Positions 1-47,763 of a stretch of DNA of 47,763 nucleotides are shown here, piece after piece. A program made the translations under genes and the position numbers. The stretch comes from a virus. The stretch's first letter is position 1. The number at the start of each line of letters is the position of its first letter. The stretch is taken from the IMG/VR virus record IMGVR_UViG_3300050821_002480, positions 1 to 47,763 of that record. One strand, given 5' to 3'. The notes under the pieces were generated by a model. The model saw only the letters and a list, made by a program, of their open reading frames with translations, was not told where the DNA came from and ran no database searches.

Positions 1-521
1 ATATAATCCGTCAGCAATTCGTCGTTGGCTTTCGCGCGTTCAAGCTCGTTCCAAGGGTCAATCATGATCAGGCTAACGCCGTCTTTTTCGTAGGACTGCC
101 AAGCCTTGTGCAAAATCCATTCGATAGTGCGCGGCTCGTCGTCGTAATGCTCGTATTGCGAGGATTGGACGAAGCATCGCGTATGCGCGAACTGCCCGAA
201 GATGCTGCCGCCCGGCTTGTCGCCAAAGATGCCTTCCAGCTTTTGCAGAAGGCGCATTTCGTTTTCGGGGACGTACAGCCAAGCTTTTTTATTGTGGGTG
301 TAGCAAAGGTTTATAATTAGATTGAACAGGAACGTACTCTTGCCACTGCCGGGGTTTCCTGTCGTGACAACGAGCTGGGTCGGATAAATTTTTAGGATTT
401 GATCCAGTTCGGCATAGCCAGTCCCCATCGCGCTTTCAGACCATGGCGCAAGCTGAGGAAGATCAGCCAGGGCGTAGTAGCCGGGGATTCCATGGCGCGG
501 AAATGGAAGCGGTTTGTTCAT
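1..521 (-). CDS. Replicative DNA helicase, Twinkle/DnaB-like RecA fold (5' part, cut by window start)
   Basis: This ATP-driven hexameric helicase would unwind phage DNA at the fork. The visible 173 residues carry a Walker A motif GNPGSGKS at about residues 55-62 and a Walker B motif LIMIDPW at 151-157, followed by NELE, the arrangement of Twinkle and gp4-type helicase domains. No primase domain precedes it. The ATG at 521-519 overlaps the TGA of the upstream gene as ATGA, so it is translationally coupled to the replication-initiator-like gene. The reading frame runs off the window at base 1 after LLTDY. The missing C-terminal part (AHPTK motif and end) is found at 47494-47763. The domain is certain; the exact subfamily is less so. 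Confidence 0.9.
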   Translation of the reverse strand, partial: MNKPLPFPRHGIPGYYALADLPQLAPWSESAMGTGYAELDQILKIYPTQLVVTTGNPGSGKSTFLFNLIINLCYTHNKKAWLYVPENEMRLLQKLEGIFGDKPGGSIFGQFAHTRCFVQSSQYEHYDDEPRTIEWILHKAWQSYEKDGVSLIMIDPWNELERAKANDELLTDY

Positions 522-1249
522 ACGAAATGTCCTCTCCATGCTGGTTTTTCAGATGAGATTTCAAGAATGCCCTCAGCCCGATCCTGAGAAAGAAAGCGGC
601 AAGCGTGAACAGCCTGAAGCGTTGGGTTTTGTTTGAGGTGCTTTTTGTACGGCTCTATCGCCTGGCAGGCTGCATGCCGTCGCCCAGGATCTAGCTTCAT
701 CCACTCCCGCCAAGCCTCTTTTTTCGACATTATCCCGGTTCTCGGAAAGGGTTTCCAAAAGGAGGTCTCAAATTCTTCCGAGTATTTTTCCATGGTCCGT
801 GTTCGCTTGGGAACCGGACAAGATTCTTTCTTTCCTTTCCTATCCCCTCCCTTCCCCTCCAGGCCTATTGATAGAGATTCATCGCTAGGAATAGCTACGA
901 TTTGCGATTGTTCTGAAAAAGGAGCCGGACAAACCTTATATTTGCTAGGATTATCAATCTTCTGATGCTTAGCCCAACCCGTGATCTCGAAATATTCTTT
1001 GTCGTTTGCGGAGTAGAACAAAATAAGTCCGTGAGAACTAAGTTCGTTCAGCATGTCCTGTATGTCGGCACCGGAAAGCTCGTCACCCGGCATTACCTGG
1101 GCCTTGATGGTTCTGGGAGCGACGGGAGCGCGACCAAAATCGTCAACGAAATTCCATAGGCCAATGAACAGCAGCCGCGTAACAGGCTTGCAATCCATGA
1201 TCTGCTCGCTGGTCCAAAACTCAGGCTTAATCGTGCGGATGCGGGCCAT
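518..1249 (-). CDS. Phage replication initiator-like protein (N-terminal winged-helix type)
   Basis: This 243-residue protein begins MARIRTIKPEFWTSEQ, followed by a region like RLLFIGLWNFVDDFGR. That pattern is typical of the N-terminal winged-helix domain of phage replisome organiser or DnaD-like proteins, which bind the origin and recruit the helicase. The middle is charged and low in complexity. The C-terminal part (about 150-235) has a FWKPFPRTG...KKEAWREWMKL helical segment often seen in the same family. It lies directly upstream of the helicase gene with a 4-base overlap, which fits a helicase-recruiting role. The family assignment rests on sequence style; the biochemical role is inferred from position. 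Confidence 0.75.
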   Translation of the reverse strand: MARIRTIKPEFWTSEQIMDCKPVTRLLFIGLWNFVDDFGRAPVAPRTIKAQVMPGDELSGADIQDMLNELSSHGLILFYSANDKEYFEITGWAKHQKIDNPSKYKVCPAPFSEQSQIVAIPSDESLSIGLEGKGGDRKGKKESCPVPKRTRTMEKYSEEFETSFWKPFPRTGIMSKKEAWREWMKLDPGRRHAACQAIEPYKKHLKQNPTLQAVHACRFLSQDRAEGILEISSEKPAWRGHFV

Positions 1250-1250
1250 G

Positions 1251-1442
1251 CTAAGCCGCGTCCCCCATATAAGCCCTCACAGCTTCAGCTATGATTGTCT
1301 CGGGCCTCTTGTGCGACTTCATCGCCTCTGCAAACAAGGCGACCGCCAGCGTGCCCTGTAGCGGCACCGAGAAGGTTACGGGCTGAAGTCGATCGGTGAT
1401 CCGGGCGGTTACGTCACCAAGTTTTTGCCATGTGTCCGTCAT
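1251..1442 (-). CDS. Small protein with ribbon-helix-helix-like C-terminus
   Basis: This is a 63-residue protein of unknown function. The ATG at 1442 is chosen because GGGGAA lies a few bases upstream; a TTG at 1457 in the same frame would add five residues. The C-terminal segment (KSHKRPETIIAEAVRAYMG) resembles the two helices of ribbon-helix-helix DNA-binding proteins, so a regulatory role is possible. The start lies inside the end of the RusA gene and the stop is 2 bases before the next gene, so it belongs to the leftward early operon. The fold call is tentative. Confidence 0.6.
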   Translation of the reverse strand: MTDTWQKLGDVTARITDRLQPVTFSVPLQGTLAVALFAEAMKSHKRPETIIAEAVRAYMGDAA

Positions 1443-1803
1443 TGTTCCCCGCGCCAAAAATAGAATGAATGGTTACGCGAACGCCTTCTACGGCCTCGCT
1501 CCATGACGCACGAACGCTACGAACTATTGATCCATCGTCAGCCTGGATAATCCCGTGCTTGACGAGCAAATCTTCCGGTGCCTTCAATAGGTTGGTGATG
1601 TCCCTCTTTCGGTTGTCGCGCCCTTCCTGAAACTCGAAGGACAGAACAACCGGGCCAACGACTTTAGAAGGCCGCTGGCGCAGTATCTCGTTTCCTGCTT
1701 CCATGATCCATGAGTCGTATCGCTGCGAACGGAAGCGGCCGTACTTTCCGTTGACGAAAAGATTGTTAACGCTAGGTGGGAAAGGCAAATTGATGACGGT
1801 CAC
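1414..1803 (-). CDS. rusA: RusA-family Holliday junction resolvase
   Basis: RusA cuts four-way junctions symmetrically as a dimer, and here it would resolve branched replication or recombination DNA before packaging. The 129 residues match the family length (about 120). Visible features are the N-terminal FPPSVNNLFV segment, the RDNRKRDITNLLKAPEDLL block and GIIQADD, which supply the conserved acidic residues (around 63, 68 and 89-90). The GTG at 1803-1801 is chosen as start because it overlaps the TGA of the methyltransferase gene as GTGA; a longer frame upstream exists but would run through that gene. It sits between the methyltransferase and replication genes in one operon. Confidence 0.9.
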   Translation of the reverse strand: MTVINLPFPPSVNNLFVNGKYGRFRSQRYDSWIMEAGNEILRQRPSKVVGPVVLSFEFQEGRDNRKRDITNLLKAPEDLLVKHGIIQADDGSIVRSVRASWSEAVEGVRVTIHSIFGAGNNDGHMAKTW

Positions 1804-2330
1804 TGGGGACCATACGCCAGTGTTGGCGCCCCCTGATGCTTCCAATCCCAGATGAACCAGGCGTGGTTGAACGATGGCGATCCGGTCGAGTCTTCGAACC
1901 ACCTAATTCGCTTGGTCAGGACCAACTTGCGTGAGAATGCGGTATGGCCGGCGAAGAGATTGCCCCTTGTCCGAGCATGGTCGAAGTCAGTCCGTAGCAG
2001 CATTGCAACCTGCCCAAAGCTGGGCTGCATAAGGGCTATCGAGCGCTGAATGAAATCGGCTGCTTGGCCATACGGTGGATTCGTAATTATCGCGTCACAG
2101 CCGCAGGGCGGTTCTGTGCTGAAAAAGTCTTGGCCTTCATGGATATCGCTGCCGACTATTTCCGCGTCCAATATACCAAGCGCGCGCACCATCTTGCCGC
2201 TGCCTGAAGCTGGTTCCCAGACGACAGATGGAGGTCGCATTCCGGCATCTAACAACGCCATCGTCACCCATTCCGGGGTTTCGTACAGGTCGCGCTCTTT
2301 GCGCTCAAAGCCGCTGTCCCTCTGACTCAT
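1800..2330 (-). CDS. DNA adenine N6-methyltransferase
   Basis: This is a 176-residue class I SAM-dependent methyltransferase. Motif I is WEPASGSG at about 38-45, the acidic residue of the next strand is in SDIHEG at 61-66, and the catalytic motif is NPPY at 84-87, which marks N6-adenine enzymes. No separate target-recognition domain is obvious. It probably modifies phage DNA against host restriction or alters regulatory sites. The start overlaps the HTH gene upstream (ATGA) and its stop overlaps the RusA start, so it is coupled in the leftward early operon. The target sequence cannot be read from the protein. Confidence 0.87.
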   Translation of the reverse strand: MSQRDSGFERKERDLYETPEWVTMALLDAGMRPPSVVWEPASGSGKMVRALGILDAEIVGSDIHEGQDFFSTEPPCGCDAIITNPPYGQAADFIQRSIALMQPSFGQVAMLLRTDFDHARTRGNLFAGHTAFSRKLVLTKRIRWFEDSTGSPSFNHAWFIWDWKHQGAPTLAYGPQ

Positions 2331-2536
2331 GGCTTAGCCTTCTGTTGAAGGACGAGCTCGTATCCAAGCGTCTCGGCCCACGCCGAAATGAGATTTAAGT
2401 TCGGAAGGTTGATGCCCTTCTCGTATCTGCAAACGACGTTCTGCGGACGCCCAACAGCAGCGCCAAGCGAGACTTGAGAAATCCCGCTATCCAGGCGAAC
2501 CTTGCGAAGAATAACGATCATGTCATGCGGCTTCAT
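2327..2536 (-). CDS. XRE-family helix-turn-helix protein
   Basis: This 69-residue protein is almost entirely one Cro/CI-type helix-turn-helix. The recognisable core is GISQVSLGAAVGR, then NVVCRYEKGINLP, then the last helix near ISAWAETLGYELVL. It probably binds DNA as a dimer and regulates phage transcription, possibly acting on the early operon in which it lies. Its stop overlaps the methyltransferase ATG (ATGA) and its start overlaps the preceding small zinc-finger gene. Target sites are unknown. Confidence 0.8.
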   Translation of the reverse strand: MKPHDMIVILRKVRLDSGISQVSLGAAVGRPQNVVCRYEKGINLPNLNLISAWAETLGYELVLQQKAKP

Positions 2537-2721
2537 GCGATCACCGCAAATTCCGCTCTGTCCCGCTTATCCGCCTTAACCCTCTCGCGAGAGACCGATG
2601 AGCAAATCCGCGAACAGAATGAGCGCCGCTTAAAGGAAGCGGTCGTTTCAAGGTCGCCGCCCTTGTAAATCTTCAAGCCGAATTTTCGGCCACATAGACG
2701 GCACGGTTTTTCAAGTCTCAT
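2533..2721 (-). CDS. Small cysteine-rich (zinc-finger-like) protein
   Basis: The function of this 62-residue protein is unknown. The N-terminal CRLCGRKFG and the later FCSRICSS provide CxxC and CxxxC pairs separated by about 25 residues, a layout expected for one zinc ion. The C-terminus is basic (SRERVKADKRDR), consistent with nucleic-acid binding. It overlaps both neighbours by 4 bases (ATGA), placing it between the DnaA-domain-IV gene and the HTH gene in the leftward operon. Confidence 0.7.
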   Translation of the reverse strand: MRLEKPCRLCGRKFGLKIYKGGDLETTASFKRRSFCSRICSSVSRERVKADKRDRAEFAVIA

Positions 2722-3248
2722 AGCATCGCCTCCACGTGCGCCACGTCGTAGGCGACCTTCCAGTCTGTTTTGATTGCCGCTTCGATCTTGCGAACGCCAT
2801 GGATGACTGTCGTATGGTCTCGACCTCCAAGCCTGCGACCGATATCAGGGAATGATTTTCCGGTTAGTGTCTTGGCGAGATACATTACGATGTGACGGGG
2901 ATAGGCGATCGTGCAAACCCGACGCGCGGACTCAAGATCATTATTGGCGAGCTTGAAATATCTCGCTCCGGCTCGCTTGATGTCCTCCACCATGGGAGCG
3001 CGAGGCTCTGCGTCAATGATGGAAAACCACGGTTTTACGACGGGCGCCGTGACCGTCTTTTCAACCGGAATTGGCGTGGCATGATGCTTAATAAGCTTGG
3101 CGAGAAACTTCGTTGTGCATTTCCGGTTTTCGATACGGCGTTCGCATTCGGTCTGGCCGAGGTCTTCGATACTCATGACTTCCCCATTGTTCGCAACTGT
3201 GATGCAGGCGATAGAAATTTCCTCGCCGTGACTGACGGCGGTAGGCAT
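2718..3248 (-). CDS. DnaA domain IV-containing protein (phage initiator or regulator)
   Basis: The C-terminal third of this 176-residue protein matches domain IV of bacterial DnaA, the part that binds DnaA boxes. Visible are RHIVMYLAKTLTG (about 118-130), FPDIGRRLGGRDHTTV (133-148, containing the signature GGRDHTTV) and GVRKIE. The AAA+ ATPase domain III of DnaA is absent, so it cannot act as a complete initiator. It may mark or block DnaA boxes, or serve as an origin-binding or regulatory factor. An internal ATG at 3176 has a better ribosome site (GGGGAAG) and would give 152 residues; the longer start at 3248 is listed because it leaves only a small gap to the upstream gene. Confidence 0.85.
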   Translation of the reverse strand: MPTAVSHGEEISIACITVANNGEVMSIEDLGQTECERRIENRKCTTKFLAKLIKHHATPIPVEKTVTAPVVKPWFSIIDAEPRAPMVEDIKRAGARYFKLANNDLESARRVCTIAYPRHIVMYLAKTLTGKSFPDIGRRLGGRDHTTVIHGVRKIEAAIKTDWKVAYDVAHVEAML

Positions 3249-3267
3249 TACGCAAAAATCACAGAAA

Positions 3268-3483
3268 TCAGGGGCGCTCGGTGATCGCGATAATCACCGC
3301 TGCGATAACCCTGGCTGGAGGCTCGTACTCTCCCGACAGCCAGCGTTTCGCCGTTCGTTCATCCTTCCCGGCTATGCTCGCCAGATGCGCCGCTGTTTTG
3401 ATGGGCCATAAAAGCCTTGCAACAGCAGCGAATTTCAGCGGTGGGACAACCGTGTCCCTTTCGGGATTGTAGTGTCCCTGCAT
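3268..3483 (-). CDS. Putative helix-turn-helix protein
   Basis: This protein has 71 residues from the ATG at 3483; a TTG at 3525 in frame would give 85 residues and cannot be excluded. The segment TAAHLASIAGKDERTAKRWLSGEYEPPARV reads as a Cro/excisionase-type helix-turn-helix, in which the turn and the KRWLSG recognition helix are recognisable. It is probably a small DNA-binding regulator at the head of the leftward replication operon. The partner site is unknown. Confidence 0.65.
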   Translation of the reverse strand: MQGHYNPERDTVVPPLKFAAVARLLWPIKTAAHLASIAGKDERTAKRWLSGEYEPPARVIAAVIIAITERP

Positions 3484-3591
3484 TTCGCTGGCGGTAGCCA
3501 ACGGATTGCCGAATGATGAACGCAACGCCCTACCCCCGTGGAACGCAACATGACGCTACTAAGATTCACAAACGAAACAGAAATAGCCGAG

Positions 3592-3894
3592 CTATTGAAC
3601 GAGCAACGCGAACATGATGATCGGAAGCGAAAAGGCGAGGCCGAACACCCCCATCATCGTGATCCACCAGGCGAGGCAAACCACGTCGATCATCAACTGC
3701 GAAAGCCAGTGGCGGGTTAGATGGAACGCGCCGGTTATTGGATATTCGCCGCGATAATATTGATTGTGGCTGTTAGCCTCGTTGTAGAAGTTTGGTTTTG
3801 ACCGAATAAAAGGCGACTGGCTTTCACCAGCCGAGTTGACCACACCACGCACGGGAGGGTGCTCTTGGCGGGCAAACGAATTGGGGAATGTCAT
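3592..3894 (-). CDS. Small protein with C-terminal membrane segments
   Basis: This protein has 100 residues and no family was recognised. The ATG at 3894 follows a CGGAG ribosome site about 8 bases upstream. The first 60 residues are hydrophilic. The C-terminal stretch from about residue 66 (MIDVVCLAWWITMMGVFG, then LPIIMFALLV) is strongly hydrophobic and probably forms one long or two short membrane helices. It is the first gene of the leftward early operon, so an early-acting membrane role such as host takeover or exclusion is possible; this is only a positional inference. Confidence 0.6.
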   Translation of the reverse strand: MTFPNSFARQEHPPVRGVVNSAGESQSPFIRSKPNFYNEANSHNQYYRGEYPITGAFHLTRHWLSQLMIDVVCLAWWITMMGVFGLAFSLPIIMFALLVQ

Positions 3895-4058
3895 GCTGCG
3901 CTCCGTTAAATTTGTCTCTCGATGGGACACGACGCAACGCGGAATCGATTTATGTCCGATAGGTAACAAAAGAGTTTGCAAAATTCCTGCGGTATGGTTT
4001 GATTGTGACAATCATAAAAACCATCCTCCCGTTGAACGGGAGCACGGCAGGGACCCCC
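3895..4058. promoter_or_regulatory. Divergent regulatory region with two palindromes
   Basis: This 164-base gap separates the leftward early operon (start 3894) from the rightward gene at 4059, so it should hold at least one promoter. Two perfect palindromes are visible. TGATTGTGACAATCA at 4000-4014 is symmetrical about one base and looks like a repressor operator. CTCCCGTTGAACGGGAG at 4026-4042 could be an RNA hairpin close to the ribosome site of the 4059 gene. They differ from the immunity operators at 4526-4577 and 5233-5283, so another regulator may act here. No convincing -35/-10 pair was assigned. Confidence 0.45.
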
Positions 4059-4280
4059 ATGTCGCTTATCGATACGTTTGGCGTGCCGGAATATTTTTGC
4101 CCGATGCTGGGCGCCATCGAAGATGCGGGGGACGGAATGATCCGCATCGTGCGCTGCATCTCGCGAAACGGAGTTCTTATTCCGGTCGTGAGCTGCATTA
4201 TCCCGGCGCACTCGGTTCTCCAGGTGGACCCGGTGTTGCGAGAAGTGGCCCTCAAGATGGCATGCATTCATTCTCATTGA
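4059..4280 (+). CDS. Small conserved-type phage protein, unknown function
   Basis: This protein has 73 residues. The ATG at 4059 follows AGGGA about 6 bases upstream; the longer in-frame start at 3999 lies inside the palindromic region and is less likely. The sequence (GDGMIRIVRCISRNGVLIPVVSCIIP) reads as a beta-rich small domain of a type often found in rhizobial phages near the regulatory region, but its function is unknown. It is convergent with the Cro-like gene, whose last codons overlap its end by 7 bases, so the two transcripts would interfere. Confidence 0.6.
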   Translation: MSLIDTFGVPEYFCPMLGAIEDAGDGMIRIVRCISRNGVLIPVVSCIIPAHSVLQVDPVLREVALKMACIHSH

Positions 4281-4516
4281 GCCATCTCCCCGAAAAGCTT
4301 TTCAGATTGCGCGTAAAGGTCTGGGCGCAATTCCTTGGCGGGGATGCCCGTCCTTTCCGAAACTGTCGGAAGCAGTTTTTCATCGATTTTGCGGCTGCCG
4401 CTTTCCCAGCGGAACAGCGTAGGACGGCCAACCCCAAGCCTGTCAGCCAATGCCGCCCTTGAAAGCGGCGGCTGCTGAGATTCCCGATAGGCGCGAAGCG
4501 GATGGATAGTTCCCAT
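4274..4516 (-). CDS. Cro/YdaS-like helix-turn-helix regulator
   Basis: This 80-residue protein has the helix-turn-helix SRAALADRLGVGRPTLFRWESG at about residues 22-43 and a tail IPAKELRPDLY typical of YdaS/Cro-like phage regulators. The ATG at 4516 is chosen because the longer frame would run through the operators and promoter. Its promoter on the minus strand (TTGACA at 4552-4547) contains one copy of the immunity operator between -35 and start codon, so the gene is probably autoregulated and repressed by the CI-like protein encoded divergently. By position it corresponds to cro or another early regulator. Confidence 0.8.
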   Translation of the reverse strand: MGTIHPLRAYRESQQPPLSRAALADRLGVGRPTLFRWESGSRKIDEKLLPTVSERTGIPAKELRPDLYAQSEKLFGEMAQ

Positions 4517-4523
4517 ACCCGCG

Positions 4524-4552
4524 TTGTTGCCAGATTGGGAACGGGCTGTCAA
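4524..4552 (-). promoter_or_regulatory. Leftward promoter of the Cro-like gene
   Basis: On the minus strand a perfect -35 TTGACA lies at 4552-4547, followed by GCCC and then operator site 1. The -10 is weak (around 4529-4524). The same arrangement, TTGACA-GCCC-operator, occurs on the plus strand at 5257-5283, which supports the call even though the -10 does not look canonical. Confidence 0.6.
4526..4542. promoter_or_regulatory. Immunity operator site 1
   Basis: GTTGCCAGATTGGGAAC fits the imperfect palindrome GTTsCCA-N3-TGGsAAC shared by four sites in the window. It lies between the minus-strand TTGACA and the start codon of the Cro-like gene, so a bound repressor would block that promoter. 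Confidence 0.75.
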
Positions 4553-4560
4553 GCCCCTTC

Positions 4561-4577
4561 GTTGCCAACTTGGAAAA
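4561..4577. promoter_or_regulatory. Immunity operator site 2
   Basis: GTTGCCAACTTGGAAAA is a weaker copy of the operator consensus, with a perfect left half and a degenerate right half. It lies 8 bases beyond the -35 of the leftward promoter and about 23 bases upstream of the -10 of the CI-like gene. A protein bound here could repress one promoter and help or block the other. Confidence 0.65.
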
Positions 4578-4599
4578 CGACGCCCCAAATGCCATGCAC

Positions 4600-4605
4600 T
4601 ATAGT
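4600..4605 (+). promoter_or_regulatory. -10 element of the repressor-maintenance promoter
   Basis: TATAGT lies 7 bases before the ATG at 4613. Transcription would therefore begin at or within a base of the start codon, giving a leaderless mRNA as known for lambda cI. No good -35 stands 17 bases upstream, as expected for a promoter that needs an activator bound at operator site 2. Confidence 0.5.
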
Positions 4606-4612
4606 TTCCGGC

Positions 4613-4930
4613 ATGGCAACGATCCGAAAAGGCGCTCGCCTTCACTATTATTTAGAAGAATGGTTCCGGCACCTTGGCCTTTCCGACCAGGATGTGGCGA
4701 GCCGGATGGGGCTGTCCTCCCGCACTAGCGTCTGGAAGCTCCGCACAGAGCAGCACAGGCTCACGCCAGAAAAGGTGGCCCGGATAGCCGACGCCATCGA
4801 CAGGCATCCCAACGAGCTTCTATTCCCTCCTGAGGTGCCATCCCTTGACGCCATCGCCCACGGCGCAACCCTGGAGCAACGGGCGGCGATGGTAACAGAC
4901 ATTATGCGGCGTATGAAAAAGGCTGGGTAA
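4613..4930 (+). CDS. CI-like helix-turn-helix repressor
   Basis: This 105-residue protein begins MATIRKGARLHYYLEEW and has an XRE-type helix-turn-helix LSDQDVASRMGLSSRTSVWKL at about residues 20-40, followed by a helical tail to about 105. It has no LexA/CI self-cleavage domain, so induction would not use simple RecA-stimulated autocleavage. The ATG lies just after a -10 element, so translation probably starts on a leaderless transcript. It is flanked by operator pairs on both sides (4526-4577 and 5233-5283) and followed by a lipoprotein gene, the arrangement of a lysogenic immunity operon. Confidence 0.8.
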   Translation: MATIRKGARLHYYLEEWFRHLGLSDQDVASRMGLSSRTSVWKLRTEQHRLTPEKVARIADAIDRHPNELLFPPEVPSLDAIAHGATLEQRAAMVTDIMRRMKKAG

Positions 4931-4932
4931 TC

Positions 4933-5163
4933 ATGAAAAAGGCAATTTTCGCTGTTTTATTGCTTACTGGGTGTCAAACGACTGAGGAGCGGATCGCCGC
5001 CGACGATACCCAGTGCCGCTCTTATGGAGTCGCCGTAGGTTCCCAAGCCTATATCCAGTGCCGAGCCAATCTTGATACCAACCGCGCGAACATCAAGGCG
5101 TCGGAACGATTCGGAAACTCAGGCGGCATGGTGGGCTGGATCGAGCGCCAAACGGACAAATAG
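4933..5163 (+). CDS. Small lipoprotein in the immunity operon
   Basis: This 76-residue precursor has MKKAIFAVLLLTGC, a clear lipoprotein signal with the lipobox LLTGC and Cys14 as the lipidated residue. The mature part has Cys residues in TQCRSYG and IQCRANLD and ends hydrophilic. It starts 2 bases after the CI-like stop and ends just before a terminator, so it should be transcribed with the repressor in the lysogen. A surface lipoprotein made by a prophage suggests superinfection exclusion or altered host envelope, by analogy with rex-position genes and phage lipoproteins; no direct evidence is present. Confidence 0.85.
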   Translation: MKKAIFAVLLLTGCQTTEERIAADDTQCRSYGVAVGSQAYIQCRANLDTNRANIKASERFGNSGGMVGWIERQTDK

Positions 5164-5191
5164 GACGCTTCAAAACTGAGGTCTCCTCGTA

Positions 5192-5218
5192 ACCCGCTGA
5201 TTCATGCGGGTTTTTATT
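5192..5218 (+). terminator. Rho-independent terminator of the immunity operon
   Basis: The stem ACCCGC (5192-5197) pairs with GCGGGT (5206-5211) around the loop TGATTCAT and is followed by a T run. It lies 28 bases after the lipoprotein stop and would end the repressor-lipoprotein transcript before the rightward promoter. Confidence 0.85.
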
Positions 5219-5232
5219 TGCCCGAAAATTAT

Positions 5233-5249
5233 GTTCCCAACTCGGCAAC
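5233..5249. promoter_or_regulatory. Immunity operator site 3
   Basis: GTTCCCAACTCGGCAAC fits the shared operator palindrome with one mismatch in the right half. It lies 7 bases upstream of the rightward TTGACA, matching the position of site 2 relative to the leftward promoter. Confidence 0.7.
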
Positions 5250-5256
5250 TTCCCTA

Positions 5257-5290
5257 TTGACAGCCCGTTTCCAATCTGGCAACGTCTCGG
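5257..5290 (+). promoter_or_regulatory. Rightward early promoter
   Basis: The perfect -35 TTGACA at 5257-5262 is followed by GCCC and operator site 4, as in the leftward promoter. The -10 is poorly defined (about 5280-5290). It would drive the rightward early/recombination arm that starts at 5318. Confidence 0.6.
5267..5283. promoter_or_regulatory. Immunity operator site 4
   Basis: GTTTCCAATCTGGCAAC matches the reverse complement of site 1 except at one base. It overlaps the spacer and -10 region of the rightward promoter, so repressor binding would block that promoter. Confidence 0.75.
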
Positions 5291-5317
5291 ATAGCAAATC
5301 ACGAGGGGAAGCCAAAA

Positions 5318-5617
5318 ATGACCCACCCGCTCTATTTGATCGAAGCCAGCTTCGGACGGCTCGGCAAATCATTCATCGAAACCGATCGCGACGTTAACAG
5401 CCGCGCCCATGTCATTGAGCTGATCCGCTCTGGCGAGGTCAACGCCTTCAAGGTGATTGAGGTTTGCGAAGACGAAGGCACGGTTCGCGATGTTACTTCG
5501 GACATACTTGAAGAGGTCGAAGCACTCGCCAATGACGATCTCCCCATTGATGAGCCTCGCGAGTGGGCTTTCGATCACTCTCGCGATCTACGCAAGCACG
5601 GGGAGACAGCAGAATGA
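5318..5617 (+). CDS. Unknown early protein, first gene of the rightward arm
   Basis: This 99-residue, acidic protein (for example VCEDEGTVRDV and DILEEVEALANDD) has no recognised domain. The ATG at 5318 follows GAGGGGAAGCC, a strong ribosome site. It is the first gene after the operator-controlled rightward promoter and its stop overlaps the next ATG (ATGA). Acidic first-early proteins often act on host factors, but that is only analogy. Confidence 0.75.
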   Translation: MTHPLYLIEASFGRLGKSFIETDRDVNSRAHVIELIRSGEVNAFKVIEVCEDEGTVRDVTSDILEEVEALANDDLPIDEPREWAFDHSRDLRKHGETAE

Positions 5618-5859
5618 CAGATAGATCATCCTCTCCGCTTCGCCACCTCGATATTTCAGATGACGCCGTTGCCCGCGACATTGCCGCCGAGAAGGCGCGG
5701 GAATTGGTCGCGGCCTATGAACGGATCGAGCAGCTTCAATACGCCCTGAAGGGCCTGCTTTTACTAATCGAGACAATCAAACCCCGCTTGTCCGACGAGG
5801 TGCGAACCGCTCTCCGAACGGAACGGCGAATAATTGACGCGATGGAGATGCTTCGATGA
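5614..5859 (+). CDS. Small alpha-helical early protein
   Basis: This 81-residue protein is predicted mostly helical: a long amphipathic segment RDIAAEKARELVAAYERIEQ is followed by LKGLLLLIETI. The start ATG at 5614 overlaps the preceding TGA; an upstream in-frame start at 5563 would overlap the first gene by 50 bases and is not used. No family was recognised. It may form a coiled coil or pair with the next small protein. Confidence 0.65.
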   Translation: MTDRSSSPLRHLDISDDAVARDIAAEKARELVAAYERIEQLQYALKGLLLLIETIKPRLSDEVRTALRTERRIIDAMEMLR

Positions 5860-6095
5860 TGGACGATACCTTAGACGACGTTGCCAGGGCCATGAAGGAC
5901 GATGCGGTGGGATACGCGATCTATCAGTCCTTCAATGCGATTGATGATTTGATCGTCCTTGCAAACAAGCCGGAAACCCGCGCGCAGGTTCTCGCAGAGA
6001 GGATAGCCCTCGGCCAGCTTCTAAATCGCTGCCAGCTTTTGGTTTCCTTCGCGCTTACCGAAAAACCCGGACTAAGGCTGATCCAAAATGGCTAA
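5856..6095 (+). CDS. Small helical early protein
   Basis: This 79-residue acidic, helical protein has a MMDDTLDDVARAMKDD N-terminus and a hydrophobic centre (FNAIDDLIVLANKP). The start overlaps the previous stop (ATGATGG) and the end overlaps the Rad52-like gene by 8 bases. No family was recognised. Its position directly before the annealing protein suggests an accessory of the recombination module, without direct support. Confidence 0.65.
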   Translation: MMDDTLDDVARAMKDDAVGYAIYQSFNAIDDLIVLANKPETRAQVLAERIALGQLLNRCQLLVSFALTEKPGLRLIQNG

Positions 6096-6768
6096 CCATG
6101 CAACGGCCCAGGAATTGTTCGATGAGCTTTGCCGGCCATTCGCGGCGGAAGAAATCGACTGGCGCATCGGCTCAACCACCAAGGACAAAACAAAAGGCAT
6201 GGCGCTTGCTTACATGGACGCTAGAGCCGTGATGGACCGGCTTGATGGCGTCTGCGGGCCTGATGGTTGGCAATGCACTTATCTAGTAACTGGCCCTCTT
6301 GCGGTTTGCAATATCGGCGTTCGGATGCCTTCCGGCGAATGGATTTGGAAAGCGGACGGGGCTGGCGCAACAGACGTTGAGGGCGAAAAGGGAATGCTCT
6401 CCGATGCTCTTAAACGCGCAGCGGTTCGTTGGGGCATAGGTCGCTATCTGTACGAGATGAAAGCTCCTTGGGTCGCCCTTGAGGCTGCCGGCAACTCCTA
6501 TCGCATCCCTGAAGCTGAGCGGAAGAAACTCGATCAGGTTCATGAGGAATTTTGTCATTCGGCGGGTTGGGGCCTTCGCGCAGGTCGGGTCGCCTATTCC
6601 TTCGCTAATCAAGTCGTGAAGCATTTTGTAACCAGTGCTGCGGAAGCCTCAGAGCTTAGAGACCGTAACGCTGGAACTATCGCGCAGATGCCAGTTGCTA
6701 TGCGTAAACACCTTTCCGACACCCTTGATCGGATCGGAGCATCATCAACCTCAGAGGCGGCAGAATAA
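6088..6768 (+). CDS. Rad52/Rad22-family single-strand annealing protein
   Basis: This 226-residue protein would anneal complementary single strands in phage recombination, the role of lambda Bet. The Rad52 core is recognisable: DWRIGSTTKDKTKGMALAYMDARAVMDRLD (about 23-52), then DGWQCTY, then the block WKADGAGATDVEGEKGMLSDALKRAAVRWGIGRYLYEM (about 87-124) that is the family hallmark. The C-terminal 70 residues are variable, as usual. It lies directly before an SSB-like gene with a 1-base overlap (TAATG), which supports a recombination module. Confidence 0.9.
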   Translation: MANHATAQELFDELCRPFAAEEIDWRIGSTTKDKTKGMALAYMDARAVMDRLDGVCGPDGWQCTYLVTGPLAVCNIGVRMPSGEWIWKADGAGATDVEGEKGMLSDALKRAAVRWGIGRYLYEMKAPWVALEAAGNSYRIPEAERKKLDQVHEEFCHSAGWGLRAGRVAYSFANQVVKHFVTSAAEASELRDRNAGTIAQMPVAMRKHLSDTLDRIGASSTSEAAE

Positions 6769-7073
6769 TGGCCATTAGATATGACGCGGTAATTTCGCGG
6801 AAAGATAAAGACGGCAACGTTCGCTATACCAAAATCGGCGCAGCATTTCCGGCAAAGGACGGCAAGGACGGTTTCAATATCGTCTTGGATGCGCTGCCTA
6901 TGCCGAACGCAGAAGGGCAAGCCTGGATATCGCTCTACGCTCCAAAGCCGAAAGATGACGGCGAGCATCACGATCAGCGACCTATTAGCGAGCGGGCGAT
7001 GCCTAAGCGTCCCGATCCAATATCAAGCGGCCGATCTCTCAAGGCAGAGATGGACGACGAGATTCCGTTTTGA
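6768..7073 (+). CDS. SSB-like single-strand DNA-binding protein (short)
   Basis: This 101-residue protein has a beta-rich N-terminal half (RYDAVISRKD...VRYTKIGAAF...NIVLDALP...WISLYAP) followed by a disordered proline/charged linker and the terminal tail DDEIPF. That acidic tip is nearly identical to the C-terminus of bacterial SSB, which docks partner proteins. It does not show the full classical OB-fold signature, so it is a divergent SSB or an SSB-tail mimic. Its position after the Rad52-like gene fits a role on ssDNA. Confidence 0.7.
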   Translation: MAIRYDAVISRKDKDGNVRYTKIGAAFPAKDGKDGFNIVLDALPMPNAEGQAWISLYAPKPKDDGEHHDQRPISERAMPKRPDPISSGRSLKAEMDDEIPF

Positions 7074-7405
7074 GCAACCGGTCTTTCATCACCGACGACG
7101 AGATCGACAAGGCGCTGGATTATCTCCGCGACAATGCGAGGGATGCGGCACAGGCGAAAGCCAATCGGGTCTACGTGGAAGAATACCGCAAGGTCATCAA
7201 GGCGCAACTAATGAAAGAGCATGGAACGATGTCGGCGGTGTTACAGGAGCGTGAGGCATATTCCGATCCTCGTTATGTCCAGCACCTGGAAGCCATCAAG
7301 CAGGCGGTGGAGCTTGACGAGGGCCATAGGTTCTTGAGGGCGGCGGCGGATGCGAAGATTGAGGCATGGAGAACGCAGAGCAGCAACACAAGGTCGCGCG
7401 TCTAA
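7070..7405 (+). CDS. Unknown helical protein of the recombination module
   Basis: This 111-residue, mostly helical protein has ITDDEIDKALDYLRDNARDAAQAKANRVYVEEYRKVIKAQLM at the N-terminus and a basic C-terminus. It starts with TTG at 7070, overlapping the TGA of the SSB-like gene as TTGA. Such proteins are common beside phage SSAP/SSB genes, but no function is known. Its 3' end overlaps the next gene by 40 bases. Confidence 0.7.
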   Translation: MSNRSFITDDEIDKALDYLRDNARDAAQAKANRVYVEEYRKVIKAQLMKEHGTMSAVLQEREAYSDPRYVQHLEAIKQAVELDEGHRFLRAAADAKIEAWRTQSSNTRSRV

Positions 7406-7701
7406 TGCTTCGCCAGAAAGAACCGAGAGTGAAAGATACCAAGCACCTTGACTTCATTAGATCGTGCCCGTGCGCAGTTTGTCGTGACGATACAGCTACG
7501 GAAGCCGCACACATCAGAACAGCAGCGCTTGGATATGGAAAATCTCATACAGGACTCGGTGAAAAGCCTTCTGATAAATGGGCTGTCCCACTGTGTGGCC
7601 GCTGTCACCGTGAACAACATGCGTTTGGAGACGAATTGAAGTGGTGGGCGTCCAAAGGAATCGATCCGTTCATGCTGGCCATAACTCTGAGGCGATCATG
7701 A
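7366..7701 (+). CDS. HNH-like/DUF968-type putative nuclease
   Basis: This 111-residue protein has a zinc/HNH-like layout: CPCAVCRDD (about 34-42), AAHIR (47-51), then KWAVPLCGRCHREQH (about 71-85) and DELKWWASKGIDP near the end. This fits DUF968/Ref-type phage proteins, which are HNH-related nucleases acting in recombination. Histidines in AAHIR and CHREQH could form the active site with the paired cysteines binding zinc. It sits in the Rad52/SSB module, consistent with DNA processing. Confidence 0.8.
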   Translation: MENAEQQHKVARLMLRQKEPRVKDTKHLDFIRSCPCAVCRDDTATEAAHIRTAALGYGKSHTGLGEKPSDKWAVPLCGRCHREQHAFGDELKWWASKGIDPFMLAITLRRS

Positions 7702-7814
7702 ACTGGGCACCAAACATATCGGGGATGGAAATGATTATCACTGCAATCGCTTGTTTAACCTTAGGTCTGATAGCAGGCGTGCTGATCGGAATCCAGATCG
7801 GGAAAGCAGCATGA
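7698..7814 (+). CDS. Tiny single-pass membrane protein
   Basis: This 38-residue protein has the core ITAIACLTLGLIAGVLIGIQIG, one glycine-rich transmembrane helix with little outside the membrane. Both ends overlap neighbours by ATGA (7698 and 7811), which argues that it is translated. The function is unknown; the small-xxx-small pattern of the helix suggests self-association or a membrane partner. Confidence 0.6.
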   Translation: MNWAPNISGMEMIITAIACLTLGLIAGVLIGIQIGKAA

Positions 7815-8656
7815 CTGACTTATCTCCTGTAACCGGGCCTTGCGCCGGGCCTTGTATCGTCTGCGGGGCCACGAATTACGGGTTATCGTGCGGCGGCCCG
7901 ACGATCTGCCCGAAGTGCGACTGTGGTAATTTTGATGCCGCGACGGTCGAGCAACAGGCCAAAATCATAGCCCAGTTACGGGAAGATTTGGCATCTAAAG
8001 ATCGTGCGTGGGACACCGCGATGCGACGTTTGGACGCCGCCGAAGCGAAACTCGGTCCTGCCCAAAGACCGAGCGGCAATGCTGGCGCGCTAGACCCGGT
8101 GACATATTCCGAAGAATGGCGACGGCAGATTATCAATGCTGGTGCCGATGAAAATGTTGCACAGCAAGCCGTCGCTCTTGCCGCGCTCAATGGTCTATTC
8201 GACGTCCTGATCGGCCAGCCCGCCCCCGCCAGCAATGCCCAACAACCGATCCGCGACATGCTCACCAAAGAGATTGCCATGCTCAATGACTATCTAAGTG
8301 AGCACTGTAATGGCGACAGCCTATCACAAAAGCACGCCCATACCTACGCGAGCGGTCGAGTAGCAGAAGCCAGCCTTATTCTGGAAAAGATTGGCGCGGT
8401 GACATCGACAGACGATTTACGCCGTGAGGCTATTTCCACCATAGCCTTGCTGCTGTCCGCATTCGAGCAAGTGGAACACGAGGCGATATGGTTTCAAAAG
8501 GCATTTGAGAAGGGGAAAGCTTTTTTGGACAAATGGGGTGCGGTCACATCGACTAACCCCGCTACTACCAAGGTTTGTCCTCACGGGAATCCTATCTCGA
8601 ATTGGTGCCCATATTGCGCAGAGCCGGTCACTCTACAGGACAAGGCAACGCCATGA
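7811..8656 (+). CDS. Zinc-finger/coiled-coil protein, unknown function
   Basis: This 281-residue protein has at the N-terminus several cysteine pairs (CIVCGA, then CPKCDCG, about residues 14-36) that look like a zinc ribbon. A coiled-coil segment follows (VEQQAKIIAQLREDLASKDRAW...RRLDAAEAKLG). The middle is helical, and the C-terminus carries a second small zinc-binding cluster (CPHGNPISNWCPYC). GAVTST occurs twice (near 195 and 243), hinting at an internal repeat. The start overlaps the tiny membrane gene by ATGA. A role in nucleic-acid binding is plausible but not shown. Confidence 0.65.
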   Translation: MTDLSPVTGPCAGPCIVCGATNYGLSCGGPTICPKCDCGNFDAATVEQQAKIIAQLREDLASKDRAWDTAMRRLDAAEAKLGPAQRPSGNAGALDPVTYSEEWRRQIINAGADENVAQQAVALAALNGLFDVLIGQPAPASNAQQPIRDMLTKEIAMLNDYLSEHCNGDSLSQKHAHTYASGRVAEASLILEKIGAVTSTDDLRREAISTIALLLSAFEQVEHEAIWFQKAFEKGKAFLDKWGAVTSTNPATTKVCPHGNPISNWCPYCAEPVTLQDKATP

Positions 8657-8838
8657 CGCCAAAACATGAATGCATCTATGTCCGATGTAAGATGGTGAAC
8701 CTGTGCAAGGGCAGCCATTGCGTCGGCGCTGGCTTAGACCGTGATGGCTATAAGGTCGATGGTTTCGGCAACATCGTCGAAAAGAGCAGCGCCGATTATG
8801 ATGACGTTGTTTCGCGCCCACACAGGATTGAAACATGA
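8653..8838 (+). CDS. Small cysteine-containing protein
   Basis: This 61-residue protein of unknown function has four cysteines in the first half (HECIYVRCKMVNLCKGSHC) that could bind a metal. The start ATG overlaps the preceding TGA (ATGA) and the end overlaps the cytosine methyltransferase start. No family was recognised. Confidence 0.6.
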   Translation: MTPKHECIYVRCKMVNLCKGSHCVGAGLDRDGYKVDGFGNIVEKSSADYDDVVSRPHRIET

Positions 8839-9527
8839 CGGCCTACTACAACGACAAGAACCGCTATAGCGCCGAATGGCTTTTGAACCTAATTGACGAG
8901 GGACTGATACCGCATGGATATGTTGACGAAAGACCGATCGAGGAGGTGCGAGCGATCGACCTCAAAGGATTCACCCAGTGCCATTTCTTTGCTGGCATCG
9001 GTGGATGGCCACTCGCCCTCAGACTTGCCCACTGGCCCGATGACCGCCCAGTCTGGACCGGATCTTGTCCCTGCCAGCCGTTCAGTGAGGCTGGAAAGCG
9101 CAAAGCAAAAGCCGACGCCCGTCACCTTTGGCCAGCCTGGTTTCGGCTCATTAGCCAGTTACGGCCTGACATCATCTTTGGCGAACAGGTACCAGAGGCA
9201 ATCAAGCTCGGTTGGCTCGATGAAGTGGCCCTTGATCTGGAAGAGTGTGACTACGCCATCGGGACGGCTGTCCTTTCGGCTTGTCTTGTCGAAGCGCGGC
9301 AAGAGCGCGAGAGACTATGGTTTGTGGCCCGCGCCAACGGCTTCGCGCCGAAGTGGTCTTCAGAGCCATGGGTGGAATGCCATCCTTGGCCCTCTGACGA
9401 AGGAATGGCTCGGGTGGCTCATGGGATACCCGAGCAACCACTCTTCCGTAGCGCCTACGGTGACGCAATTATCCCAACAGCCGGCGCCGAATTTATCGTT
9501 GCCGCGAGCGAGGCGCTAACCCTGTGA
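8835..9527 (+). CDS. DNA (cytosine-5) methyltransferase, compact
   Basis: This 230-residue protein transfers methyl from SAM to cytosine C5. Motif I is HFFAGIGG (about 50-57), motif IV GSCPCQPFS has the catalytic Cys80, motif VI appears as FGEQV, motif VIII as ARQERERLWFVA, and motif X as YGDAIIPTAGAEFIVA. The target-recognition region is very short, giving the small size. It probably protects phage DNA from host restriction. It is the second DNA methyltransferase of the phage; the adenine enzyme is on the leftward arm at 1800-2330. Confidence 0.9.
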   Translation: MTAYYNDKNRYSAEWLLNLIDEGLIPHGYVDERPIEEVRAIDLKGFTQCHFFAGIGGWPLALRLAHWPDDRPVWTGSCPCQPFSEAGKRKAKADARHLWPAWFRLISQLRPDIIFGEQVPEAIKLGWLDEVALDLEECDYAIGTAVLSACLVEARQERERLWFVARANGFAPKWSSEPWVECHPWPSDEGMARVAHGIPEQPLFRSAYGDAIIPTAGAEFIVAASEALTL

Positions 9528-9567
9528 CTTCGCAAGACTGATTTTGACGCACAAAAAGGAGACTTAA

Positions 9568-9889
9568 ATGCTTTACGATAAGCGCTGGGAGAAGCCTGAA
9601 GTCAAAGCCGATCCGCTCACATTGGAGAGCCTGATTGCGTGGCTGGAGAAACAGCCGTCCCATAAAAAATACGACTTCCACAACTGCGAAGGAAAATGTC
9701 TATATGGCATCCCACGGCATTGCGTGGAAAGAGTCTGGCGCTAGTTGCCCAGGCTTAGCTCCGAGGGAGAGAGATAGGTTTTGCGCCCTTGTCTACGATC
9801 TCGTCGCCGGTAATGAACCTTGGACTTTTGGGTCGGCCTTAAAGCGCGCTCGCGCTGCGGCGGGGTGTCCCCAGGATACAAAGTCATGA
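9568..9889 (+). pseudogene. Small phage protein gene interrupted by a +1 frameshift
   Basis: The ATG at 9568 follows the strong site AAAAAGGAG. The first frame encodes MLYDKRWEKPEVKADPLTLE...KKYDFHNCEGKCLY and then runs into a stop at 9742-9744 (58 residues). The next frame, open from before 9704 to 9889, continues with MASHGIAWKESG...EPWTFGSALKRARAAAG. Both halves look like one known type of rhizobial-phage protein that starts MLYD.RWE and ends TFG.AL.RAR. The break is near 9697-9704. It may be a real mutation, a sequence error or programmed slippage; which of these cannot be decided here. The function of the family is unknown. Confidence 0.7.
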
Positions 9890-10131
9890 CATGCAAAAAC
9901 TGTAACGGAACGCGCCGCGCGCTTTATTTCTCAGAGCAGTCTATGACGCACGAAATCCGCGAATGCCACCTTTGCCGAGATCGTAAACCACTAACCGACT
10001 TGGCCGACCGTTGCCGAGACTTCAAAGACAATCACGACATGGGATATTCGGCTGACGATCTTCACGCTTTCGTTCTAGCGGAGATCGATCGCGCCGGTTG
10101 TGTGGGAAGACAGGGCCAGACCAATGAATGA
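9886..10131 (+). CDS. Small zinc-finger-like protein
   Basis: This 81-residue protein has the pairs CKNC (residues 3-6) and CHLC about 25 residues on, which suggest a zinc ribbon; another Cys lies in RCRDFKDN. The start ATG overlaps the stop of the upstream open frame (ATGA), so the downstream frame of the interrupted gene is probably translated. The function is unknown. Confidence 0.65.
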   Translation: MTCKNCNGTRRALYFSEQSMTHEIRECHLCRDRKPLTDLADRCRDFKDNHDMGYSADDLHAFVLAEIDRAGCVGRQGQTNE

Positions 10132-10657
10132 AGACCTAGAACCAGTCACGGGATTTGCCGAGGCGATGTTCTCGTATCACCGTGCGGAGAGCAATTTCAC
10201 AGACGCCCTATGCGAGGCCGAGTTCGGTGAGTTCAACAGAATTAGCGGCGATCATTACGACGGCTCCTTGGAGATTTATGAAGTCGAGCCGGATGCGAGG
10301 CTAAACGATGCCGCTCAGCGCGTGATCTTCGACGCCGGATTTCTAAAGGTTTATGTCAACCACAAAGACGGCTGGGAAACCCATTATAGCTGGGACCATA
10401 GCAAGCCTTTCAAGGCCGCGCGGGGGTGGCGCCGCCGATATGTCAAAGACCCGACCGCAACCACAACAAACCAAATCGGAGCCGACGAACCGGAGCATCG
10501 CGGATACTGGGAAATCAGCTATTGGCCCGAAAGCTGGATTGGGAAGCTGACAGGCGGCTGGCTTAACAACGGCTATATGCGCGTCGTTCCTGATCCGCTT
10601 GATCCTGTGGTTAGTGCGTCAAAACCAGTTTCTCCGGCACACAAGGACGCGCCATGA
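10124..10657 (+). CDS. Unknown protein, 177 residues
   Basis: No family was recognised. The sequence is acidic at the start (MNEDLEPVTGFAEAM) and rich in aromatic residues in the middle (YVNHKDGWETHYSWDHSKPF, then GYWEISYWPESWIG). The ATG at 10124 overlaps the previous gene by 8 bases; a GTG at 10100 would add eight residues. The segment GAAGACAGGGCCA before the start recurs at 14905, before the ATGAATGAA of another gene, suggesting a shared cassette boundary. Confidence 0.65.
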   Translation: MNEDLEPVTGFAEAMFSYHRAESNFTDALCEAEFGEFNRISGDHYDGSLEIYEVEPDARLNDAAQRVIFDAGFLKVYVNHKDGWETHYSWDHSKPFKAARGWRRRYVKDPTATTTNQIGADEPEHRGYWEISYWPESWIGKLTGGWLNNGYMRVVPDPLDPVVSASKPVSPAHKDAP

Positions 10658-10755
10658 TCGTTAGGCCAATTCTCTTGATAATCGCGACATATGACATTCA
10701 TGGCGGTTGGGGAATTGTTGCGTTTCTGATCGCCCTTTCTCTTTTTTTTGAATAA
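10654..10755 (+). CDS. Tiny hydrophobic protein
   Basis: This 33-residue protein is mostly one hydrophobic helix (IVRPILLIIATYD, then WGIVAFLIALSLFF). The start overlaps the previous stop as ATGA, and the stop is 13 bases before the excisionase start. Coupling and composition argue for a real small membrane protein, but the evidence is limited. A run of eight T bases near its end (10742-10749) could also cause slippage. Confidence 0.5.
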   Translation: MIVRPILLIIATYDIHGGWGIVAFLIALSLFFE

Positions 10756-10768
10756 CAGACGCCGCCCT

Positions 10769-11182
10769 ATGACCATGCCGGCACCCGAAACTCTTATTAC
10801 GCTCAAGGACGCCTGCGAAATAGCATTTCACGGGGGATGTTCGGTTGCAACCTTGAAAGCAGAGGCGGCTAAGGGCAATCTTGAGGTATCCAAGATCGGG
10901 CGATCGTACTTCACCACGCTCGTTAAAATCAAAGCGATGGAAGCCAAATGCCGCGTAGAAGCTCCGGCCCGCGCCTCTGGTTCGATAAGAAAAGAGGAAC
11001 ATGGACTATCCTCGACGGTCGAAGCCGCCGCCGCACGGGATTCGCTCTTGACGACCATCGAAAGGCTGAAAAGTCGCTCGGGGAGTACATCGCCTCGAAA
11101 CACACGATCAAAGACAGCGCAACACCCTACATCGCAGATGTACTTAATGCCTACGCGACCGAACATCTCGCGCACAAAGTAA
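10769..11182 (+). CDS. xis: Excisionase-like (Xis) HTH protein
   Basis: This 137-residue protein has an N-terminal MerR/excisionase-type helix-turn-helix: TLITLKDACEIAFHGGCSVATLKAEAAKGNLEVSKIGRSYFTT (about residues 8-50). The tail is basic and low in complexity (ARASGSIRKEEHGLS...RSKTAQHPTS) and resembles tails of rhizobial-phage excisionases. It probably directs excision together with the adjacent integrase. Its last 235 bases overlap the integrase start in another frame, far more than the 4-base overlaps elsewhere. ATG 10769 or ATG 10775 could be the start. Confidence 0.8.
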   Translation: MTMPAPETLITLKDACEIAFHGGCSVATLKAEAAKGNLEVSKIGRSYFTTLVKIKAMEAKCRVEAPARASGSIRKEEHGLSSTVEAAAARDSLLTTIERLKSRSGSTSPRNTRSKTAQHPTSQMYLMPTRPNISRTK

Positions 11183-11952
11183 GCGGTTCACATATTCTAT
11201 ACGACATAAAGAAGTTGGGAAAATGGTGGGGCGAGAAAAGAGTAGCGGAGATAACCGCCAAGACCTGTCGAGCCTATGTGGCGCACAGGAAAGCGCCGGG
11301 GTGCTCTCGGAGAGAGCTGGCGTTCTTGAATGCCGCACTTACCCACTACCACAAAGAGCACGGGCCGCTGCATATCGTCCCTGTCGTTGTTTTACCGCCA
11401 AAGCCCTCACCGAGGCAGAACTTCATGTCACGAAAGGAAGGTGCGGCCTTCCTGCGCTTTGCAAGAAAGACGCCGCACTTAGCCCGTTTCTTCCTAATCG
11501 GGTGGTACACTGGAAGCCGTCGCAGCGTGATAACCGGCCTGAAATGGTCGATGATAAATCTTGAAACCGGCGTGATGAAACGGAAAGAATCCCATGTGGT
11601 TCAAACGAAAAAAAGAGCCCCGCCCGTCCGCGTTGGTGCCCGTTTGCTGGCGCATCTCAGGCGATGGCACCGATTGGATCATAAGGACGGACCCGCCCAT
11701 TATGTTATTGCCTTCAGAGGTAGACACATCAATAGACCATGCAGCTCGTGGGATCGAGTTAGAGAGGCTGCGGGTCTTCCTCAATACGTCACTCCGCACG
11801 TCCTCAGGCACACCAGGGCAACGACGATGATGAAGGCTGGCGTCTCATTGTGGGATGCCGCGAAGGCTTTAGGCATGTCTGTGACCATCCTTGAGAGCAC
11901 TTACGGCCACCATCATCCCGACTGGCAAAAGGACGCCGCGGAGGCCCGTTAA
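10948..11952 (+). CDS. int: Tyrosine recombinase (phage integrase)
   Basis: This 334-residue protein would catalyse attP-attB integration. The N-terminal part (MPRRSSGPRLWFD...RGTWTILDG) is probably the arm-type DNA-binding domain, followed by a SAM-like core-binding domain (about 60-150: YIADVLNAYATEHL...KLGKWWGEKRVAEIT) and the catalytic domain. Catalytic residues seen are Arg191 in TGSRR, a lysine near 221, His284 and Arg287 in HVLRH, and Tyr319 in ESTYGHHH. The usual second His/Trp position is Met310 (LGM), as in related alphaproteobacterial integrases. The candidate attP follows immediately. Confidence 0.93.
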   Translation: MPRRSSGPRLWFDKKRGTWTILDGRSRRRTGFALDDHRKAEKSLGEYIASKHTIKDSATPYIADVLNAYATEHLAHKVSGSHILYDIKKLGKWWGEKRVAEITAKTCRAYVAHRKAPGCSRRELAFLNAALTHYHKEHGPLHIVPVVVLPPKPSPRQNFMSRKEGAAFLRFARKTPHLARFFLIGWYTGSRRSVITGLKWSMINLETGVMKRKESHVVQTKKRAPPVRVGARLLAHLRRWHRLDHKDGPAHYVIAFRGRHINRPCSSWDRVREAAGLPQYVTPHVLRHTRATTMMKAGVSLWDAAKALGMSVTILESTYGHHHPDWQKDAAEAR

Positions 11953-11971
11953 GTTACCCGGCGGTTACCCA
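11953..11971 (+). repeat. 19-base direct repeat, copy 1
   Basis: GTTACCCGGCGGTTACCCA begins 1 base after the int stop codon. It is repeated exactly at 12126-12144. Each copy contains two GTTACCC motifs in tandem 11 bases apart, about one helical turn, consistent with paired protein sites on one face of DNA. Confidence 0.9.
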
Positions 11972-12125
11972 TGGCGATAGAAACCCTTTAAAATAAGATA
12001 AAACTGTGCTAGTGATTGCAATGCTGGATTTTAGGCGCAAAAACTAAGTCTTTGATTTTGTTGTGGTCGATATAGCCGATAGGGGCATAAACACCGTGAA
12101 CGAAGAGAAAACATACATGGGTACG

Positions 12126-12144
12126 GTTACCCGGCGGTTACCCA
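12126..12144 (+). repeat. 19-base direct repeat, copy 2
   Basis: This is an exact second copy, ending 1 base before the ATG of the integrase-N-terminus/GIY-YIG gene. A further single AGTTACCCAAAT stands at about 12590-12601, and the bases after copy 2 (AAATGCC) share the CCCAAAT extension with it. Confidence 0.9.
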
Positions 12145-12145
12145 A

Positions 12146-12589
12146 ATGCCGCGCCCGTATCTAGGCCCCAGCCTTTGGCTTGATCCGCGAAGGGGAACTT
12201 GGACCATCACGGATGGCCGCAAGAGGGTTAGAACTGGTTATGCCCAGCATGAGCGGGATTTGGCCGTCGTCGCCGTCAGCCAATACTCTAACGGAACATA
12301 TAACCCAAATCGGCCACGCGGACCTCAACCGATTTATAAAGTAGAGCCTCGGCGCGGAGTCTACGTCATTGGTTTTGATAAATACGTCAAAATCGGAATT
12401 ACGATCAATCTGGACATGCGTTTAAGCGCCCTACAGATGCCCGTGGAACTGACTTTATACGCGCTACTAGACGGCGGACGCCGAGAGGAAAATGAACTTC
12501 ACGCTCGCTTTGCAGGCTACAGGCTTCGCGGGGAATGGTTTCGAAAGGAAGGGGAGTTAGCCGAATGGATCAACAACAAATGCCAGTGA
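12146..12589 (+). CDS. Integrase-type N-terminal domain fused to a GIY-YIG (MUG113/T5orf172-like) nuclease domain
   Basis: This protein has 147 residues. Residues 1-34 match the start of the neighbouring integrase at 22 of 34 positions (shared G-P-x-L-W-x-D and RGTWTI-x-DGR). Residues about 70-145 form a GIY-YIG-like domain: GVYVIGF, YVKIGI, an arginine in MRLSALQMP, a glutamate in EENELHARF, and GEWFRKEGELAEWI, the pattern of MUG113/T5orf172 proteins. No recombinase catalytic domain is present. The ATG directly follows a copy of the 19-base repeat. The combination suggests a nuclease aimed at integrase arm-type sites; that function is inferred. Confidence 0.8.
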   Translation: MPRPYLGPSLWLDPRRGTWTITDGRKRVRTGYAQHERDLAVVAVSQYSNGTYNPNRPRGPQPIYKVEPRRGVYVIGFDKYVKIGITINLDMRLSALQMPVELTLYALLDGGRREENELHARFAGYRLRGEWFRKEGELAEWINNKCQ

Positions 12590-12729
12590 AGTTACCCAAA
12601 TCAACCAAACGGGCACTTAGGGCATTGCTGGCCAGATATGAGGCCGCCGACGACTATAATAGACCGGCGATAGCCTGGACGATGAAGCGGTTTTTCATGG
12701 GTGTGCAGGGTAAGCCGGTTCAACCGTAG
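12565..12729 (+). CDS. Small basic protein, unknown
   Basis: This 54-residue basic, helical protein (KLPKSTKRALRALLARYEAADDYNR) overlaps the end of the GIY-YIG gene by 25 bases, with GGGGAG about 9 bases before the ATG. A start at 12580 is also possible. No family was recognised; the overlap suggests co-translation with the fusion protein. It could be spurious. Confidence 0.45.
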   Translation: MDQQQMPVKLPKSTKRALRALLARYEAADDYNRPAIAWTMKRFFMGVQGKPVQP

Positions 12730-12754
12730 CGGTCGTTACCTAACAAACCTAAGG

Positions 12755-12770
12755 CATTGTCGAGACAATG
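12755..12770. promoter_or_regulatory. Palindrome upstream of the DUF5131 gene
   Basis: CATTGTC-GA-GACAATG has perfect 7-base arms and no T run after it, so it looks like an operator and not a terminator. It lies 57 bases before the ATG at 12827 and may control that gene separately from the rightward arm. Confidence 0.5.
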
Positions 12771-12826
12771 TCTTGTGCGTCAACGACCAAGTTTAACGCC
12801 GCATTGGGCGGCAAGGAGAGACAAGA

Positions 12827-13558
12827 ATGGCGGAAGTTTCTGCAATCTCTTGGACGGACGCGACGTTCAATCCGTGGATTGGTTGCACCGCAATTTCGGC
12901 TGCGTGCGATCTTTGCTACGCACGCACGCTAATGCAAGACAGATATGGTCGCGTCACATGGGGACCGGGGCAACCGCGCATCCGGACCAAGACATGGAAA
13001 GACCCGCTTAAATGGAACAGGAAGGCCGCTGATACGGGGTACAAACCGCGCGTGTTCTGCGCCAGTCTAGCGGACGTGTTCGACAATGAGGCCCCCCAGG
13101 CTTGGCGGGATGACCTTTGGCAGCTCTTGCGGGAAACGCCGAACCTGCGCTGGATCTTGCTGACGAAGCGGATTGGCAATGCACCGAAGATGTTGCCACC
13201 GGATTGGCCGTTTCCGAATGCTGGCTTGATGTCCACCTTGGAAAATCAGGAAGTATGGGACCGCGACTATCCGAAACTGGTGTCCGTCCCGGCGGCGTGG
13301 CATGGCGTGTCTGCCGAACCGCTGCTGGGTCCGATCGACATCGGAGACGCAAAACCAGACTGGATAATTACCGGCGGCGAGAGCGGCGCCGGTTTCCGTC
13401 ACTTAGACATGGATGCCGTGCGGTCGCTCCGCGATCAATGCGCCCGGAACGGCGTCACGTTCCACCATAAGCAGAACGGCGGCTTGCGTGGCAAGGATGC
13501 TGGCTGTCTCGTCGATGGCGTCGAGCACAAGCATTTCCCGCCGGCTTTGGCCGCTTAG
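12827..13558 (+). CDS. DUF5131 (phage Gp37/Gp68 family) protein
   Basis: This 243-residue protein starts with ISWTDATFNPWIGC then CDLCYAR, so three cysteines are arranged like the CxxxxxCxxC cluster of the DUF5131 family, which resembles radical-SAM iron-sulfur proteins. Later family blocks are KPRVFCASLADVFDNEAP, RWILLTKR, WHGVSAEPLLGPID, WIITGGESG and FHHKQNGG. The reaction is unknown. It is widespread in phages and genomic islands, often with DNA-modification genes. The ATG follows GGAGAGACAAGA. The length matches the family. Confidence 0.87.
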   Translation: MAEVSAISWTDATFNPWIGCTAISAACDLCYARTLMQDRYGRVTWGPGQPRIRTKTWKDPLKWNRKAADTGYKPRVFCASLADVFDNEAPQAWRDDLWQLLRETPNLRWILLTKRIGNAPKMLPPDWPFPNAGLMSTLENQEVWDRDYPKLVSVPAAWHGVSAEPLLGPIDIGDAKPDWIITGGESGAGFRHLDMDAVRSLRDQCARNGVTFHHKQNGGLRGKDAGCLVDGVEHKHFPPALAA

Positions 13559-13566
13559 CTTAGTGT

Positions 13567-13821
13567 ATGCAGAACACGGAGCCGACAATGGGTGAAGGAT
13601 TGAAGCGAGCGCGAGCGGCTGCCAGGGCAACGCGGGCGGTTAGGCCGTCCCGTGATACCGTCATTGAAGAATGCGCGAAGTGCGTCCCGACGAACTGGTG
13701 CGATGTCCTCCTGACAGGCCCCACAGCCAGCAGACCGCCCCTTGATAACCGAGCCGTCGAGGAACTTTTGCGGGGGATTCAGGATCGAATCCGCTCGCTC
13801 CAGTCCCGTCGTCAGCAGTGA
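13567..13821 (+). CDS. Small conserved-type phage protein
   Basis: This protein has 84 residues from 13567 (or 77 from the ATG at 13588). The N-terminal half is arginine/alanine-rich; the centre has CAKCVPTNWCDVLLTGP and the end NRAVEELLRGIQDRIRSL. The TNWCDxLLTGP pattern is typical of small rhizobial-phage proteins without known function. It follows the DUF5131 gene by 8 bases. Confidence 0.65.
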   Translation: MQNTEPTMGEGLKRARAAARATRAVRPSRDTVIEECAKCVPTNWCDVLLTGPTASRPPLDNRAVEELLRGIQDRIRSLQSRRQQ

Positions 13822-13827
13822 CTGGTA

Positions 13828-13870
13828 TGTGAATCACATCAGTTTGTGATCGTTCCCAAAGTGATGGGAC
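13828..13870. promoter_or_regulatory. Palindromic intergenic element
   Basis: The 80-base gap contains the palindrome TGTGAATCACA at 13828-13838 and a second element, TCCCA-N6-TGGGA, at 13854-13869. The latter resembles the half-sites of the immunity operator but has a 6-base spacer where the operator has 3, so it is probably a different site or a weak hairpin. It may mark a promoter for the gene at 13902. Confidence 0.35.
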
Positions 13871-13901
13871 AATCAGTAGGGACGGAACTTAGGGGATTTT
13901 C

Positions 13902-14105
13902 ATGGACGATTACGAATCTATGTTCCGAGAACTTGCCACCGATGTTGCCAACGAGCACCGCAAATCCGGGCGGTCTATCCGTGAGATTTTGGCGGCGATG
14001 CGCGACGAAAGCTACATTGAGTGTACGGATGAAGAACTTGAGCGCTGCGCCAAGCTGGCGGAAGAGCCGGTGTCGAATGGAAACAACGATGGGGACAGGA
14101 CATGA
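13902..14105 (+). CDS. Small acidic protein
   Basis: This 67-residue helical, acidic protein (MDDYESMFRELATDVANEH...SIREILAAMRDES) has no recognised family. The ATG follows AGGGGATTTTC. The end overlaps the next gene start (ATGA). Confidence 0.65.
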   Translation: MDDYESMFRELATDVANEHRKSGRSIREILAAMRDESYIECTDEELERCAKLAEEPVSNGNNDGDRT

Positions 14106-14293
14106 ACTTTGTCACTTTTCTGCTTCTGCTTCTAACTTTTCCGTACTGGTTTCCGGTGGTTGCCGCGTTCTTTATCGGAATTGGTGTGCTCTGGATGATT
14201 GGCTATCCGATAGCCTGCACCGGGCATATGCTCTATGTGCGAGCGCGTTACGGTAAATGGGTGCATTGGCAGCTACTATATCCGGGGCAATAA
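14102..14293 (+). CDS. Small membrane protein
   Basis: This 63-residue protein has two hydrophobic segments, FVTFLLLLLTFPYWFPVVAAFF and IGVLWMIGYPIACTG, followed by a short basic tail. It is probably a two-pass membrane protein. Its start overlaps the previous stop (ATGA). Its role is unknown; its position in the early arm, away from the lysis genes, argues against a holin. Confidence 0.65.
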   Translation: MNFVTFLLLLLTFPYWFPVVAAFFIGIGVLWMIGYPIACTGHMLYVRARYGKWVHWQLLYPGQ

Positions 14294-14315
14294 TGCTCCT
14301 AAATGGAGAGCGTGG

Positions 14316-14501
14316 ATGAGCTACTATGACGTACCAAAAGGCGGTCCTGAAAGAGAATTGGGCCGCAAGATTTACATGGAAGTTTTGGAAGATCGCCGTG
14401 GCTTTAGGTATGATCAACTCGGAATCGAAGACCCGGAAATTTGGGAAGAGATTTTCGAAGAGATGGGCAAGATCGCGTTCAAAGAGCTTACGCATTCCTG
14501 A
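14316..14501 (+). CDS. Small acidic protein
   Basis: This 61-residue protein starts MSYYDVPKGGPERELGRK and is helical and acidic (DPEIWEEIFEEMGKIAF). The ATG at 14316 follows GGAGAGCGTGG. A longer in-frame start at 14235 lies within the previous gene and is not preferred. No family was recognised. Confidence 0.6.
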   Translation: MSYYDVPKGGPERELGRKIYMEVLEDRRGFRYDQLGIEDPEIWEEIFEEMGKIAFKELTHS

Positions 14502-14535
14502 CCCAAGACAGGATTTAAAATTCGACTTCCATCAC

Positions 14536-14649
14536 ATGCGAGCTAATAGAGGCGAGTTTTGCGTGGCCTATTGGAAGTCTGGACCGCGAAAGTGTAACGA
14601 GTGCTTATGGATGGTTCCAAATCCGGATAACTTGGGTTGGATGCCTTAA
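14536..14649 (+). CDS. Possible tiny protein
   Basis: This is a 37-residue frame starting MRANRGEFCVAYWKSGPRKCNEC, with three cysteines that might bind metal. No good ribosome site precedes the ATG. It fills the gap between the 14316 and 14659 genes. It could also be the end of a longer frame that overlaps the previous gene, and its coding status is uncertain. Confidence 0.35.
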   Translation: MRANRGEFCVAYWKSGPRKCNECLWMVPNPDNLGWMP

Positions 14650-14658
14650 GGCCCAGTC

Positions 14659-14886
14659 ATGACCGAAGACCAAACCATGAAAATACCGATCGTCCAATGC
14701 GGCATTTGCGGTCATCCGGTTGAGCGCTGGGAAACGTGGCTTGACTACGCGACATGGGAATATCGTTTCCGTGTCCATTGTCACGGCGAGCAAGAGGAAT
14801 GCGGCTTGGATCGAATCGCGTTGGAAGACGCAAGTGATATAGTTGAAGCGGTCGCATTCAGGCGTCCGCTCTTAACCCAGTGTTGA
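14659..14886 (+). CDS. Small zinc-finger-like protein
   Basis: This 75-residue protein has CGICGHPVE at about 14-22 and a second Cys/His group RVHCHGEQEECG at about 38-49, probably a zinc-binding domain. It starts MTEDQTMK; the second Met could also be the start. The ATGACCGAAGAC at its beginning is shared with the 14900 gene, pointing to a repeated initiation cassette. Confidence 0.65.
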   Translation: MTEDQTMKIPIVQCGICGHPVERWETWLDYATWEYRFRVHCHGEQEECGLDRIALEDASDIVEAVAFRRPLLTQC

Positions 14887-14899
14887 GCAGGATCGGGAT

Positions 14900-15130
14900 A
14901 TGACCGAAGACAGGGCCATTATGAATGAACCCTTAGCGATATCCCCCGGCTATTGGTGGGTGCGCAATAGAGAAACAGGCGCTCTAGCTATCGTGATGGT
15001 TAGAGAGAGGCATGACGCAAGATTGGAAATCTTTATATTTGGGAATGATATGCCTATGTCCATGAAAGAGGCAGCCGACCCAGACGAAGGATTCGAATTC
15101 ATCCAGCGGGTGAGAGATGTCCAGTCTTGA
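14900..15130 (+). CDS. Small beta-rich protein
   Basis: This 76-residue protein has the segment SPGYWWVRNRETGALAIVMVRER...LEIFIFG, which looks like several beta strands; the family is unknown. It starts MTEDRAIMNE, with the internal Met8 as an alternative start. The stop-ribosome-site-start spacing (TTGAGCAGGATnnGGATATGACCGA) repeats between this gene and the next. Confidence 0.65.
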   Translation: MTEDRAIMNEPLAISPGYWWVRNRETGALAIVMVRERHDARLEIFIFGNDMPMSMKEAADPDEGFEFIQRVRDVQS

Positions 15131-15143
15131 GCAGGATTAGGAT

Positions 15144-15344
15144 ATGACCGATAACAAGCCTTACGTTTCAATCGCCCAGATTGGGCTCTGCAAGGTCTGC
15201 GGAAACGAGGATGATTTGCGCTTTGGCGCATGCTTTGATTGCTCTGATTTCGTTGCTGGCGAGCGCATCAGCCAAACGACGCATAGACTATGGGATAGCC
15301 GAAACCCAACGAACGAGTGGTTCGCGTCAGAAACGCACAATTAG
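15144..15344 (+). CDS. Small zinc-ribbon protein
   Basis: This 66-residue protein has CKVCGNEDDLRFGACFDCSD, a compact CxxC-N10-CxxC zinc ribbon, at about residues 14-31. The remainder is hydrophilic and ends WFASETHN. It starts MTDNKPYVSIAQI after the repeated AGCAGGA site. The function is unknown. Confidence 0.7.
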   Translation: MTDNKPYVSIAQIGLCKVCGNEDDLRFGACFDCSDFVAGERISQTTHRLWDSRNPTNEWFASETHN

Positions 15345-15370
15345 TGCCGCTTATGAGCAGGAAGTGAAAC

Positions 15371-15553
15371 ATGGAAATCTTGATCGCCGCGGCTTGCCTT
15401 CTGGGGCTTTATCTTTTTCGGAACAGGACACCAGCAGCAGAGCTAGATAAGTGCGGGCGGTGTGGCGGCAAGACAAAGCATTATTGCGGTATGGGCGCTT
15501 GCGTCGATATGTGCCCCAAGTGCGATGTGCTTGGTGGACCTAACCGTTACTGA
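15371..15553 (+). CDS. Membrane-anchored zinc-finger-like protein
   Basis: This 60-residue protein has an N-terminal hydrophobic segment (MEILIAAACLLGLYLF) likely to anchor it in the membrane, followed by cysteine pairs CGRCGG and CPKC plus CGMGACVDMC. It is the last gene of the rightward arm and converges with the leftward late genes ending at 15566. The function is unknown. Confidence 0.65.
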   Translation: MEILIAAACLLGLYLFRNRTPAAELDKCGRCGGKTKHYCGMGACVDMCPKCDVLGGPNRY

Positions 15554-15565
15554 GCAGATACCGCG

Positions 15566-15847
15566 CTAGAATAGCTCGATAACTCTTAGGCCAAGATATT
15601 CAGCCAGATCATATTCAATCTGCGCCCCGCCGCTCATGCTCCATCCTGGCAATAGTGCAATAGCTTCACATTCGCATAACTGAGGAAGCAAATGGGCCAT
15701 GATCCTATTGAGTGGAGTTCCTTCAAGATTGGCTGCGGCGGGGTTGTACACTGCATGGCCTTCAAGGCGTAGCTTCTTTGCAGCTGTCGCGAATCTCTCG
15801 TGATAATCCTTAGTTCCCCTAATCGGACCAGCGATGTAAACCATCAT
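15566..15847 (-). CDS. DUF4406 (nucleoside 2-deoxyribosyltransferase-like) protein
   Basis: This 93-residue protein starts MMVYIAGPIRG, the nucleotide-binding signature of DUF4406 and deoxyribosyltransferase-like enzymes. It then has AVYNPAAAN, CECEAIALLPGWSMSGGAQIEYDLAEYLG, in which GWxxSxGAxxE provides the catalytic glutamate. Family members cleave or transfer N-glycosidic bonds of nucleotides. The start at 15847 overlaps the upstream stop (ATGA). It is the last gene of the leftward lysis/late segment, so a role in nucleotide salvage or in defence against host signalling is possible. Confidence 0.85.
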   Translation of the reverse strand: MMVYIAGPIRGTKDYHERFATAAKKLRLEGHAVYNPAAANLEGTPLNRIMAHLLPQLCECEAIALLPGWSMSGGAQIEYDLAEYLGLRVIELF

Positions 15848-15987
15848 CTTGACGCCATCCACAAGCCGATATTTGAGAAGGCATATCCTGCAAAAACCGC
15901 TGCCATTGGCTTGTTTCCAGCAATAAACAAATCAACCGCGATCACAGAGTAAATTACCATCACCAGCAAAATAAGCCAAGGACTCAC
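15844..15987 (-). CDS. Tiny membrane protein
   Basis: This 47-residue protein starts with GTG at 15987, overlapping the upstream TGA as GTGA, and its stop overlaps the DUF4406 start. The sequence SPWLILLVMVIYSVIAVDLFIAG is one strong transmembrane helix, and a second weaker one (MAAVFAGYAFSNIGLWMA) may follow. Both couplings make it likely to be translated. The function is unknown. Confidence 0.6.
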   Translation of the reverse strand: MSPWLILLVMVIYSVIAVDLFIAGNKPMAAVFAGYAFSNIGLWMASR

Positions 15988-16190
15988 TTGTCTTTCTCGA
16001 ACTTAAATGCACGACGAACTGCAGATGTCGCTCTCTCGTCCCTGGTAGTCTGGATCGAGATTTGACCGTTTTCAAGAATCTTGAAGTTTAGCTTGTGAAC
16101 CAAACCGCAGTCGCAGCATTGCTCTTTGTACCCGCGCCTTGTCACGGTAATCCATTCGCCATTTGAGACGTGGTAATATCCCTTGCTCAT
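15984..16190 (-). CDS. Small CxxC protein
   Basis: This 68-residue protein starts MSKGYYHVSNGEWITVTRRG and contains QCCDCGLVH, a possible metal-binding cluster, then beta-rich segments and a basic C-terminus. Related small proteins are frequent in rhizobial phages, without known function. It is coupled by 4-base overlaps to the metallophosphoesterase gene upstream and the tiny membrane gene downstream. Confidence 0.7.
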   Translation of the reverse strand: MSKGYYHVSNGEWITVTRRGYKEQCCDCGLVHKLNFKILENGQISIQTTRDERATSAVRRAFKFEKDK

Positions 16191-17143
16191 ACCCTGTGCA
16201 GCGCCCCTCTGAACTGTACGGTTTTATCATCCCACTTCGTCACCAACTCCGGATACATCAATCGACTATCGCGATAGGTCAGGAGCGCGAAGCCAGAGCG
16301 CCAATCCAGCGGACTATCCTCAACATACGTGAACGCGCGGTGTTCTTTGTCAGCCACGCAGCCAGTATCAACGCCATAACGATCAAAGCGACTATAATCA
16401 GATATCGGTCGAACATTCTGCGAATGAAGATGGCCCGTGACCATGCTGATTCCGGCATTGAGCGCGTTCGCCCTCGTCGCATTCATGCCGCCCTTGAATC
16501 TGTGCTTGATCATCGTTGCGCCGCCCTCAACTCCTTCGTTGACCATGCAGGACATGGCCTTTTCCCAATTGGGGAAGTGGTCTGAAAGATGGACGCCTTT
16601 TATTCCTCGAAATTGAGGAAGCGCATTCGCAATAGACGCCTCGAAGCGCAGATCGTGATTTCCGATGGTCCAGATTTTGCGAGCGCCACGCTTACAGGCA
16701 AGCACCATATCATTGAGGTGGTCTTGAGCCGCTTCGATTTCCTCTTGCGGATCAGGCGCGCTTTCCCAATTCTGCGGATGTCGGGATATTCGAGGGAAGT
16801 CCATCACGTCGCCATTGAGAATGACGGCCGTGGGTTGGATATCCTTGATGAACTTCTTGAGTGCCCTAAGACAGGTAGATTGCTCTCCAGGCCAGATATG
16901 CAGATCAGAACCTACAATGATCGTGCCGTTTTTAATCTCAATGCTGTTTCGACCGGGGAATTTAAGGAAGTTGCTTGGGCCATAGCTAGGAGGAGAAAGC
17001 GCAACACCTAATCTGGCCTCTAATGAACGGCGTCTTGAGTAGACCGCTCGCTCTCTAATATCTAGGTGGGTTGCTAGCTTACGTGCGCCAAGCTGATCAA
17101 AGAGTTTCATGAACTCCTGATCAGAACATGCGGGATTGGCCAT
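16187..17143 (-). CDS. Calcineurin-like metallophosphoesterase
   Basis: This 318-residue protein has all the metal-binding motifs: SDLHIW (Asp80, His82), LNGDVMD (Asp112), GNHDLR (161-166), a histidine near 214 in IKHR, and GHLHSQ (237-242). The N-terminal 60 residues look like a helix-turn-helix (QLGARKLATHLDIRERAVYSRRR), so the enzyme may be tethered to DNA. The substrate is unknown (phosphodiesters or nucleotides). The start overlaps the stop of the exported-protein gene (TAATG). Placement in the late lysis segment is unusual for a DNA-repair enzyme. Confidence 0.9.
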   Translation of the reverse strand: MANPACSDQEFMKLFDQLGARKLATHLDIRERAVYSRRRSLEARLGVALSPPSYGPSNFLKFPGRNSIEIKNGTIIVGSDLHIWPGEQSTCLRALKKFIKDIQPTAVILNGDVMDFPRISRHPQNWESAPDPQEEIEAAQDHLNDMVLACKRGARKIWTIGNHDLRFEASIANALPQFRGIKGVHLSDHFPNWEKAMSCMVNEGVEGGATMIKHRFKGGMNATRANALNAGISMVTGHLHSQNVRPISDYSRFDRYGVDTGCVADKEHRAFTYVEDSPLDWRSGFALLTYRDSRLMYPELVTKWDDKTVQFRGALHRV

Positions 17144-17559
17144 TAGGTGCCGCTAGATTGAACGAAGCAATATACGGTGCCACCACTGCTCATAAATACA
17201 ATCTGGTGGCCGGTTGGATTACCTCGATCAAACTTGAGCTTGTGATCCGGTATCTCGATCTCTGTTCCAATATCGACATGCGGACGCATCAAAGGTACGT
17301 CGTCTCGATCGTCTGTTATCGTGCAGAACGTCGCTCCATCTTTAACATGAATGATATCGCACCAATAAGCGTCTGCCTCGCCGCAGCAGCTTGAGGTAGG
17401 AATGTCCGGCATCATGAGAGTGCGATACCATTCACTAACCTCTGGATCGGAGTTTTTCCATTGCCCGAGATCGCGGGCATGGACATTCACGCTAAAGAGA
17501 GCAACCACTAACGCAGCCACGACAACATAACCCCAAACGAGGGACCAGTTGATTTTCAT
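17143..17559 (-). CDS. Exported protein of a phage-associated family, unknown function
   Basis: This 138-residue protein has the N-terminus WSLVWGYVVVAALVVALFSVNVHARD, a signal peptide or anchor with a possible cleavage after HAR. The mature part is rich in WY, Cys and acidic residues (SSCCGEADAYWCDIIHV, ITDDRDDVPLMRPH, NPTGHQIVF, YCFVQ). I recall similar proteins in many alphaproteobacterial prophages, always without function. The ATG follows AGAGGACATC. It lies in the lysis/late segment, so an envelope-directed role is likely. Confidence 0.8.
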   Translation of the reverse strand: MKINWSLVWGYVVVAALVVALFSVNVHARDLGQWKNSDPEVSEWYRTLMMPDIPTSSCCGEADAYWCDIIHVKDGATFCTITDDRDDVPLMRPHVDIGTEIEIPDHKLKFDRGNPTGHQIVFMSSGGTVYCFVQSSGT

Positions 17560-17567
17560 GATGTCCT

Positions 17568-17774
17568 CTAAATGTTGTGGAATTTGTCCTGCAAAGAGCA
17601 CGGACCCCAGCCGCTTACCCACGCATCATGCCACTCGCCAAGCGGGTCTTTTGCAGCGGCGTGGTAGTCAATCCAGCAGTAATCGACTTGCGCGGATTTG
17701 ACGGGAGTTGGTCGATCTTTCCAGAGGCAGTAAAGCGCGGCGATCGTTGCGGAGACGATAACGGCTCTAATCAC
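17568..17774 (-). CDS. Small exported protein
   Basis: This 68-residue protein has a hydrophobic N-terminus (MIRAVIVSATIAALYCLW), probably a signal or anchor. Two cysteines (YCW and PCS) lie in the remainder. It overlaps the next upstream gene by ATGA and precedes the exported protein by 8 bases. It has no recognised family; it sits in the lysis segment. Confidence 0.6.
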   Translation of the reverse strand: MIRAVIVSATIAALYCLWKDRPTPVKSAQVDYCWIDYHAAAKDPLGEWHDAWVSGWGPCSLQDKFHNI

Positions 17775-18022
17775 TTGTTTCTGATCGTCTGCTTAATATC
17801 GGCTATCGCGTCTGCGATATTGTCCAGCTTCACTTCAACTCTTGTCAGCCGATCAGCTTGAGGACTTGTGGATTCTACCCGTCTTTCGAGATTGGAAAGC
17901 CTCTCGGAAGTAGTTGCTCCCCACCAAACGACGCCGGCGGTTTGTACTAGCATCGCGAAGATAAGGGCTACCGGGACGCGCTTGTCGAGGTGCCAGTGTC
18001 GGGTTGCGAAGTCCTCTTCCAT
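17771..18022 (-). CDS. Membrane-anchored coiled-coil protein (inner-membrane spanin candidate)
   Basis: This protein has 83 residues from the ATG at 18022, which overlaps the lipoprotein stop (TGATG). After a basic stretch there is one transmembrane helix (VPVALIFAMLVQTAGVVWWGA), then heptad-like ERLSNLERRVES...RLTRVEVKLDNIADAIADIKQ. One N-terminal helix plus a periplasmic coiled coil is the i-spanin layout, although it is short. Its pairing with the adjacent Pro-rich lipoprotein supports the call. A holin-like accessory is the alternative. Confidence 0.6.
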   Translation of the reverse strand: MEEDFATRHWHLDKRVPVALIFAMLVQTAGVVWWGATTSERLSNLERRVESTSPQADRLTRVEVKLDNIADAIADIKQTIRNK

Positions 18023-18222
18023 CAGTGTGTCCAACGAAGTTTACCGCGGAAGCTCTTGAAGCGCTCTTTGAAGGTCGGCGGCGCGATCGGCTCTGGGATG
18101 ACAACAGGAGGCGAAGTCTTAACCGATGGCGCCTTATGTGTTACCACGTGCGAGGTTTGCGGAGGAAGGCTCGCGCATCCAGCCAACATCGCCACACTAG
18201 CGACGGATAATATTCGCAACAT
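18022..18222 (-). CDS. Rz1-like outer-membrane lipoprotein (o-spanin candidate)
   Basis: This 66-residue precursor has MLRILSVASVAMLAGC with lipobox LAGC, lipidated at Cys16. The mature part is rich in proline (SLPPQTS...KTSPPVVIPEPIAPP), as in Rz1-type o-spanins, and ends in a basic helix. It would span to an inner-membrane partner and fuse the membranes at the end of lysis. The start at 18222 follows an AAGGA site; it overlaps the holin-like gene by 26 bases. Confidence 0.7.
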   Translation of the reverse strand: MLRILSVASVAMLAGCASLPPQTSHVVTHKAPSVKTSPPVVIPEPIAPPTFKERFKSFRGKLRWTH

Positions 18223-18580
18223 CAACCGCAATCCTTTTTCCGTAGTAAAATGTAATGATGAGGCCGCACCAAACGGCGATGTCGCCACGCAACGGTCCAG
18301 TCGTTCCCAGACCCAACATCGTGTCCCAGAGAACGCACTTCGTCATGTATGATAGAACGAGATAGAACCCGAGTTTTTCAGGCTCGAACGGATGTCCGAT
18401 TTGTGCAGCGCGTAGATTGTATTGCGCCTGTACTTCCAAGGTCTGCGCGGCAACTTGCTTACCGGCTAAATCTGCTGCGGTTTGGTTATCAGTCGTCGTC
18501 GCGGTAAGGTGTGCTTTATATGCGCTGATAAGACCTGAGACGATGGGGCCGCCTATCAGGTTGATGAGGGCCAGCCACAT
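18197..18580 (-). CDS. Holin-like membrane protein
   Basis: This 127-residue protein has a hydrophobic N-terminus (WLALINLIGGPIVSGLISAY), a helical hydrophilic middle (QTAADLAGKQVAAQTLEVQAQYN) and two hydrophobic segments (GFYLVLSYMTKCVLWDTML and GDIAVWCGLIITFYYG). The three-segment pattern is like phage/GTA holins and places it in the lysis cassette. The ATG at 18580 overlaps the upstream TAA (TAATG); a longer in-frame start would run through that gene. The holin assignment is inferred from topology and position. Confidence 0.65.
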   Translation of the reverse strand: MWLALINLIGGPIVSGLISAYKAHLTATTTDNQTAADLAGKQVAAQTLEVQAQYNLRAAQIGHPFEPEKLGFYLVLSYMTKCVLWDTMLGLGTTGPLRGDIAVWCGLIITFYYGKRIAVDVANIIRR

Positions 18581-18786
18581 TATGTTGACCAGCCCATCTT
18601 GCGAGCCAACACATACCAACCTTCTGAGATGATCCCGCACGCAATGGCGCTGAGATAGCAAACGACGGTTACCAGTTCGGGGTCGGTAAAGGCGTTTGCA
18701 TCGTGCGCCAGACCCTTGGCTATCAAGAAGCCCCCCAGCCATCGCAGTGAAATGCGAACGACTGGGGCTAGAATGTCGGCGTTCAT
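18580..18786 (-). CDS. Small two-helix membrane protein (lysis cassette)
   Basis: This 68-residue protein has two hydrophobic stretches (ISLRWLGGFLIAKGL and ELVTVVCYLSAIACGIISEGWYVLA) separated by an acidic turn. Size and location between endolysin and holin-like gene make it a holin or pinholin candidate. It is coupled to both neighbours by overlapping stop and start codons. Which of the small membrane proteins forms the lethal hole cannot be decided from sequence. Confidence 0.6.
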   Translation of the reverse strand: MNADILAPVVRISLRWLGGFLIAKGLAHDANAFTDPELVTVVCYLSAIACGIISEGWYVLARKMGWST

Positions 18787-18974
18787 CAGACTTTTTTGAT
18801 GTCGTTGGCAATGTTGGTAACGGTAGCCGAAACCTTGGCGGCATCAGCCTTTGCGGTCACGACGCCAGCGTTAACAGCGACAACGCCAGCCTGGACCTTT
18901 GATTTATAGTACCAGATCACAGCACCGCCAGCGCCGAAGCCAGCGAGGAATACGAACAAATCAATGATAGCCAT
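18786..18974 (-). CDS. Small single-pass membrane protein (lysis cassette)
   Basis: This 62-residue protein has the N-terminal helix MAIIDLFVFLAGFGAGGAVIWYYKSK, then an alanine/valine-rich helical tail (VVAVNAGVVTAKADAAKVSATVTNIANDIKKV), probably a coiled coil in the periplasm or cytoplasm. It follows the endolysin stop by 1 base. The function is unknown; it may be an antiholin or a structural partner of the other small membrane proteins. Confidence 0.6.
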   Translation of the reverse strand: MAIIDLFVFLAGFGAGGAVIWYYKSKVQAGVVAVNAGVVTAKADAAKVSATVTNIANDIKKV

Positions 18975-18975
18975 T

Positions 18976-19527
18976 TTAGAGTCCTTTCAAGAATGCGATC
19001 AGCTTCGTCCAGAAGCTAATCTTGGGTGGTTTGATGGGTTTCTCGGTTGCGCCCTCAAGGCACAATTTCTTCTCGCCGTTGCGACGGTTGATTAGGCCCT
19101 TGACGACTCGCCCACTAGCCCGGATGTACCAACCCTCGAACGCATCGCAGCCGCCGAAGATATCGTTCGCATTCATGCGCGCGACCATCGGAGAGCGGCA
19201 CACAGCGGCAGGACCTGCATTGTATGCAGCGTCTAGCAATGAGCCCATAGACTTGACTGGCAGCGCGACGTGAATACAGGGCTGGATGCCTGCGAGATAT
19301 TTTGGAAGAGCGGCGGCAAATAGTTTCTTGCACTGATCTGGAGTGAACGTCTGGCCAGCCTTGACCGCTCCGTCCGTGCTTGTAAGACCTTCGCAGTAAG
19401 TTAACGGATGTCCCGTTCCGATGGTGTCTACCTTGGCGACTAGATCAGTGCCTTCCCAGATTGGAGTGAATGCAAGACAGCAGGCTATGACGCCAGCGGT
19501 GCCGCCGACCTTGGAACTGGTTTTCAT
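18976..19527 (-). CDS. GH24-type endolysin (lysozyme), probably SAR or signal-anchored
   Basis: This 183-residue protein cleaves peptidoglycan. The catalytic region is WEGTDLVAKVDTIGTGHPLTYCEGLTSTDG, with Glu25 and Asp34 spaced as in T4-type lysozymes. Later family blocks are FTPDQCKKLF, SLLDAAYNAG, DAFEGWYIRASGRVVKGLINRR. Residues 8-24 (GGTAGVIACCLAFTPIW) form a weak hydrophobic segment with two cysteines, as in SAR endolysins that are exported by Sec and activated by membrane release. It is the first gene of the lysis cassette and is divergent from the lone gene at 19581. Confidence 0.88.
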   Translation of the reverse strand: MKTSSKVGGTAGVIACCLAFTPIWEGTDLVAKVDTIGTGHPLTYCEGLTSTDGAVKAGQTFTPDQCKKLFAAALPKYLAGIQPCIHVALPVKSMGSLLDAAYNAGPAAVCRSPMVARMNANDIFGGCDAFEGWYIRASGRVVKGLINRRNGEKKLCLEGATEKPIKPPKISFWTKLIAFLKGL

Positions 19528-19554
19528 ACTTGCTCTTCGTGGTTGTTGTGATAA

Positions 19555-19578
19555 GTTGAATCAACAGGCGGATTCAAC
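19555..19578. promoter_or_regulatory. Inverted repeat between endolysin and lone plus-strand gene
   Basis: GTTGAATC (19555-19562) and GATTCAAC (19571-19578) form perfect 8-base arms around an 8-base spacer. The element ends 2 bases before the ATG at 19581, so it could be an operator or an RNA hairpin controlling that gene. It lies in a 53-base divergent gap that should hold promoters for both directions. Confidence 0.6.
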
Positions 19579-19580
19579 CG

Positions 19581-19862
19581 ATGACACAAGAAGCTGATAG
19601 TGCTTGGCGCAGGGCGTTACTTGATGCTGCCAATTACCTGGAGGCTTATGGATGGGAACATGGATGTGGCCCTTCCGATATTGTTAGCGCGCTCGCTATA
19701 GTTTGCGTTCATAGCGTGCCCTATATACACGTGATTAACGAACTTGAGCGCCTGATAGGAATGAGGCTAATGGAATGGAACAACGAACCTAACCTCACAA
19801 AATATGAAGTTATAGCGAAGCTGCGGGAATGCGCTATCAGCCCCTATAACTTGCGGTCATAA
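19581..19862 (+). CDS. DUF6197-like protein (isolated plus-strand gene)
   Basis: This 93-residue protein has the pattern LLDAANYLEAYGWEHG...SALAIVCVHSV...RLIGMRLMEWNNEPNLTKYEVIAKLREC, which resembles DUF6197 (aligned G-W near the start and W-N-(D/N)-x-P-x-x-T-x-x-E-V near the end). The function is unknown. It is the only plus-strand gene in the leftward late region, overlapping the 3' end of the tailspike gene by 26 bases. Separate orientation and its own inverted repeat mark it as a moron that may be expressed in the lysogen. Confidence 0.7.
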   Translation: MTQEADSAWRRALLDAANYLEAYGWEHGCGPSDIVSALAIVCVHSVPYIHVINELERLIGMRLMEWNNEPNLTKYEVIAKLRECAISPYNLRS

Positions 19863-21246
19863 GCATAAGGGTGGCTGTTCCCTCGAACACGTTATTGGTC
19901 GTTCCGGAAGTAGCCGCTTCAAGCATGTTTAGGTTGTTTATGCCGATGGCATTTGGCAACATGATAAATTTAGCTTTCATATCGGAGAATGTTATTAAGG
20001 TGGAGCCTCCACCAGTGGAAGCTTGTGCAATACCCGCCATGCCAGAACCCGCACTAGTCGAGTTCAACCCGATGGCTATTTGAGCGGTCGTTGTCGATGT
20101 ATTTGCTGTTTGCGATATGGCTTGCGTGAAATCAACCGTGACCTCTTCCTCTGGAAGGCCGGCAAACACCACGGCGAAGTTATTTGCATCACCGCGCGAT
20201 TGCCGGAATGTCGTCGGCGCTGTTGACCAATTCGCCGTTGAATCTCCAGCCTGCAAAATTATCGGCACGCGGTTATAGGCATTCCAGATTGCCCACTTAC
20301 GCGCCTGACCAAAAGAGCGATGAAGCGTGATTTGTCCTGCCGTGCCGTCAATAAATATCGACCCAAGATAAGTCGCCTGGTTGGCTGGAATGGCGAATGT
20401 ATTTGCACCATTCTTGCCGCTGATTTGAACGGTGTTGACCCATATTCCACTCAGTCGTGAAATCTGGGTAGTTCCCGCCCCGGTCCCTCTTGCCCCCGTT
20501 CCAGCGGAAGAATTAGACCATGATGGCCCTGTAACAAGCGTCAAAACCCCGGAGTTGTTGAACACAAACACATCATAAATTGTGTTCAGCGCATGAGAGG
20601 CTGTCAGGGTTAGCGTCAGTTCAGAAAATACCGTTGGCGTAAACCCGGTCCCGTTATAGATCGGGACAATGTTTCCAACATATGGCGTGTAAACCAGCGA
20701 GGTTGCCGATATCACATCTGCCGGTATAATCGGCGTTCCACTGGTCGGAGTCAGGTATCCCTGAGGATTAGGAACGATGGCTGCGGCTGCTGTAGCGTTA
20801 ACCGCCGTCCAGACCGCCGTAGAAGTCGTTCCCGTGACCGTACAGACGTACAGAATATTGTTGGCAATATCCCAGTAGGTATCCGCGCCGATTCCTGTAG
20901 AGCCCGCTGTGCCCGCTACAGAGCCGTTTGGAGAGCCAGAGCCTGAAGTGATCTTTGCGCGGGTCGAATAGTCCGAGGCGTAAACCGGGTCTTCGGTCCA
21001 AATCAAATTGTTGTTTACGTCGGAAAGCACCACCTTATAGGCCAGATTTTGCAGGAAAACCGAGTTTGCCCGGCCTGCGGAATCCAAGACAACCGGGTTG
21101 GTATTTGCTATACTGAGCGCGGAATCCGAGAAGGTATTAAGCGGGGTTGACGTGCCGGAAGCAAAGAACGCGAGAGAGCCGCCGGCATATGGAATCCCGC
21201 TTGCGTCTGCAAACTGTTCGTTGGGATTGAAAAACCTGTTGGCCAT
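19837..21246 (-). CDS. Tailspike/tail fibre with P22-like head-binding domain
   Basis: In this 469-residue protein the first 90 residues (RFFNPNEQFADASGIPYAGG...FFASGTSTPLNTFSDSALS...NPVVLDSAGRA...AYKVVLSD...DPVYASD) match the head-binding domain of P22-type tailspikes, which attaches the fibre to the tail hub. The rest is Ser/Thr/Ala-rich and beta-rich and probably forms the receptor-binding shaft and tip. No enzyme motif was recognised. It is preceded by a terminator at 21258-21283, so it has its own transcription unit. Confidence 0.82.
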   Translation of the reverse strand: MANRFFNPNEQFADASGIPYAGGSLAFFASGTSTPLNTFSDSALSIANTNPVVLDSAGRANSVFLQNLAYKVVLSDVNNNLIWTEDPVYASDYSTRAKITSGSGSPNGSVAGTAGSTGIGADTYWDIANNILYVCTVTGTTSTAVWTAVNATAAAAIVPNPQGYLTPTSGTPIIPADVISATSLVYTPYVGNIVPIYNGTGFTPTVFSELTLTLTASHALNTIYDVFVFNNSGVLTLVTGPSWSNSSAGTGARGTGAGTTQISRLSGIWVNTVQISGKNGANTFAIPANQATYLGSIFIDGTAGQITLHRSFGQARKWAIWNAYNRVPIILQAGDSTANWSTAPTTFRQSRGDANNFAVVFAGLPEEEVTVDFTQAISQTANTSTTTAQIAIGLNSTSAGSGMAGIAQASTGGGSTLITFSDMKAKFIMLPNAIGINNLNMLEAATSGTTNNVFEGTATLMLMTASYRG

Positions 21247-21257
21247 ATATTTTCCAA

Positions 21258-21283
21258 AAGAAAAAGCCCCCCGGATGGGAGGC
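21258..21283 (-). terminator. Rho-independent terminator
   Basis: On the minus strand GCCTCCC-ATCC-GGGGGGC forms a 7-base stem (one G-T pair) and is followed by TTTTTCTTTT. It lies after the stop of the gp16-like gene and before the tailspike. Confidence 0.8.
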
Positions 21284-21310
21284 CTACTAGTCTATTGCGT
21301 GTTGGTGTTC

Positions 21311-23290
21311 CTACTGGCTTGGTGGCCGTGGAATGCCCTGCTTATCGTCGGCGTGACTTACGGACGGCGATTGTAACATTTTAAGGAAGTCGTTCACCGA
21401 AACGTCCTTGACGCCGGTTGTTGATAGCAAATTCTTGGTTGCGCCCGAGAACGCTGCCAATCTTGCAGGCGTCGGGGTCTGAGCTAGCAATAAATTTGCC
21501 CTTGACCATTTGGCGGCAGATGATGCGCCGGCAGGCGATGCCAGGATTCTGGAAACTACGTTCCCGCCAAGTACGCCTGAAAGCATCGTAAGGGGCTCAC
21601 CAAACGAGCCAGCAGCTAATTTGGCCAAGCCATGCCATGCCCCGCCAGCCATCACGAACCCTGTAACACTGCGGGATGTCCCGCTAGGGTTTGAGAATTT
21701 TTCCAATTCCTTGAACCGGCTCGAAATCGTCGCGATATCGTCAAGGCTTTTGGCAAGATCACTTTTACCGCCGCCCTTGAACAACAGGTTTTTACCAGCA
21801 GGCGATATCTTGTTGTAGTCCGTCAGAAACCGCCGTGGACTGAAATTGCCGTCTACGTCGCGACCCAACTTGGTGACAACAGTTGACGCGACTTCGTTCC
21901 AGTCATCCGATCCCATGACCTTGCGGGCCTGAGCAAGTTTGCCAATATCGGCGCGCGATGTGCTGCCAGCCATTGACTGTATTTTATTGAAAACCGTTTC
22001 AGCAGACGCGTTAGCGTCACCACCAATGATCTTAACGAGGCTTTCCCGGCGCTGGCTGGCTAGCTTATAATAGGTATTGGCCCTATCGAAAGCGTCAACC
22101 GCTGCCTTACTTCCAGAGCGATTGACGGCACTGCCCAAATCTTCAGTCAGCGACCCATAGACTCGCTTGAGTTCTCCCTGCGATATGCCCTCTGGCAAGA
22201 CGCCACTCTTTAATTGTTCTCCGATGCTGGTGCGGAGAGTCTTGACGCCATCATAGGTAAGCCCCTCAGGCCTTCCGGTTGCGGAAGCTACAAGCTCTCC
22301 AGCCTTGCTCTTGCCAAGCCCAGCCGCTTCACGTTCTGAATTGATCTTATCAACAATCGCCGCCGTCTTTGTCAGCGGCGTCTTGATGGTCTGGTCAACG
22401 AGCGAGTCAACTTTACTGTAAAGCTTATCCGCCGTGGCTGAACTGCCGGTTGTTACCCAGTCCTTGATTGACTGCTTTGCAACGTCACCAGCCTCGGCAA
22501 CAGATGCCTTAGAGCCAAACCCGCCAGCAACCTCTGTGGCCTTTTCTCCTAGTTGTCCGATAGTTTTACTAGCAGCCTTGACAAGTGGTGTACCGGCAAG
22601 CGGGACATTTGCAGCAACCGAGCCGATTTCCTGAACTGGCGCGCTATCACTGGAAACAATACGCGGTACATCAACGCCGAGACGCTTAGAGGCTGATATA
22701 ACCTCTTCTGCCGGACGCGCGACGCTGGCCGCCTGAAATGTCCGGCTTGTCGGGGCACCAGAGGCAAGGCCCGTACCAAGCATTCTTCCAGCCGCCGACA
22801 AAACGCCCTCGTCGGTTTCTGGCGATCGCGCATAGACCTTGAGCCGGTTATCCTCTGGATCGCGCAAAAGGACGTGCTTATTGCGGTCTGTCTTGACAAG
22901 CTGGTTAGTGACCGGATCGTTATACAGCGCCTCACCAGCATCGTTTTCGTAAACGTCTGAAGAGATGGGCCTCTTGTAGTTTGACGGGCTTGGCGCGGTC
23001 CTCTGGCTTGCAGCCAATTGCTGATTTTCAAATCCAGTCAGGATTTGCCCGAAATTATCCGGCTTCGTTGGTTTATCTTCTGCTCTCTTGAATGGCTCAA
23101 GAGGTCGATCCCTCGTCGCATCAAACCGCTCATCAAACGATGATGGCTTTGCAATGCCTAGCATATTTCGCATCGCGGACGCAGCAGGGCTGTTATCATC
23201 AGCTGGGATATTATATGTTGATTCCGCTTTGCTCTCACCTGTTGGCTTAACGCCCGTTAGATTGGCAATGGCGTCTGCTGCCGACCCCAC
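21311..23290 (-). CDS. Large DNA-ejection protein (P22 gp16-like position)
   Basis: This 659-residue protein starts GTG at 23290, 1 base after the stop of the next gene. It is largely helical with many Ala/Lys/Ser segments (LTKTAAIVDKINSEREAAGLGKSKAG, RRESLVKIIGGDANASAETVFNKIQ). Near the C-terminus it has a glycine-rich hydrophobic region (VTGFVMAGGAWHGLAKLAAG...LSGVLGGNVVSRIL) that could insert in membrane. Length and position after two other ejection proteins suggest the internal virion protein ejected with DNA. Similarity to P22 gp16 is positional and not clear in sequence. Confidence 0.65.
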   Translation of the reverse strand: MGSAADAIANLTGVKPTGESKAESTYNIPADDNSPAASAMRNMLGIAKPSSFDERFDATRDRPLEPFKRAEDKPTKPDNFGQILTGFENQQLAASQRTAPSPSNYKRPISSDVYENDAGEALYNDPVTNQLVKTDRNKHVLLRDPEDNRLKVYARSPETDEGVLSAAGRMLGTGLASGAPTSRTFQAASVARPAEEVISASKRLGVDVPRIVSSDSAPVQEIGSVAANVPLAGTPLVKAASKTIGQLGEKATEVAGGFGSKASVAEAGDVAKQSIKDWVTTGSSATADKLYSKVDSLVDQTIKTPLTKTAAIVDKINSEREAAGLGKSKAGELVASATGRPEGLTYDGVKTLRTSIGEQLKSGVLPEGISQGELKRVYGSLTEDLGSAVNRSGSKAAVDAFDRANTYYKLASQRRESLVKIIGGDANASAETVFNKIQSMAGSTSRADIGKLAQARKVMGSDDWNEVASTVVTKLGRDVDGNFSPRRFLTDYNKISPAGKNLLFKGGGKSDLAKSLDDIATISSRFKELEKFSNPSGTSRSVTGFVMAGGAWHGLAKLAAGSFGEPLTMLSGVLGGNVVSRILASPAGASSAAKWSRANLLLAQTPTPARLAAFSGATKNLLSTTGVKDVSVNDFLKMLQSPSVSHADDKQGIPRPPSQ

Positions 23291-24469
23291 TTAGAACACA
23301 CCCTCATCAAGCTTCTGCTCGCGGATATTGTTGAGCTGCTTGATCATAACCTTGAATGCGTCCGGGTTATTCTTTTTCAAATATTGACCGACGATCTGCT
23401 GCTGATCAGGCGGAAGTTCCTTGACCATCCAAGCTCCAACACTTGCCTTTTTGTTAAAATCAGTTTCAAAACCAGTCATGTCCCCGCCATGTTCGTCACT
23501 CCATTTATTAGAGGCGCTCGCTCTGGCTTGTTTGAAATGACTTAACCCAATCAGTTGAGGTGCTATCAGATCAACACCCTTATTGGTGTTGCCAGACGAA
23601 ATAAGAGACTTGGTTATCATATCAAGACCAGATGCGGCCTGCGTTCCCACCTCTTGAGTAATTGCCCTGGAAACAATACCGGCATTTTTGTCGAAGCTCT
23701 GGAAGGCGGCAGACTTGTCTGCCATCGAGTCCGTGAATGGTTTTAATGAAGGCACCATTTCGCCAATTGCCGTCACTACCTTTCTGGCGGCCTCTTGCGA
23801 TGTAGCACCAGCACCCAGCCGCACCTGATTAGCGTCCACCTGCATCTGATGCAATGCTGCGGACTGTATAGATGCAGATGTACCCTCCTTGTTATATTTA
23901 TCAAGATTAGTAACGCCCTGAGCCGCCCTATTTTTCGCCGTCTCAACCTGCTGAATAAGCGGCGGTGCGGGAGTTGCCGGGGGGCTTGGTTGACCCGGAG
24001 GTGACGGGGGACCAGAGCCGTTAGGCGCCGTAAGTTGGCCCTGTAATCCGCCGGATGTTTCTGCTTGTTGGCGTTTGTAAATCTGGTGCGTATTAAGCTG
24101 AGTGTTTGTCTGAGCGGACATTCCCCCGTGCATAATATCCGCTGCGCGCTGTTTGAGAGCTTGCGGGTTATCTCTTGCCATCTTGCGCATTGATTCTTGC
24201 GTCAGCGAATCAAGCGGCGTTCCGTTATTATGGAAATGCTTAATCGATTCTTCTACGCCATCCGGCGTTGGATTTTGCCAAATGATACTAGCCGCCTGCC
24301 CGCGTAACCCTGCGTTTTTCTCCGCCGTTGAGGCTTGGGTATTTTGGGTTGATGCCTCTTCTAAGGCAGTCTTGGCCCGCATTTCATTGATCTGGCCAGC
24401 CGTTAAAAGCGTCTTGCCAATGTCAGGCTGCTGAATTTGTAAGGCGAGCGAGTTGTTGATTTCAGCCAT
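23291..24469 (-). CDS. DNA-ejection protein (P22 gp20-like position)
   Basis: This 392-residue, mostly helical protein has Gln/Ala-rich N-terminal helices (LLTAGQINEMRAKTALEEASTQNTQAS), a Pro-rich linker (GSGPPSPPGQPSPPATPAPP, about 153-173) and a helical C-terminus. The composition matches ejection proteins that unfold to pass through the tail. It lies between the gp7-like and gp16-like genes. The family call is by order and composition. Confidence 0.65.
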   Translation of the reverse strand: MAEINNSLALQIQQPDIGKTLLTAGQINEMRAKTALEEASTQNTQASTAEKNAGLRGQAASIIWQNPTPDGVEESIKHFHNNGTPLDSLTQESMRKMARDNPQALKQRAADIMHGGMSAQTNTQLNTHQIYKRQQAETSGGLQGQLTAPNGSGPPSPPGQPSPPATPAPPLIQQVETAKNRAAQGVTNLDKYNKEGTSASIQSAALHQMQVDANQVRLGAGATSQEAARKVVTAIGEMVPSLKPFTDSMADKSAAFQSFDKNAGIVSRAITQEVGTQAASGLDMITKSLISSGNTNKGVDLIAPQLIGLSHFKQARASASNKWSDEHGGDMTGFETDFNKKASVGAWMVKELPPDQQQIVGQYLKKNNPDAFKVMIKQLNNIREQKLDEGVF

Positions 24470-25200
24470 TAGTATTTCCCGGCCGACGCATCAAGATAAT
24501 TGAAACCGCCATTTGATACGGCATTAGACGTTCCGGCATTTGCCGCCGAGCCATAACCAGTATTATTCTGTTTACCGAGATAGTTTGCCAGCAATGAGTT
24601 CGAGACACCGCCTGAAGCCGCATTAGCGACCCCAACCGCCCCCGAGGCTTGCGCCTGTCCAAGGCCCTGCGTGGTATTGCCGATTCCGGTAGCCGCATTG
24701 GTCGCGTTAGTGGCCTGACCAACCGCTAAATTTCCCAACCCAGATGCCGCATTGGCACCCTGCTGAGAAAGTCCCATAAGCCTGTTGAAATAGTTCCCAT
24801 ACTGTTGCGAGGCCAACCCGCTATTGAACTCGGAAAGGTCTTTCAACGTACCACCTGACAACCCAACGCCTTGAGCGTTAGCTGCGTTTAGCGCGCCGCG
24901 CTGGCCCTGCTGTTGCGCGAACTGATAGCTTGGATCATTGAAGAACGAGGAAAAGTCAGGCTTGTTATTTCCGCCAGTTCCGGTCAATTGTCCAAGCGTA
25001 TAGGTCGCCTGGTTGCCGACATTTAGATATGGCTGGAAGTTGGTCTTTGCAGAGTTGATCTGGTCTTGAGAGGTATTGAATGCCTGCTTTTGAAAAGCCA
25101 GCGAATTGTTGGCGGCATCTGCCTGCTTGCCTGATGCATAAAGACTAGCACCTGCGCCGACTAGTGCGCTACCGCCGATGGCAACGCCAATAAAAGACAT
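24469..25200 (-). CDS. DNA-ejection protein (P22 gp7-like)
   Basis: This 243-residue protein has the N-terminus FIGVAIGGSALVGAGASLYASGKQ, a Gly/Ala-rich hydrophobic segment, followed by SLAFQKQAFNTSQDQINSAKTNFQPYLNVGNQA, a pattern shared by gp7-type injection proteins of podoviruses. The C-terminal half is Asn/Gly/Ala-rich and probably disordered. It is the first of three adjacent ejection-protein genes, in the order 7-20-16 of P22. It would form part of the conduit across the cell envelope. Confidence 0.75.
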   Translation of the reverse strand: MSFIGVAIGGSALVGAGASLYASGKQADAANNSLAFQKQAFNTSQDQINSAKTNFQPYLNVGNQATYTLGQLTGTGGNNKPDFSSFFNDPSYQFAQQQGQRGALNAANAQGVGLSGGTLKDLSEFNSGLASQQYGNYFNRLMGLSQQGANAASGLGNLAVGQATNATNAATGIGNTTQGLGQAQASGAVGVANAASGGVSNSLLANYLGKQNNTGYGSAANAGTSNAVSNGGFNYLDASAGKY

Positions 25201-25611
25201 CTATGAAAGTCCTATCAGTTGAGTTTTAGCAAACTCCAAAAATTCTTGTTCGGTCCCGACAGTGAACAGTTCTTCCATCTTGTCCGGGTCCGTCTCGTCA
25301 GTCGCCAATATCGTTGTCCATGTGCAATCAGAGTGAGCGTAAGCAATCCGCTTTGTACCGGGAGGCGATACAACGGTGAAAGGAGCGCAAACTCGTTTCA
25401 TTCCATCGTCGGTCAATACCGAGATTTCTCCGCCAGAGAGAATGTTTAATTGCGTGTACTTGTGAATGCGGCCTGTTAGCAACGTCCCTGCTGGGATCGT
25501 TATTTCCCTTGCGTAGACACCCGGCGAGAAGAAATGGCGGATCGGAATGTCAACCTGTTCGTGCTTCCTCATTTCCTCTTCAATGATGGATACCTTGTCA
25601 CGATCGGACAT
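25201..25611 (-). CDS. Cupin-like phage protein
   Basis: This protein has 136 residues from the ATG at 25611. The centre reads as a small beta-barrel: REITIPAGTLLTGRIHKYTQLNILSGGEISVLTDDGMKRVCAPFTVVSPPGTKRIAYAHSDCTWTT, with glycine turns and paired strands as in cupins, and a helical C-terminal tail. The conserved metal-binding histidines are largely missing (His in RIHKY and YAHSD could be part). It lies between tail and ejection genes; a structural or assembly role is possible. Confidence 0.7.
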   Translation of the reverse strand: MSDRDKVSIIEEEMRKHEQVDIPIRHFFSPGVYAREITIPAGTLLTGRIHKYTQLNILSGGEISVLTDDGMKRVCAPFTVVSPPGTKRIAYAHSDCTWTTILATDETDPDKMEELFTVGTEQEFLEFAKTQLIGLS

Positions 25612-25615
25612 TGTT

Positions 25616-26059
25616 TCAGCGCAGGACGAGTCCGCCCGCACCTGAATTGAGGCTATCGACAAAGGTAAAGTCATAAAGAAGGCCCGCCGTGATGTCGCCC
25701 GTAGTCGCCTGAGCTGCCCCATTGTTCTTGTAGACATTGATGGTGCCTAGATTTCCCGAAGGGGTAGCGACAAGCGCGGTAACTAGTCCGGTCGTGGTGT
25801 TCGCCGCCACCGCTCGGAACGTATCAAAATCGTTATATTGCTGGACCTGCGGAGAGGTAACTAGCATCGTCAAGGTTATGACGTTTGTCCCTGTCGCATT
25901 GCATGGAATGATCCGGTTCATTCCATTTACAAATCCGACAAGGGCCTGCAACGTCTGTACACCGTTCTGCGTCAGGTTTCCGGTTCTAGGATCAATGAAC
26001 GGAATCCCCATGCTCGGCGTAACAAGAGACGCAACATAAGACGCCGCAGGTATCGTCAC
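25616..26059 (-). CDS. Structural protein sharing a domain with the tail fibre
   Basis: This 147-residue protein has IIPCNATGTNVITLT...FRAVAANTTTGLVTALV...NVYKNNGAAQATTGDITAGLLYDFTFVDSLNSGAGGL. It parallels residues 31-130 of the fibre at 28783-30216 (IIPCTAVGTNAIALT...NLYRMDGITQASTGDIVANVLYHIGYNAALNSSVGGF), so the two share a duplicated beta domain. It probably decorates the tail or serves as a short fibre. It overlaps the gp10-like gene by 4 bases (ATGA). Confidence 0.75.
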   Translation of the reverse strand: MTIPAASYVASLVTPSMGIPFIDPRTGNLTQNGVQTLQALVGFVNGMNRIIPCNATGTNVITLTMLVTSPQVQQYNDFDTFRAVAANTTTGLVTALVATPSGNLGTINVYKNNGAAQATTGDITAGLLYDFTFVDSLNSGAGGLVLR

Positions 26060-27468
26060 GCCTCGCCCTTCATCACTTCAGCATGGGCTCTAATCACTGT
26101 CTGCTTGATAGGATCACTTATCATCGCCCTAAAAACCCATGAGCGATGGCCACCAAGCCCAAGCCATCTTGCGCGGGTGACGTAGGCCCCTAAGGCTCCA
26201 AGCGTCATCCATTGCTGTTGCGGCTTGAATGTTCTGCCGCCATCGTTCGACCAGTCCAGCATGATTTGAGGGTTTGATCCCTGCCCGGTCGTGGTTCCCG
26301 TTCCGCTTTCCACATCAAGTTCAAAAACCGGAATGCCGAGTAGCTTTCTGTCATCATGAATCGTCGGAGATGTCATGATAGAACGCATTGTGTTGCCGTA
26401 TTCAGTAAAGGTGTTCTGGTCGAGAAATCCGATCTGACCTGAAAAGGCATCCCCTATTAGTACTTTACCGAACGCCATGATGCCGACATTGCCGCGCCAG
26501 CGCCCATATGAATTGTTGTTCTGATCCCAGCTTTCCCGCTCGTGCCATAGGTTCGTGGAAATATCGAATTTTATAGTGACGTTTGCAGTAGGGAACGTCA
26601 GAACAATGAGCTTGTGTCCGTCAAATGTGTACGAGAATGTGTAGGCATCGCTAACAGTGGGGAACGACTGAAACATATCCTCTATGGCGTGCGTGCTTAC
26701 CCTTTGCAGGGATGTCCCGCTCAACCGATAAAACACAAAATCATTGCCGAGGAAGAAGACAGAATTATCTTCCTTAATAGGAGTCATGAGAGCAGCGCAC
26801 CCGCGCTCGATCGTAGCCCCGTTGGTCCTTAAAAATGGAAAGTTGACAAGTCCAGCATCATACCATGTCTCTATGGTCGTCCCGCCAAATATAAGAAGCG
26901 TTTCCTGCTGATTGACGATGGATAGAACAAAATCGCTTTGAACTTCTGCCGCAGCAAAGTCAGTACCTAGATAACTAGTCCCATCTCCTGACGCAGAGAT
27001 GAAATAATTATTTGTTCCAGCTTTGTCGAACACAAAGAAATTATCGAAGAACGTAACTGTGTTTGCGGGGAAGAAGTTTACACTGGTAATGACCTGGAAA
27101 CCACTTGCTTGCGACCAGACATAGCCATTGACGCCGTTGACGATAACGATCTGCGTCCCGTTATTCGCCATTGAGATGATGCCGGAGCCGCCGATTGACC
27201 CGCCGATGTCGGTCACGACACCCAAGGATGTCATACTAAAAAGACGCTGCCCGGAAACGACGTAAGCAACACCGTTCATGAAGTTGATGCCGCGAACCGG
27301 GCCTGATCCGCATATGGCAAACGGTAGAAGGCCAGGAGAACCTAAAACAGCAACTGGAGTCTTGGCGTCCTGTGGTTCTGCCTCTGCGTAACAATTGACG
27401 CAACGCTGGGCGCTTACCGGAAGTGATGCAGAGCGGTAACTTTGCGTAGCGAAGGGAACTGGAGGCAT
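26056..27468 (-). CDS. P22 gp10-like tail hub / packaged-DNA stabilisation protein
   Basis: This 470-residue protein is nearly the length of P22 gp10 (472). It starts MPPVPFATQSYRSASLPVSAQRCVNCYAEAEP. It contains beta-propeller-like repeats (GVAYVVSGQRLFSMTSLG, NNGTQIVIVNGVNGYVWS, VSFFLGNDFVFYRLSG, FDGHKLIVLTFP) and ends in ALGAYVTRARWLGLG...RAMISDPIKQTVIRAHAEV, typical of the family. It would close the portal after packaging and anchor fibres. Position beside the gp4-like gene agrees. Confidence 0.85.
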   Translation of the reverse strand: MPPVPFATQSYRSASLPVSAQRCVNCYAEAEPQDAKTPVAVLGSPGLLPFAICGSGPVRGINFMNGVAYVVSGQRLFSMTSLGVVTDIGGSIGGSGIISMANNGTQIVIVNGVNGYVWSQASGFQVITSVNFFPANTVTFFDNFFVFDKAGTNNYFISASGDGTSYLGTDFAAAEVQSDFVLSIVNQQETLLIFGGTTIETWYDAGLVNFPFLRTNGATIERGCAALMTPIKEDNSVFFLGNDFVFYRLSGTSLQRVSTHAIEDMFQSFPTVSDAYTFSYTFDGHKLIVLTFPTANVTIKFDISTNLWHERESWDQNNNSYGRWRGNVGIMAFGKVLIGDAFSGQIGFLDQNTFTEYGNTMRSIMTSPTIHDDRKLLGIPVFELDVESGTGTTTGQGSNPQIMLDWSNDGGRTFKPQQQWMTLGALGAYVTRARWLGLGGHRSWVFRAMISDPIKQTVIRAHAEVMKGEA

Positions 27469-28427
27469 CAGACCATCGTGGCGTCGAAGCCGAACAGATA
27501 GCTCTCAGGCTCGCGATCCCAACCGGCTACGTTATCAAGGCTGGCCGCCGCTTCCTCGTCAATGGTTTGTTTGAGAACCTGAGAGATCGGAAACTCGGCC
27601 CATAACTTACGCGCAAGATTCCAGATCAGCGCGTCAATCCATTCGTTGGGAAGGTCAGGGTTGTTCCCGGCCGTAGTAAAGTCCTGGATTGGCCTCCACC
27701 ATGTCATCTTGACGGCATCGTTTACGGTCGCGGGAGCCGGCCAGACAAAGAAAACACCCTGATTGTTGGCCCCGCCCCTCGGATCATAGAAAAACTGGGT
27801 AGGTTCTCCGGGGTCGTTCTTGTTGGGCATGTTTCGGTAATCAATACGAGCGAATGGCGTCATCATCGTATCGATGGAAGACGGGATATTGAACCGCCTA
27901 GCGCTCACAACCCGTAAGGGACGAACGATTTGAGACTGGTAGACATAGACTGCCGCCCCGGCATTTGCCGCACCAGTGAGCCCCGCTGCCAATGTGACGG
28001 TGCTTCCAGAAGCCGCTCCTACTTGGGTTGACCAGCTTATGTTTCCGTTGGCCAGAGCCACCCCGACAAAGAAGCTGGCGCCGAATCCGGTTGCCGAAGC
28101 CACAGAAATAGAGCTAGCGCCAGAAGCAGCCGCCGCTAAAAGCGTCGTTTGGGTAAAGTTGCCAGTAATGTTATCGGTCGTTGTCCCGCCAATAGTATAA
28201 GACACTTGAGAAGGCTGTAGGAAGATCGTGGCTTCTTCCTCGGTCCAGATATGTAATCCCGTCGCATTAAGCGACTTTACCAGGGCATTAAGCTGGAATG
28301 CGCAGTTGGAAATAAGCGTAGGATTGACGGCGGTTTCCGTTGCACTGATGGCTTGAAGCTTTCTAAGTGACGCAAGGATGATTTGATCGCGCGTTGCGTT
28401 GAACGTCGAAGTTCCTGACGTTGACAT
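27468..28427 (-). CDS. Tail accessory/adaptor protein (gp4-like) with inserted beta domain
   Basis: In this 319-residue protein the N-terminus (STFNATRDQIILASLRKLQAI...LISNCAFQLNALVKSLNATGLHIWTEEEA) and C-terminus (DLPNEWIDALIWNLARKLWAEFPIS...EAAASLDNVAGWDRE) are the helical parts of gp4-type head-tail adaptors. Between them is an Ala/Ser/Gly-rich beta segment (about 95-165) absent from short gp4 proteins. It would bind the portal ring and carry gp10. The start overlaps the next gene's stop by one base. Confidence 0.78.
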   Translation of the reverse strand: MSTSGTSTFNATRDQIILASLRKLQAISATETAVNPTLISNCAFQLNALVKSLNATGLHIWTEEEATIFLQPSQVSYTIGGTTTDNITGNFTQTTLLAAAASGASSISVASATGFGASFFVGVALANGNISWSTQVGAASGSTVTLAAGLTGAANAGAAVYVYQSQIVRPLRVVSARRFNIPSSIDTMMTPFARIDYRNMPNKNDPGEPTQFFYDPRGGANNQGVFFVWPAPATVNDAVKMTWWRPIQDFTTAGNNPDLPNEWIDALIWNLARKLWAEFPISQVLKQTIDEEAAASLDNVAGWDREPESYLFGFDATMV

Positions 28428-28783
28428 TAAAAGCTGCTCGGGAAGTTGGCGGGATTAACTGGAGGAACGGTGCCGGCAAAACACTGGAATTGTCCGCCGA
28501 TCACCTCGAAGCTGATGCGGCCCGGCAAATCGCCATAGACGGTAATTTGCGATGTCAATTCAGTCTGTATGAAGACATCGGCAGGACGCGGTCTGGAATA
28601 TGGAACGGTCTGGATATCAGGAACGCCGCGAACGAAGTCTTGAGGCTGTCTAGGCTCAAATACCTCTCTGCGAACGAAAAGCCCCTGCCATTCGCGCTGT
28701 GTCCGTTCGGCACGCGTAGCGAATCCTGTCCTTTCGCACACACGGTAGAACGAACCCGGTTTATAGAAAAGCTCGGTGCCCAT
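28427..28783 (-). CDS. Structural tail-associated protein
   Basis: This 118-residue protein contains FYKPGSFYRVCERTGFATRAERTQREWQGLFVRREVFEPRQPQDFVRGVPDIQTVP, a block found in a family of small podovirus structural proteins of unknown role. The C-terminal 45 residues are beta-rich. It overlaps both the tail fibre and the gp4-like gene by 1 base, so it is expressed with them. It may act in tail completion. Confidence 0.7.
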   Translation of the reverse strand: MGTELFYKPGSFYRVCERTGFATRAERTQREWQGLFVRREVFEPRQPQDFVRGVPDIQTVPYSRPRPADVFIQTELTSQITVYGDLPGRISFEVIGGQFQCFAGTVPPVNPANFPSSF

Positions 28784-30216
28784 CAGGTTATACCGTAAAT
28801 CTTGATTGTTCCGCTTGTGATGTTCCCGGCGCTGAATAGCAGTTGAAATCCATCAACAGCAGCGGTATTATTCCAGTATCCGCTGGTAATCACACTAACT
28901 GCGGCTGGCGTTGAACTTTGGCCGCCACATAAAGCCGTCCATTGCTTCGCACTAGCTGTTCCAGAGGGCGCAAATACTTTGACGGTGCCGGATATGCCGG
29001 GTCCAGTATTGTTTTGAGAGTTTCCTAGCTGGATAAACGTTGTAGGTTGTGCAAAAGACGCCGCGCCGGCGGTGTTAGCCTGCGTCTCAGTAATATAGGA
29101 AGTTGCCTGAAACGATCCGCCGCTGTGAACTTGTAGGTTCAAAGTGGTGGCGGCTGTTGCCGGGATGAGGTTTTCCAGGATAATCTCATATGAGGCAAAG
29201 GTGGCGGTCAGGCTCGTCGTGTCACTAGCCGTTGCAACACCACTTGGGGTCAGCGTATTAAGAAGAACCATGGCGCTGCCAGGCGTGGCTGACCAAGTAC
29301 CATCGCCACGCCAGAACGTGGAACTAGTAGCTCCAGTCCCGCTATTGAGATTGTTAACGGACAGATTTCCTGTCACAGCCGAGGCAGATGCTAGATTGAC
29401 GGCCCCGAAAGTTAGGGCGGTGCCAGCGCTATTAACGACAAGCGCCTGATTGGCAGTGCCCGCGATATCCGCCACGTTTGCCGTTGCATTTCCGGTGACA
29501 CCGACAACCGACATAGCCACGCCTTGACGGAACTTGGCATTCGTCACGGCATTGGCTGCGATGGTCGGGCTTGGATAGGTGCCGGTTAGATCGCCGCCAG
29601 CAGACGAAACCGATGTCAGAACTGTGCCGGATGTTGACGGGAAGGTCTGGACAGTCCCGTCCGTACCTGCAAACTCAAGTGAATTGTCTGCCTTTAATGT
29701 CTTCCCGGTAGCAATCGTTAGCGTGCCCGTCCCCGCCGTCCAAATATTACCGTTATAGGTTGACGTGGTGATCGTGGAATTTGAGATCGTCGCGCCGGAA
29801 ATCATCGGATTGATTTCATTCGAGACTGGCGCGAGGATTTGAAACCCGCCCACAGAGCTATTCAGGGCAGCATTATATCCAATGTGATAAAGAACGTTTG
29901 CGACGATATCGCCGGTGCTTGCCTGCGTAATGCCGTCCATGCGGTAAAGATTGAGAAACGCGTTACCGTCAACTTTAATTGTGATAGGAGCCGTTGAGTT
30001 TGCCGGCGCAACGAATGAAAAGACCTGAAGAGGTTGAGGTGGGATTAGCAGAGTTGGTGCGAATACGGACGTGATCGCGGTAAGGGCAATCGCGTTTGTG
30101 CCTACAGCGGTACATGGGATAATCCCAAGATTCCCCATGTCGGCAAGCGACTGATCGAACAGGCTGAAGGGCTGCAAACCATCCTGAAGATTTGCATAGA
30201 CGGTACGAGGTGCCAT
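28783..30216 (-). CDS. Tail fibre protein
   Basis: This protein has 477 residues. Residues 1-30 (APRTVYANLQDGLQPFSLFDQSLADM) form an attachment end. Residues 31-130 carry the domain shared with the 25616 gene. Residues 190-310 contain GGDLTGTYPSPTIAANAVTNAKFRQ, IAGTANQALVVNSAGTALTFG and NSGTGATSSTFWRGDGTWS, widely used phage-fibre repeats. The rest is a beta-rich tip. The terminator at 30226-30250 separates it from the upstream appendage genes. The receptor is unknown. Confidence 0.82.
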   Translation of the reverse strand: MAPRTVYANLQDGLQPFSLFDQSLADMGNLGIIPCTAVGTNAIALTAITSVFAPTLLIPPQPLQVFSFVAPANSTAPITIKVDGNAFLNLYRMDGITQASTGDIVANVLYHIGYNAALNSSVGGFQILAPVSNEINPMISGATISNSTITTSTYNGNIWTAGTGTLTIATGKTLKADNSLEFAGTDGTVQTFPSTSGTVLTSVSSAGGDLTGTYPSPTIAANAVTNAKFRQGVAMSVVGVTGNATANVADIAGTANQALVVNSAGTALTFGAVNLASASAVTGNLSVNNLNSGTGATSSTFWRGDGTWSATPGSAMVLLNTLTPSGVATASDTTSLTATFASYEIILENLIPATAATTLNLQVHSGGSFQATSYITETQANTAGAASFAQPTTFIQLGNSQNNTGPGISGTVKVFAPSGTASAKQWTALCGGQSSTPAAVSVITSGYWNNTAAVDGFQLLFSAGNITSGTIKIYGIT

Positions 30217-30225
30217 TAATTATCC

Positions 30226-30250
30226 AAAATAAAAAACCGCCCGAAGGCGG
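30226..30250 (-). terminator. Rho-independent terminator
   Basis: On the minus strand CCGCC-TTCG-GGCGG is a 5-base stem with the very stable TTCG loop, followed by TTTTTTATTTT. It lies about 120 bases after the stop of the 30369 gene and just before the tail fibre start. Confidence 0.85.
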
Positions 30251-30368
30251 CTTGAAGGAATGCGTGGGAGCCTTGCCGAAAGGCCGTGACCGATTTCAGA
30301 AATACTCACGGTATCAGGGACGATATTGTTACGATAGACTGGACTGGCGTATATTGGCGAAAGTCAAA

Positions 30369-31031
30369 CTAGCCGCACCCGAGCAGCATAAGGGTCGGTG
30401 TCTGCGCGGCTGCACTGCCGGCCGCTTTGAACGAAGCGGCAGACGCAGCCCACGGTCCCGTGAAGCCTAGTGTCCAGCCCATCGTAACTGTTCCTGACGC
30501 TCCTGGTGCGGTGGATGATGCTTGCACATTGCCACTTTCCGTCTGCGTCCAGCGTTGCGTCTGCCCACCGCCCACGGTCAACGCGGGTCCATTGTTGGTG
30601 CCCACAATATCAATGACAAGCTCGCCAACGGCGCTCGTGACGCCGACGCTCGACGCCGTACTGCTTCCGTTCGCGCTGTTGTGATTGCTAAAAAGAGTTG
30701 TGGTATCGCCGCCAGTGACTGTTACGGAGCCGGCTCCGCAAAATGTTCCAGTTGCGGAAAAAGTCACGACTACCGTTTGCGCGCCGGCTGGCGGACTCGC
30801 GAGTCCCCATATCTGGACACTTGAACTCGACAAACTTCCATTGTTGGTTGAGGTCAAAGACATGGCGTTTCCGCCGTAGGTGACGCCCGTAACCGTGTGC
30901 CCTGTGTCGAAGTTTTCGAGCGTTACAGCGACACCTGTTGGTGTCCCTACTGGCGTGTGCGTCCACGATAGCGTCGTTCCACCTGAGCCTGCGACGCTGG
31001 TCGATGCTACTGCGTCAAATGCTACGCTCAT
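30369..31031 (-). CDS. Beta-rich appendage protein
   Basis: This 220-residue protein is rich in Thr/Ser/Gly/Val with alternating strands (WTHTPVGTPTGVAVTLENFDTGHTVTGVTYGGNAM, AQTVVVTFSATGTFCGAGSVTVTG) like an immunoglobulin-like or jelly-roll fold. No enzyme motif was seen. The ATG follows AAGGAAAACGT. It is one of five consecutive beta-rich genes between capsid and tail, likely head or tail decorations. The C-terminus TPTLMLLGCG is hydrophobic. Confidence 0.7.
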   Translation of the reverse strand: MSVAFDAVASTSVAGSGGTTLSWTHTPVGTPTGVAVTLENFDTGHTVTGVTYGGNAMSLTSTNNGSLSSSSVQIWGLASPPAGAQTVVVTFSATGTFCGAGSVTVTGGDTTTLFSNHNSANGSSTASSVGVTSAVGELVIDIVGTNNGPALTVGGGQTQRWTQTESGNVQASSTAPGASGTVTMGWTLGFTGPWAASAASFKAAGSAAAQTPTLMLLGCG

Positions 31032-31040
31032 ACGTTTTCC

Positions 31041-32264
31041 TTAGCTCGTTGCCAGATGCACGTTGCCGTTGTTGGAGGCGGTGGTCAGAAGCGCCCCCGT
31101 GACGATATTGGTATTGCCGGCGGGCATCGCGCTGCTGGTGAATAGGTTAGTCGGCGGGAACGTGCCATTGATAGTGCCGCTCTGCGCACCCTGGCTCGCA
31201 GTGCCCGCGCCGAAGTCGCTCCCTAACCAGAACGCTCCGCCTCCGACACTTCCATTGCCTACGACGTAAAGCGTTGTGTCGAAGTAATTGTTTCTAATCG
31301 CCGCATTGCCGGAGAGATTTTTCGGAATAATGATAAATTGCGTGCTGACATATGGCCCGTTACTGGTTGGTGCAACGCCCGTTCCCATGACGGTATTGTT
31401 CTGGCATGTGTAGTTCTGACAAAGACCGGCATTGCCACCCGCGGACCAGAAGGAAAGCCCTTGTGTTCGCGGTCCCGTCGTCAGGCTTGTGACACCCGCA
31501 AATTGGTACAGCAGATTGAAGTCGAATATCATGCTACGGGTCGCGCACCCCGTGGCATTCGAGGTTTGAATCCAGTCGCCGTGCGCCCCGCCGTCGAAGC
31601 CCATTCCAGCATCGCCGATGGCGTTGAAGCGAATGTCCCAATCCTGCGTCAGATCGGCAGACAGGTTCGTCCCCATCACGATCGGCTCGCTATAGGCGTT
31701 CCGAATGTGGTTATATTGAACGGTGGTTTTGCCCTTGCCGTTATTGCCGATCAACCCTTGGCCCGTTGACTGATTCAGCGTCGCGTTACCATTGATATCG
31801 CATTTGATAACGGTCGCGTTCGTGGTTGTGTTCTGGATTTCAACCGGGTTTTGGTTGTTGGTCCCGACCACGAATTTGCTATTCGAGAGCGTGTTGTTAG
31901 AGCCGCCTGTGAAGTTGACGGTCCAGCCGCCGCCGCCTGAGAAATCGTATCCATCGATCGTTACGTTACTGCCGGAAATGGTGACGATGTGCGTCGAGTT
32001 ATTACCTGTAGCACCCGTGATCGTGGAAAGGATTGTGGTCGGGTCTTTGAGGTTGGCGTCGGTCGGATAGAGTGTGCGGTCAATACCGACAGCAAAGTCC
32101 ACGCCTGCGACGTTCCAAGCGGGTCGAACGGCTAAGGTTCTTCCGTTCGTTTGTGTACCGGAACTTAAATCAAGCAAATGCGGAAACTGCGCCGTTCCAG
32201 CCGGCGCACCACTGGTGCCATCTGCAAAAATATTGCTAGCTAAACTTAAAAGGCCAACCGTCAT
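31041..32264 (-). CDS. Right-handed beta-helix protein (putative receptor-binding or depolymerase)
   Basis: This 407-residue protein contains repeats typical of parallel beta-helix coils: IVTISGSNVTIDGYDFSGGGGWTVNFTGGSNNTLSNSKFV, NATVIKCDINGN, KTTVQYNHIRNAY, WDIRFNAIGDAG, NYTCQNNTVMGTG, NAAIRNNYFD (about residues 90-330). Such helices form tailspike depolymerases or virion decorations. No catalytic triad can be assigned. The start at 32264 follows AGGTGG; a GTG at 32276 is an alternative. It lies 9 bases before the next structural gene. Confidence 0.78.
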   Translation of the reverse strand: MTVGLLSLASNIFADGTSGAPAGTAQFPHLLDLSSGTQTNGRTLAVRPAWNVAGVDFAVGIDRTLYPTDANLKDPTTILSTITGATGNNSTHIVTISGSNVTIDGYDFSGGGGWTVNFTGGSNNTLSNSKFVVGTNNQNPVEIQNTTTNATVIKCDINGNATLNQSTGQGLIGNNGKGKTTVQYNHIRNAYSEPIVMGTNLSADLTQDWDIRFNAIGDAGMGFDGGAHGDWIQTSNATGCATRSMIFDFNLLYQFAGVTSLTTGPRTQGLSFWSAGGNAGLCQNYTCQNNTVMGTGVAPTSNGPYVSTQFIIIPKNLSGNAAIRNNYFDTTLYVVGNGSVGGGAFWLGSDFGAGTASQGAQSGTINGTFPPTNLFTSSAMPAGNTNIVTGALLTTASNNGNVHLATS

Positions 32265-32292
32265 CGCGTAACCCACCTATTGGGCTACGCCC

Positions 32293-33171
32293 TTACGCGA
32301 ATTGCACGTTAAGCGTGGTTCCAACCGCAACGGCGGTCGCGTCGTTATCCGCCGCGACGTTGGTAAAGGTGTAGGAGATGGCCGTGCCGAACACGATGCC
32401 GACCGGGAAAGAAATGGCGATGCCAGCGCCGGTCGTCGCAACGGTCGGAACGGGAATGGTGTAAAGCGGAACGGTAGTGCCAACCACGACGCTTCCCGCG
32501 GCAAGGTTGTATATCTTAAGGTAGACCGGCGCTGCACCCGTATTGACAGCCTGCAGCCCGTAAAGCGTACCCGCGCTCGCCTTGATAGCAACTGCGGCAG
32601 GTGCGCCCGTGACGCTGAAGAAGTGTAGGTTCGTTGCGCCACCCGTGGCAGCAGCGGCAGGGTTGACAGGGATTGCCGATTGATTGCTGGCAATAACCAC
32701 GGGCGCCGACGAAGCCATGACAGCCTGGCCGTTAGGATTAGCGCCAGACTTGATATTGATGTCTAGGGCGTTTGCCGTCGAAGTTAGAAGATTTCCAGAG
32801 CCGTCCGCCGTTCTAACTACACCGATGACCTTCGTGGTTTCTGCCGCAAGGGTTGATTGCGTCGCGAACGTTCCGGTATTGGTTACTGCGGTTGAAGGCG
32901 CGGTGTCTACAATGACGTGACCGATAACATTGGTACCTGCCGGCAAGGGCGAGGTAGGGTGTAAGCCGACTGAGAAAGCGGTATCGCCAGCAGCAACGGC
33001 AGTTGATGCCGCCTTGATCGTTGCAGTATTTACACCCTGCGTATCGACCAGGGTCTGAGCTGCAAAGAATGGTCCGGTTCCAGCTCCCGACTTATCGACT
33101 GCTAAAAGTCCGCCAACAATAGTTGCCGGCGTACCGTCTTTGGCGACGATGGTTGAAAGTGAAGATGGCAT
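32293..33171 (-). CDS. Structural (virion) protein
   Basis: This 292-residue protein has low charge and is Ala/Thr/Val-rich. Its N-terminal VAKDGTPATIVGGLLAVDKSG...GPFFAAQTLVD and NAVSGVASSAPVVIASNQSAIPV-like segment (about 150-175, VMASSAPVVIASNQSAIPVN) are typical of phage virion proteins. The C-terminal half is beta-rich. It belongs to the block of appendage genes; precise role unknown. Confidence 0.7.
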   Translation of the reverse strand: MPSSLSTIVAKDGTPATIVGGLLAVDKSGAGTGPFFAAQTLVDTQGVNTATIKAASTAVAAGDTAFSVGLHPTSPLPAGTNVIGHVIVDTAPSTAVTNTGTFATQSTLAAETTKVIGVVRTADGSGNLLTSTANALDINIKSGANPNGQAVMASSAPVVIASNQSAIPVNPAAAATGGATNLHFFSVTGAPAAVAIKASAGTLYGLQAVNTGAAPVYLKIYNLAAGSVVVGTTVPLYTIPVPTVATTGAGIAISFPVGIVFGTAISYTFTNVAADNDATAVAVGTTLNVQFA

Positions 33172-33180
33172 GTTAAATCC

Positions 33181-33582
33181 TTAGTAGAAAAACCAAGATT
33201 CGTTACCGGATGCCGAGAAGTCGGCAGTCAATGCGACAGTGCCGCCAGGTGGGGTAACAGTGATAAGGAATGCCTTGCTAACCACAGACCCAGCGCCGTT
33301 ATCGGCCTTGATGGTGATAGGGTCAGAACCGGCAGAAAGTGACGCCGCAACCTTCAATTGGTTAGTTGTTATCGAAAACAGCGCGCCTGGGTTGCTCGTC
33401 AGCGAGAAGGTATATGCACCAGTTCCGCCCGTTACTGAAAGTGTCCCGATAACCGTTCCAACTGAAGCGGTTGATAAAACTGTTGCCGAGGAAAGATTGA
33501 GCGATATCAGGCTGCCGCCGCCGCTCATAATCGAAACCGCTGGATGCGGTCCAGTCCTAGAGCGGCGCGTTCTGCGCAACAT
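33181..33582 (-). CDS. Ig/cadherin-like virion protein
   Basis: This 133-residue protein has an Arg-rich N-terminus (MLRRTRRSRTGPHP), then a single Ig-like domain: STASVGTVIGTLSVTGGTGAYTFSLTSNPGALFSITTNQLKVAASL...DPITIKADNGAGSVVSKAFLITV, which has the pattern of cadherin/He_PIG-like repeats on phage surfaces. It probably decorates the capsid and mediates weak binding to surfaces or mucus. The start overlaps the upstream stop (TGATG). Confidence 0.75.
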   Translation of the reverse strand: MLRRTRRSRTGPHPAVSIMSGGGSLISLNLSSATVLSTASVGTVIGTLSVTGGTGAYTFSLTSNPGALFSITTNQLKVAASLSAGSDPITIKADNGAGSVVSKAFLITVTPPGGTVALTADFSASGNESWFFY

Positions 33583-33953
33583 CAGACGGCCTTAATCATC
33601 TCAAGCGTGATGTCGTATGAGCTATTTGCAGCGAACCCAACTGTAGTGAACTTGATAGCGCCATCCGCACCTGAGTTGTTAGGATTGGGAAGCCCGCCGA
33701 AATACTGATAATCAAAGGTGCCGAATCCAGATAGAATAAGTGCATCAGTCGGGGTTGTGGCGTTCCATTGGAGACGAACTGTTCCAGAGTTAACGGCAAA
33801 CACAACGCGGGCAATCTTCAGATGAATTGACGAGTTGGCAGCAGCGACTTTGACAACCGCGCTTTCGCCAGTGCCGTCCGATTCATTGGTAAACTTCATG
33901 ATGAAATTGCGCGGACCGCTTACGATGGTCTGCGATGTGACTGTATCGGCCAT
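33582..33953 (-). CDS. Virion structural protein
   Basis: This 123-residue protein starts MADTVTSQTIVSGPRNFIMKFTNESDGTGESAVVKV and continues as a compact beta domain (LQWNATTPTDALILSGFGTFDYQYFGGLPNPN...SYDITLEMIK). The motif VSGPRNFIMKFTNESDGTGES is common to a family of short phage head/tail proteins. It is the first gene of the appendage block and lies directly after the terminator at 33969-33999. Confidence 0.72.
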   Translation of the reverse strand: MADTVTSQTIVSGPRNFIMKFTNESDGTGESAVVKVAAANSSIHLKIARVVFAVNSGTVRLQWNATTPTDALILSGFGTFDYQYFGGLPNPNNSGADGAIKFTTVGFAANSSYDITLEMIKAV

Positions 33954-33968
33954 TTGATATCCTTAAAT

Positions 33969-33999
33969 GAAAAGGGGCGAGCCCATAAAAGACTCGCCC
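33969..33999 (-). terminator. Rho-independent terminator
   Basis: On the minus strand GGGCGAG (33999-33993) pairs with CTCGCCC (33981-33975) and is followed by CTTTTCATTT. It follows the 34021 gene by about 21 bases. Confidence 0.85.
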
Positions 34000-34020
34000 G
34001 CGCTTAGGTGCTCAAATGGA

Positions 34021-34950
34021 TTAAGCTGGCGGAACGCCAAACACACCATTGCTGATAGGCGTGACGTTCAAGCCAGCAATATTCAGCGTCTGGCCAATCT
34101 CAAGACGCTTAGTGCCGTCTGAAGCAGACTGAACCGCATAAGTGCCGCGGGCATCGCCCGTGCTTGAAGTGGCGGGGTTGGTCGTATCAGCAGCAGTAAA
34201 GCCAGTATTCGCGGTGATGCTAGTATTATTATAGATGATATAGACATACCCAAAGCTGTCAGCGCGAAGCGGGAATCCGTACACGTCACCCGTTCCGATC
34301 GTGACCGTTGAGGCAACAGACCCAGTATGAGTAACGCCAGTCACCCATTTGAACGCCTTCTTGCCAGAGGCAGTGCCAGCGTTGGCGCCCGTGATGGCTT
34401 CCGTCATCGGGAAACCATAGTAATCGAAGCCGTTCACAGTAAATGTGATGCCGGTATCATTACCGCCCGAGACAATACGCACGTTTCGTGAAAGCGCGTT
34501 GGCCTGGTCATAGAACCAAGTCCGATCGCGAATGCCGAACTTCTGATAAACCGGGTTGCCGTCTAGTGCGAGCGCACCAACTGGGATCGAAGTCAGCGAA
34601 GGCAATGCAAGGAATGCGGTCGCAAGAACCGTCACACCCGCGCCGGTCGTGGAAACTAGCGTAATTGCACCAGCGGCAGGGGACTGAGAAGCGGCAATGT
34701 TAACGGCTGAAATAGCAGACGGAACGGCGTTGACAACCATCGCGGTGTCATACCAGCCAATGATTGAAGTACCCGTGCCAGTACCGGCCGCAACGGTATT
34801 GTATTTATTCCAAGGTAGCCGGGAATCCTGAAGCCCAAGACCTCCACCATAGGAAAGCGAGGGGGCCGAGTCGGGCTGTTGAAGAGCGTTACCCAATGCG
34901 TTGCGCTGTTGAACGACGTGGGCAGGTGCAGTAAGTGCAGAACGAGCCAT
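34021..34950 (-). CDS. Virion structural protein
   Basis: This protein has 309 residues from the ATG at 34950 (MARSALTAPAHVVQQRNALGNALQQPD); an in-frame start at 34965 is less likely. The body is beta-rich with long Thr/Ala/Gly segments (LVSTTGAGVTVLATAFLALP, WVTGVTHTGSVASTVTIGTGDVYGFPLRADSF). The location directly after the capsid gene and between two terminators suggests an abundant head or tail protein with its own transcript. The family was not recognised. Confidence 0.68.
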   Translation of the reverse strand: MARSALTAPAHVVQQRNALGNALQQPDSAPSLSYGGGLGLQDSRLPWNKYNTVAAGTGTGTSIIGWYDTAMVVNAVPSAISAVNIAASQSPAAGAITLVSTTGAGVTVLATAFLALPSLTSIPVGALALDGNPVYQKFGIRDRTWFYDQANALSRNVRIVSGGNDTGITFTVNGFDYYGFPMTEAITGANAGTASGKKAFKWVTGVTHTGSVASTVTIGTGDVYGFPLRADSFGYVYIIYNNTSITANTGFTAADTTNPATSSTGDARGTYAVQSASDGTKRLEIGQTLNIAGLNVTPISNGVFGVPPA

Positions 34951-35008
34951 TAAAATAATCTCCAATAAGAGCGTGGCGTAATCGCCGGGACGCCCTCATC
35001 GGGCGCTA

Positions 35009-35041
35009 AAAGAAAAAGGGCGAGGATTTTATCCCCCGCCC
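35009..35041 (-). terminator. Rho-independent terminator after the major capsid gene
   Basis: On the minus strand GGGCGGGGGA-TAAAA-TCCTCGCCC pairs (35041-35018) with one G-T mismatch and is followed by TTTTTCTTTT. A second, weaker hairpin (GCGCCC-GATGA-GGGCG) follows at about 34990-35006. Strong termination after the capsid gene allows separate control of the following genes. Confidence 0.85.
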
Positions 35042-35088
35042 CAAGTTTGCTGCTGTCTCACCCGTTCATGGGTGATGTTTAGGCAGCG

Positions 35089-36000
35089 TCAGACGCCAGC
35101 AGTTCCGTACAAGCCACGGAAATCCGACCAGCCAGCCGAATACCGCTCGTAAGAAGCGGCTTTTGCGTTTTTTGTGTCGAAATCGTTGTCCTGGTCAAAC
35201 ATCACAGCATCGCGCTCGTAGTACTTCATGCCTGCGGGAGCGTTCGTGCGGATGAACCACGCCGTTGCCGACGTAAAGTAATGGTTCATCTTGATCCCTT
35301 TCGGGAACACGTTAGTTGCCTTCAGCACGTTGACCGCGTTGTTTGAGGTGTCGTTCTGAAGCACTGACTTCAGGATACGATTGGCCTCATAGAACAACTG
35401 AACGGGTACATGGAGCGATTGCGGCATCAGAGAAACAAGCAAGCCGCGACCGTTTTTGGCCTGCATGATCTGAATAGCCAAATCTTCAATCGCCGCTTCG
35501 GACAAGTCAGCCGCAGTGGTCATCTGATTTGACTGGTTGCCGCCTGTAGTGGTCGGATGCGCGGTGTTGATGAGCGAAACGCCATCACCTCCGGTGAACG
35601 AGGAGTTGAACGCCCTGTTATAGACGTTCGATACCACGTTTTCCTTGGTCTGCCGCATGGAGAAGGCGAGTTGTTTTGCACGCCGCTTCGATACAACCTC
35701 GTAGAGATCGTCGCGAAGTTCTTCATACGTCACGATATAACCAAGCGCGTAAGCGACATGGGTATATCGAGTTACCGCGCCCTGCGATTCAGTGTCGTAG
35801 TTGATCGCGGTGCCCTGGTTCTTGATCGGAGCCAGGCCGAAACCGCTGATTTCGACATCTTCCTCATAGGCCTTGTCGGAAGTTTCCTTCTCGACGAGAT
35901 CGACCCACTCTTCCGGGTGCTCGGTATACGACCGGCCCCACCATTCCTTGATGCCGGGCCAAAGTGCTTTGGGATGATTGCCAGTAGAAATAACAGCCAT
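35089..36000 (-). CDS. Major capsid protein
   Basis: This 303-residue protein starts MAVISTGNHPKALWPGIKEWWGRSYTEHPEEWVDLV and contains TRYTHVAYALGYIVTYEELRDDLYEVVSKRRAKQLAFSMRQTKENVVSNVYNRAF and FTSATAWFIRTNAPAGMKYYERDAVMFDQDNDFDTKNAKAASYERYSAGW. These blocks match the HK97-fold major head subunits of the Mu-gpT-like type used by many phages. It lies after scaffold and decoration genes and before a strong terminator. It would form the icosahedral shell. Confidence 0.88.
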   Translation of the reverse strand: MAVISTGNHPKALWPGIKEWWGRSYTEHPEEWVDLVEKETSDKAYEEDVEISGFGLAPIKNQGTAINYDTESQGAVTRYTHVAYALGYIVTYEELRDDLYEVVSKRRAKQLAFSMRQTKENVVSNVYNRAFNSSFTGGDGVSLINTAHPTTTGGNQSNQMTTAADLSEAAIEDLAIQIMQAKNGRGLLVSLMPQSLHVPVQLFYEANRILKSVLQNDTSNNAVNVLKATNVFPKGIKMNHYFTSATAWFIRTNAPAGMKYYERDAVMFDQDNDFDTKNAKAASYERYSAGWSDFRGLYGTAGV

Positions 36001-36014
36001 TTGTCAATCCTCCC

Positions 36015-36632
36015 TCAAGTCACGCCAGCGATCTGGTTAGCCCAACGAGAGTTGTTGAGTTTTACCAGCCACTTTGCATTTTGTTGTGTATTGGCAACCG
36101 AACCGATGGTGTTATCGGCCTGTTGCAGCGGCATGACGATTTTCACGTCAAGCGTATTGGTCGTCGCCACGGTGGAAGACGCCATTTGCCAGCCCGAAAA
36201 TCCCGTGGTGGTCGAACCTGAACCCGAAACCAGGTTCGCATTCTTACCAGCCCAGAGATTGGCTGCCGTTGCCTGTGCGCTTGCATCGTCCTGAACCATG
36301 TGGAGCAGGTTCGGATCGTCCGCGACAAGGATGTACTGCGCGGTAGATGCCGGGCGGTATACGTTCAGGTCACGGGTAACAGCGATAACCGGCTGGCCAG
36401 CATCAACGATGCCAACCATGACGCCGAGAATCGGAGAGCCAACAGTGGCCGCGATAACTGACGGAACGCCGTTGGTATCGTTAGAGCCGGATTTGATATC
36501 GACCGGGTCTCCGATGAAAAGTGCAGTCGCGTAAGACGACGGCACGAAGTAGATATTGGCGGAGCCATTGTACATGCCTCCCCAAGTGTAGCGATAGGGA
36601 ATGAGGCCCCTCGCGACGTTTGCGTTTGCCAT
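36015..36632 (-). CDS. Head decoration-like structural protein
   Basis: This 205-residue protein starts MANANVARGLIPYRYTWGGMYNGSANIYFVPSSYATALFIGDPVDIKSGSNDTNGVPSVIAAT, then GVMVGIVDAGQPVIAVTRDLNVYRPASTAQYILVADDP, a beta-rich fold of a common phage structural family that lies next to the capsid gene. It is probably a capsid-stabilising or minor head protein. The gap to the capsid gene is 14 bases, so they are cotranscribed. Confidence 0.75.
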   Translation of the reverse strand: MANANVARGLIPYRYTWGGMYNGSANIYFVPSSYATALFIGDPVDIKSGSNDTNGVPSVIAATVGSPILGVMVGIVDAGQPVIAVTRDLNVYRPASTAQYILVADDPNLLHMVQDDASAQATAANLWAGKNANLVSGSGSTTTGFSGWQMASSTVATTNTLDVKIVMPLQQADNTIGSVANTQQNAKWLVKLNNSRWANQIAGVT

Positions 36633-36683
36633 GATTAATCCTTATGGCTTGATGGATTTCGCGCAACAATGGCGCGGATGAAT

Positions 36684-37145
36684 TTAGTTGCCCTGACGGA
36701 TCGTAATGCCTTGCTGGCCCACGTATCCCTTTTCAGGAGCTTCGAACTTGCCGCGACGCATCAGCTCTTCTCTCTCTTCGATGATCGCCTGCTCAAGTTT
36801 CATGTCTTCGCTGTACCATTCCTCGGGTATTCTCATGAGATACGCCGTCAAGGGACCGCCCTCTGGGGAAGTGCCGACAACGCGACTCACGTTCTTGCCG
36901 TCCTTGTCTTTCACGTGCTCGTATCCGGCCTCTGTGGCGCGGTCTATGCGGCCCGGAATGTCGTTAAACCAATGGTCGTGAAAGCCCTCGCGCTTTTCAT
37001 ACGCCATTTTGAGCTGCATTGACCCAAACGGCTTTCGTTCCGGCCGCTTGGGTAAATCAGTCTGTACCGCTGCTGTTTGTGGCGCGATCGTTCCTTGCGC
37101 CGCTTGTCCATCGCGATACTTCGGTGGCCTAATGCCTTCGTGCAT
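36684..37145 (-). CDS. Head-region structural protein, unknown
   Basis: This protein has 153 residues from the ATG at 37145, preceded by GAGGAAAAATAAT. It contains RPERKPFGSMQLKMAYEKREGFHDHWFNDIPGRIDRATEAGYEHVKDKDGK and PEEWYSEDMKLEQAIIEEREELMRRGKFE, an acidic/basic helical sequence common to one family of phage head proteins next to scaffold genes. No function is known. It may be an assembly factor or minor virion component. Confidence 0.7.
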   Translation of the reverse strand: MHEGIRPPKYRDGQAAQGTIAPQTAAVQTDLPKRPERKPFGSMQLKMAYEKREGFHDHWFNDIPGRIDRATEAGYEHVKDKDGKNVSRVVGTSPEGGPLTAYLMRIPEEWYSEDMKLEQAIIEEREELMRRGKFEAPEKGYVGQQGITIRQGN

Positions 37146-37156
37146 ATTATTTTTCC

Positions 37157-37951
37157 TCAATCCCATTCGTAATTTTTGCAATAATCTTCCCGCGTGTATT
37201 TCGGGATCGTTCTTACAAACTTGTCGCAGGCCTTCTTGGCTTCTGCCGGTAGATCGTCATAAGACCGGCCAGCCTTCCTGCGAGGCTGCGCAACCCCGCC
37301 AGGAGTGCTTACAGCGCCCGCATCATCCCGCTTGGGATTAATGCCGAACTTGTCGGGAAAGCGATCCATGGTCTTCTGCTTGGTTTCAGCGAGCAATTCA
37401 GACTTGCTCTTGCCTGGGAATTGCTTTTCAAGATCACCGAATATCTCGACCGAATAGGCGCGAAGCGATGGTGATTTATTAAACCACTCGTTTTCACTGA
37501 TCCAAGCCTGAATGGAAGGATCAGCCTGAGAGTCTGTTTTAGTCTCAACCTTTGGCGTTACTTCTTTATTGAGGGCATCAATCTGGCCCTGGGCCTGTCT
37601 GGCGCCATCGATATCCGCCGTGGCAATCGCTGCGTCCCGCTTGGCCTCAAGCTCAGTTTTAGCCCTGTTATAGGCCCTCTCTTCGGCTTTAGTGGCGAAC
37701 TCAGCGAATTGACCGAAGGTCTTTTCCTGCTCTGCCAGCTTTTTCTCAAGGCGAGACATGGATTCATGTAAACGGTCGTTGTCACGCTTGAGCAGCGGCA
37801 ACAGAGATTCGCCACGCTCCAGGAACTCTTCGGCCGACCTGTGCTTGTCCGGATCGCCCTTGAAATCTTCTTTTGGAACCCAGCCTAAACGACGGGCTCT
37901 GGACTCAGCCGCATTCTCGCCGGATTGCTCCAGCGTTTCTGTCTCGCTCAT
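37157..37951 (-). CDS. Scaffolding protein
   Basis: This 264-residue protein is highly charged and helical: a long coiled coil (LKRDNDRLHESMSRLEKKLAEQEKTFGQFAEF...AERAYNRAKTELEAKRDAAI, about 55-120) is followed by acidic/basic helices and a basic C-terminus (RRKAGRSYDDLPAEAKKACDKFVRTIPKYTREDYCKNYEWD). This is the standard build of podovirus scaffolds, which bind the capsid protein through a basic end and are released on maturation. It lies between portal and capsid genes, as in P22. Confidence 0.82.
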   Translation of the reverse strand: MSETETLEQSGENAAESRARRLGWVPKEDFKGDPDKHRSAEEFLERGESLLPLLKRDNDRLHESMSRLEKKLAEQEKTFGQFAEFATKAEERAYNRAKTELEAKRDAAIATADIDGARQAQGQIDALNKEVTPKVETKTDSQADPSIQAWISENEWFNKSPSLRAYSVEIFGDLEKQFPGKSKSELLAETKQKTMDRFPDKFGINPKRDDAGAVSTPGGVAQPRRKAGRSYDDLPAEAKKACDKFVRTIPKYTREDYCKNYEWD

Positions 37952-37965
37952 GATTTTTCCTGAAG

Positions 37966-38094
37966 TTATTTCTTAGATGACTTGTCTTTGTCGTCAGTTC
38001 GCAACCAGGCCTTGATACCTGGATATCTTTCGCCAGCTTCTTTGCACTTCGCGCACGGTCCAATGACACCATGCAGGCAGGAAGATTCACTCAT
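37966..38094 (-). CDS. Tiny cysteine-containing protein
   Basis: This 42-residue protein starts MSESSCLHGVIGPCAKCKEAG and could bind zinc through CxxxxxxxCxxC plus His8; the rest is basic and hydrophilic (WLRTDDKDKSSKK). The start overlaps the GroES-like stop by 4 bases, which supports its being real. It was too short for general gene-length limits. The role is unknown. Confidence 0.55.
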   Translation of the reverse strand: MSESSCLHGVIGPCAKCKEAGERYPGIKAWLRTDDKDKSSKK

Positions 38095-38477
38095 TTGCGA
38101 ACGCCGCCGATGCACTTGTCATCAACTAGGCGGTATTCCACGCCATCATCACCTAAGATGATCTTGCCTGCGTACACGTCGAAGAAAACGCGATCTCCGG
38201 CCTTTGGCTTTTCGCCAGCAAATGGCCGTGTACGGTCAAAATTCCAGCTAAACGCATCGTCGCCAAGAGCGATAATTACGCCGGACGAGGCTGATAATTG
38301 CGCCCGTTCCACAACGGCATCAGGAAGCTTGAGTGTCCCTGAGCTTTCCGCCGCAATATCTGGACGGACTAGAACGCGATCGCCAATTGGAACACATCCG
38401 CTTTCATTCTTACCGAAGAACGGAGCTGGAATGTAAGTCGCGCGTTTGACTGATAGTACCTTCGGATTAAGCGCCAT
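38091..38477 (-). CDS. GroES-like co-chaperonin
   Basis: This protein has 128 residues from the ATG at 38477. After about 28 variable residues it carries the Cpn10 fold: IGDRVLVRPD, then ESSGTLKLPDAVVERAQLSASSGVIIALGDD, then KPKAGDRVFFDVYAGKIILGDDGVEYRLVDDKCIGGV. The segment ESSGTLKLP lies where GroES has its mobile loop (GroEL-binding). No GroEL is encoded, so it would work with host GroEL, as T4 gp31 does, to fold capsid proteins. It lies upstream of the scaffold and capsid genes, as expected for an assembly chaperone. Confidence 0.9.
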   Translation of the reverse strand: MALNPKVLSVKRATYIPAPFFGKNESGCVPIGDRVLVRPDIAAESSGTLKLPDAVVERAQLSASSGVIIALGDDAFSWNFDRTRPFAGEKPKAGDRVFFDVYAGKIILGDDGVEYRLVDDKCIGGVRK

Positions 38478-38697
38478 TTGACGCCCCGAAGTTACTGATT
38501 TCAGCCCAGCCAGTTGGCATAATGCTGTTCGGATACCCAAGCGCATTAACCAGAGCGGCCATAATGGCGCTCTTAGCTTCGCCAATATCCATGGGGCAGC
38601 GAATTAACAGCCCCTCAGCATTAGTCATGGATTTAGCTGCCTCAACTAACGCGTCTGCTGCCTTGGTAACAAGCTCGTCATCCACTCTTGCTGGCAT
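38467..38697 (-). CDS. Small helical protein
   Basis: This 76-residue protein has the main segment VDDELVTKAADALVEAAKSMTNAEGLLIRC...DIGEAKSAIMAALVNALGYP, which is helical. Its end overlaps the GroES-like start by 11 bases and its start overlaps the next gene by 20. The family was not recognised. Confidence 0.65.
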   Translation of the reverse strand: MPARVDDELVTKAADALVEAAKSMTNAEGLLIRCPMDIGEAKSAIMAALVNALGYPNSIMPTGWAEISNFGASNGA

Positions 38698-38935
38698 CTT
38701 CCTGTATTTCCTCTCGTTCCTGATAGAAAGCCTCGATCGCCTCGAAAGGCAGATCGCATATTTCCTCTAACTCGATGATTTGACCGCGAACCGTCTCTGA
38801 TAGGTTCTTGGGGTCGCTTAGCCACATCTCAAGCGCGGCTGACTTTAGAAACGCCCGCTTGCTAATGAGATAGTCAAAGAACCACTTTGTTACGGGCTCG
38901 TGCTTCCAGAGGCCGTATTGTTCTTTTGTGATCAC
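38678..38935 (-). CDS. Small helical protein
   Basis: This 85-residue protein starts with GTG at 38935, overlapping the upstream TGA as GTGA. It contains KEQYGLWKHEPVTKWFFDYLISKRAFLKSAALEMWLSDPKNLSETVRGQIIELEEICDLPFEAIEAFYQEREE, a pattern I associate with small phage proteins next to portal genes. The function is unknown. Confidence 0.65.
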   Translation of the reverse strand: MITKEQYGLWKHEPVTKWFFDYLISKRAFLKSAALEMWLSDPKNLSETVRGQIIELEEICDLPFEAIEAFYQEREEIQEDASKSG

Positions 38936-39117
38936 TCAAGCCGATCCAAAAACATCCAAAATGGAGAGCTTGGCAGGAGGATATCCGTGCTCTTACGATC
39001 ATCCCAAATAAGCTCAATCCAGTTTTCCGAACCGAAAACATTAAAAACCACGCCCTTGATCGCGGTTCCGTTATGTACTCGATCACCAACCTTTAGTTTT
39101 TCAGGATTCATAATCAT
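38932..39117 (-). CDS. Small beta-barrel-like protein
   Basis: This 61-residue protein has EKLKVGDRVHNGTAIKGVVFNVFGSENWIELIWDD, a compact SH3-like beta domain often found in small phage proteins. It overlaps the portal gene's stop by 4 bases (ATGA). The role is unknown. Confidence 0.65.
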   Translation of the reverse strand: MIMNPEKLKVGDRVHNGTAIKGVVFNVFGSENWIELIWDDRKSTDILLPSSPFWMFLDRLE

Positions 39118-41288
39118 TGCCTCACGGCGCTCCCCTGCGTAGCCGCAAACCCGGCGCTCGGACTCACCCGCCCATTCCCATCCGGGTCAGCCCTTGCCAT
39201 CTCATCGTCAGTGCTTGGCGGTACACCGTTCGGAATCGTCGCGGGATGCTGCAAATGCGGCGGTGGCGGACCTTCACCGCCAGGTGATTGGCCCTCAGGA
39301 GTCGGCTGCGTCTGTGCGTCGAACTGCTTTTCCCAAATCCGCAATTGCTGATCCAGCCAGTTTATATGCTGATCGCCTACCACGGCATCGGCTTCCGCAA
39401 GTGCCTTGATCGCCCCGGCATAGGCCGCAACCTGCTGCGCTTTCTTCAGGTTGACGTTGGCGACCGCTTCCTTGTCCTTAAGGTCAAGCTCCATGCCCTT
39501 TATGGCCACGACCGGATTAGGTGGCGTCTGCCTGACAATAAGCTTTTCAATCTGGTCGATATCCGCAGCCTTTAAGGCGCGTTCTAATATCTCAACCCCG
39601 TTCATGTTCGGATCATTCCTGAAGCCCAACAGGAACTGCGCCCGCCCCATTCTCTGCATGTCAGAGACCATGGTGGGATCTGATACGGGCTCAACGCCGG
39701 CGCCCAATACATAGTCCTGCTTAAGAATGACCTTCCAGGTATCGCCAACCTTGTATTGCGACTGCTCATCGCCATAGACGCGGTTCAAACGATAAAGCTT
39801 GTTCAGTTCGCTCTTCAGCGCCCTATGAACGCGCTTATAAATCGCCGTGAAGACCTTTAGGCCCTGCTCAATAAGCGCCAGCGTCGTAGTTGCCGGAACA
39901 TTTGCGCTGTTCTTTTGATCCCCGGTCAGAACATCCTTTACCGCCGCGATCTCTTTTCCGGCCTCTACCAGAAAGCCAAGCAGCTCAAAAAGAACAGCAG
40001 ACGGACCAGCCGCCGGGAATGGAACAAGGCTATCTTTAAGCGATGCCCCGCTAGAGTTAACAGTCTTCCATTCACCTAATTGAAACCGGATCGCTCCGGC
40101 ATTCATGCTTAGGCCCTTGCCTATGAAGCCTCCACCAGCGTTTTGTAGTGTGCCAGCGTCAATGAGTTGGTTAAGTACAGTGTTAATAGACTCATTGATC
40201 GGGCGTAGGAGCTGACCGAAGCCAAGCGAATACACTCCTCCATCGGGATTAGGGATGAAGTCGTATTTAGTGTAATAGTGAATTGGCTCGATCTTCGCGA
40301 TCTTGTGTGTTCTGCCATTGAAGTGAATCCCCTCTTCATCGTATCGCGCTACAATCCTGACAACCTTGCGGCTACGCTTGTGAATAGTGACGATATACGG
40401 TTCTGGATAAGTATCCCCGTCCAAATCCCAATAACGATGCTGTTCAAGGAACTCGTGCGGCTTGTCCTTGTCGCCTTGCGAGTTCTCAGGCTCCCCATAG
40501 GGTAGTTCTGGCCTTAACCAGAGACCTGCACGCTCGTTTTCGATAATCTCCCAAGGATAGAACTCAAGCTCCTCAGTGCCACGAGGCGCTGTTTCCATCG
40601 ATTTAGCATGATAGTTCACCACAAACTTGAGTGGCGACACCATCACCGAGACATTGCGGCCTTTCGCGGGATCAAAATAGGTCTTTCTAAACACCGTTCC
40701 CACAATGGGAAGTAAGTGCAAAAGCTGATCTGTCTCAGGCTCCCATTCCGGCTGCTCGTCGAGGAGCTGCCAGGACATATGCTCGCCAATGCCGTCAGCC
40801 CTTGAGCGTTTGGCTCCCGGTGGAGTCTGCCAGACCGGCACAGGCCCTTGTGGGCCTTGCTGCATAACTGGTTGACCCGTACGCGGGTCTACCTGCGGAG
40901 TACCGTCGTCATCGCCCACGACCACGCCACGAACAATGGAGCGTCCATTGACAATAGCAGGATAAGCACGGGCAGCGAATTGGGTCGCAGCTGTAGTAAC
41001 CAACGGATAAATGACATTCGCTGCCTTCGGCCATGGGAACTGCTTCTCCTTGGCAACCTGCATTGCCAGTTCCATTGCCTCCTCGGTGCGCTGTTTCCAG
41101 TCAGCACGAGAGGTAACATCTACGTCATACTCTTTGATGACCCTTTCGCCGATTTCATCAAGCAGCGTTTGGTCTAGGTCTTCCGCGATATTCTTGGATT
41201 TGATCCACTGCTGGAGGCGCTGTACTTGCTCTTGGTCTGGCCCTGTCGGCTGAGTATTTTGCACAACAGCTAGTGAATTAGCTGGCAT
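39114..41288 (-). CDS. Portal protein
   Basis: At 724 residues it has the length of P22-type portals (725). The N-terminal part contains RADWKQRTEEAMELAMQVAKEKQFPWPKAANVIYPLVTTAATQFAARAYPAIVNG (about 60-115), the family's core. The stem/crown region holds GQLLRPINESINTVLNQLIDAGTLQNAGGGFIGKGL (about 360-400). The C-terminus is Pro/Gly-rich (about 660-724). It would form the dodecameric ring for packaging, adaptor binding and DNA passage. Confidence 0.88.
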   Translation of the reverse strand: MPANSLAVVQNTQPTGPDQEQVQRLQQWIKSKNIAEDLDQTLLDEIGERVIKEYDVDVTSRADWKQRTEEAMELAMQVAKEKQFPWPKAANVIYPLVTTAATQFAARAYPAIVNGRSIVRGVVVGDDDGTPQVDPRTGQPVMQQGPQGPVPVWQTPPGAKRSRADGIGEHMSWQLLDEQPEWEPETDQLLHLLPIVGTVFRKTYFDPAKGRNVSVMVSPLKFVVNYHAKSMETAPRGTEELEFYPWEIIENERAGLWLRPELPYGEPENSQGDKDKPHEFLEQHRYWDLDGDTYPEPYIVTIHKRSRKVVRIVARYDEEGIHFNGRTHKIAKIEPIHYYTKYDFIPNPDGGVYSLGFGQLLRPINESINTVLNQLIDAGTLQNAGGGFIGKGLSMNAGAIRFQLGEWKTVNSSGASLKDSLVPFPAAGPSAVLFELLGFLVEAGKEIAAVKDVLTGDQKNSANVPATTTLALIEQGLKVFTAIYKRVHRALKSELNKLYRLNRVYGDEQSQYKVGDTWKVILKQDYVLGAGVEPVSDPTMVSDMQRMGRAQFLLGFRNDPNMNGVEILERALKAADIDQIEKLIVRQTPPNPVVAIKGMELDLKDKEAVANVNLKKAQQVAAYAGAIKALAEADAVVGDQHINWLDQQLRIWEKQFDAQTQPTPEGQSPGGEGPPPPHLQHPATIPNGVPPSTDDEMARADPDGNGRVSPSAGFAATQGSAVRQ

Positions 41289-41484
41289 CAGCCCTCAGTT
41301 TCCTTATCGCCACCAAATCAATCATCGGACCTTCGCCATTGATAAATATCGCATTGGGATGCTTTTCACTTCCACGAATAGCGCGGCCGTCACTGATAGC
41401 TCGCTCTAGATAGGCCGCGTCTTCCTTGCGCTGCATAACGATAGCTGCTGCATATTTAAGAAATTCAGGAGAAGGGCCGAACAT
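41278..41484 (-). CDS. Small protein before the portal gene
   Basis: This protein has 68 residues from the ATG at 41484, which overlaps the upstream TGA (ATGA); an in-frame TTG at 41487 is one codon earlier. The sequence FGPSPEFLKYAAAIVMQRKEDAAYLERAISDGRAIRGSEKHPNAIFINGEGPMIDLVAIRKLR is mixed helical and basic. The function is unknown. Its end overlaps the portal start by 11 bases. Confidence 0.65.
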   Translation of the reverse strand: MFGPSPEFLKYAAAIVMQRKEDAAYLERAISDGRAIRGSEKHPNAIFINGEGPMIDLVAIRKLRADAS

Positions 41485-41660
41485 CAATATCCCGTCACGC
41501 TGTTTCGAGCGGTCACGTAGCCATTCTCATTGCGTTCAATCTCGCGCAGCTTTCGTGAGTACATAACCCATTGGTCAACCAGCTTGGGATCGCTCTTGCC
41601 ATTGCTAAGCTTTTGTTCAATGGCTACCATTTCCTCGCGCAATGTCGCAGCGTCAAACAT
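41484..41660 (-). CDS. Small protein whose C-terminus resembles that of the large terminase
   Basis: This 58-residue protein is helical: FDAATLREEMVAIEQKLSNGKSDPKLVDQWVMYSRKLREIE. It then ends NGYVTARNSVTGY. The large terminase ends AYSDSTRSSITGY, so 8 or so of the last 13 residues agree. TerL C-termini bind portals in several phages, so this protein may share or compete for that contact. The start overlaps the next gene's stop (TGATG) and its stop overlaps the following start. Confidence 0.6.
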   Translation of the reverse strand: MFDAATLREEMVAIEQKLSNGKSDPKLVDQWVMYSRKLREIERNENGYVTARNSVTGY

Positions 41661-41830
41661 CAGGAACCATAAATATCGAAGCGGCGATAAAGTTTTCCCG
41701 CTAAATCCCTAATCATGCGGCCAATCCACTCTGGCACGCTATACTCAAAGCCGCGCCTTGATGCCTTATCGTATAAAGTATTTTCGGCCCCCGGCATCTT
41801 CAGATCAGCCAATCCAAATCCATGTTCCAT
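41660..41830 (-). CDS. Small protein after the terminase
   Basis: This 56-residue protein starts MEHGFGLADLKMPGAENTLYDKASRRGFEYSVPEWIGRMIRDLAGKLYRRF. It is basic and helical, beginning 2 bases after the terminase stop and overlapping the next gene's start. No family was recognised. A role in packaging or tail assembly is positional inference only. Confidence 0.6.
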   Translation of the reverse strand: MEHGFGLADLKMPGAENTLYDKASRRGFEYSVPEWIGRMIRDLAGKLYRRFDIYGS

Positions 41831-41832
41831 GC

Positions 41833-43137
41833 CTAATACCCCGTTATGCTCGATCTGGTGCTGTCCGAATACGCGGTATCGCCAAACATGCTGTCAATCG
41901 TATCGGGTGCCTGCGGCTCATAAACAATCGCCATTAGCCCAAATGCATCCGCAGCATGGCTTGACCAATCATGTTCCGGCCCAAGCCCGACATTGCGGTT
42001 TTCATCCCGCTTCTCATGATAGAAGCCAAGCGCATCCCTACCCGCTTCCGTCTTGACCTCATCGAACCAGCAGCGTGAGAATATACGTCTAGCTGCCTCA
42101 ATCCGCATTGCAGCAGCCCCCATGCCCTGGTTGCCAACTACTTCGACATTAAACCCAGCCTCATACAAATGATGGGCGTAGGTCTTGCCAGTCACGGCGT
42201 TAGAGTGCCCGCCGTCATGAGGAAGATAGCAAACCGCATGGTCGTATTTTTTGCGCCTCAGCTCATTGACATAGTAAGCTAAGACCTGTCCGACGCCCTC
42301 GATATAATCTACAACTCGGATTTCCTGTCCTGCCCATTGGACAATCCAGATGGCCATAGCGTCAGCCTTTGCCCCGGCGCCACCGAGATCGAAAAAGGCC
42401 CGCAAGGGCAATAGCGGATCAAGGGCAACCCTTCCAATGCGCCCCTGCTGTCGTGCTTCCAGAAGGTTTGAAGCAAAGTAGGCGCCCTCGAATGCCTTGG
42501 CGTATTGGCCTTCCCAGATATGGTCGTAGCGATCTGAGTATAGCTTTAGATCAAGCTGGCGCTCTTCTTCAAGAACTGCCGGAAACCACGGATTATCCCG
42601 CCAGTTGGCCTCAACAACCAACGAACCCTCTGGCTTCTTTACCCTTAGAAAGTCGTCAATGGCGTCAACCTTGCGCCTTGGGTTCCAGCTAGCCCAAATC
42701 TCCGAACCCTCAGAGCGGATCGTCGGACGAAGCAGCGCAAGAGACCGTTCACTGAGCGTCTGGGCCTCTTCAACCCAAGCCCGATTGAATCCCTCCAGCG
42801 ACTTGATCGTTTCCGCAGTCGCATCCTGCATACCCTGGAATACGATTATCCCGCCGCCACGGCTTTTAACCTGAGCTTCTTGCACCTCAAAGTGCTTGCC
42901 AAGCCCTAACGCTTGTATCTTGTCCTCAATCAGTCGCTTGGCAGAGTCCTTGAGGCTTTTCTGAACCTCGCGAATACAAACCGATCTAAAGCCTGGATTA
43001 TGGTAATGATCATCAACTAGCATCTCTGCAAAGAAATGGGACTTTCCGCTTCCTCTGCCCCCATGTGCGCCCTTATAACGAGAGGGGCTTAACAGCGGGG
43101 CAAATACCCTAGCTGTCGGAACCGTCCTTTGGGTCAA
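41833..43137 (-). CDS. terL: Terminase large subunit (Terminase_3 type)
   Basis: This 434-residue protein has an ATPase with Walker A GGRGSGKS at about 26-33 and a Walker B-like RAWVEEAQ at about 119-126. The coupling segment reads WASWNPRRKVDAIDDF. The nuclease starts with FDLGGAGAKADAMAIWIVQW near 250, and further acidic groups lie in YLPHDGGH and SSHAADAFG. The type matches headful-packaging terminases of P22/PBSX-like phages. It would cut and pump DNA into the head through the portal. It overlaps the small-subunit gene by 29 bases. Confidence 0.92.
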   Translation of the reverse strand: MTQRTVPTARVFAPLLSPSRYKGAHGGRGSGKSHFFAEMLVDDHYHNPGFRSVCIREVQKSLKDSAKRLIEDKIQALGLGKHFEVQEAQVKSRGGGIIVFQGMQDATAETIKSLEGFNRAWVEEAQTLSERSLALLRPTIRSEGSEIWASWNPRRKVDAIDDFLRVKKPEGSLVVEANWRDNPWFPAVLEEERQLDLKLYSDRYDHIWEGQYAKAFEGAYFASNLLEARQQGRIGRVALDPLLPLRAFFDLGGAGAKADAMAIWIVQWAGQEIRVVDYIEGVGQVLAYYVNELRRKKYDHAVCYLPHDGGHSNAVTGKTYAHHLYEAGFNVEVVGNQGMGAAAMRIEAARRIFSRCWFDEVKTEAGRDALGFYHEKRDENRNVGLGPEHDWSSHAADAFGLMAIVYEPQAPDTIDSMFGDTAYSDSTRSSITGY

Positions 43138-43408
43138 CGATCTTCCTGACTAGCGGCTGTAATATTACCTGAAATGCTTCGTCTTCGTCGTTCTTGAGCG
43201 GCTGTGGTGCCTTGCCGTCCAATCGGTCAGCTATTTCCTTGATCGCAGCCAAACCATCCTTGGTCTGTGCCTGAGCGATTAGATTTCGCGCAATCAAACG
43301 AAGCGCCTTATGATCTTCGCCGGCCGCCAAGAGCTCCATTTTCAGGACATCCCTGAATGGTTTTGGCCTTGGCCCCGCCGCTAATTGATTTCCTGCCTCA
43401 AATGCCAT
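43109..43408 (-). CDS. terS: Small terminase subunit candidate
   Basis: This 99-residue protein has RPKPFRDVLKMELLAAGEDHKALRLIARNLIAQAQTKDGLAAIKEIADRLDGKAPQP, a pattern of DUF5681-like small terminases or their associated proteins (xALxxIAxxLxxxAxxGDxxAIkEIaDRLDGK). An N-terminal DNA-binding helix-turn-helix is not obvious. Location just before TerL with 29 bases overlap strongly supports the role of recognising pac and loading TerL. Confidence 0.75.
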   Translation of the reverse strand: MAFEAGNQLAAGPRPKPFRDVLKMELLAAGEDHKALRLIARNLIAQAQTKDGLAAIKEIADRLDGKAPQPLKNDEDEAFQVILQPLVRKIVDPKDGSDS

Positions 43409-43435
43409 GTTGAAACATTGCTAAGTATTTATAAA

Positions 43436-43660
43436 TCAATCGGTTCGGGGATTAGGCACACCCATGTCGTGCGGGCCGTGATCGGGATGCCGGGTCACGC
43501 CATCGTGGCTGCGCTTGCTGTCCTTCAGCCAGCCCTTTTTGCTATCGCCGTAAGCGTCGTGCTTGACGCCGTTCTTGTAGGGGGTCTCGATCTTGTCGCC
43601 TTCCATAACGTTTTCGCCTCTTGCCAGTCGTTGATGAAGTCTCAGTTGATCGTCGCTCAT
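43436..43660 (-). CDS. Small hydrophilic protein
   Basis: This 74-residue charged protein is probably disordered at the C-terminus (DSKRSHDGVTRHPDHGPHDMGVPNPRTD), with several histidines. The start overlaps the upstream stop by ATGA. The function is unknown. Confidence 0.6.
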   Translation of the reverse strand: MSDDQLRLHQRLARGENVMEGDKIETPYKNGVKHDAYGDSKKGWLKDSKRSHDGVTRHPDHGPHDMGVPNPRTD

Positions 43661-43806
43661 TCCAAATCTCCAAAATTATTGCGCTGGTAAATCGCCCGCT
43701 GTTCGTCGTACCAAGCCAGAGTGTATTTCCCGGTAGGGAACATACCCCAGTGAGACAGGCTGATCATGTCCGCATGTCCATATCTCATACCCTTGATGGT
43801 GTTCAC
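43657..43806 (-). CDS. Tiny protein, unknown
   Basis: This 49-residue protein starts with GTG at 43806 (an ATG six codons later is possible). It contains KGMRYGHADMISLSHWGMFPTGKYTLAWYDEQRAIYQRNN, which looks like a folded mini-domain rich in aromatic residues. The stop overlaps the next ATG (ATGA). No homologue was recognised. Confidence 0.5.
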   Translation of the reverse strand: MNTIKGMRYGHADMISLSHWGMFPTGKYTLAWYDEQRAIYQRNNFGDLE

Positions 43807-43836
43807 TTGATGCCGCCCAGCATGGATATCATATAC

Positions 43837-44403
43837 CTACGAGCCTTTCACGGTAGGCTCGGCATCGTGCAAAGGGTCTAGCGAAGGACCGCCGTTCGAC
43901 ATGAGGTTAAGCGCTTCCTCGATCGCTTTCAGCTCGCTATTTGCATCCGCCAGGATCGCATGATGTGGCGCAAAGGCGTTAGCCGTCTTTGCCTTCATCG
44001 CGTCTTCCTGCGCAATCAGCGAATCGGCCTCTGATTCCATGTTGGTTGCCACGCGCTGGGCAACGCCACGAGCCTGAAGAAACTTGCCCTTCAGCCTGTC
44101 TAGTGGTGTAGTCATGATGACCTTCGTGTTTTCTGTGCGAACCAATGTGTTTTTAAGAGCAAGCACAATTTCCGCATTGCTGGCCGCCGGTCCAACTTCA
44201 AGGACCTTGCCATCAATCCTCAATAACTGATGGCCGCTAGGTTCGTATTCGATTTGTAGATTTTCGTGGCCAGGAATGTCCTTGAGTGCTTCCCGCATAT
44301 CGTGCAGTTGCATCTCGCGTGTCTCTCGTCTGGTGTCGAAAACTGCTATGCTTAACCGCGCGGCATACCAATCAAGATCATGCCTTGATATTTCTATAGC
44401 CAA
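43837..44403 (-). CDS. Unknown helical protein
   Basis: This 188-residue protein has mixed N-terminal alpha/beta (ISRHDLDWYAARLSIAVFDTRRETREM, then LQIEYEPSGHQLLRIDGKVLEV) and a helical C-terminal half (LDRLKGKFLQARGVAQRVATNMESEADSLIAQEDAM...ADANSELKAIEEALNLM). The family is unknown. It overlaps the next gene by 26 bases and lies between the late regulators and terminase. Confidence 0.6.
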   Translation of the reverse strand: MAIEISRHDLDWYAARLSIAVFDTRRETREMQLHDMREALKDIPGHENLQIEYEPSGHQLLRIDGKVLEVGPAASNAEIVLALKNTLVRTENTKVIMTTPLDRLKGKFLQARGVAQRVATNMESEADSLIAQEDAMKAKTANAFAPHHAILADANSELKAIEEALNLMSNGGPSLDPLHDAEPTVKGS

Positions 44404-44911
44404 CTTCAGGCGCCCCGTTTAGGCCGCAACATGCCGTGCTATACGTCCTGAAATCACCCTTGCCGCAGTAGAGATCCCTGCCCCGGCTATCCGGCTCATA
44501 AGCCGCAGAAGCGTATGGGCAGCGCTGACAGCCAAACCCAATGCCGTTTGCAGCTACACCATAGCCAGCAGATGCTATCGACTTCTCATGAAGCCGCATT
44601 TCAGGATCGCCAGCATCGATATTTTCCCAATCGCCGCAGCTGCCGGCCTTGAGATTAATAGCTAAAATCTTGACCAATAGGCATTTTGTGCCGTCAGCCT
44701 GGTTGCAGCGACCACAATTGTACCGGCCGTCCTCGTCATAGGTTCTGGTATTGCCGGTATACATATCGGCAAACTTGAAATGACTGGCGAACCGCTCCCG
44801 GTTATGGTTTTCGGTAACTTCCCGCTCTGCGCTATCATCATCGGGCTGGACGAAAAGACCGTTCTTCCGCTTGGGGTTTAGAATCTCGCGGTCGTTATCG
44901 TCGTAGCTCAC
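44378..44911 (-). CDS. Cysteine-rich protein (high-potential iron-sulfur-like)
   Basis: This 177-residue protein has about ten cysteines after residue 65: CGRCNQADGTKC, SCGDW, CQRCPYA, LYCGKGDF and ACCG. The pattern CxxCxxxxxxxC with GSCGDW resembles small iron-sulfur or zinc proteins. The glycine-rich linker SAGYGVAANGIGFGC is notable. Where the cluster would function in a late operon is unclear; it may be a virion or redox-sensitive packaging protein. Confidence 0.6.
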   Translation of the reverse strand: MSYDDNDREILNPKRKNGLFVQPDDDSAEREVTENHNRERFASHFKFADMYTGNTRTYDEDGRYNCGRCNQADGTKCLLVKILAINLKAGSCGDWENIDAGDPEMRLHEKSIASAGYGVAANGIGFGCQRCPYASAAYEPDSRGRDLYCGKGDFRTYSTACCGLNGAPEVGYRNIKA

Positions 44912-45096
44912 GCGCTATCCTTGTCAGGAGCGACATACTCGCTAGGAGCGGTATCAATCCATCCGAGGCTGGATTCGTAAATCACCGCATCGTTGCCCAT
45001 CAATGCTTGATTGAGGATTTCCAATGCTTGCTTCTCAAGGTCTCGCTTGTCCGGCTTGGATTGATAATCGCGCATGTTGAATATCTGGGCGGTCAT
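44908..45096 (-). CDS. Small protein with N-terminal RDY-type motif
   Basis: This protein has 62 residues from the ATG at 45096 (AGAGGATTCA precedes). It starts MTAQIFNMRDYQSKPDKRDLEKQALEILNQALMG. The opening MTAQIxxxRDY is similar to the start of the HNH protein (ADNVYEIRDYRG) and, more weakly, of the 47351 gene (MTASILEFPYSR). The function is unknown. It overlaps the cysteine-rich gene by 4 bases. Confidence 0.6.
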   Translation of the reverse strand: MTAQIFNMRDYQSKPDKRDLEKQALEILNQALMGNDAVIYESSLGWIDTAPSEYVAPDKDSA

Positions 45097-45216
45097 TGAA
45101 TCCTCTGAATGGTTTCGCGCGGCACATCGCTGATACGACGCTCTGCGCACGTAGTCTGCGCTTCATGGGGGAGATGTGGCGTCGTGGGTAGCTGATGGCC
45201 GCGCGAACGATAAGGC

Positions 45217-45765
45217 CTACTTGAGGCCATCTTCGGCCCAGATGATCCACTTACGCAGACCCTCTAGACCATATTGCTTTACAAACGCTAGGGTTGCGGG
45301 AGAATCCTCCATCGGATGCCCAGCATGTTTAGAGCAGTTTTCACTAGCCGTTATGACCCGCAGATTTTGGTGAACGTGAAGTCCACAACAAAGCCTGCCC
45401 TGAACCGGATAGTAATGGTCTACGTGGTGTTCGATGCCAGTTTCCGCCGTGAGGCGCTTAGCTTCTTTGTAGATTTCCCTGATCTTGTCGCGGTCGCGCC
45501 ACGCTGGCGTAGCGTTGATCATCCTTGACCATCGTTTTGCGCTCGACCCTGGAGAGGCTAAACGCCGCGCTTGATTCTCTTCTGCTATGCGACGTTTTGA
45601 CTCAGCGCTCCATTCTCGATGCGCCAGAGCAACACAGCGGCCGCAAATTCCGTCAGGTCCGATTTCCGAGGCTGGGATCAATTCTTCGCATTGAGTGCAA
45701 TTAAGAAGCCGAAGAAATCTCGTTTGGCCCCGATAATCCCTTATTTCATAGACATTATCAGCCAT
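45217..45765 (-). CDS. HNH endonuclease
   Basis: This protein has 182 residues from the ATG at 45765; an in-frame TTG at 45816 would give 199. It has N-terminal cysteine pairs (CTQCEEL, CGRC), a helical region, and a C-terminal HNH core: EHHVDHYYPVQGRLCCGLHVHQNLRVITASENCSKHAG, with the His in VDH and the QNLRVITASEN segment characteristic of HNH nucleases. HNH genes close to terminases often assist pac/cos cutting or act as homing enzymes. It stands first after a possible promoter at 45845-45873. Confidence 0.85.
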   Translation of the reverse strand: MADNVYEIRDYRGQTRFLRLLNCTQCEELIPASEIGPDGICGRCVALAHREWSAESKRRIAEENQARRLASPGSSAKRWSRMINATPAWRDRDKIREIYKEAKRLTAETGIEHHVDHYYPVQGRLCCGLHVHQNLRVITASENCSKHAGHPMEDSPATLAFVKQYGLEGLRKWIIWAEDGLK

Positions 45766-45844
45766 CGCGCGAACGATGGTTGACCAATCTGCTACGTGTT
45801 TTCGGGGTGCGCCCAAGGCCTAATCAAACCTCTTGCGAGCCTCT

Positions 45845-45873
45845 GTTATGTACCTGATTCGCCGGACCGTCAA
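45845..45873 (-). promoter_or_regulatory. Possible promoter before the HNH and late genes
   Basis: On the minus strand TTGACG (45873-45868) is followed at 15-17 bases by TACATAAC (about 45852-45845). It lies in the only gap over 70 bases upstream of the packaging genes, and would be a natural late promoter. The -10 is poor, so this is tentative. Confidence 0.3.
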
Positions 45874-45881
45874 GGAAAAAG

Positions 45882-45893
45882 TTCCTATAGGAA
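45882..45893. promoter_or_regulatory. Perfect 12-base palindrome
   Basis: TTCCTATAGGAA lies just after the stop of the 45895 gene. On the minus strand it is followed by CTTTTT, so it may be a short terminator hairpin. It may instead be a regulator site for the promoter that follows. TTATTCACA, matching the DnaA-box consensus, adjoins it at 45895-45903. Confidence 0.4.
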
Positions 45894-45894
45894 G

Positions 45895-46113
45895 TTATTC
45901 ACAACTTTCCCTGAAACGGTCCATATCTTCCTTGGTATAACCCAGCGCTTGGAGAAGGAAGAACCCCGTATTACTAGCTGCACAAGCGCATTTCTCAGCA
46001 GTTTCATTCTCTACCGCTGTGTTGAATTGTGAGATATTCCGGCGGTACCCCTCAGAATGGTCGCGCGCCACTTGGTAAATCTTCCTGCCAAGCTCCTCCC
46101 GGTCCAACATCAT
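45895..46113 (-). CDS. Small helical protein
   Basis: This 72-residue protein contains MLDREELGRKIYQVARDHSEGYRRNISQFNTAVENETAEKCACAASNTGFFLLQALGYTKEDMDRFRESCE, which is largely helical. The two cysteines CAC could bind metal with the late Cys. The start overlaps the DUF6456-like gene's stop (ATGA). The function is unknown. Confidence 0.6.
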   Translation of the reverse strand: MMLDREELGRKIYQVARDHSEGYRRNISQFNTAVENETAEKCACAASNTGFFLLQALGYTKEDMDRFRESCE

Positions 46114-46655
46114 TGTTCCTCCATCGCAAAGCCATATACCTCAGCCAAACAGTGCAAGCATTCCTGAAACCGCATTCCAAAATACTTTTCCCAACGCTCC
46201 CCCGACAACCCCCTTCGCACGCATACCCGAGACATCGTTAGCCCGTAAACCAGAACGTCATGGGCGAGCGCACTCCCATCCTGCCCTAATGCCCCATAGA
46301 CCCGTTTTAACCGATGGGCGGCCTTCCTTTGCGCTTCAGTGATGGGTTCAGGCATCAATCCCCCGTCTACCGCTTCCTTGCTCGGATCAATCGCTTTCGG
46401 TCCCCTTTCCGCTGTTTCAAAATCATGCTGGAACGCCCGGCCTCCCTGGTATTGCGCCTCGTCGATATGATGCCTCGCGTGAAGCCCCGCCAACGGATCG
46501 TTTCGGATCGAGCGCATGACGTAGAGCTTCCCACCGGCCTCCAGGGGGTCGTCTATTTCGATTGGTGCCACGATGGCATTGCGAAGCAGATCGGTTGTTC
46601 GGCGGTCATGGATTTTCAGGTCGTTCGGTTTTTGTCGTTTTGGACGTGCCATCAT
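46110..46655 (-). CDS. DUF6456-like phage protein, late-regulator candidate
   Basis: This 181-residue protein is hydrophilic at the N-terminus (RPKRQKPNDLKIHDRRTTDLL), followed by LAGLHARHHIDEAQYQGGRAFQHDFETAE and then LKRVYGALGQDGSALAHDVLVYGLTMSRVCVRRGLSGERWEKYFGMRFQECLHCLAEVYGF. These blocks resemble DUF6456 proteins of Alphaproteobacteria phages, which often lie upstream of late genes. A C-terminal DNA-binding helix pair is likely. It is in the position of a late activator, but this is inferred. Confidence 0.6.
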   Translation of the reverse strand: MMARPKRQKPNDLKIHDRRTTDLLRNAIVAPIEIDDPLEAGGKLYVMRSIRNDPLAGLHARHHIDEAQYQGGRAFQHDFETAERGPKAIDPSKEAVDGGLMPEPITEAQRKAAHRLKRVYGALGQDGSALAHDVLVYGLTMSRVCVRRGLSGERWEKYFGMRFQECLHCLAEVYGFAMEEQ

Positions 46656-47152
46656 GCCCTCGCAAATTCGCCGAAGATTTGGTAGGCGGCTCGCTGATAG
46701 GCTTCGCTAGCTTCCTCCACTGTTGAAAAACTGCCTAAATATCTTTGCTTTCCTCGAATACCTATTCCAGCAACATACGGACGTAAACGACAACGGCTAT
46801 TGAAATAAACACCCTTTACGCCAATAAAATTATTGGTCTGAACGCGTCTGTTCGCACCGTTTTGGGAGTTTGTTGCAAGTCTAAGATTATCCCACTTATC
46901 ATTAGCCGGGTTCGTATCTTTGTGATCTACCTTGCGAGCTGGCCAATCTCCGGTCATATAAAACCAAGCAAGCCGGCCAGACCTATAGTGCTTACCTTTG
47001 ATAATGATGATGATATAACCATCCTTATCTAAACTTCCCGCGACTGAACCGATGCGGGTTTTTGCCGAGCGTTTGACTAGGTTAGTCCATATCCCAGTAT
47101 CTGGATTGTAGTGCAAAATCTGCTTCAACAATTCTAAAGATATTTCTGCCAC
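46652..47152 (-). CDS. HNH-AP2 homing endonuclease
   Basis: In this 166-residue protein an HNH_3-type core (SLDKDGYIIIIIKGKHYRSGRLAWFYMTGDWPARKVDHKDTNPANDKWDNLRLATNSQNGANR) is followed by an AP2-like DNA-binding domain (GVKGVYFNSRCRLRPYVAGIGIRGKQRYLGSFSTVEEASEAYQRAA). The local base composition is noticeably richer in A and T than its neighbours. Free-standing enzymes of this type cut alleles lacking the gene and spread by repair. It lies between the helicase-linked small genes and the late regulator candidate. Confidence 0.9.
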   Translation of the reverse strand: MAEISLELLKQILHYNPDTGIWTNLVKRSAKTRIGSVAGSLDKDGYIIIIIKGKHYRSGRLAWFYMTGDWPARKVDHKDTNPANDKWDNLRLATNSQNGANRRVQTNNFIGVKGVYFNSRCRLRPYVAGIGIRGKQRYLGSFSTVEEASEAYQRAAYQIFGEFARA

Positions 47153-47184
47153 GTTTTACCCCGTGATGCTTGAGTTAAACGCGG

Positions 47185-47337
47185 TCACACTAATGAGAAA
47201 ATGATAGCTATAATTCCAAGAACAATAGCAAAAACCATCATAATATGATTTCTGGTTTCAATCCTGTTCGTCTCGCCCTGCATCCGCATTAACATCATGC
47301 GGCGATCGTGGCGCTCTTGCTCTGCGTCCCTAGTCAT
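47185..47337 (-). CDS. Small single-pass membrane protein
   Basis: This 50-residue protein has a hydrophilic, Arg/Met-rich N-terminus (MTRDAEQERHDRRMMLMRMQGETNRIETRN) and a C-terminal helix IMMVFAIVLGIIAIIFSL. This tail-anchored layout is typical of small phage membrane proteins. The function is unknown. It lies between the helicase and the homing endonuclease. Confidence 0.55.
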   Translation of the reverse strand: MTRDAEQERHDRRMMLMRMQGETNRIETRNHIMMVFAIVLGIIAIIFSLV

Positions 47338-47350
47338 CGTTAAAATCCCC

Positions 47351-47497
47351 TCAGTTAATCATCAAATCCAGCCAGAACATAATCGGCCAGAGCATCAAGT
47401 TCACTGGCTTGCGCTCCGGCAGTTTCAGAATCTTCGCCTCGTGCTTTTCAGGTTTGCAAATGCGCGAATAGGGAAATTCAAGGATCGATGCTGTCAT
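47351..47497 (-). CDS. Small protein after the helicase
   Basis: This 48-residue protein contains MTASILEFPYSRICKPEKHEAKILKLPERKPVNLMLWPIMFWLDLM, basic and then hydrophobic at the end, possibly a membrane-anchored tail. The start overlaps the helicase stop by ATGA (47497), which supports its being real. The function is unknown. Confidence 0.6.
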   Translation of the reverse strand: MTASILEFPYSRICKPEKHEAKILKLPERKPVNLMLWPIMFWLDLMIN

Positions 47498-47763
47498 AGA
47501 ACTTGGCCTCCGCCTTGTTGCTCTTTGAACATTCCGGTTTCTGGATCGACAAGAAAAATACAGCGTCCAGGCCTCCCGGCGTGCGGCTGTTCCCTTACTT
47601 TAGCGCTATAAACGGTGGTTTCTGCGCTTCCTGGCTCGTGCGATACGATCAACCCGTTGTCGCATTTGTTGAACCAGTTCATCGATCCTTCGATATCGGA
47701 AAGCTGTACATCGCGTCCCACCGAGGCTTTCGTTGGATGAGCCACGATAAACATCGTGCAGCC
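47494..47763 (-). CDS. Replicative DNA helicase (3' part, cut by window end)
   Basis: The last 89 residues of the helicase begin in frame as GCTMFIVAHPTKASVGRD. The AHPTK motif and GSMNWFNKCDNGLIVSHEP (with a helicase motif resembling the H4 region of DnaB-like proteins) and the KVREQPHAGRPG loop continue the N-terminal part seen at 1-521. About 15 residues between LLTDY and GCTM appear to be missing. The stop (47496-47494) overlaps the next gene's ATG. Confidence 0.88.
   Translation of the reverse strand, partial: GCTMFIVAHPTKASVGRDVQLSDIEGSMNWFNKCDNGLIVSHEPGSAETTVYSAKVREQPHAGRPGRCIFLVDPETGMFKEQQGGGQVL

Follow-up and report, generated by a model that had tools for sequence, protein, structure and literature searches.

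The window analysed here is the whole stretch of 47,763 nucleotides of a soil phage record. It contains a tyrosine integrase gene (int), a putative attachment site (attP) directly downstream and, adjoining this site, a gene in which an integrase-type N-terminal domain is joined to a GIY-YIG domain, in the following called the fusion. The features of this locus are compiled in Table 1.

Table 1. Features of the int-attP region and the fusion gene in the window.
Feature	Position	Strand	Evidence and remarks
Probable xis	10748..11182	+	Position only, as annotated xis/int of Rhizobium phage 16-3; overlaps int 5' end in another frame
Tyrosine integrase (int), 334 aa, arm-binding (AB) domain aa 1-51	10948..11952	+	PF00589 E 9e-12; phrog_1 E 5e-40
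Arm-site pair P, GTTACCCGGCGGTTACCCA	11953..11971	+	Exact 19-base repeat; first base directly follows the int stop
Putative attP core segment	11972..12125	.	Alignment with relatives; conserved AATGCTGGATTTTAGGCGCA at 12020-12039
Leader ORF, VNEEKTYMGTVTRRLPKCRARI and stop, 22 codons	12096..12164	+	GTG at 12096, stop 12162-12164; contains P' pair; overlaps fusion ATG
Arm-site pair P', GTTACCCGGCGGTTACCC, identical to P	12126..12144	+	Exact repeat, 173 bp on; 2 bp before fusion ATG at 12146
Fusion gene, whole	12146..12589	+	147 aa ORF
Fusion aa 1-48, integrase-type AB domain, R27	12146..12289	+	BLASTP, profile, model
Fusion aa 71-147, MUG113/T5orf172 GIY-YIG domain	12356..12586	+	Pfam, model, invariant residues
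Small ORF starting inside fusion 3' end	12565..12729	+	Possibly displaced cargo tail of leader ORF
Fifth GTTACCC, 2 bp past fusion stop	12591..12597	+	Motif count

The predicted structure of the integrase (pLDDT 83) has full-length lambda Int (1z1g) as its best fold match in the PDB, and the ORF designated as probable xis has no Pfam or NCBIfam match. The 19-base repeat which the preliminary description had placed after int and in front of the fusion is exact at both sites, and each copy consists of two sites with a period of 11 bp. The motif GTTACCC occurs nine times in the window compared with 2.96 expected copies, a number reached by none of 100 shuffled sequences, and five of the nine copies are located within 11953-12597. 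Another GTTACC is found at 12735-12740, 5 bp past the stop of the small ORF 3' of the fusion.

Relatives of the window integrase in viral contigs share one plan, in which int is followed by two arm pairs that enclose about 150 bp, including a conserved core. The window likewise follows the plan of phage 16-3, with a putative attP directly after int and a core enclosed by paired arm repeats. As place and plan are those of the relatives and of the annotated functional attP of phage 16-3, we infer from this anatomy that 11953-12144 is attP. The core segment of one relative (L015) holds, by reading of the sequence, the 3' half of a tRNA, as in phage 16-3; Rfam detected no tRNA in the core of the window, and a search for promoters and terminators returned none with confidence. 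A core with arms on both sides suggests that the record represents the unintegrated form, and integration would bring the fusion gene and int to opposite ends of the prophage.

Some variation around this plan was observed as well. In L018, L020 and L023 an extra small ORF separates int from the P arm pair, and in L020 the arm pair lies inside the C-terminal codons of this ORF. Lineage-specific arm repeats 3' of int (GAGTACC, CTTACC, CGGTCCGC) are present in L026, L027, L029, L023 and L041, with the paired 11-bp layout kept. Downstream of the fusion, the window encodes a DUF5131/phrog_2045 protein (12827-13558, E 8e-62 and 3e-74).

Within its first 34 residues the fusion is identical to the adjacent integrase at 22 positions, exactly the number given in the preliminary description, and BLASTP aligns the two proteins with 24 identities in 47 positions (E 5e-13). 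The similarity is reproduced by profile searches: a profile from 20 related integrase N-termini gave 60.9 bits (E 4e-21) with the fusion and at most 6.9 bits with shuffled versions of its first 60 residues (n=2000). The replacement of the recombinase domain by a GIY-YIG domain of MUG113/T5orf172 type, stated in the same description, holds as well, as the C-terminal part exceeds the cut-offs of both Pfam models (MUG113, PF13455: E 1e-10, 42.1 bits, cut-off 22.3; T5orf172, PF10544: E 2e-6, 28.9 bits, cut-off 20). The residues V72, Y73, K82, G84, R92, E115, G129, E130 and W131 are invariant across 10 relatives and are kept in the homologue L201 described below.

An AlphaFold2 model of the fusion, calculated from an alignment of 58 rows, consists of two confident domains (pLDDT 89), with the GIY-YIG domain at residues 71-145 and an N-terminal domain of the order beta-beta-beta-alpha (strands 9-13, 18-22 and 27-33, helix 34-48). 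Structure prediction, which had been proposed for this domain, thus yields an AB-type result, since the order of elements agrees with the described AB fold of three strands and one helix (PMC8138268). No Pfam AB model matches the N-terminus of the fusion, and a Foldseek search of the whole model against the PDB gave nothing significant. Over 36 aa, fusion and int are identical in 61% of the protein and 56% of the DNA positions, and their AB regions have reached saturation at synonymous sites, which points to an old copy with its protein sequence kept. That the N-terminus of the fusion is an integrase arm-binding domain, copied long ago from a phage integrase of this family, is well supported by sequence and model.

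The preliminary description had also raised the occurrence of this domain pair near int in other phages, and one such case was detected. A DNA pattern with WTIxDG and KIG at the appropriate spacing revealed one further fusion in viral contigs, L201 from another metagenome, a protein of 147 aa which is 70% identical throughout. It occupies the same place, behind the 3' end of int and a core that is enclosed by the arm pairs P (AGTACCAGTGGAGTACC) and P' (GAGTACCCGTAGAGTACC), and its arms read GAGTACC instead of the GTTACC of the window. The contig ends before the N-terminus of int, of which the 3' end is seen. Between the two fusions dN/dS is about 0.07, with dS near saturation; judged from this comparison, the fused gene is under purifying selection. 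A protein search of viral contigs with the fusion delivered one GIY-only relative (L003), an AB-profile scan of viral contigs delivered integrases only, and pattern-limited scans of cellular genome contigs revealed no fusion relative. In this set of viral contigs and pattern-limited cellular scans the exact combination of AB and GIY-YIG domains has two members, the window and L201.

Both members bear on the arm sequences by residue 27 of the AB domain. In the integrases this residue is R beside GTTACC arms in 12 of 12 cases, K beside GAGTACC arms in three of three and N beside CTTACC arms (n=1). Fisher's test of R27 against arm class gives p = 0.0005, a value that overstates independence as the integrases are related. 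Since residue 27 varies among related integrases (K n=3, N n=1), the covariation is partly a matter of shared ancestry. The fusion of the window, with GTTACC arms, reads R25-K-R27, whereas the L201 fusion, with GAGTACC arms, reads K25-R-K27, even though in other respects it resembles the window fusion most and has kept G31. By these sequences, the AB domain of the fusion seems to have followed the change of the arm sequence as the AB domains of the integrases did.

The position downstream of the P' arms is a variable one. In the relatives a leader ORF starts just 5' of the second arm pair, is translated through the arms (SVTxxLP) and continues in frame into variable cargo, which comprises a GIY-YIG protein (L007), a DUF4326 protein (L010/L050), an HNH endonuclease read in frame through the arm sites (L015 3672-4621, phrog_374 E 2e-63) and otherwise small unknown proteins. 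In L201 the leader ends with TAATG on the fusion start. In the window, GTTACCCAAAT at 12591-12601 is an exact repeat of the 11 bp at 12137-12147, and removal of 12137-12590 in silico creates a single leader-cargo ORF of 59 aa; in 20000 simulations, direct repeats of 11 bp around the fusion arose by chance 11 times. This suggests an insertion of the fusion gene into an arm site between GTTACCCAAAT repeats. However, we keep this model as unproven, because no homologue was found for the presumed tail (12565..12729) and no arm-type or 11-bp end repeat was seen 3' of the L201 fusion. A matching uninterrupted (empty) allele was likewise not found among the relatives.

Further proteins with a MUG113 domain were collected by a viral scan with the motif LHxRFxxxRxxGEWF, which matched at least 120 stretches. 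Among the matches listed, 82 non-redundant proteins had an N-terminal region and neighbours, and five of these (L101, L119, L079, L072 and L067) share the N-terminus with a same-strand neighbour at E < 1e-5; in four shuffled pairings, none of 328 comparisons did so. The five neighbours are two proven integrases, one recombinase-like protein, one terminase small subunit and one HTH protein. The matched neighbour of L079 is a Phage_integrase protein and that of L072 a phrog_1 integrase. By sequence reading only, the 3' half of a tRNA lies between the two genes of L079, while Rfam found no tRNA in the stretches of L079 and L072. An in-frame TAG in L072 (2600-3110) splits the N-terminal domain of the integrase from the rest, which could be a broken gene, recoding or a sequencing error.

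In L119, a protein combining Terminase_2 (PF03592, E 2e-21) with MUG113 (E 2e-16) is encoded beside an intact terminase small subunit gene (3076-3636 and 2574-3092, both on the minus strand), and its sequence makes it a candidate for a nuclease directed to the packaging site. L067 shares an HTH domain between the MUG113 protein and an excisionase-like neighbour. An N-terminal YWCPTPxM domain is common to a GIY-YIG protein and the adjacent upstream gene in L101 (8067-9854), L087 (1365-3571), L120, L144 and L108. The neighbours in L101 and in L087, L120 and L144, which are of the same type, are recombinase-like by eye only. Those of L101 and L087 resemble divergent tyrosine recombinases but, as Pfam, PHROG, NCBIfam, PDB and profile searches gave no support, they are not counted as integrases. 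Another candidate (L117) lies beside an integrase and its N-terminus looked AB-like by eye, but it was discarded as the two N-termini do not match. In phage Mx8, MUG113 is found inside p19 (L033, AF396866), annotated as replication initiation protein in NC_003085 and possibly another capture of a DNA-binding domain.

From the sequences and models, and with slightly more confidence than doubt, we read the fusion as a nuclease directed to the arms of att, most likely of the homing type. That the shared N-terminus recognises the att arm sites, as the preliminary description had supposed, is likely in view of the profile match, the predicted fold, the position of L201 and the covariation of residue 27. 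An action as nuclease is probable, since the GIY-YIG domain is intact. On the other side, MUG113 proteins are little characterised, and a GIY-YIG protein bound to DNA can also serve as a repressor. The comparable fusions beside other integrases and the other nuclease genes in the P' slot (GIY-YIG in L007, HNH in L015) also suggest a nuclease directed to the att arms. The fusion would bind the arm-type sites of attP by its AB domain, and the GIY-YIG domain would then cut the DNA nearby. The target could be the attP of a co-resident related phage, an excised prophage or a satellite of the same arm class which lacks the gene. Repair by recombination would copy the gene, together with attP and perhaps int, into the cut rival, or the rival would be lost. 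Against this reading stand the two arm pairs that have remained next to the gene, as the phage would need some means of avoiding cleavage of its own DNA; its attP might be spared by occupancy with Int or by a cut site that is broken by the gene.

Homing is somewhat more likely than pure exclusion as the role of the fusion. As is typical of homing genes, the gene is found at its presumed own target, 2 bp from the P' arms and at a spot where the relatives have other cargo, including other nuclease families, and no satellite is known as a target; these points make it unlikely that the fusion is a weapon without homing, which destroys attP, attL or attR in competitors, be they phages or satellites, of the same arm class. 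Such a role has its precedent in Odn of phage ICP1, a member of the same nuclease superfamily with the same kind of aiming, which destroys the PLE origin (PMC8263062). It would further agree with AB residue 27 tracking the arm class, and with the location downstream of int, where the fusion could share the int transcript in the circular form.

Rather improbable is a regulation of integration, in which the AB domain competes with Int for the arms and the GIY-YIG domain, used for DNA binding, dimerisation or nicking, tilts the balance between integration and excision. The conservation of the AB domain at the same attP position in L201 would fit, and the GIY-YIG enzyme I-TevI is known to double as a transcriptional repressor (PMC10448857). 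However, both members and each of the 10 aligned relatives have kept the residues of catalytic type, and most relatives carry unrelated genes in the P' slot, so that there is no general need for such a regulator. Least probable is ordinary domain shuffling, in which the remnant of a duplicated int start happened to be joined to a nuclease gene and the protein has no targeted function: T5orf172 genes readily shuffle domains (PMC10448857) and CCAAATGCCGCG is common to the starts of int and fusion, but against this stand the protein identity kept at saturated third positions, the full-length homologue with its low dN/dS and a residue 27 altered in step with its arms, and the recurrence of this design with integrases of other families.

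Beyond this locus, it is possible, though somewhat doubtful, that MUG113/T5orf172 nucleases of phages have acquired, time and again, the DNA-binding domain of a neighbouring DNA-processing gene in the same phage (integrase, terminase small subunit, possibly replication initiators). They would thereby become aimed at att, packaging or origin sites and drive exchange and conflict over these sites between related phages, with a specificity that co-evolves with the site. The attachment sites and integrase arm specificities of temperate phages differ widely. If the att-directed reading is true, such a nuclease would be a direct cause of the turnover of attachment sites and arms, as phages of one arm class would be cut or converted and changed arms with matching integrases favoured. 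A comparable selection for new PLE origins is attributed to Odn. By the terminase and other cases, the rule may reach beyond att sites, and some annotations as 'GIY-YIG nuclease family protein' may hide targets that are readable from the neighbouring gene.

The preliminary description had stated that no system of this kind is described. This does not hold for the design, which is known from Odn (Gp88) of ICP1, a T5orf172 nuclease with an N-terminal domain 42% identical to PLE RepA_N that needs the PLE iterons for cutting (PMC8263062), and Odn-like proteins were predicted in coliphages (PMC10448857). Odn and the fusion both have a T5orf172-type GIY-YIG domain at the C-terminus, and at the N-terminus a domain taken over from a protein that processes DNA at specific sequences, so that the nuclease would be aimed at the known repeats of that protein. 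However, the RepA_N domain of Odn comes from a satellite and its target, a replication origin, is cut in trans, whereas the fusion has the AB domain of the phage's own integrase family, its gene adjoins the matching repeats at attP, and its predicted target is att. Judged by sequence, the fusion would work like Odn but is not an Odn, as it carries AB and not RepA_N. Within the papers searched, the statement does stand for the integrase-derived, att-linked version: the pair of AB and GIY-YIG was not found in the full-text literature on GIY-YIG or homing nucleases with integrase or att, a coverage outside which subscription papers and preprints lie.

The T5orf172/GIY-YIG homing genes of phages (I-TevI type; ICP1) also combine a nuclease with a separate DNA-binding module and are free-standing and variable in position. 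T5orf172 genes of this type mostly carry Zn-finger CapR, DUF723 or DUF4397 domains (PMC10448857), whereas the DNA-binding module of the fusion is an integrase AB domain, and its homing is a proposal. Rhizobium phage 16-3 shares with the window the xis overlapping int, an annotated functional attP just after int and a tRNA-type core, but is without a nuclease gene at the P' arm, and its integrase is about 32% identical to that of the window. The AB domains of the lambda and Tn916 integrases have the same N-terminal arrangement of three strands and one helix; in the fusion, this domain has lost its recombinase and is linked to a nuclease domain instead. What distinguishes the fusion from Odn is an integrase AB domain as source, att as predicted target and a gene linked to the site of its own phage.
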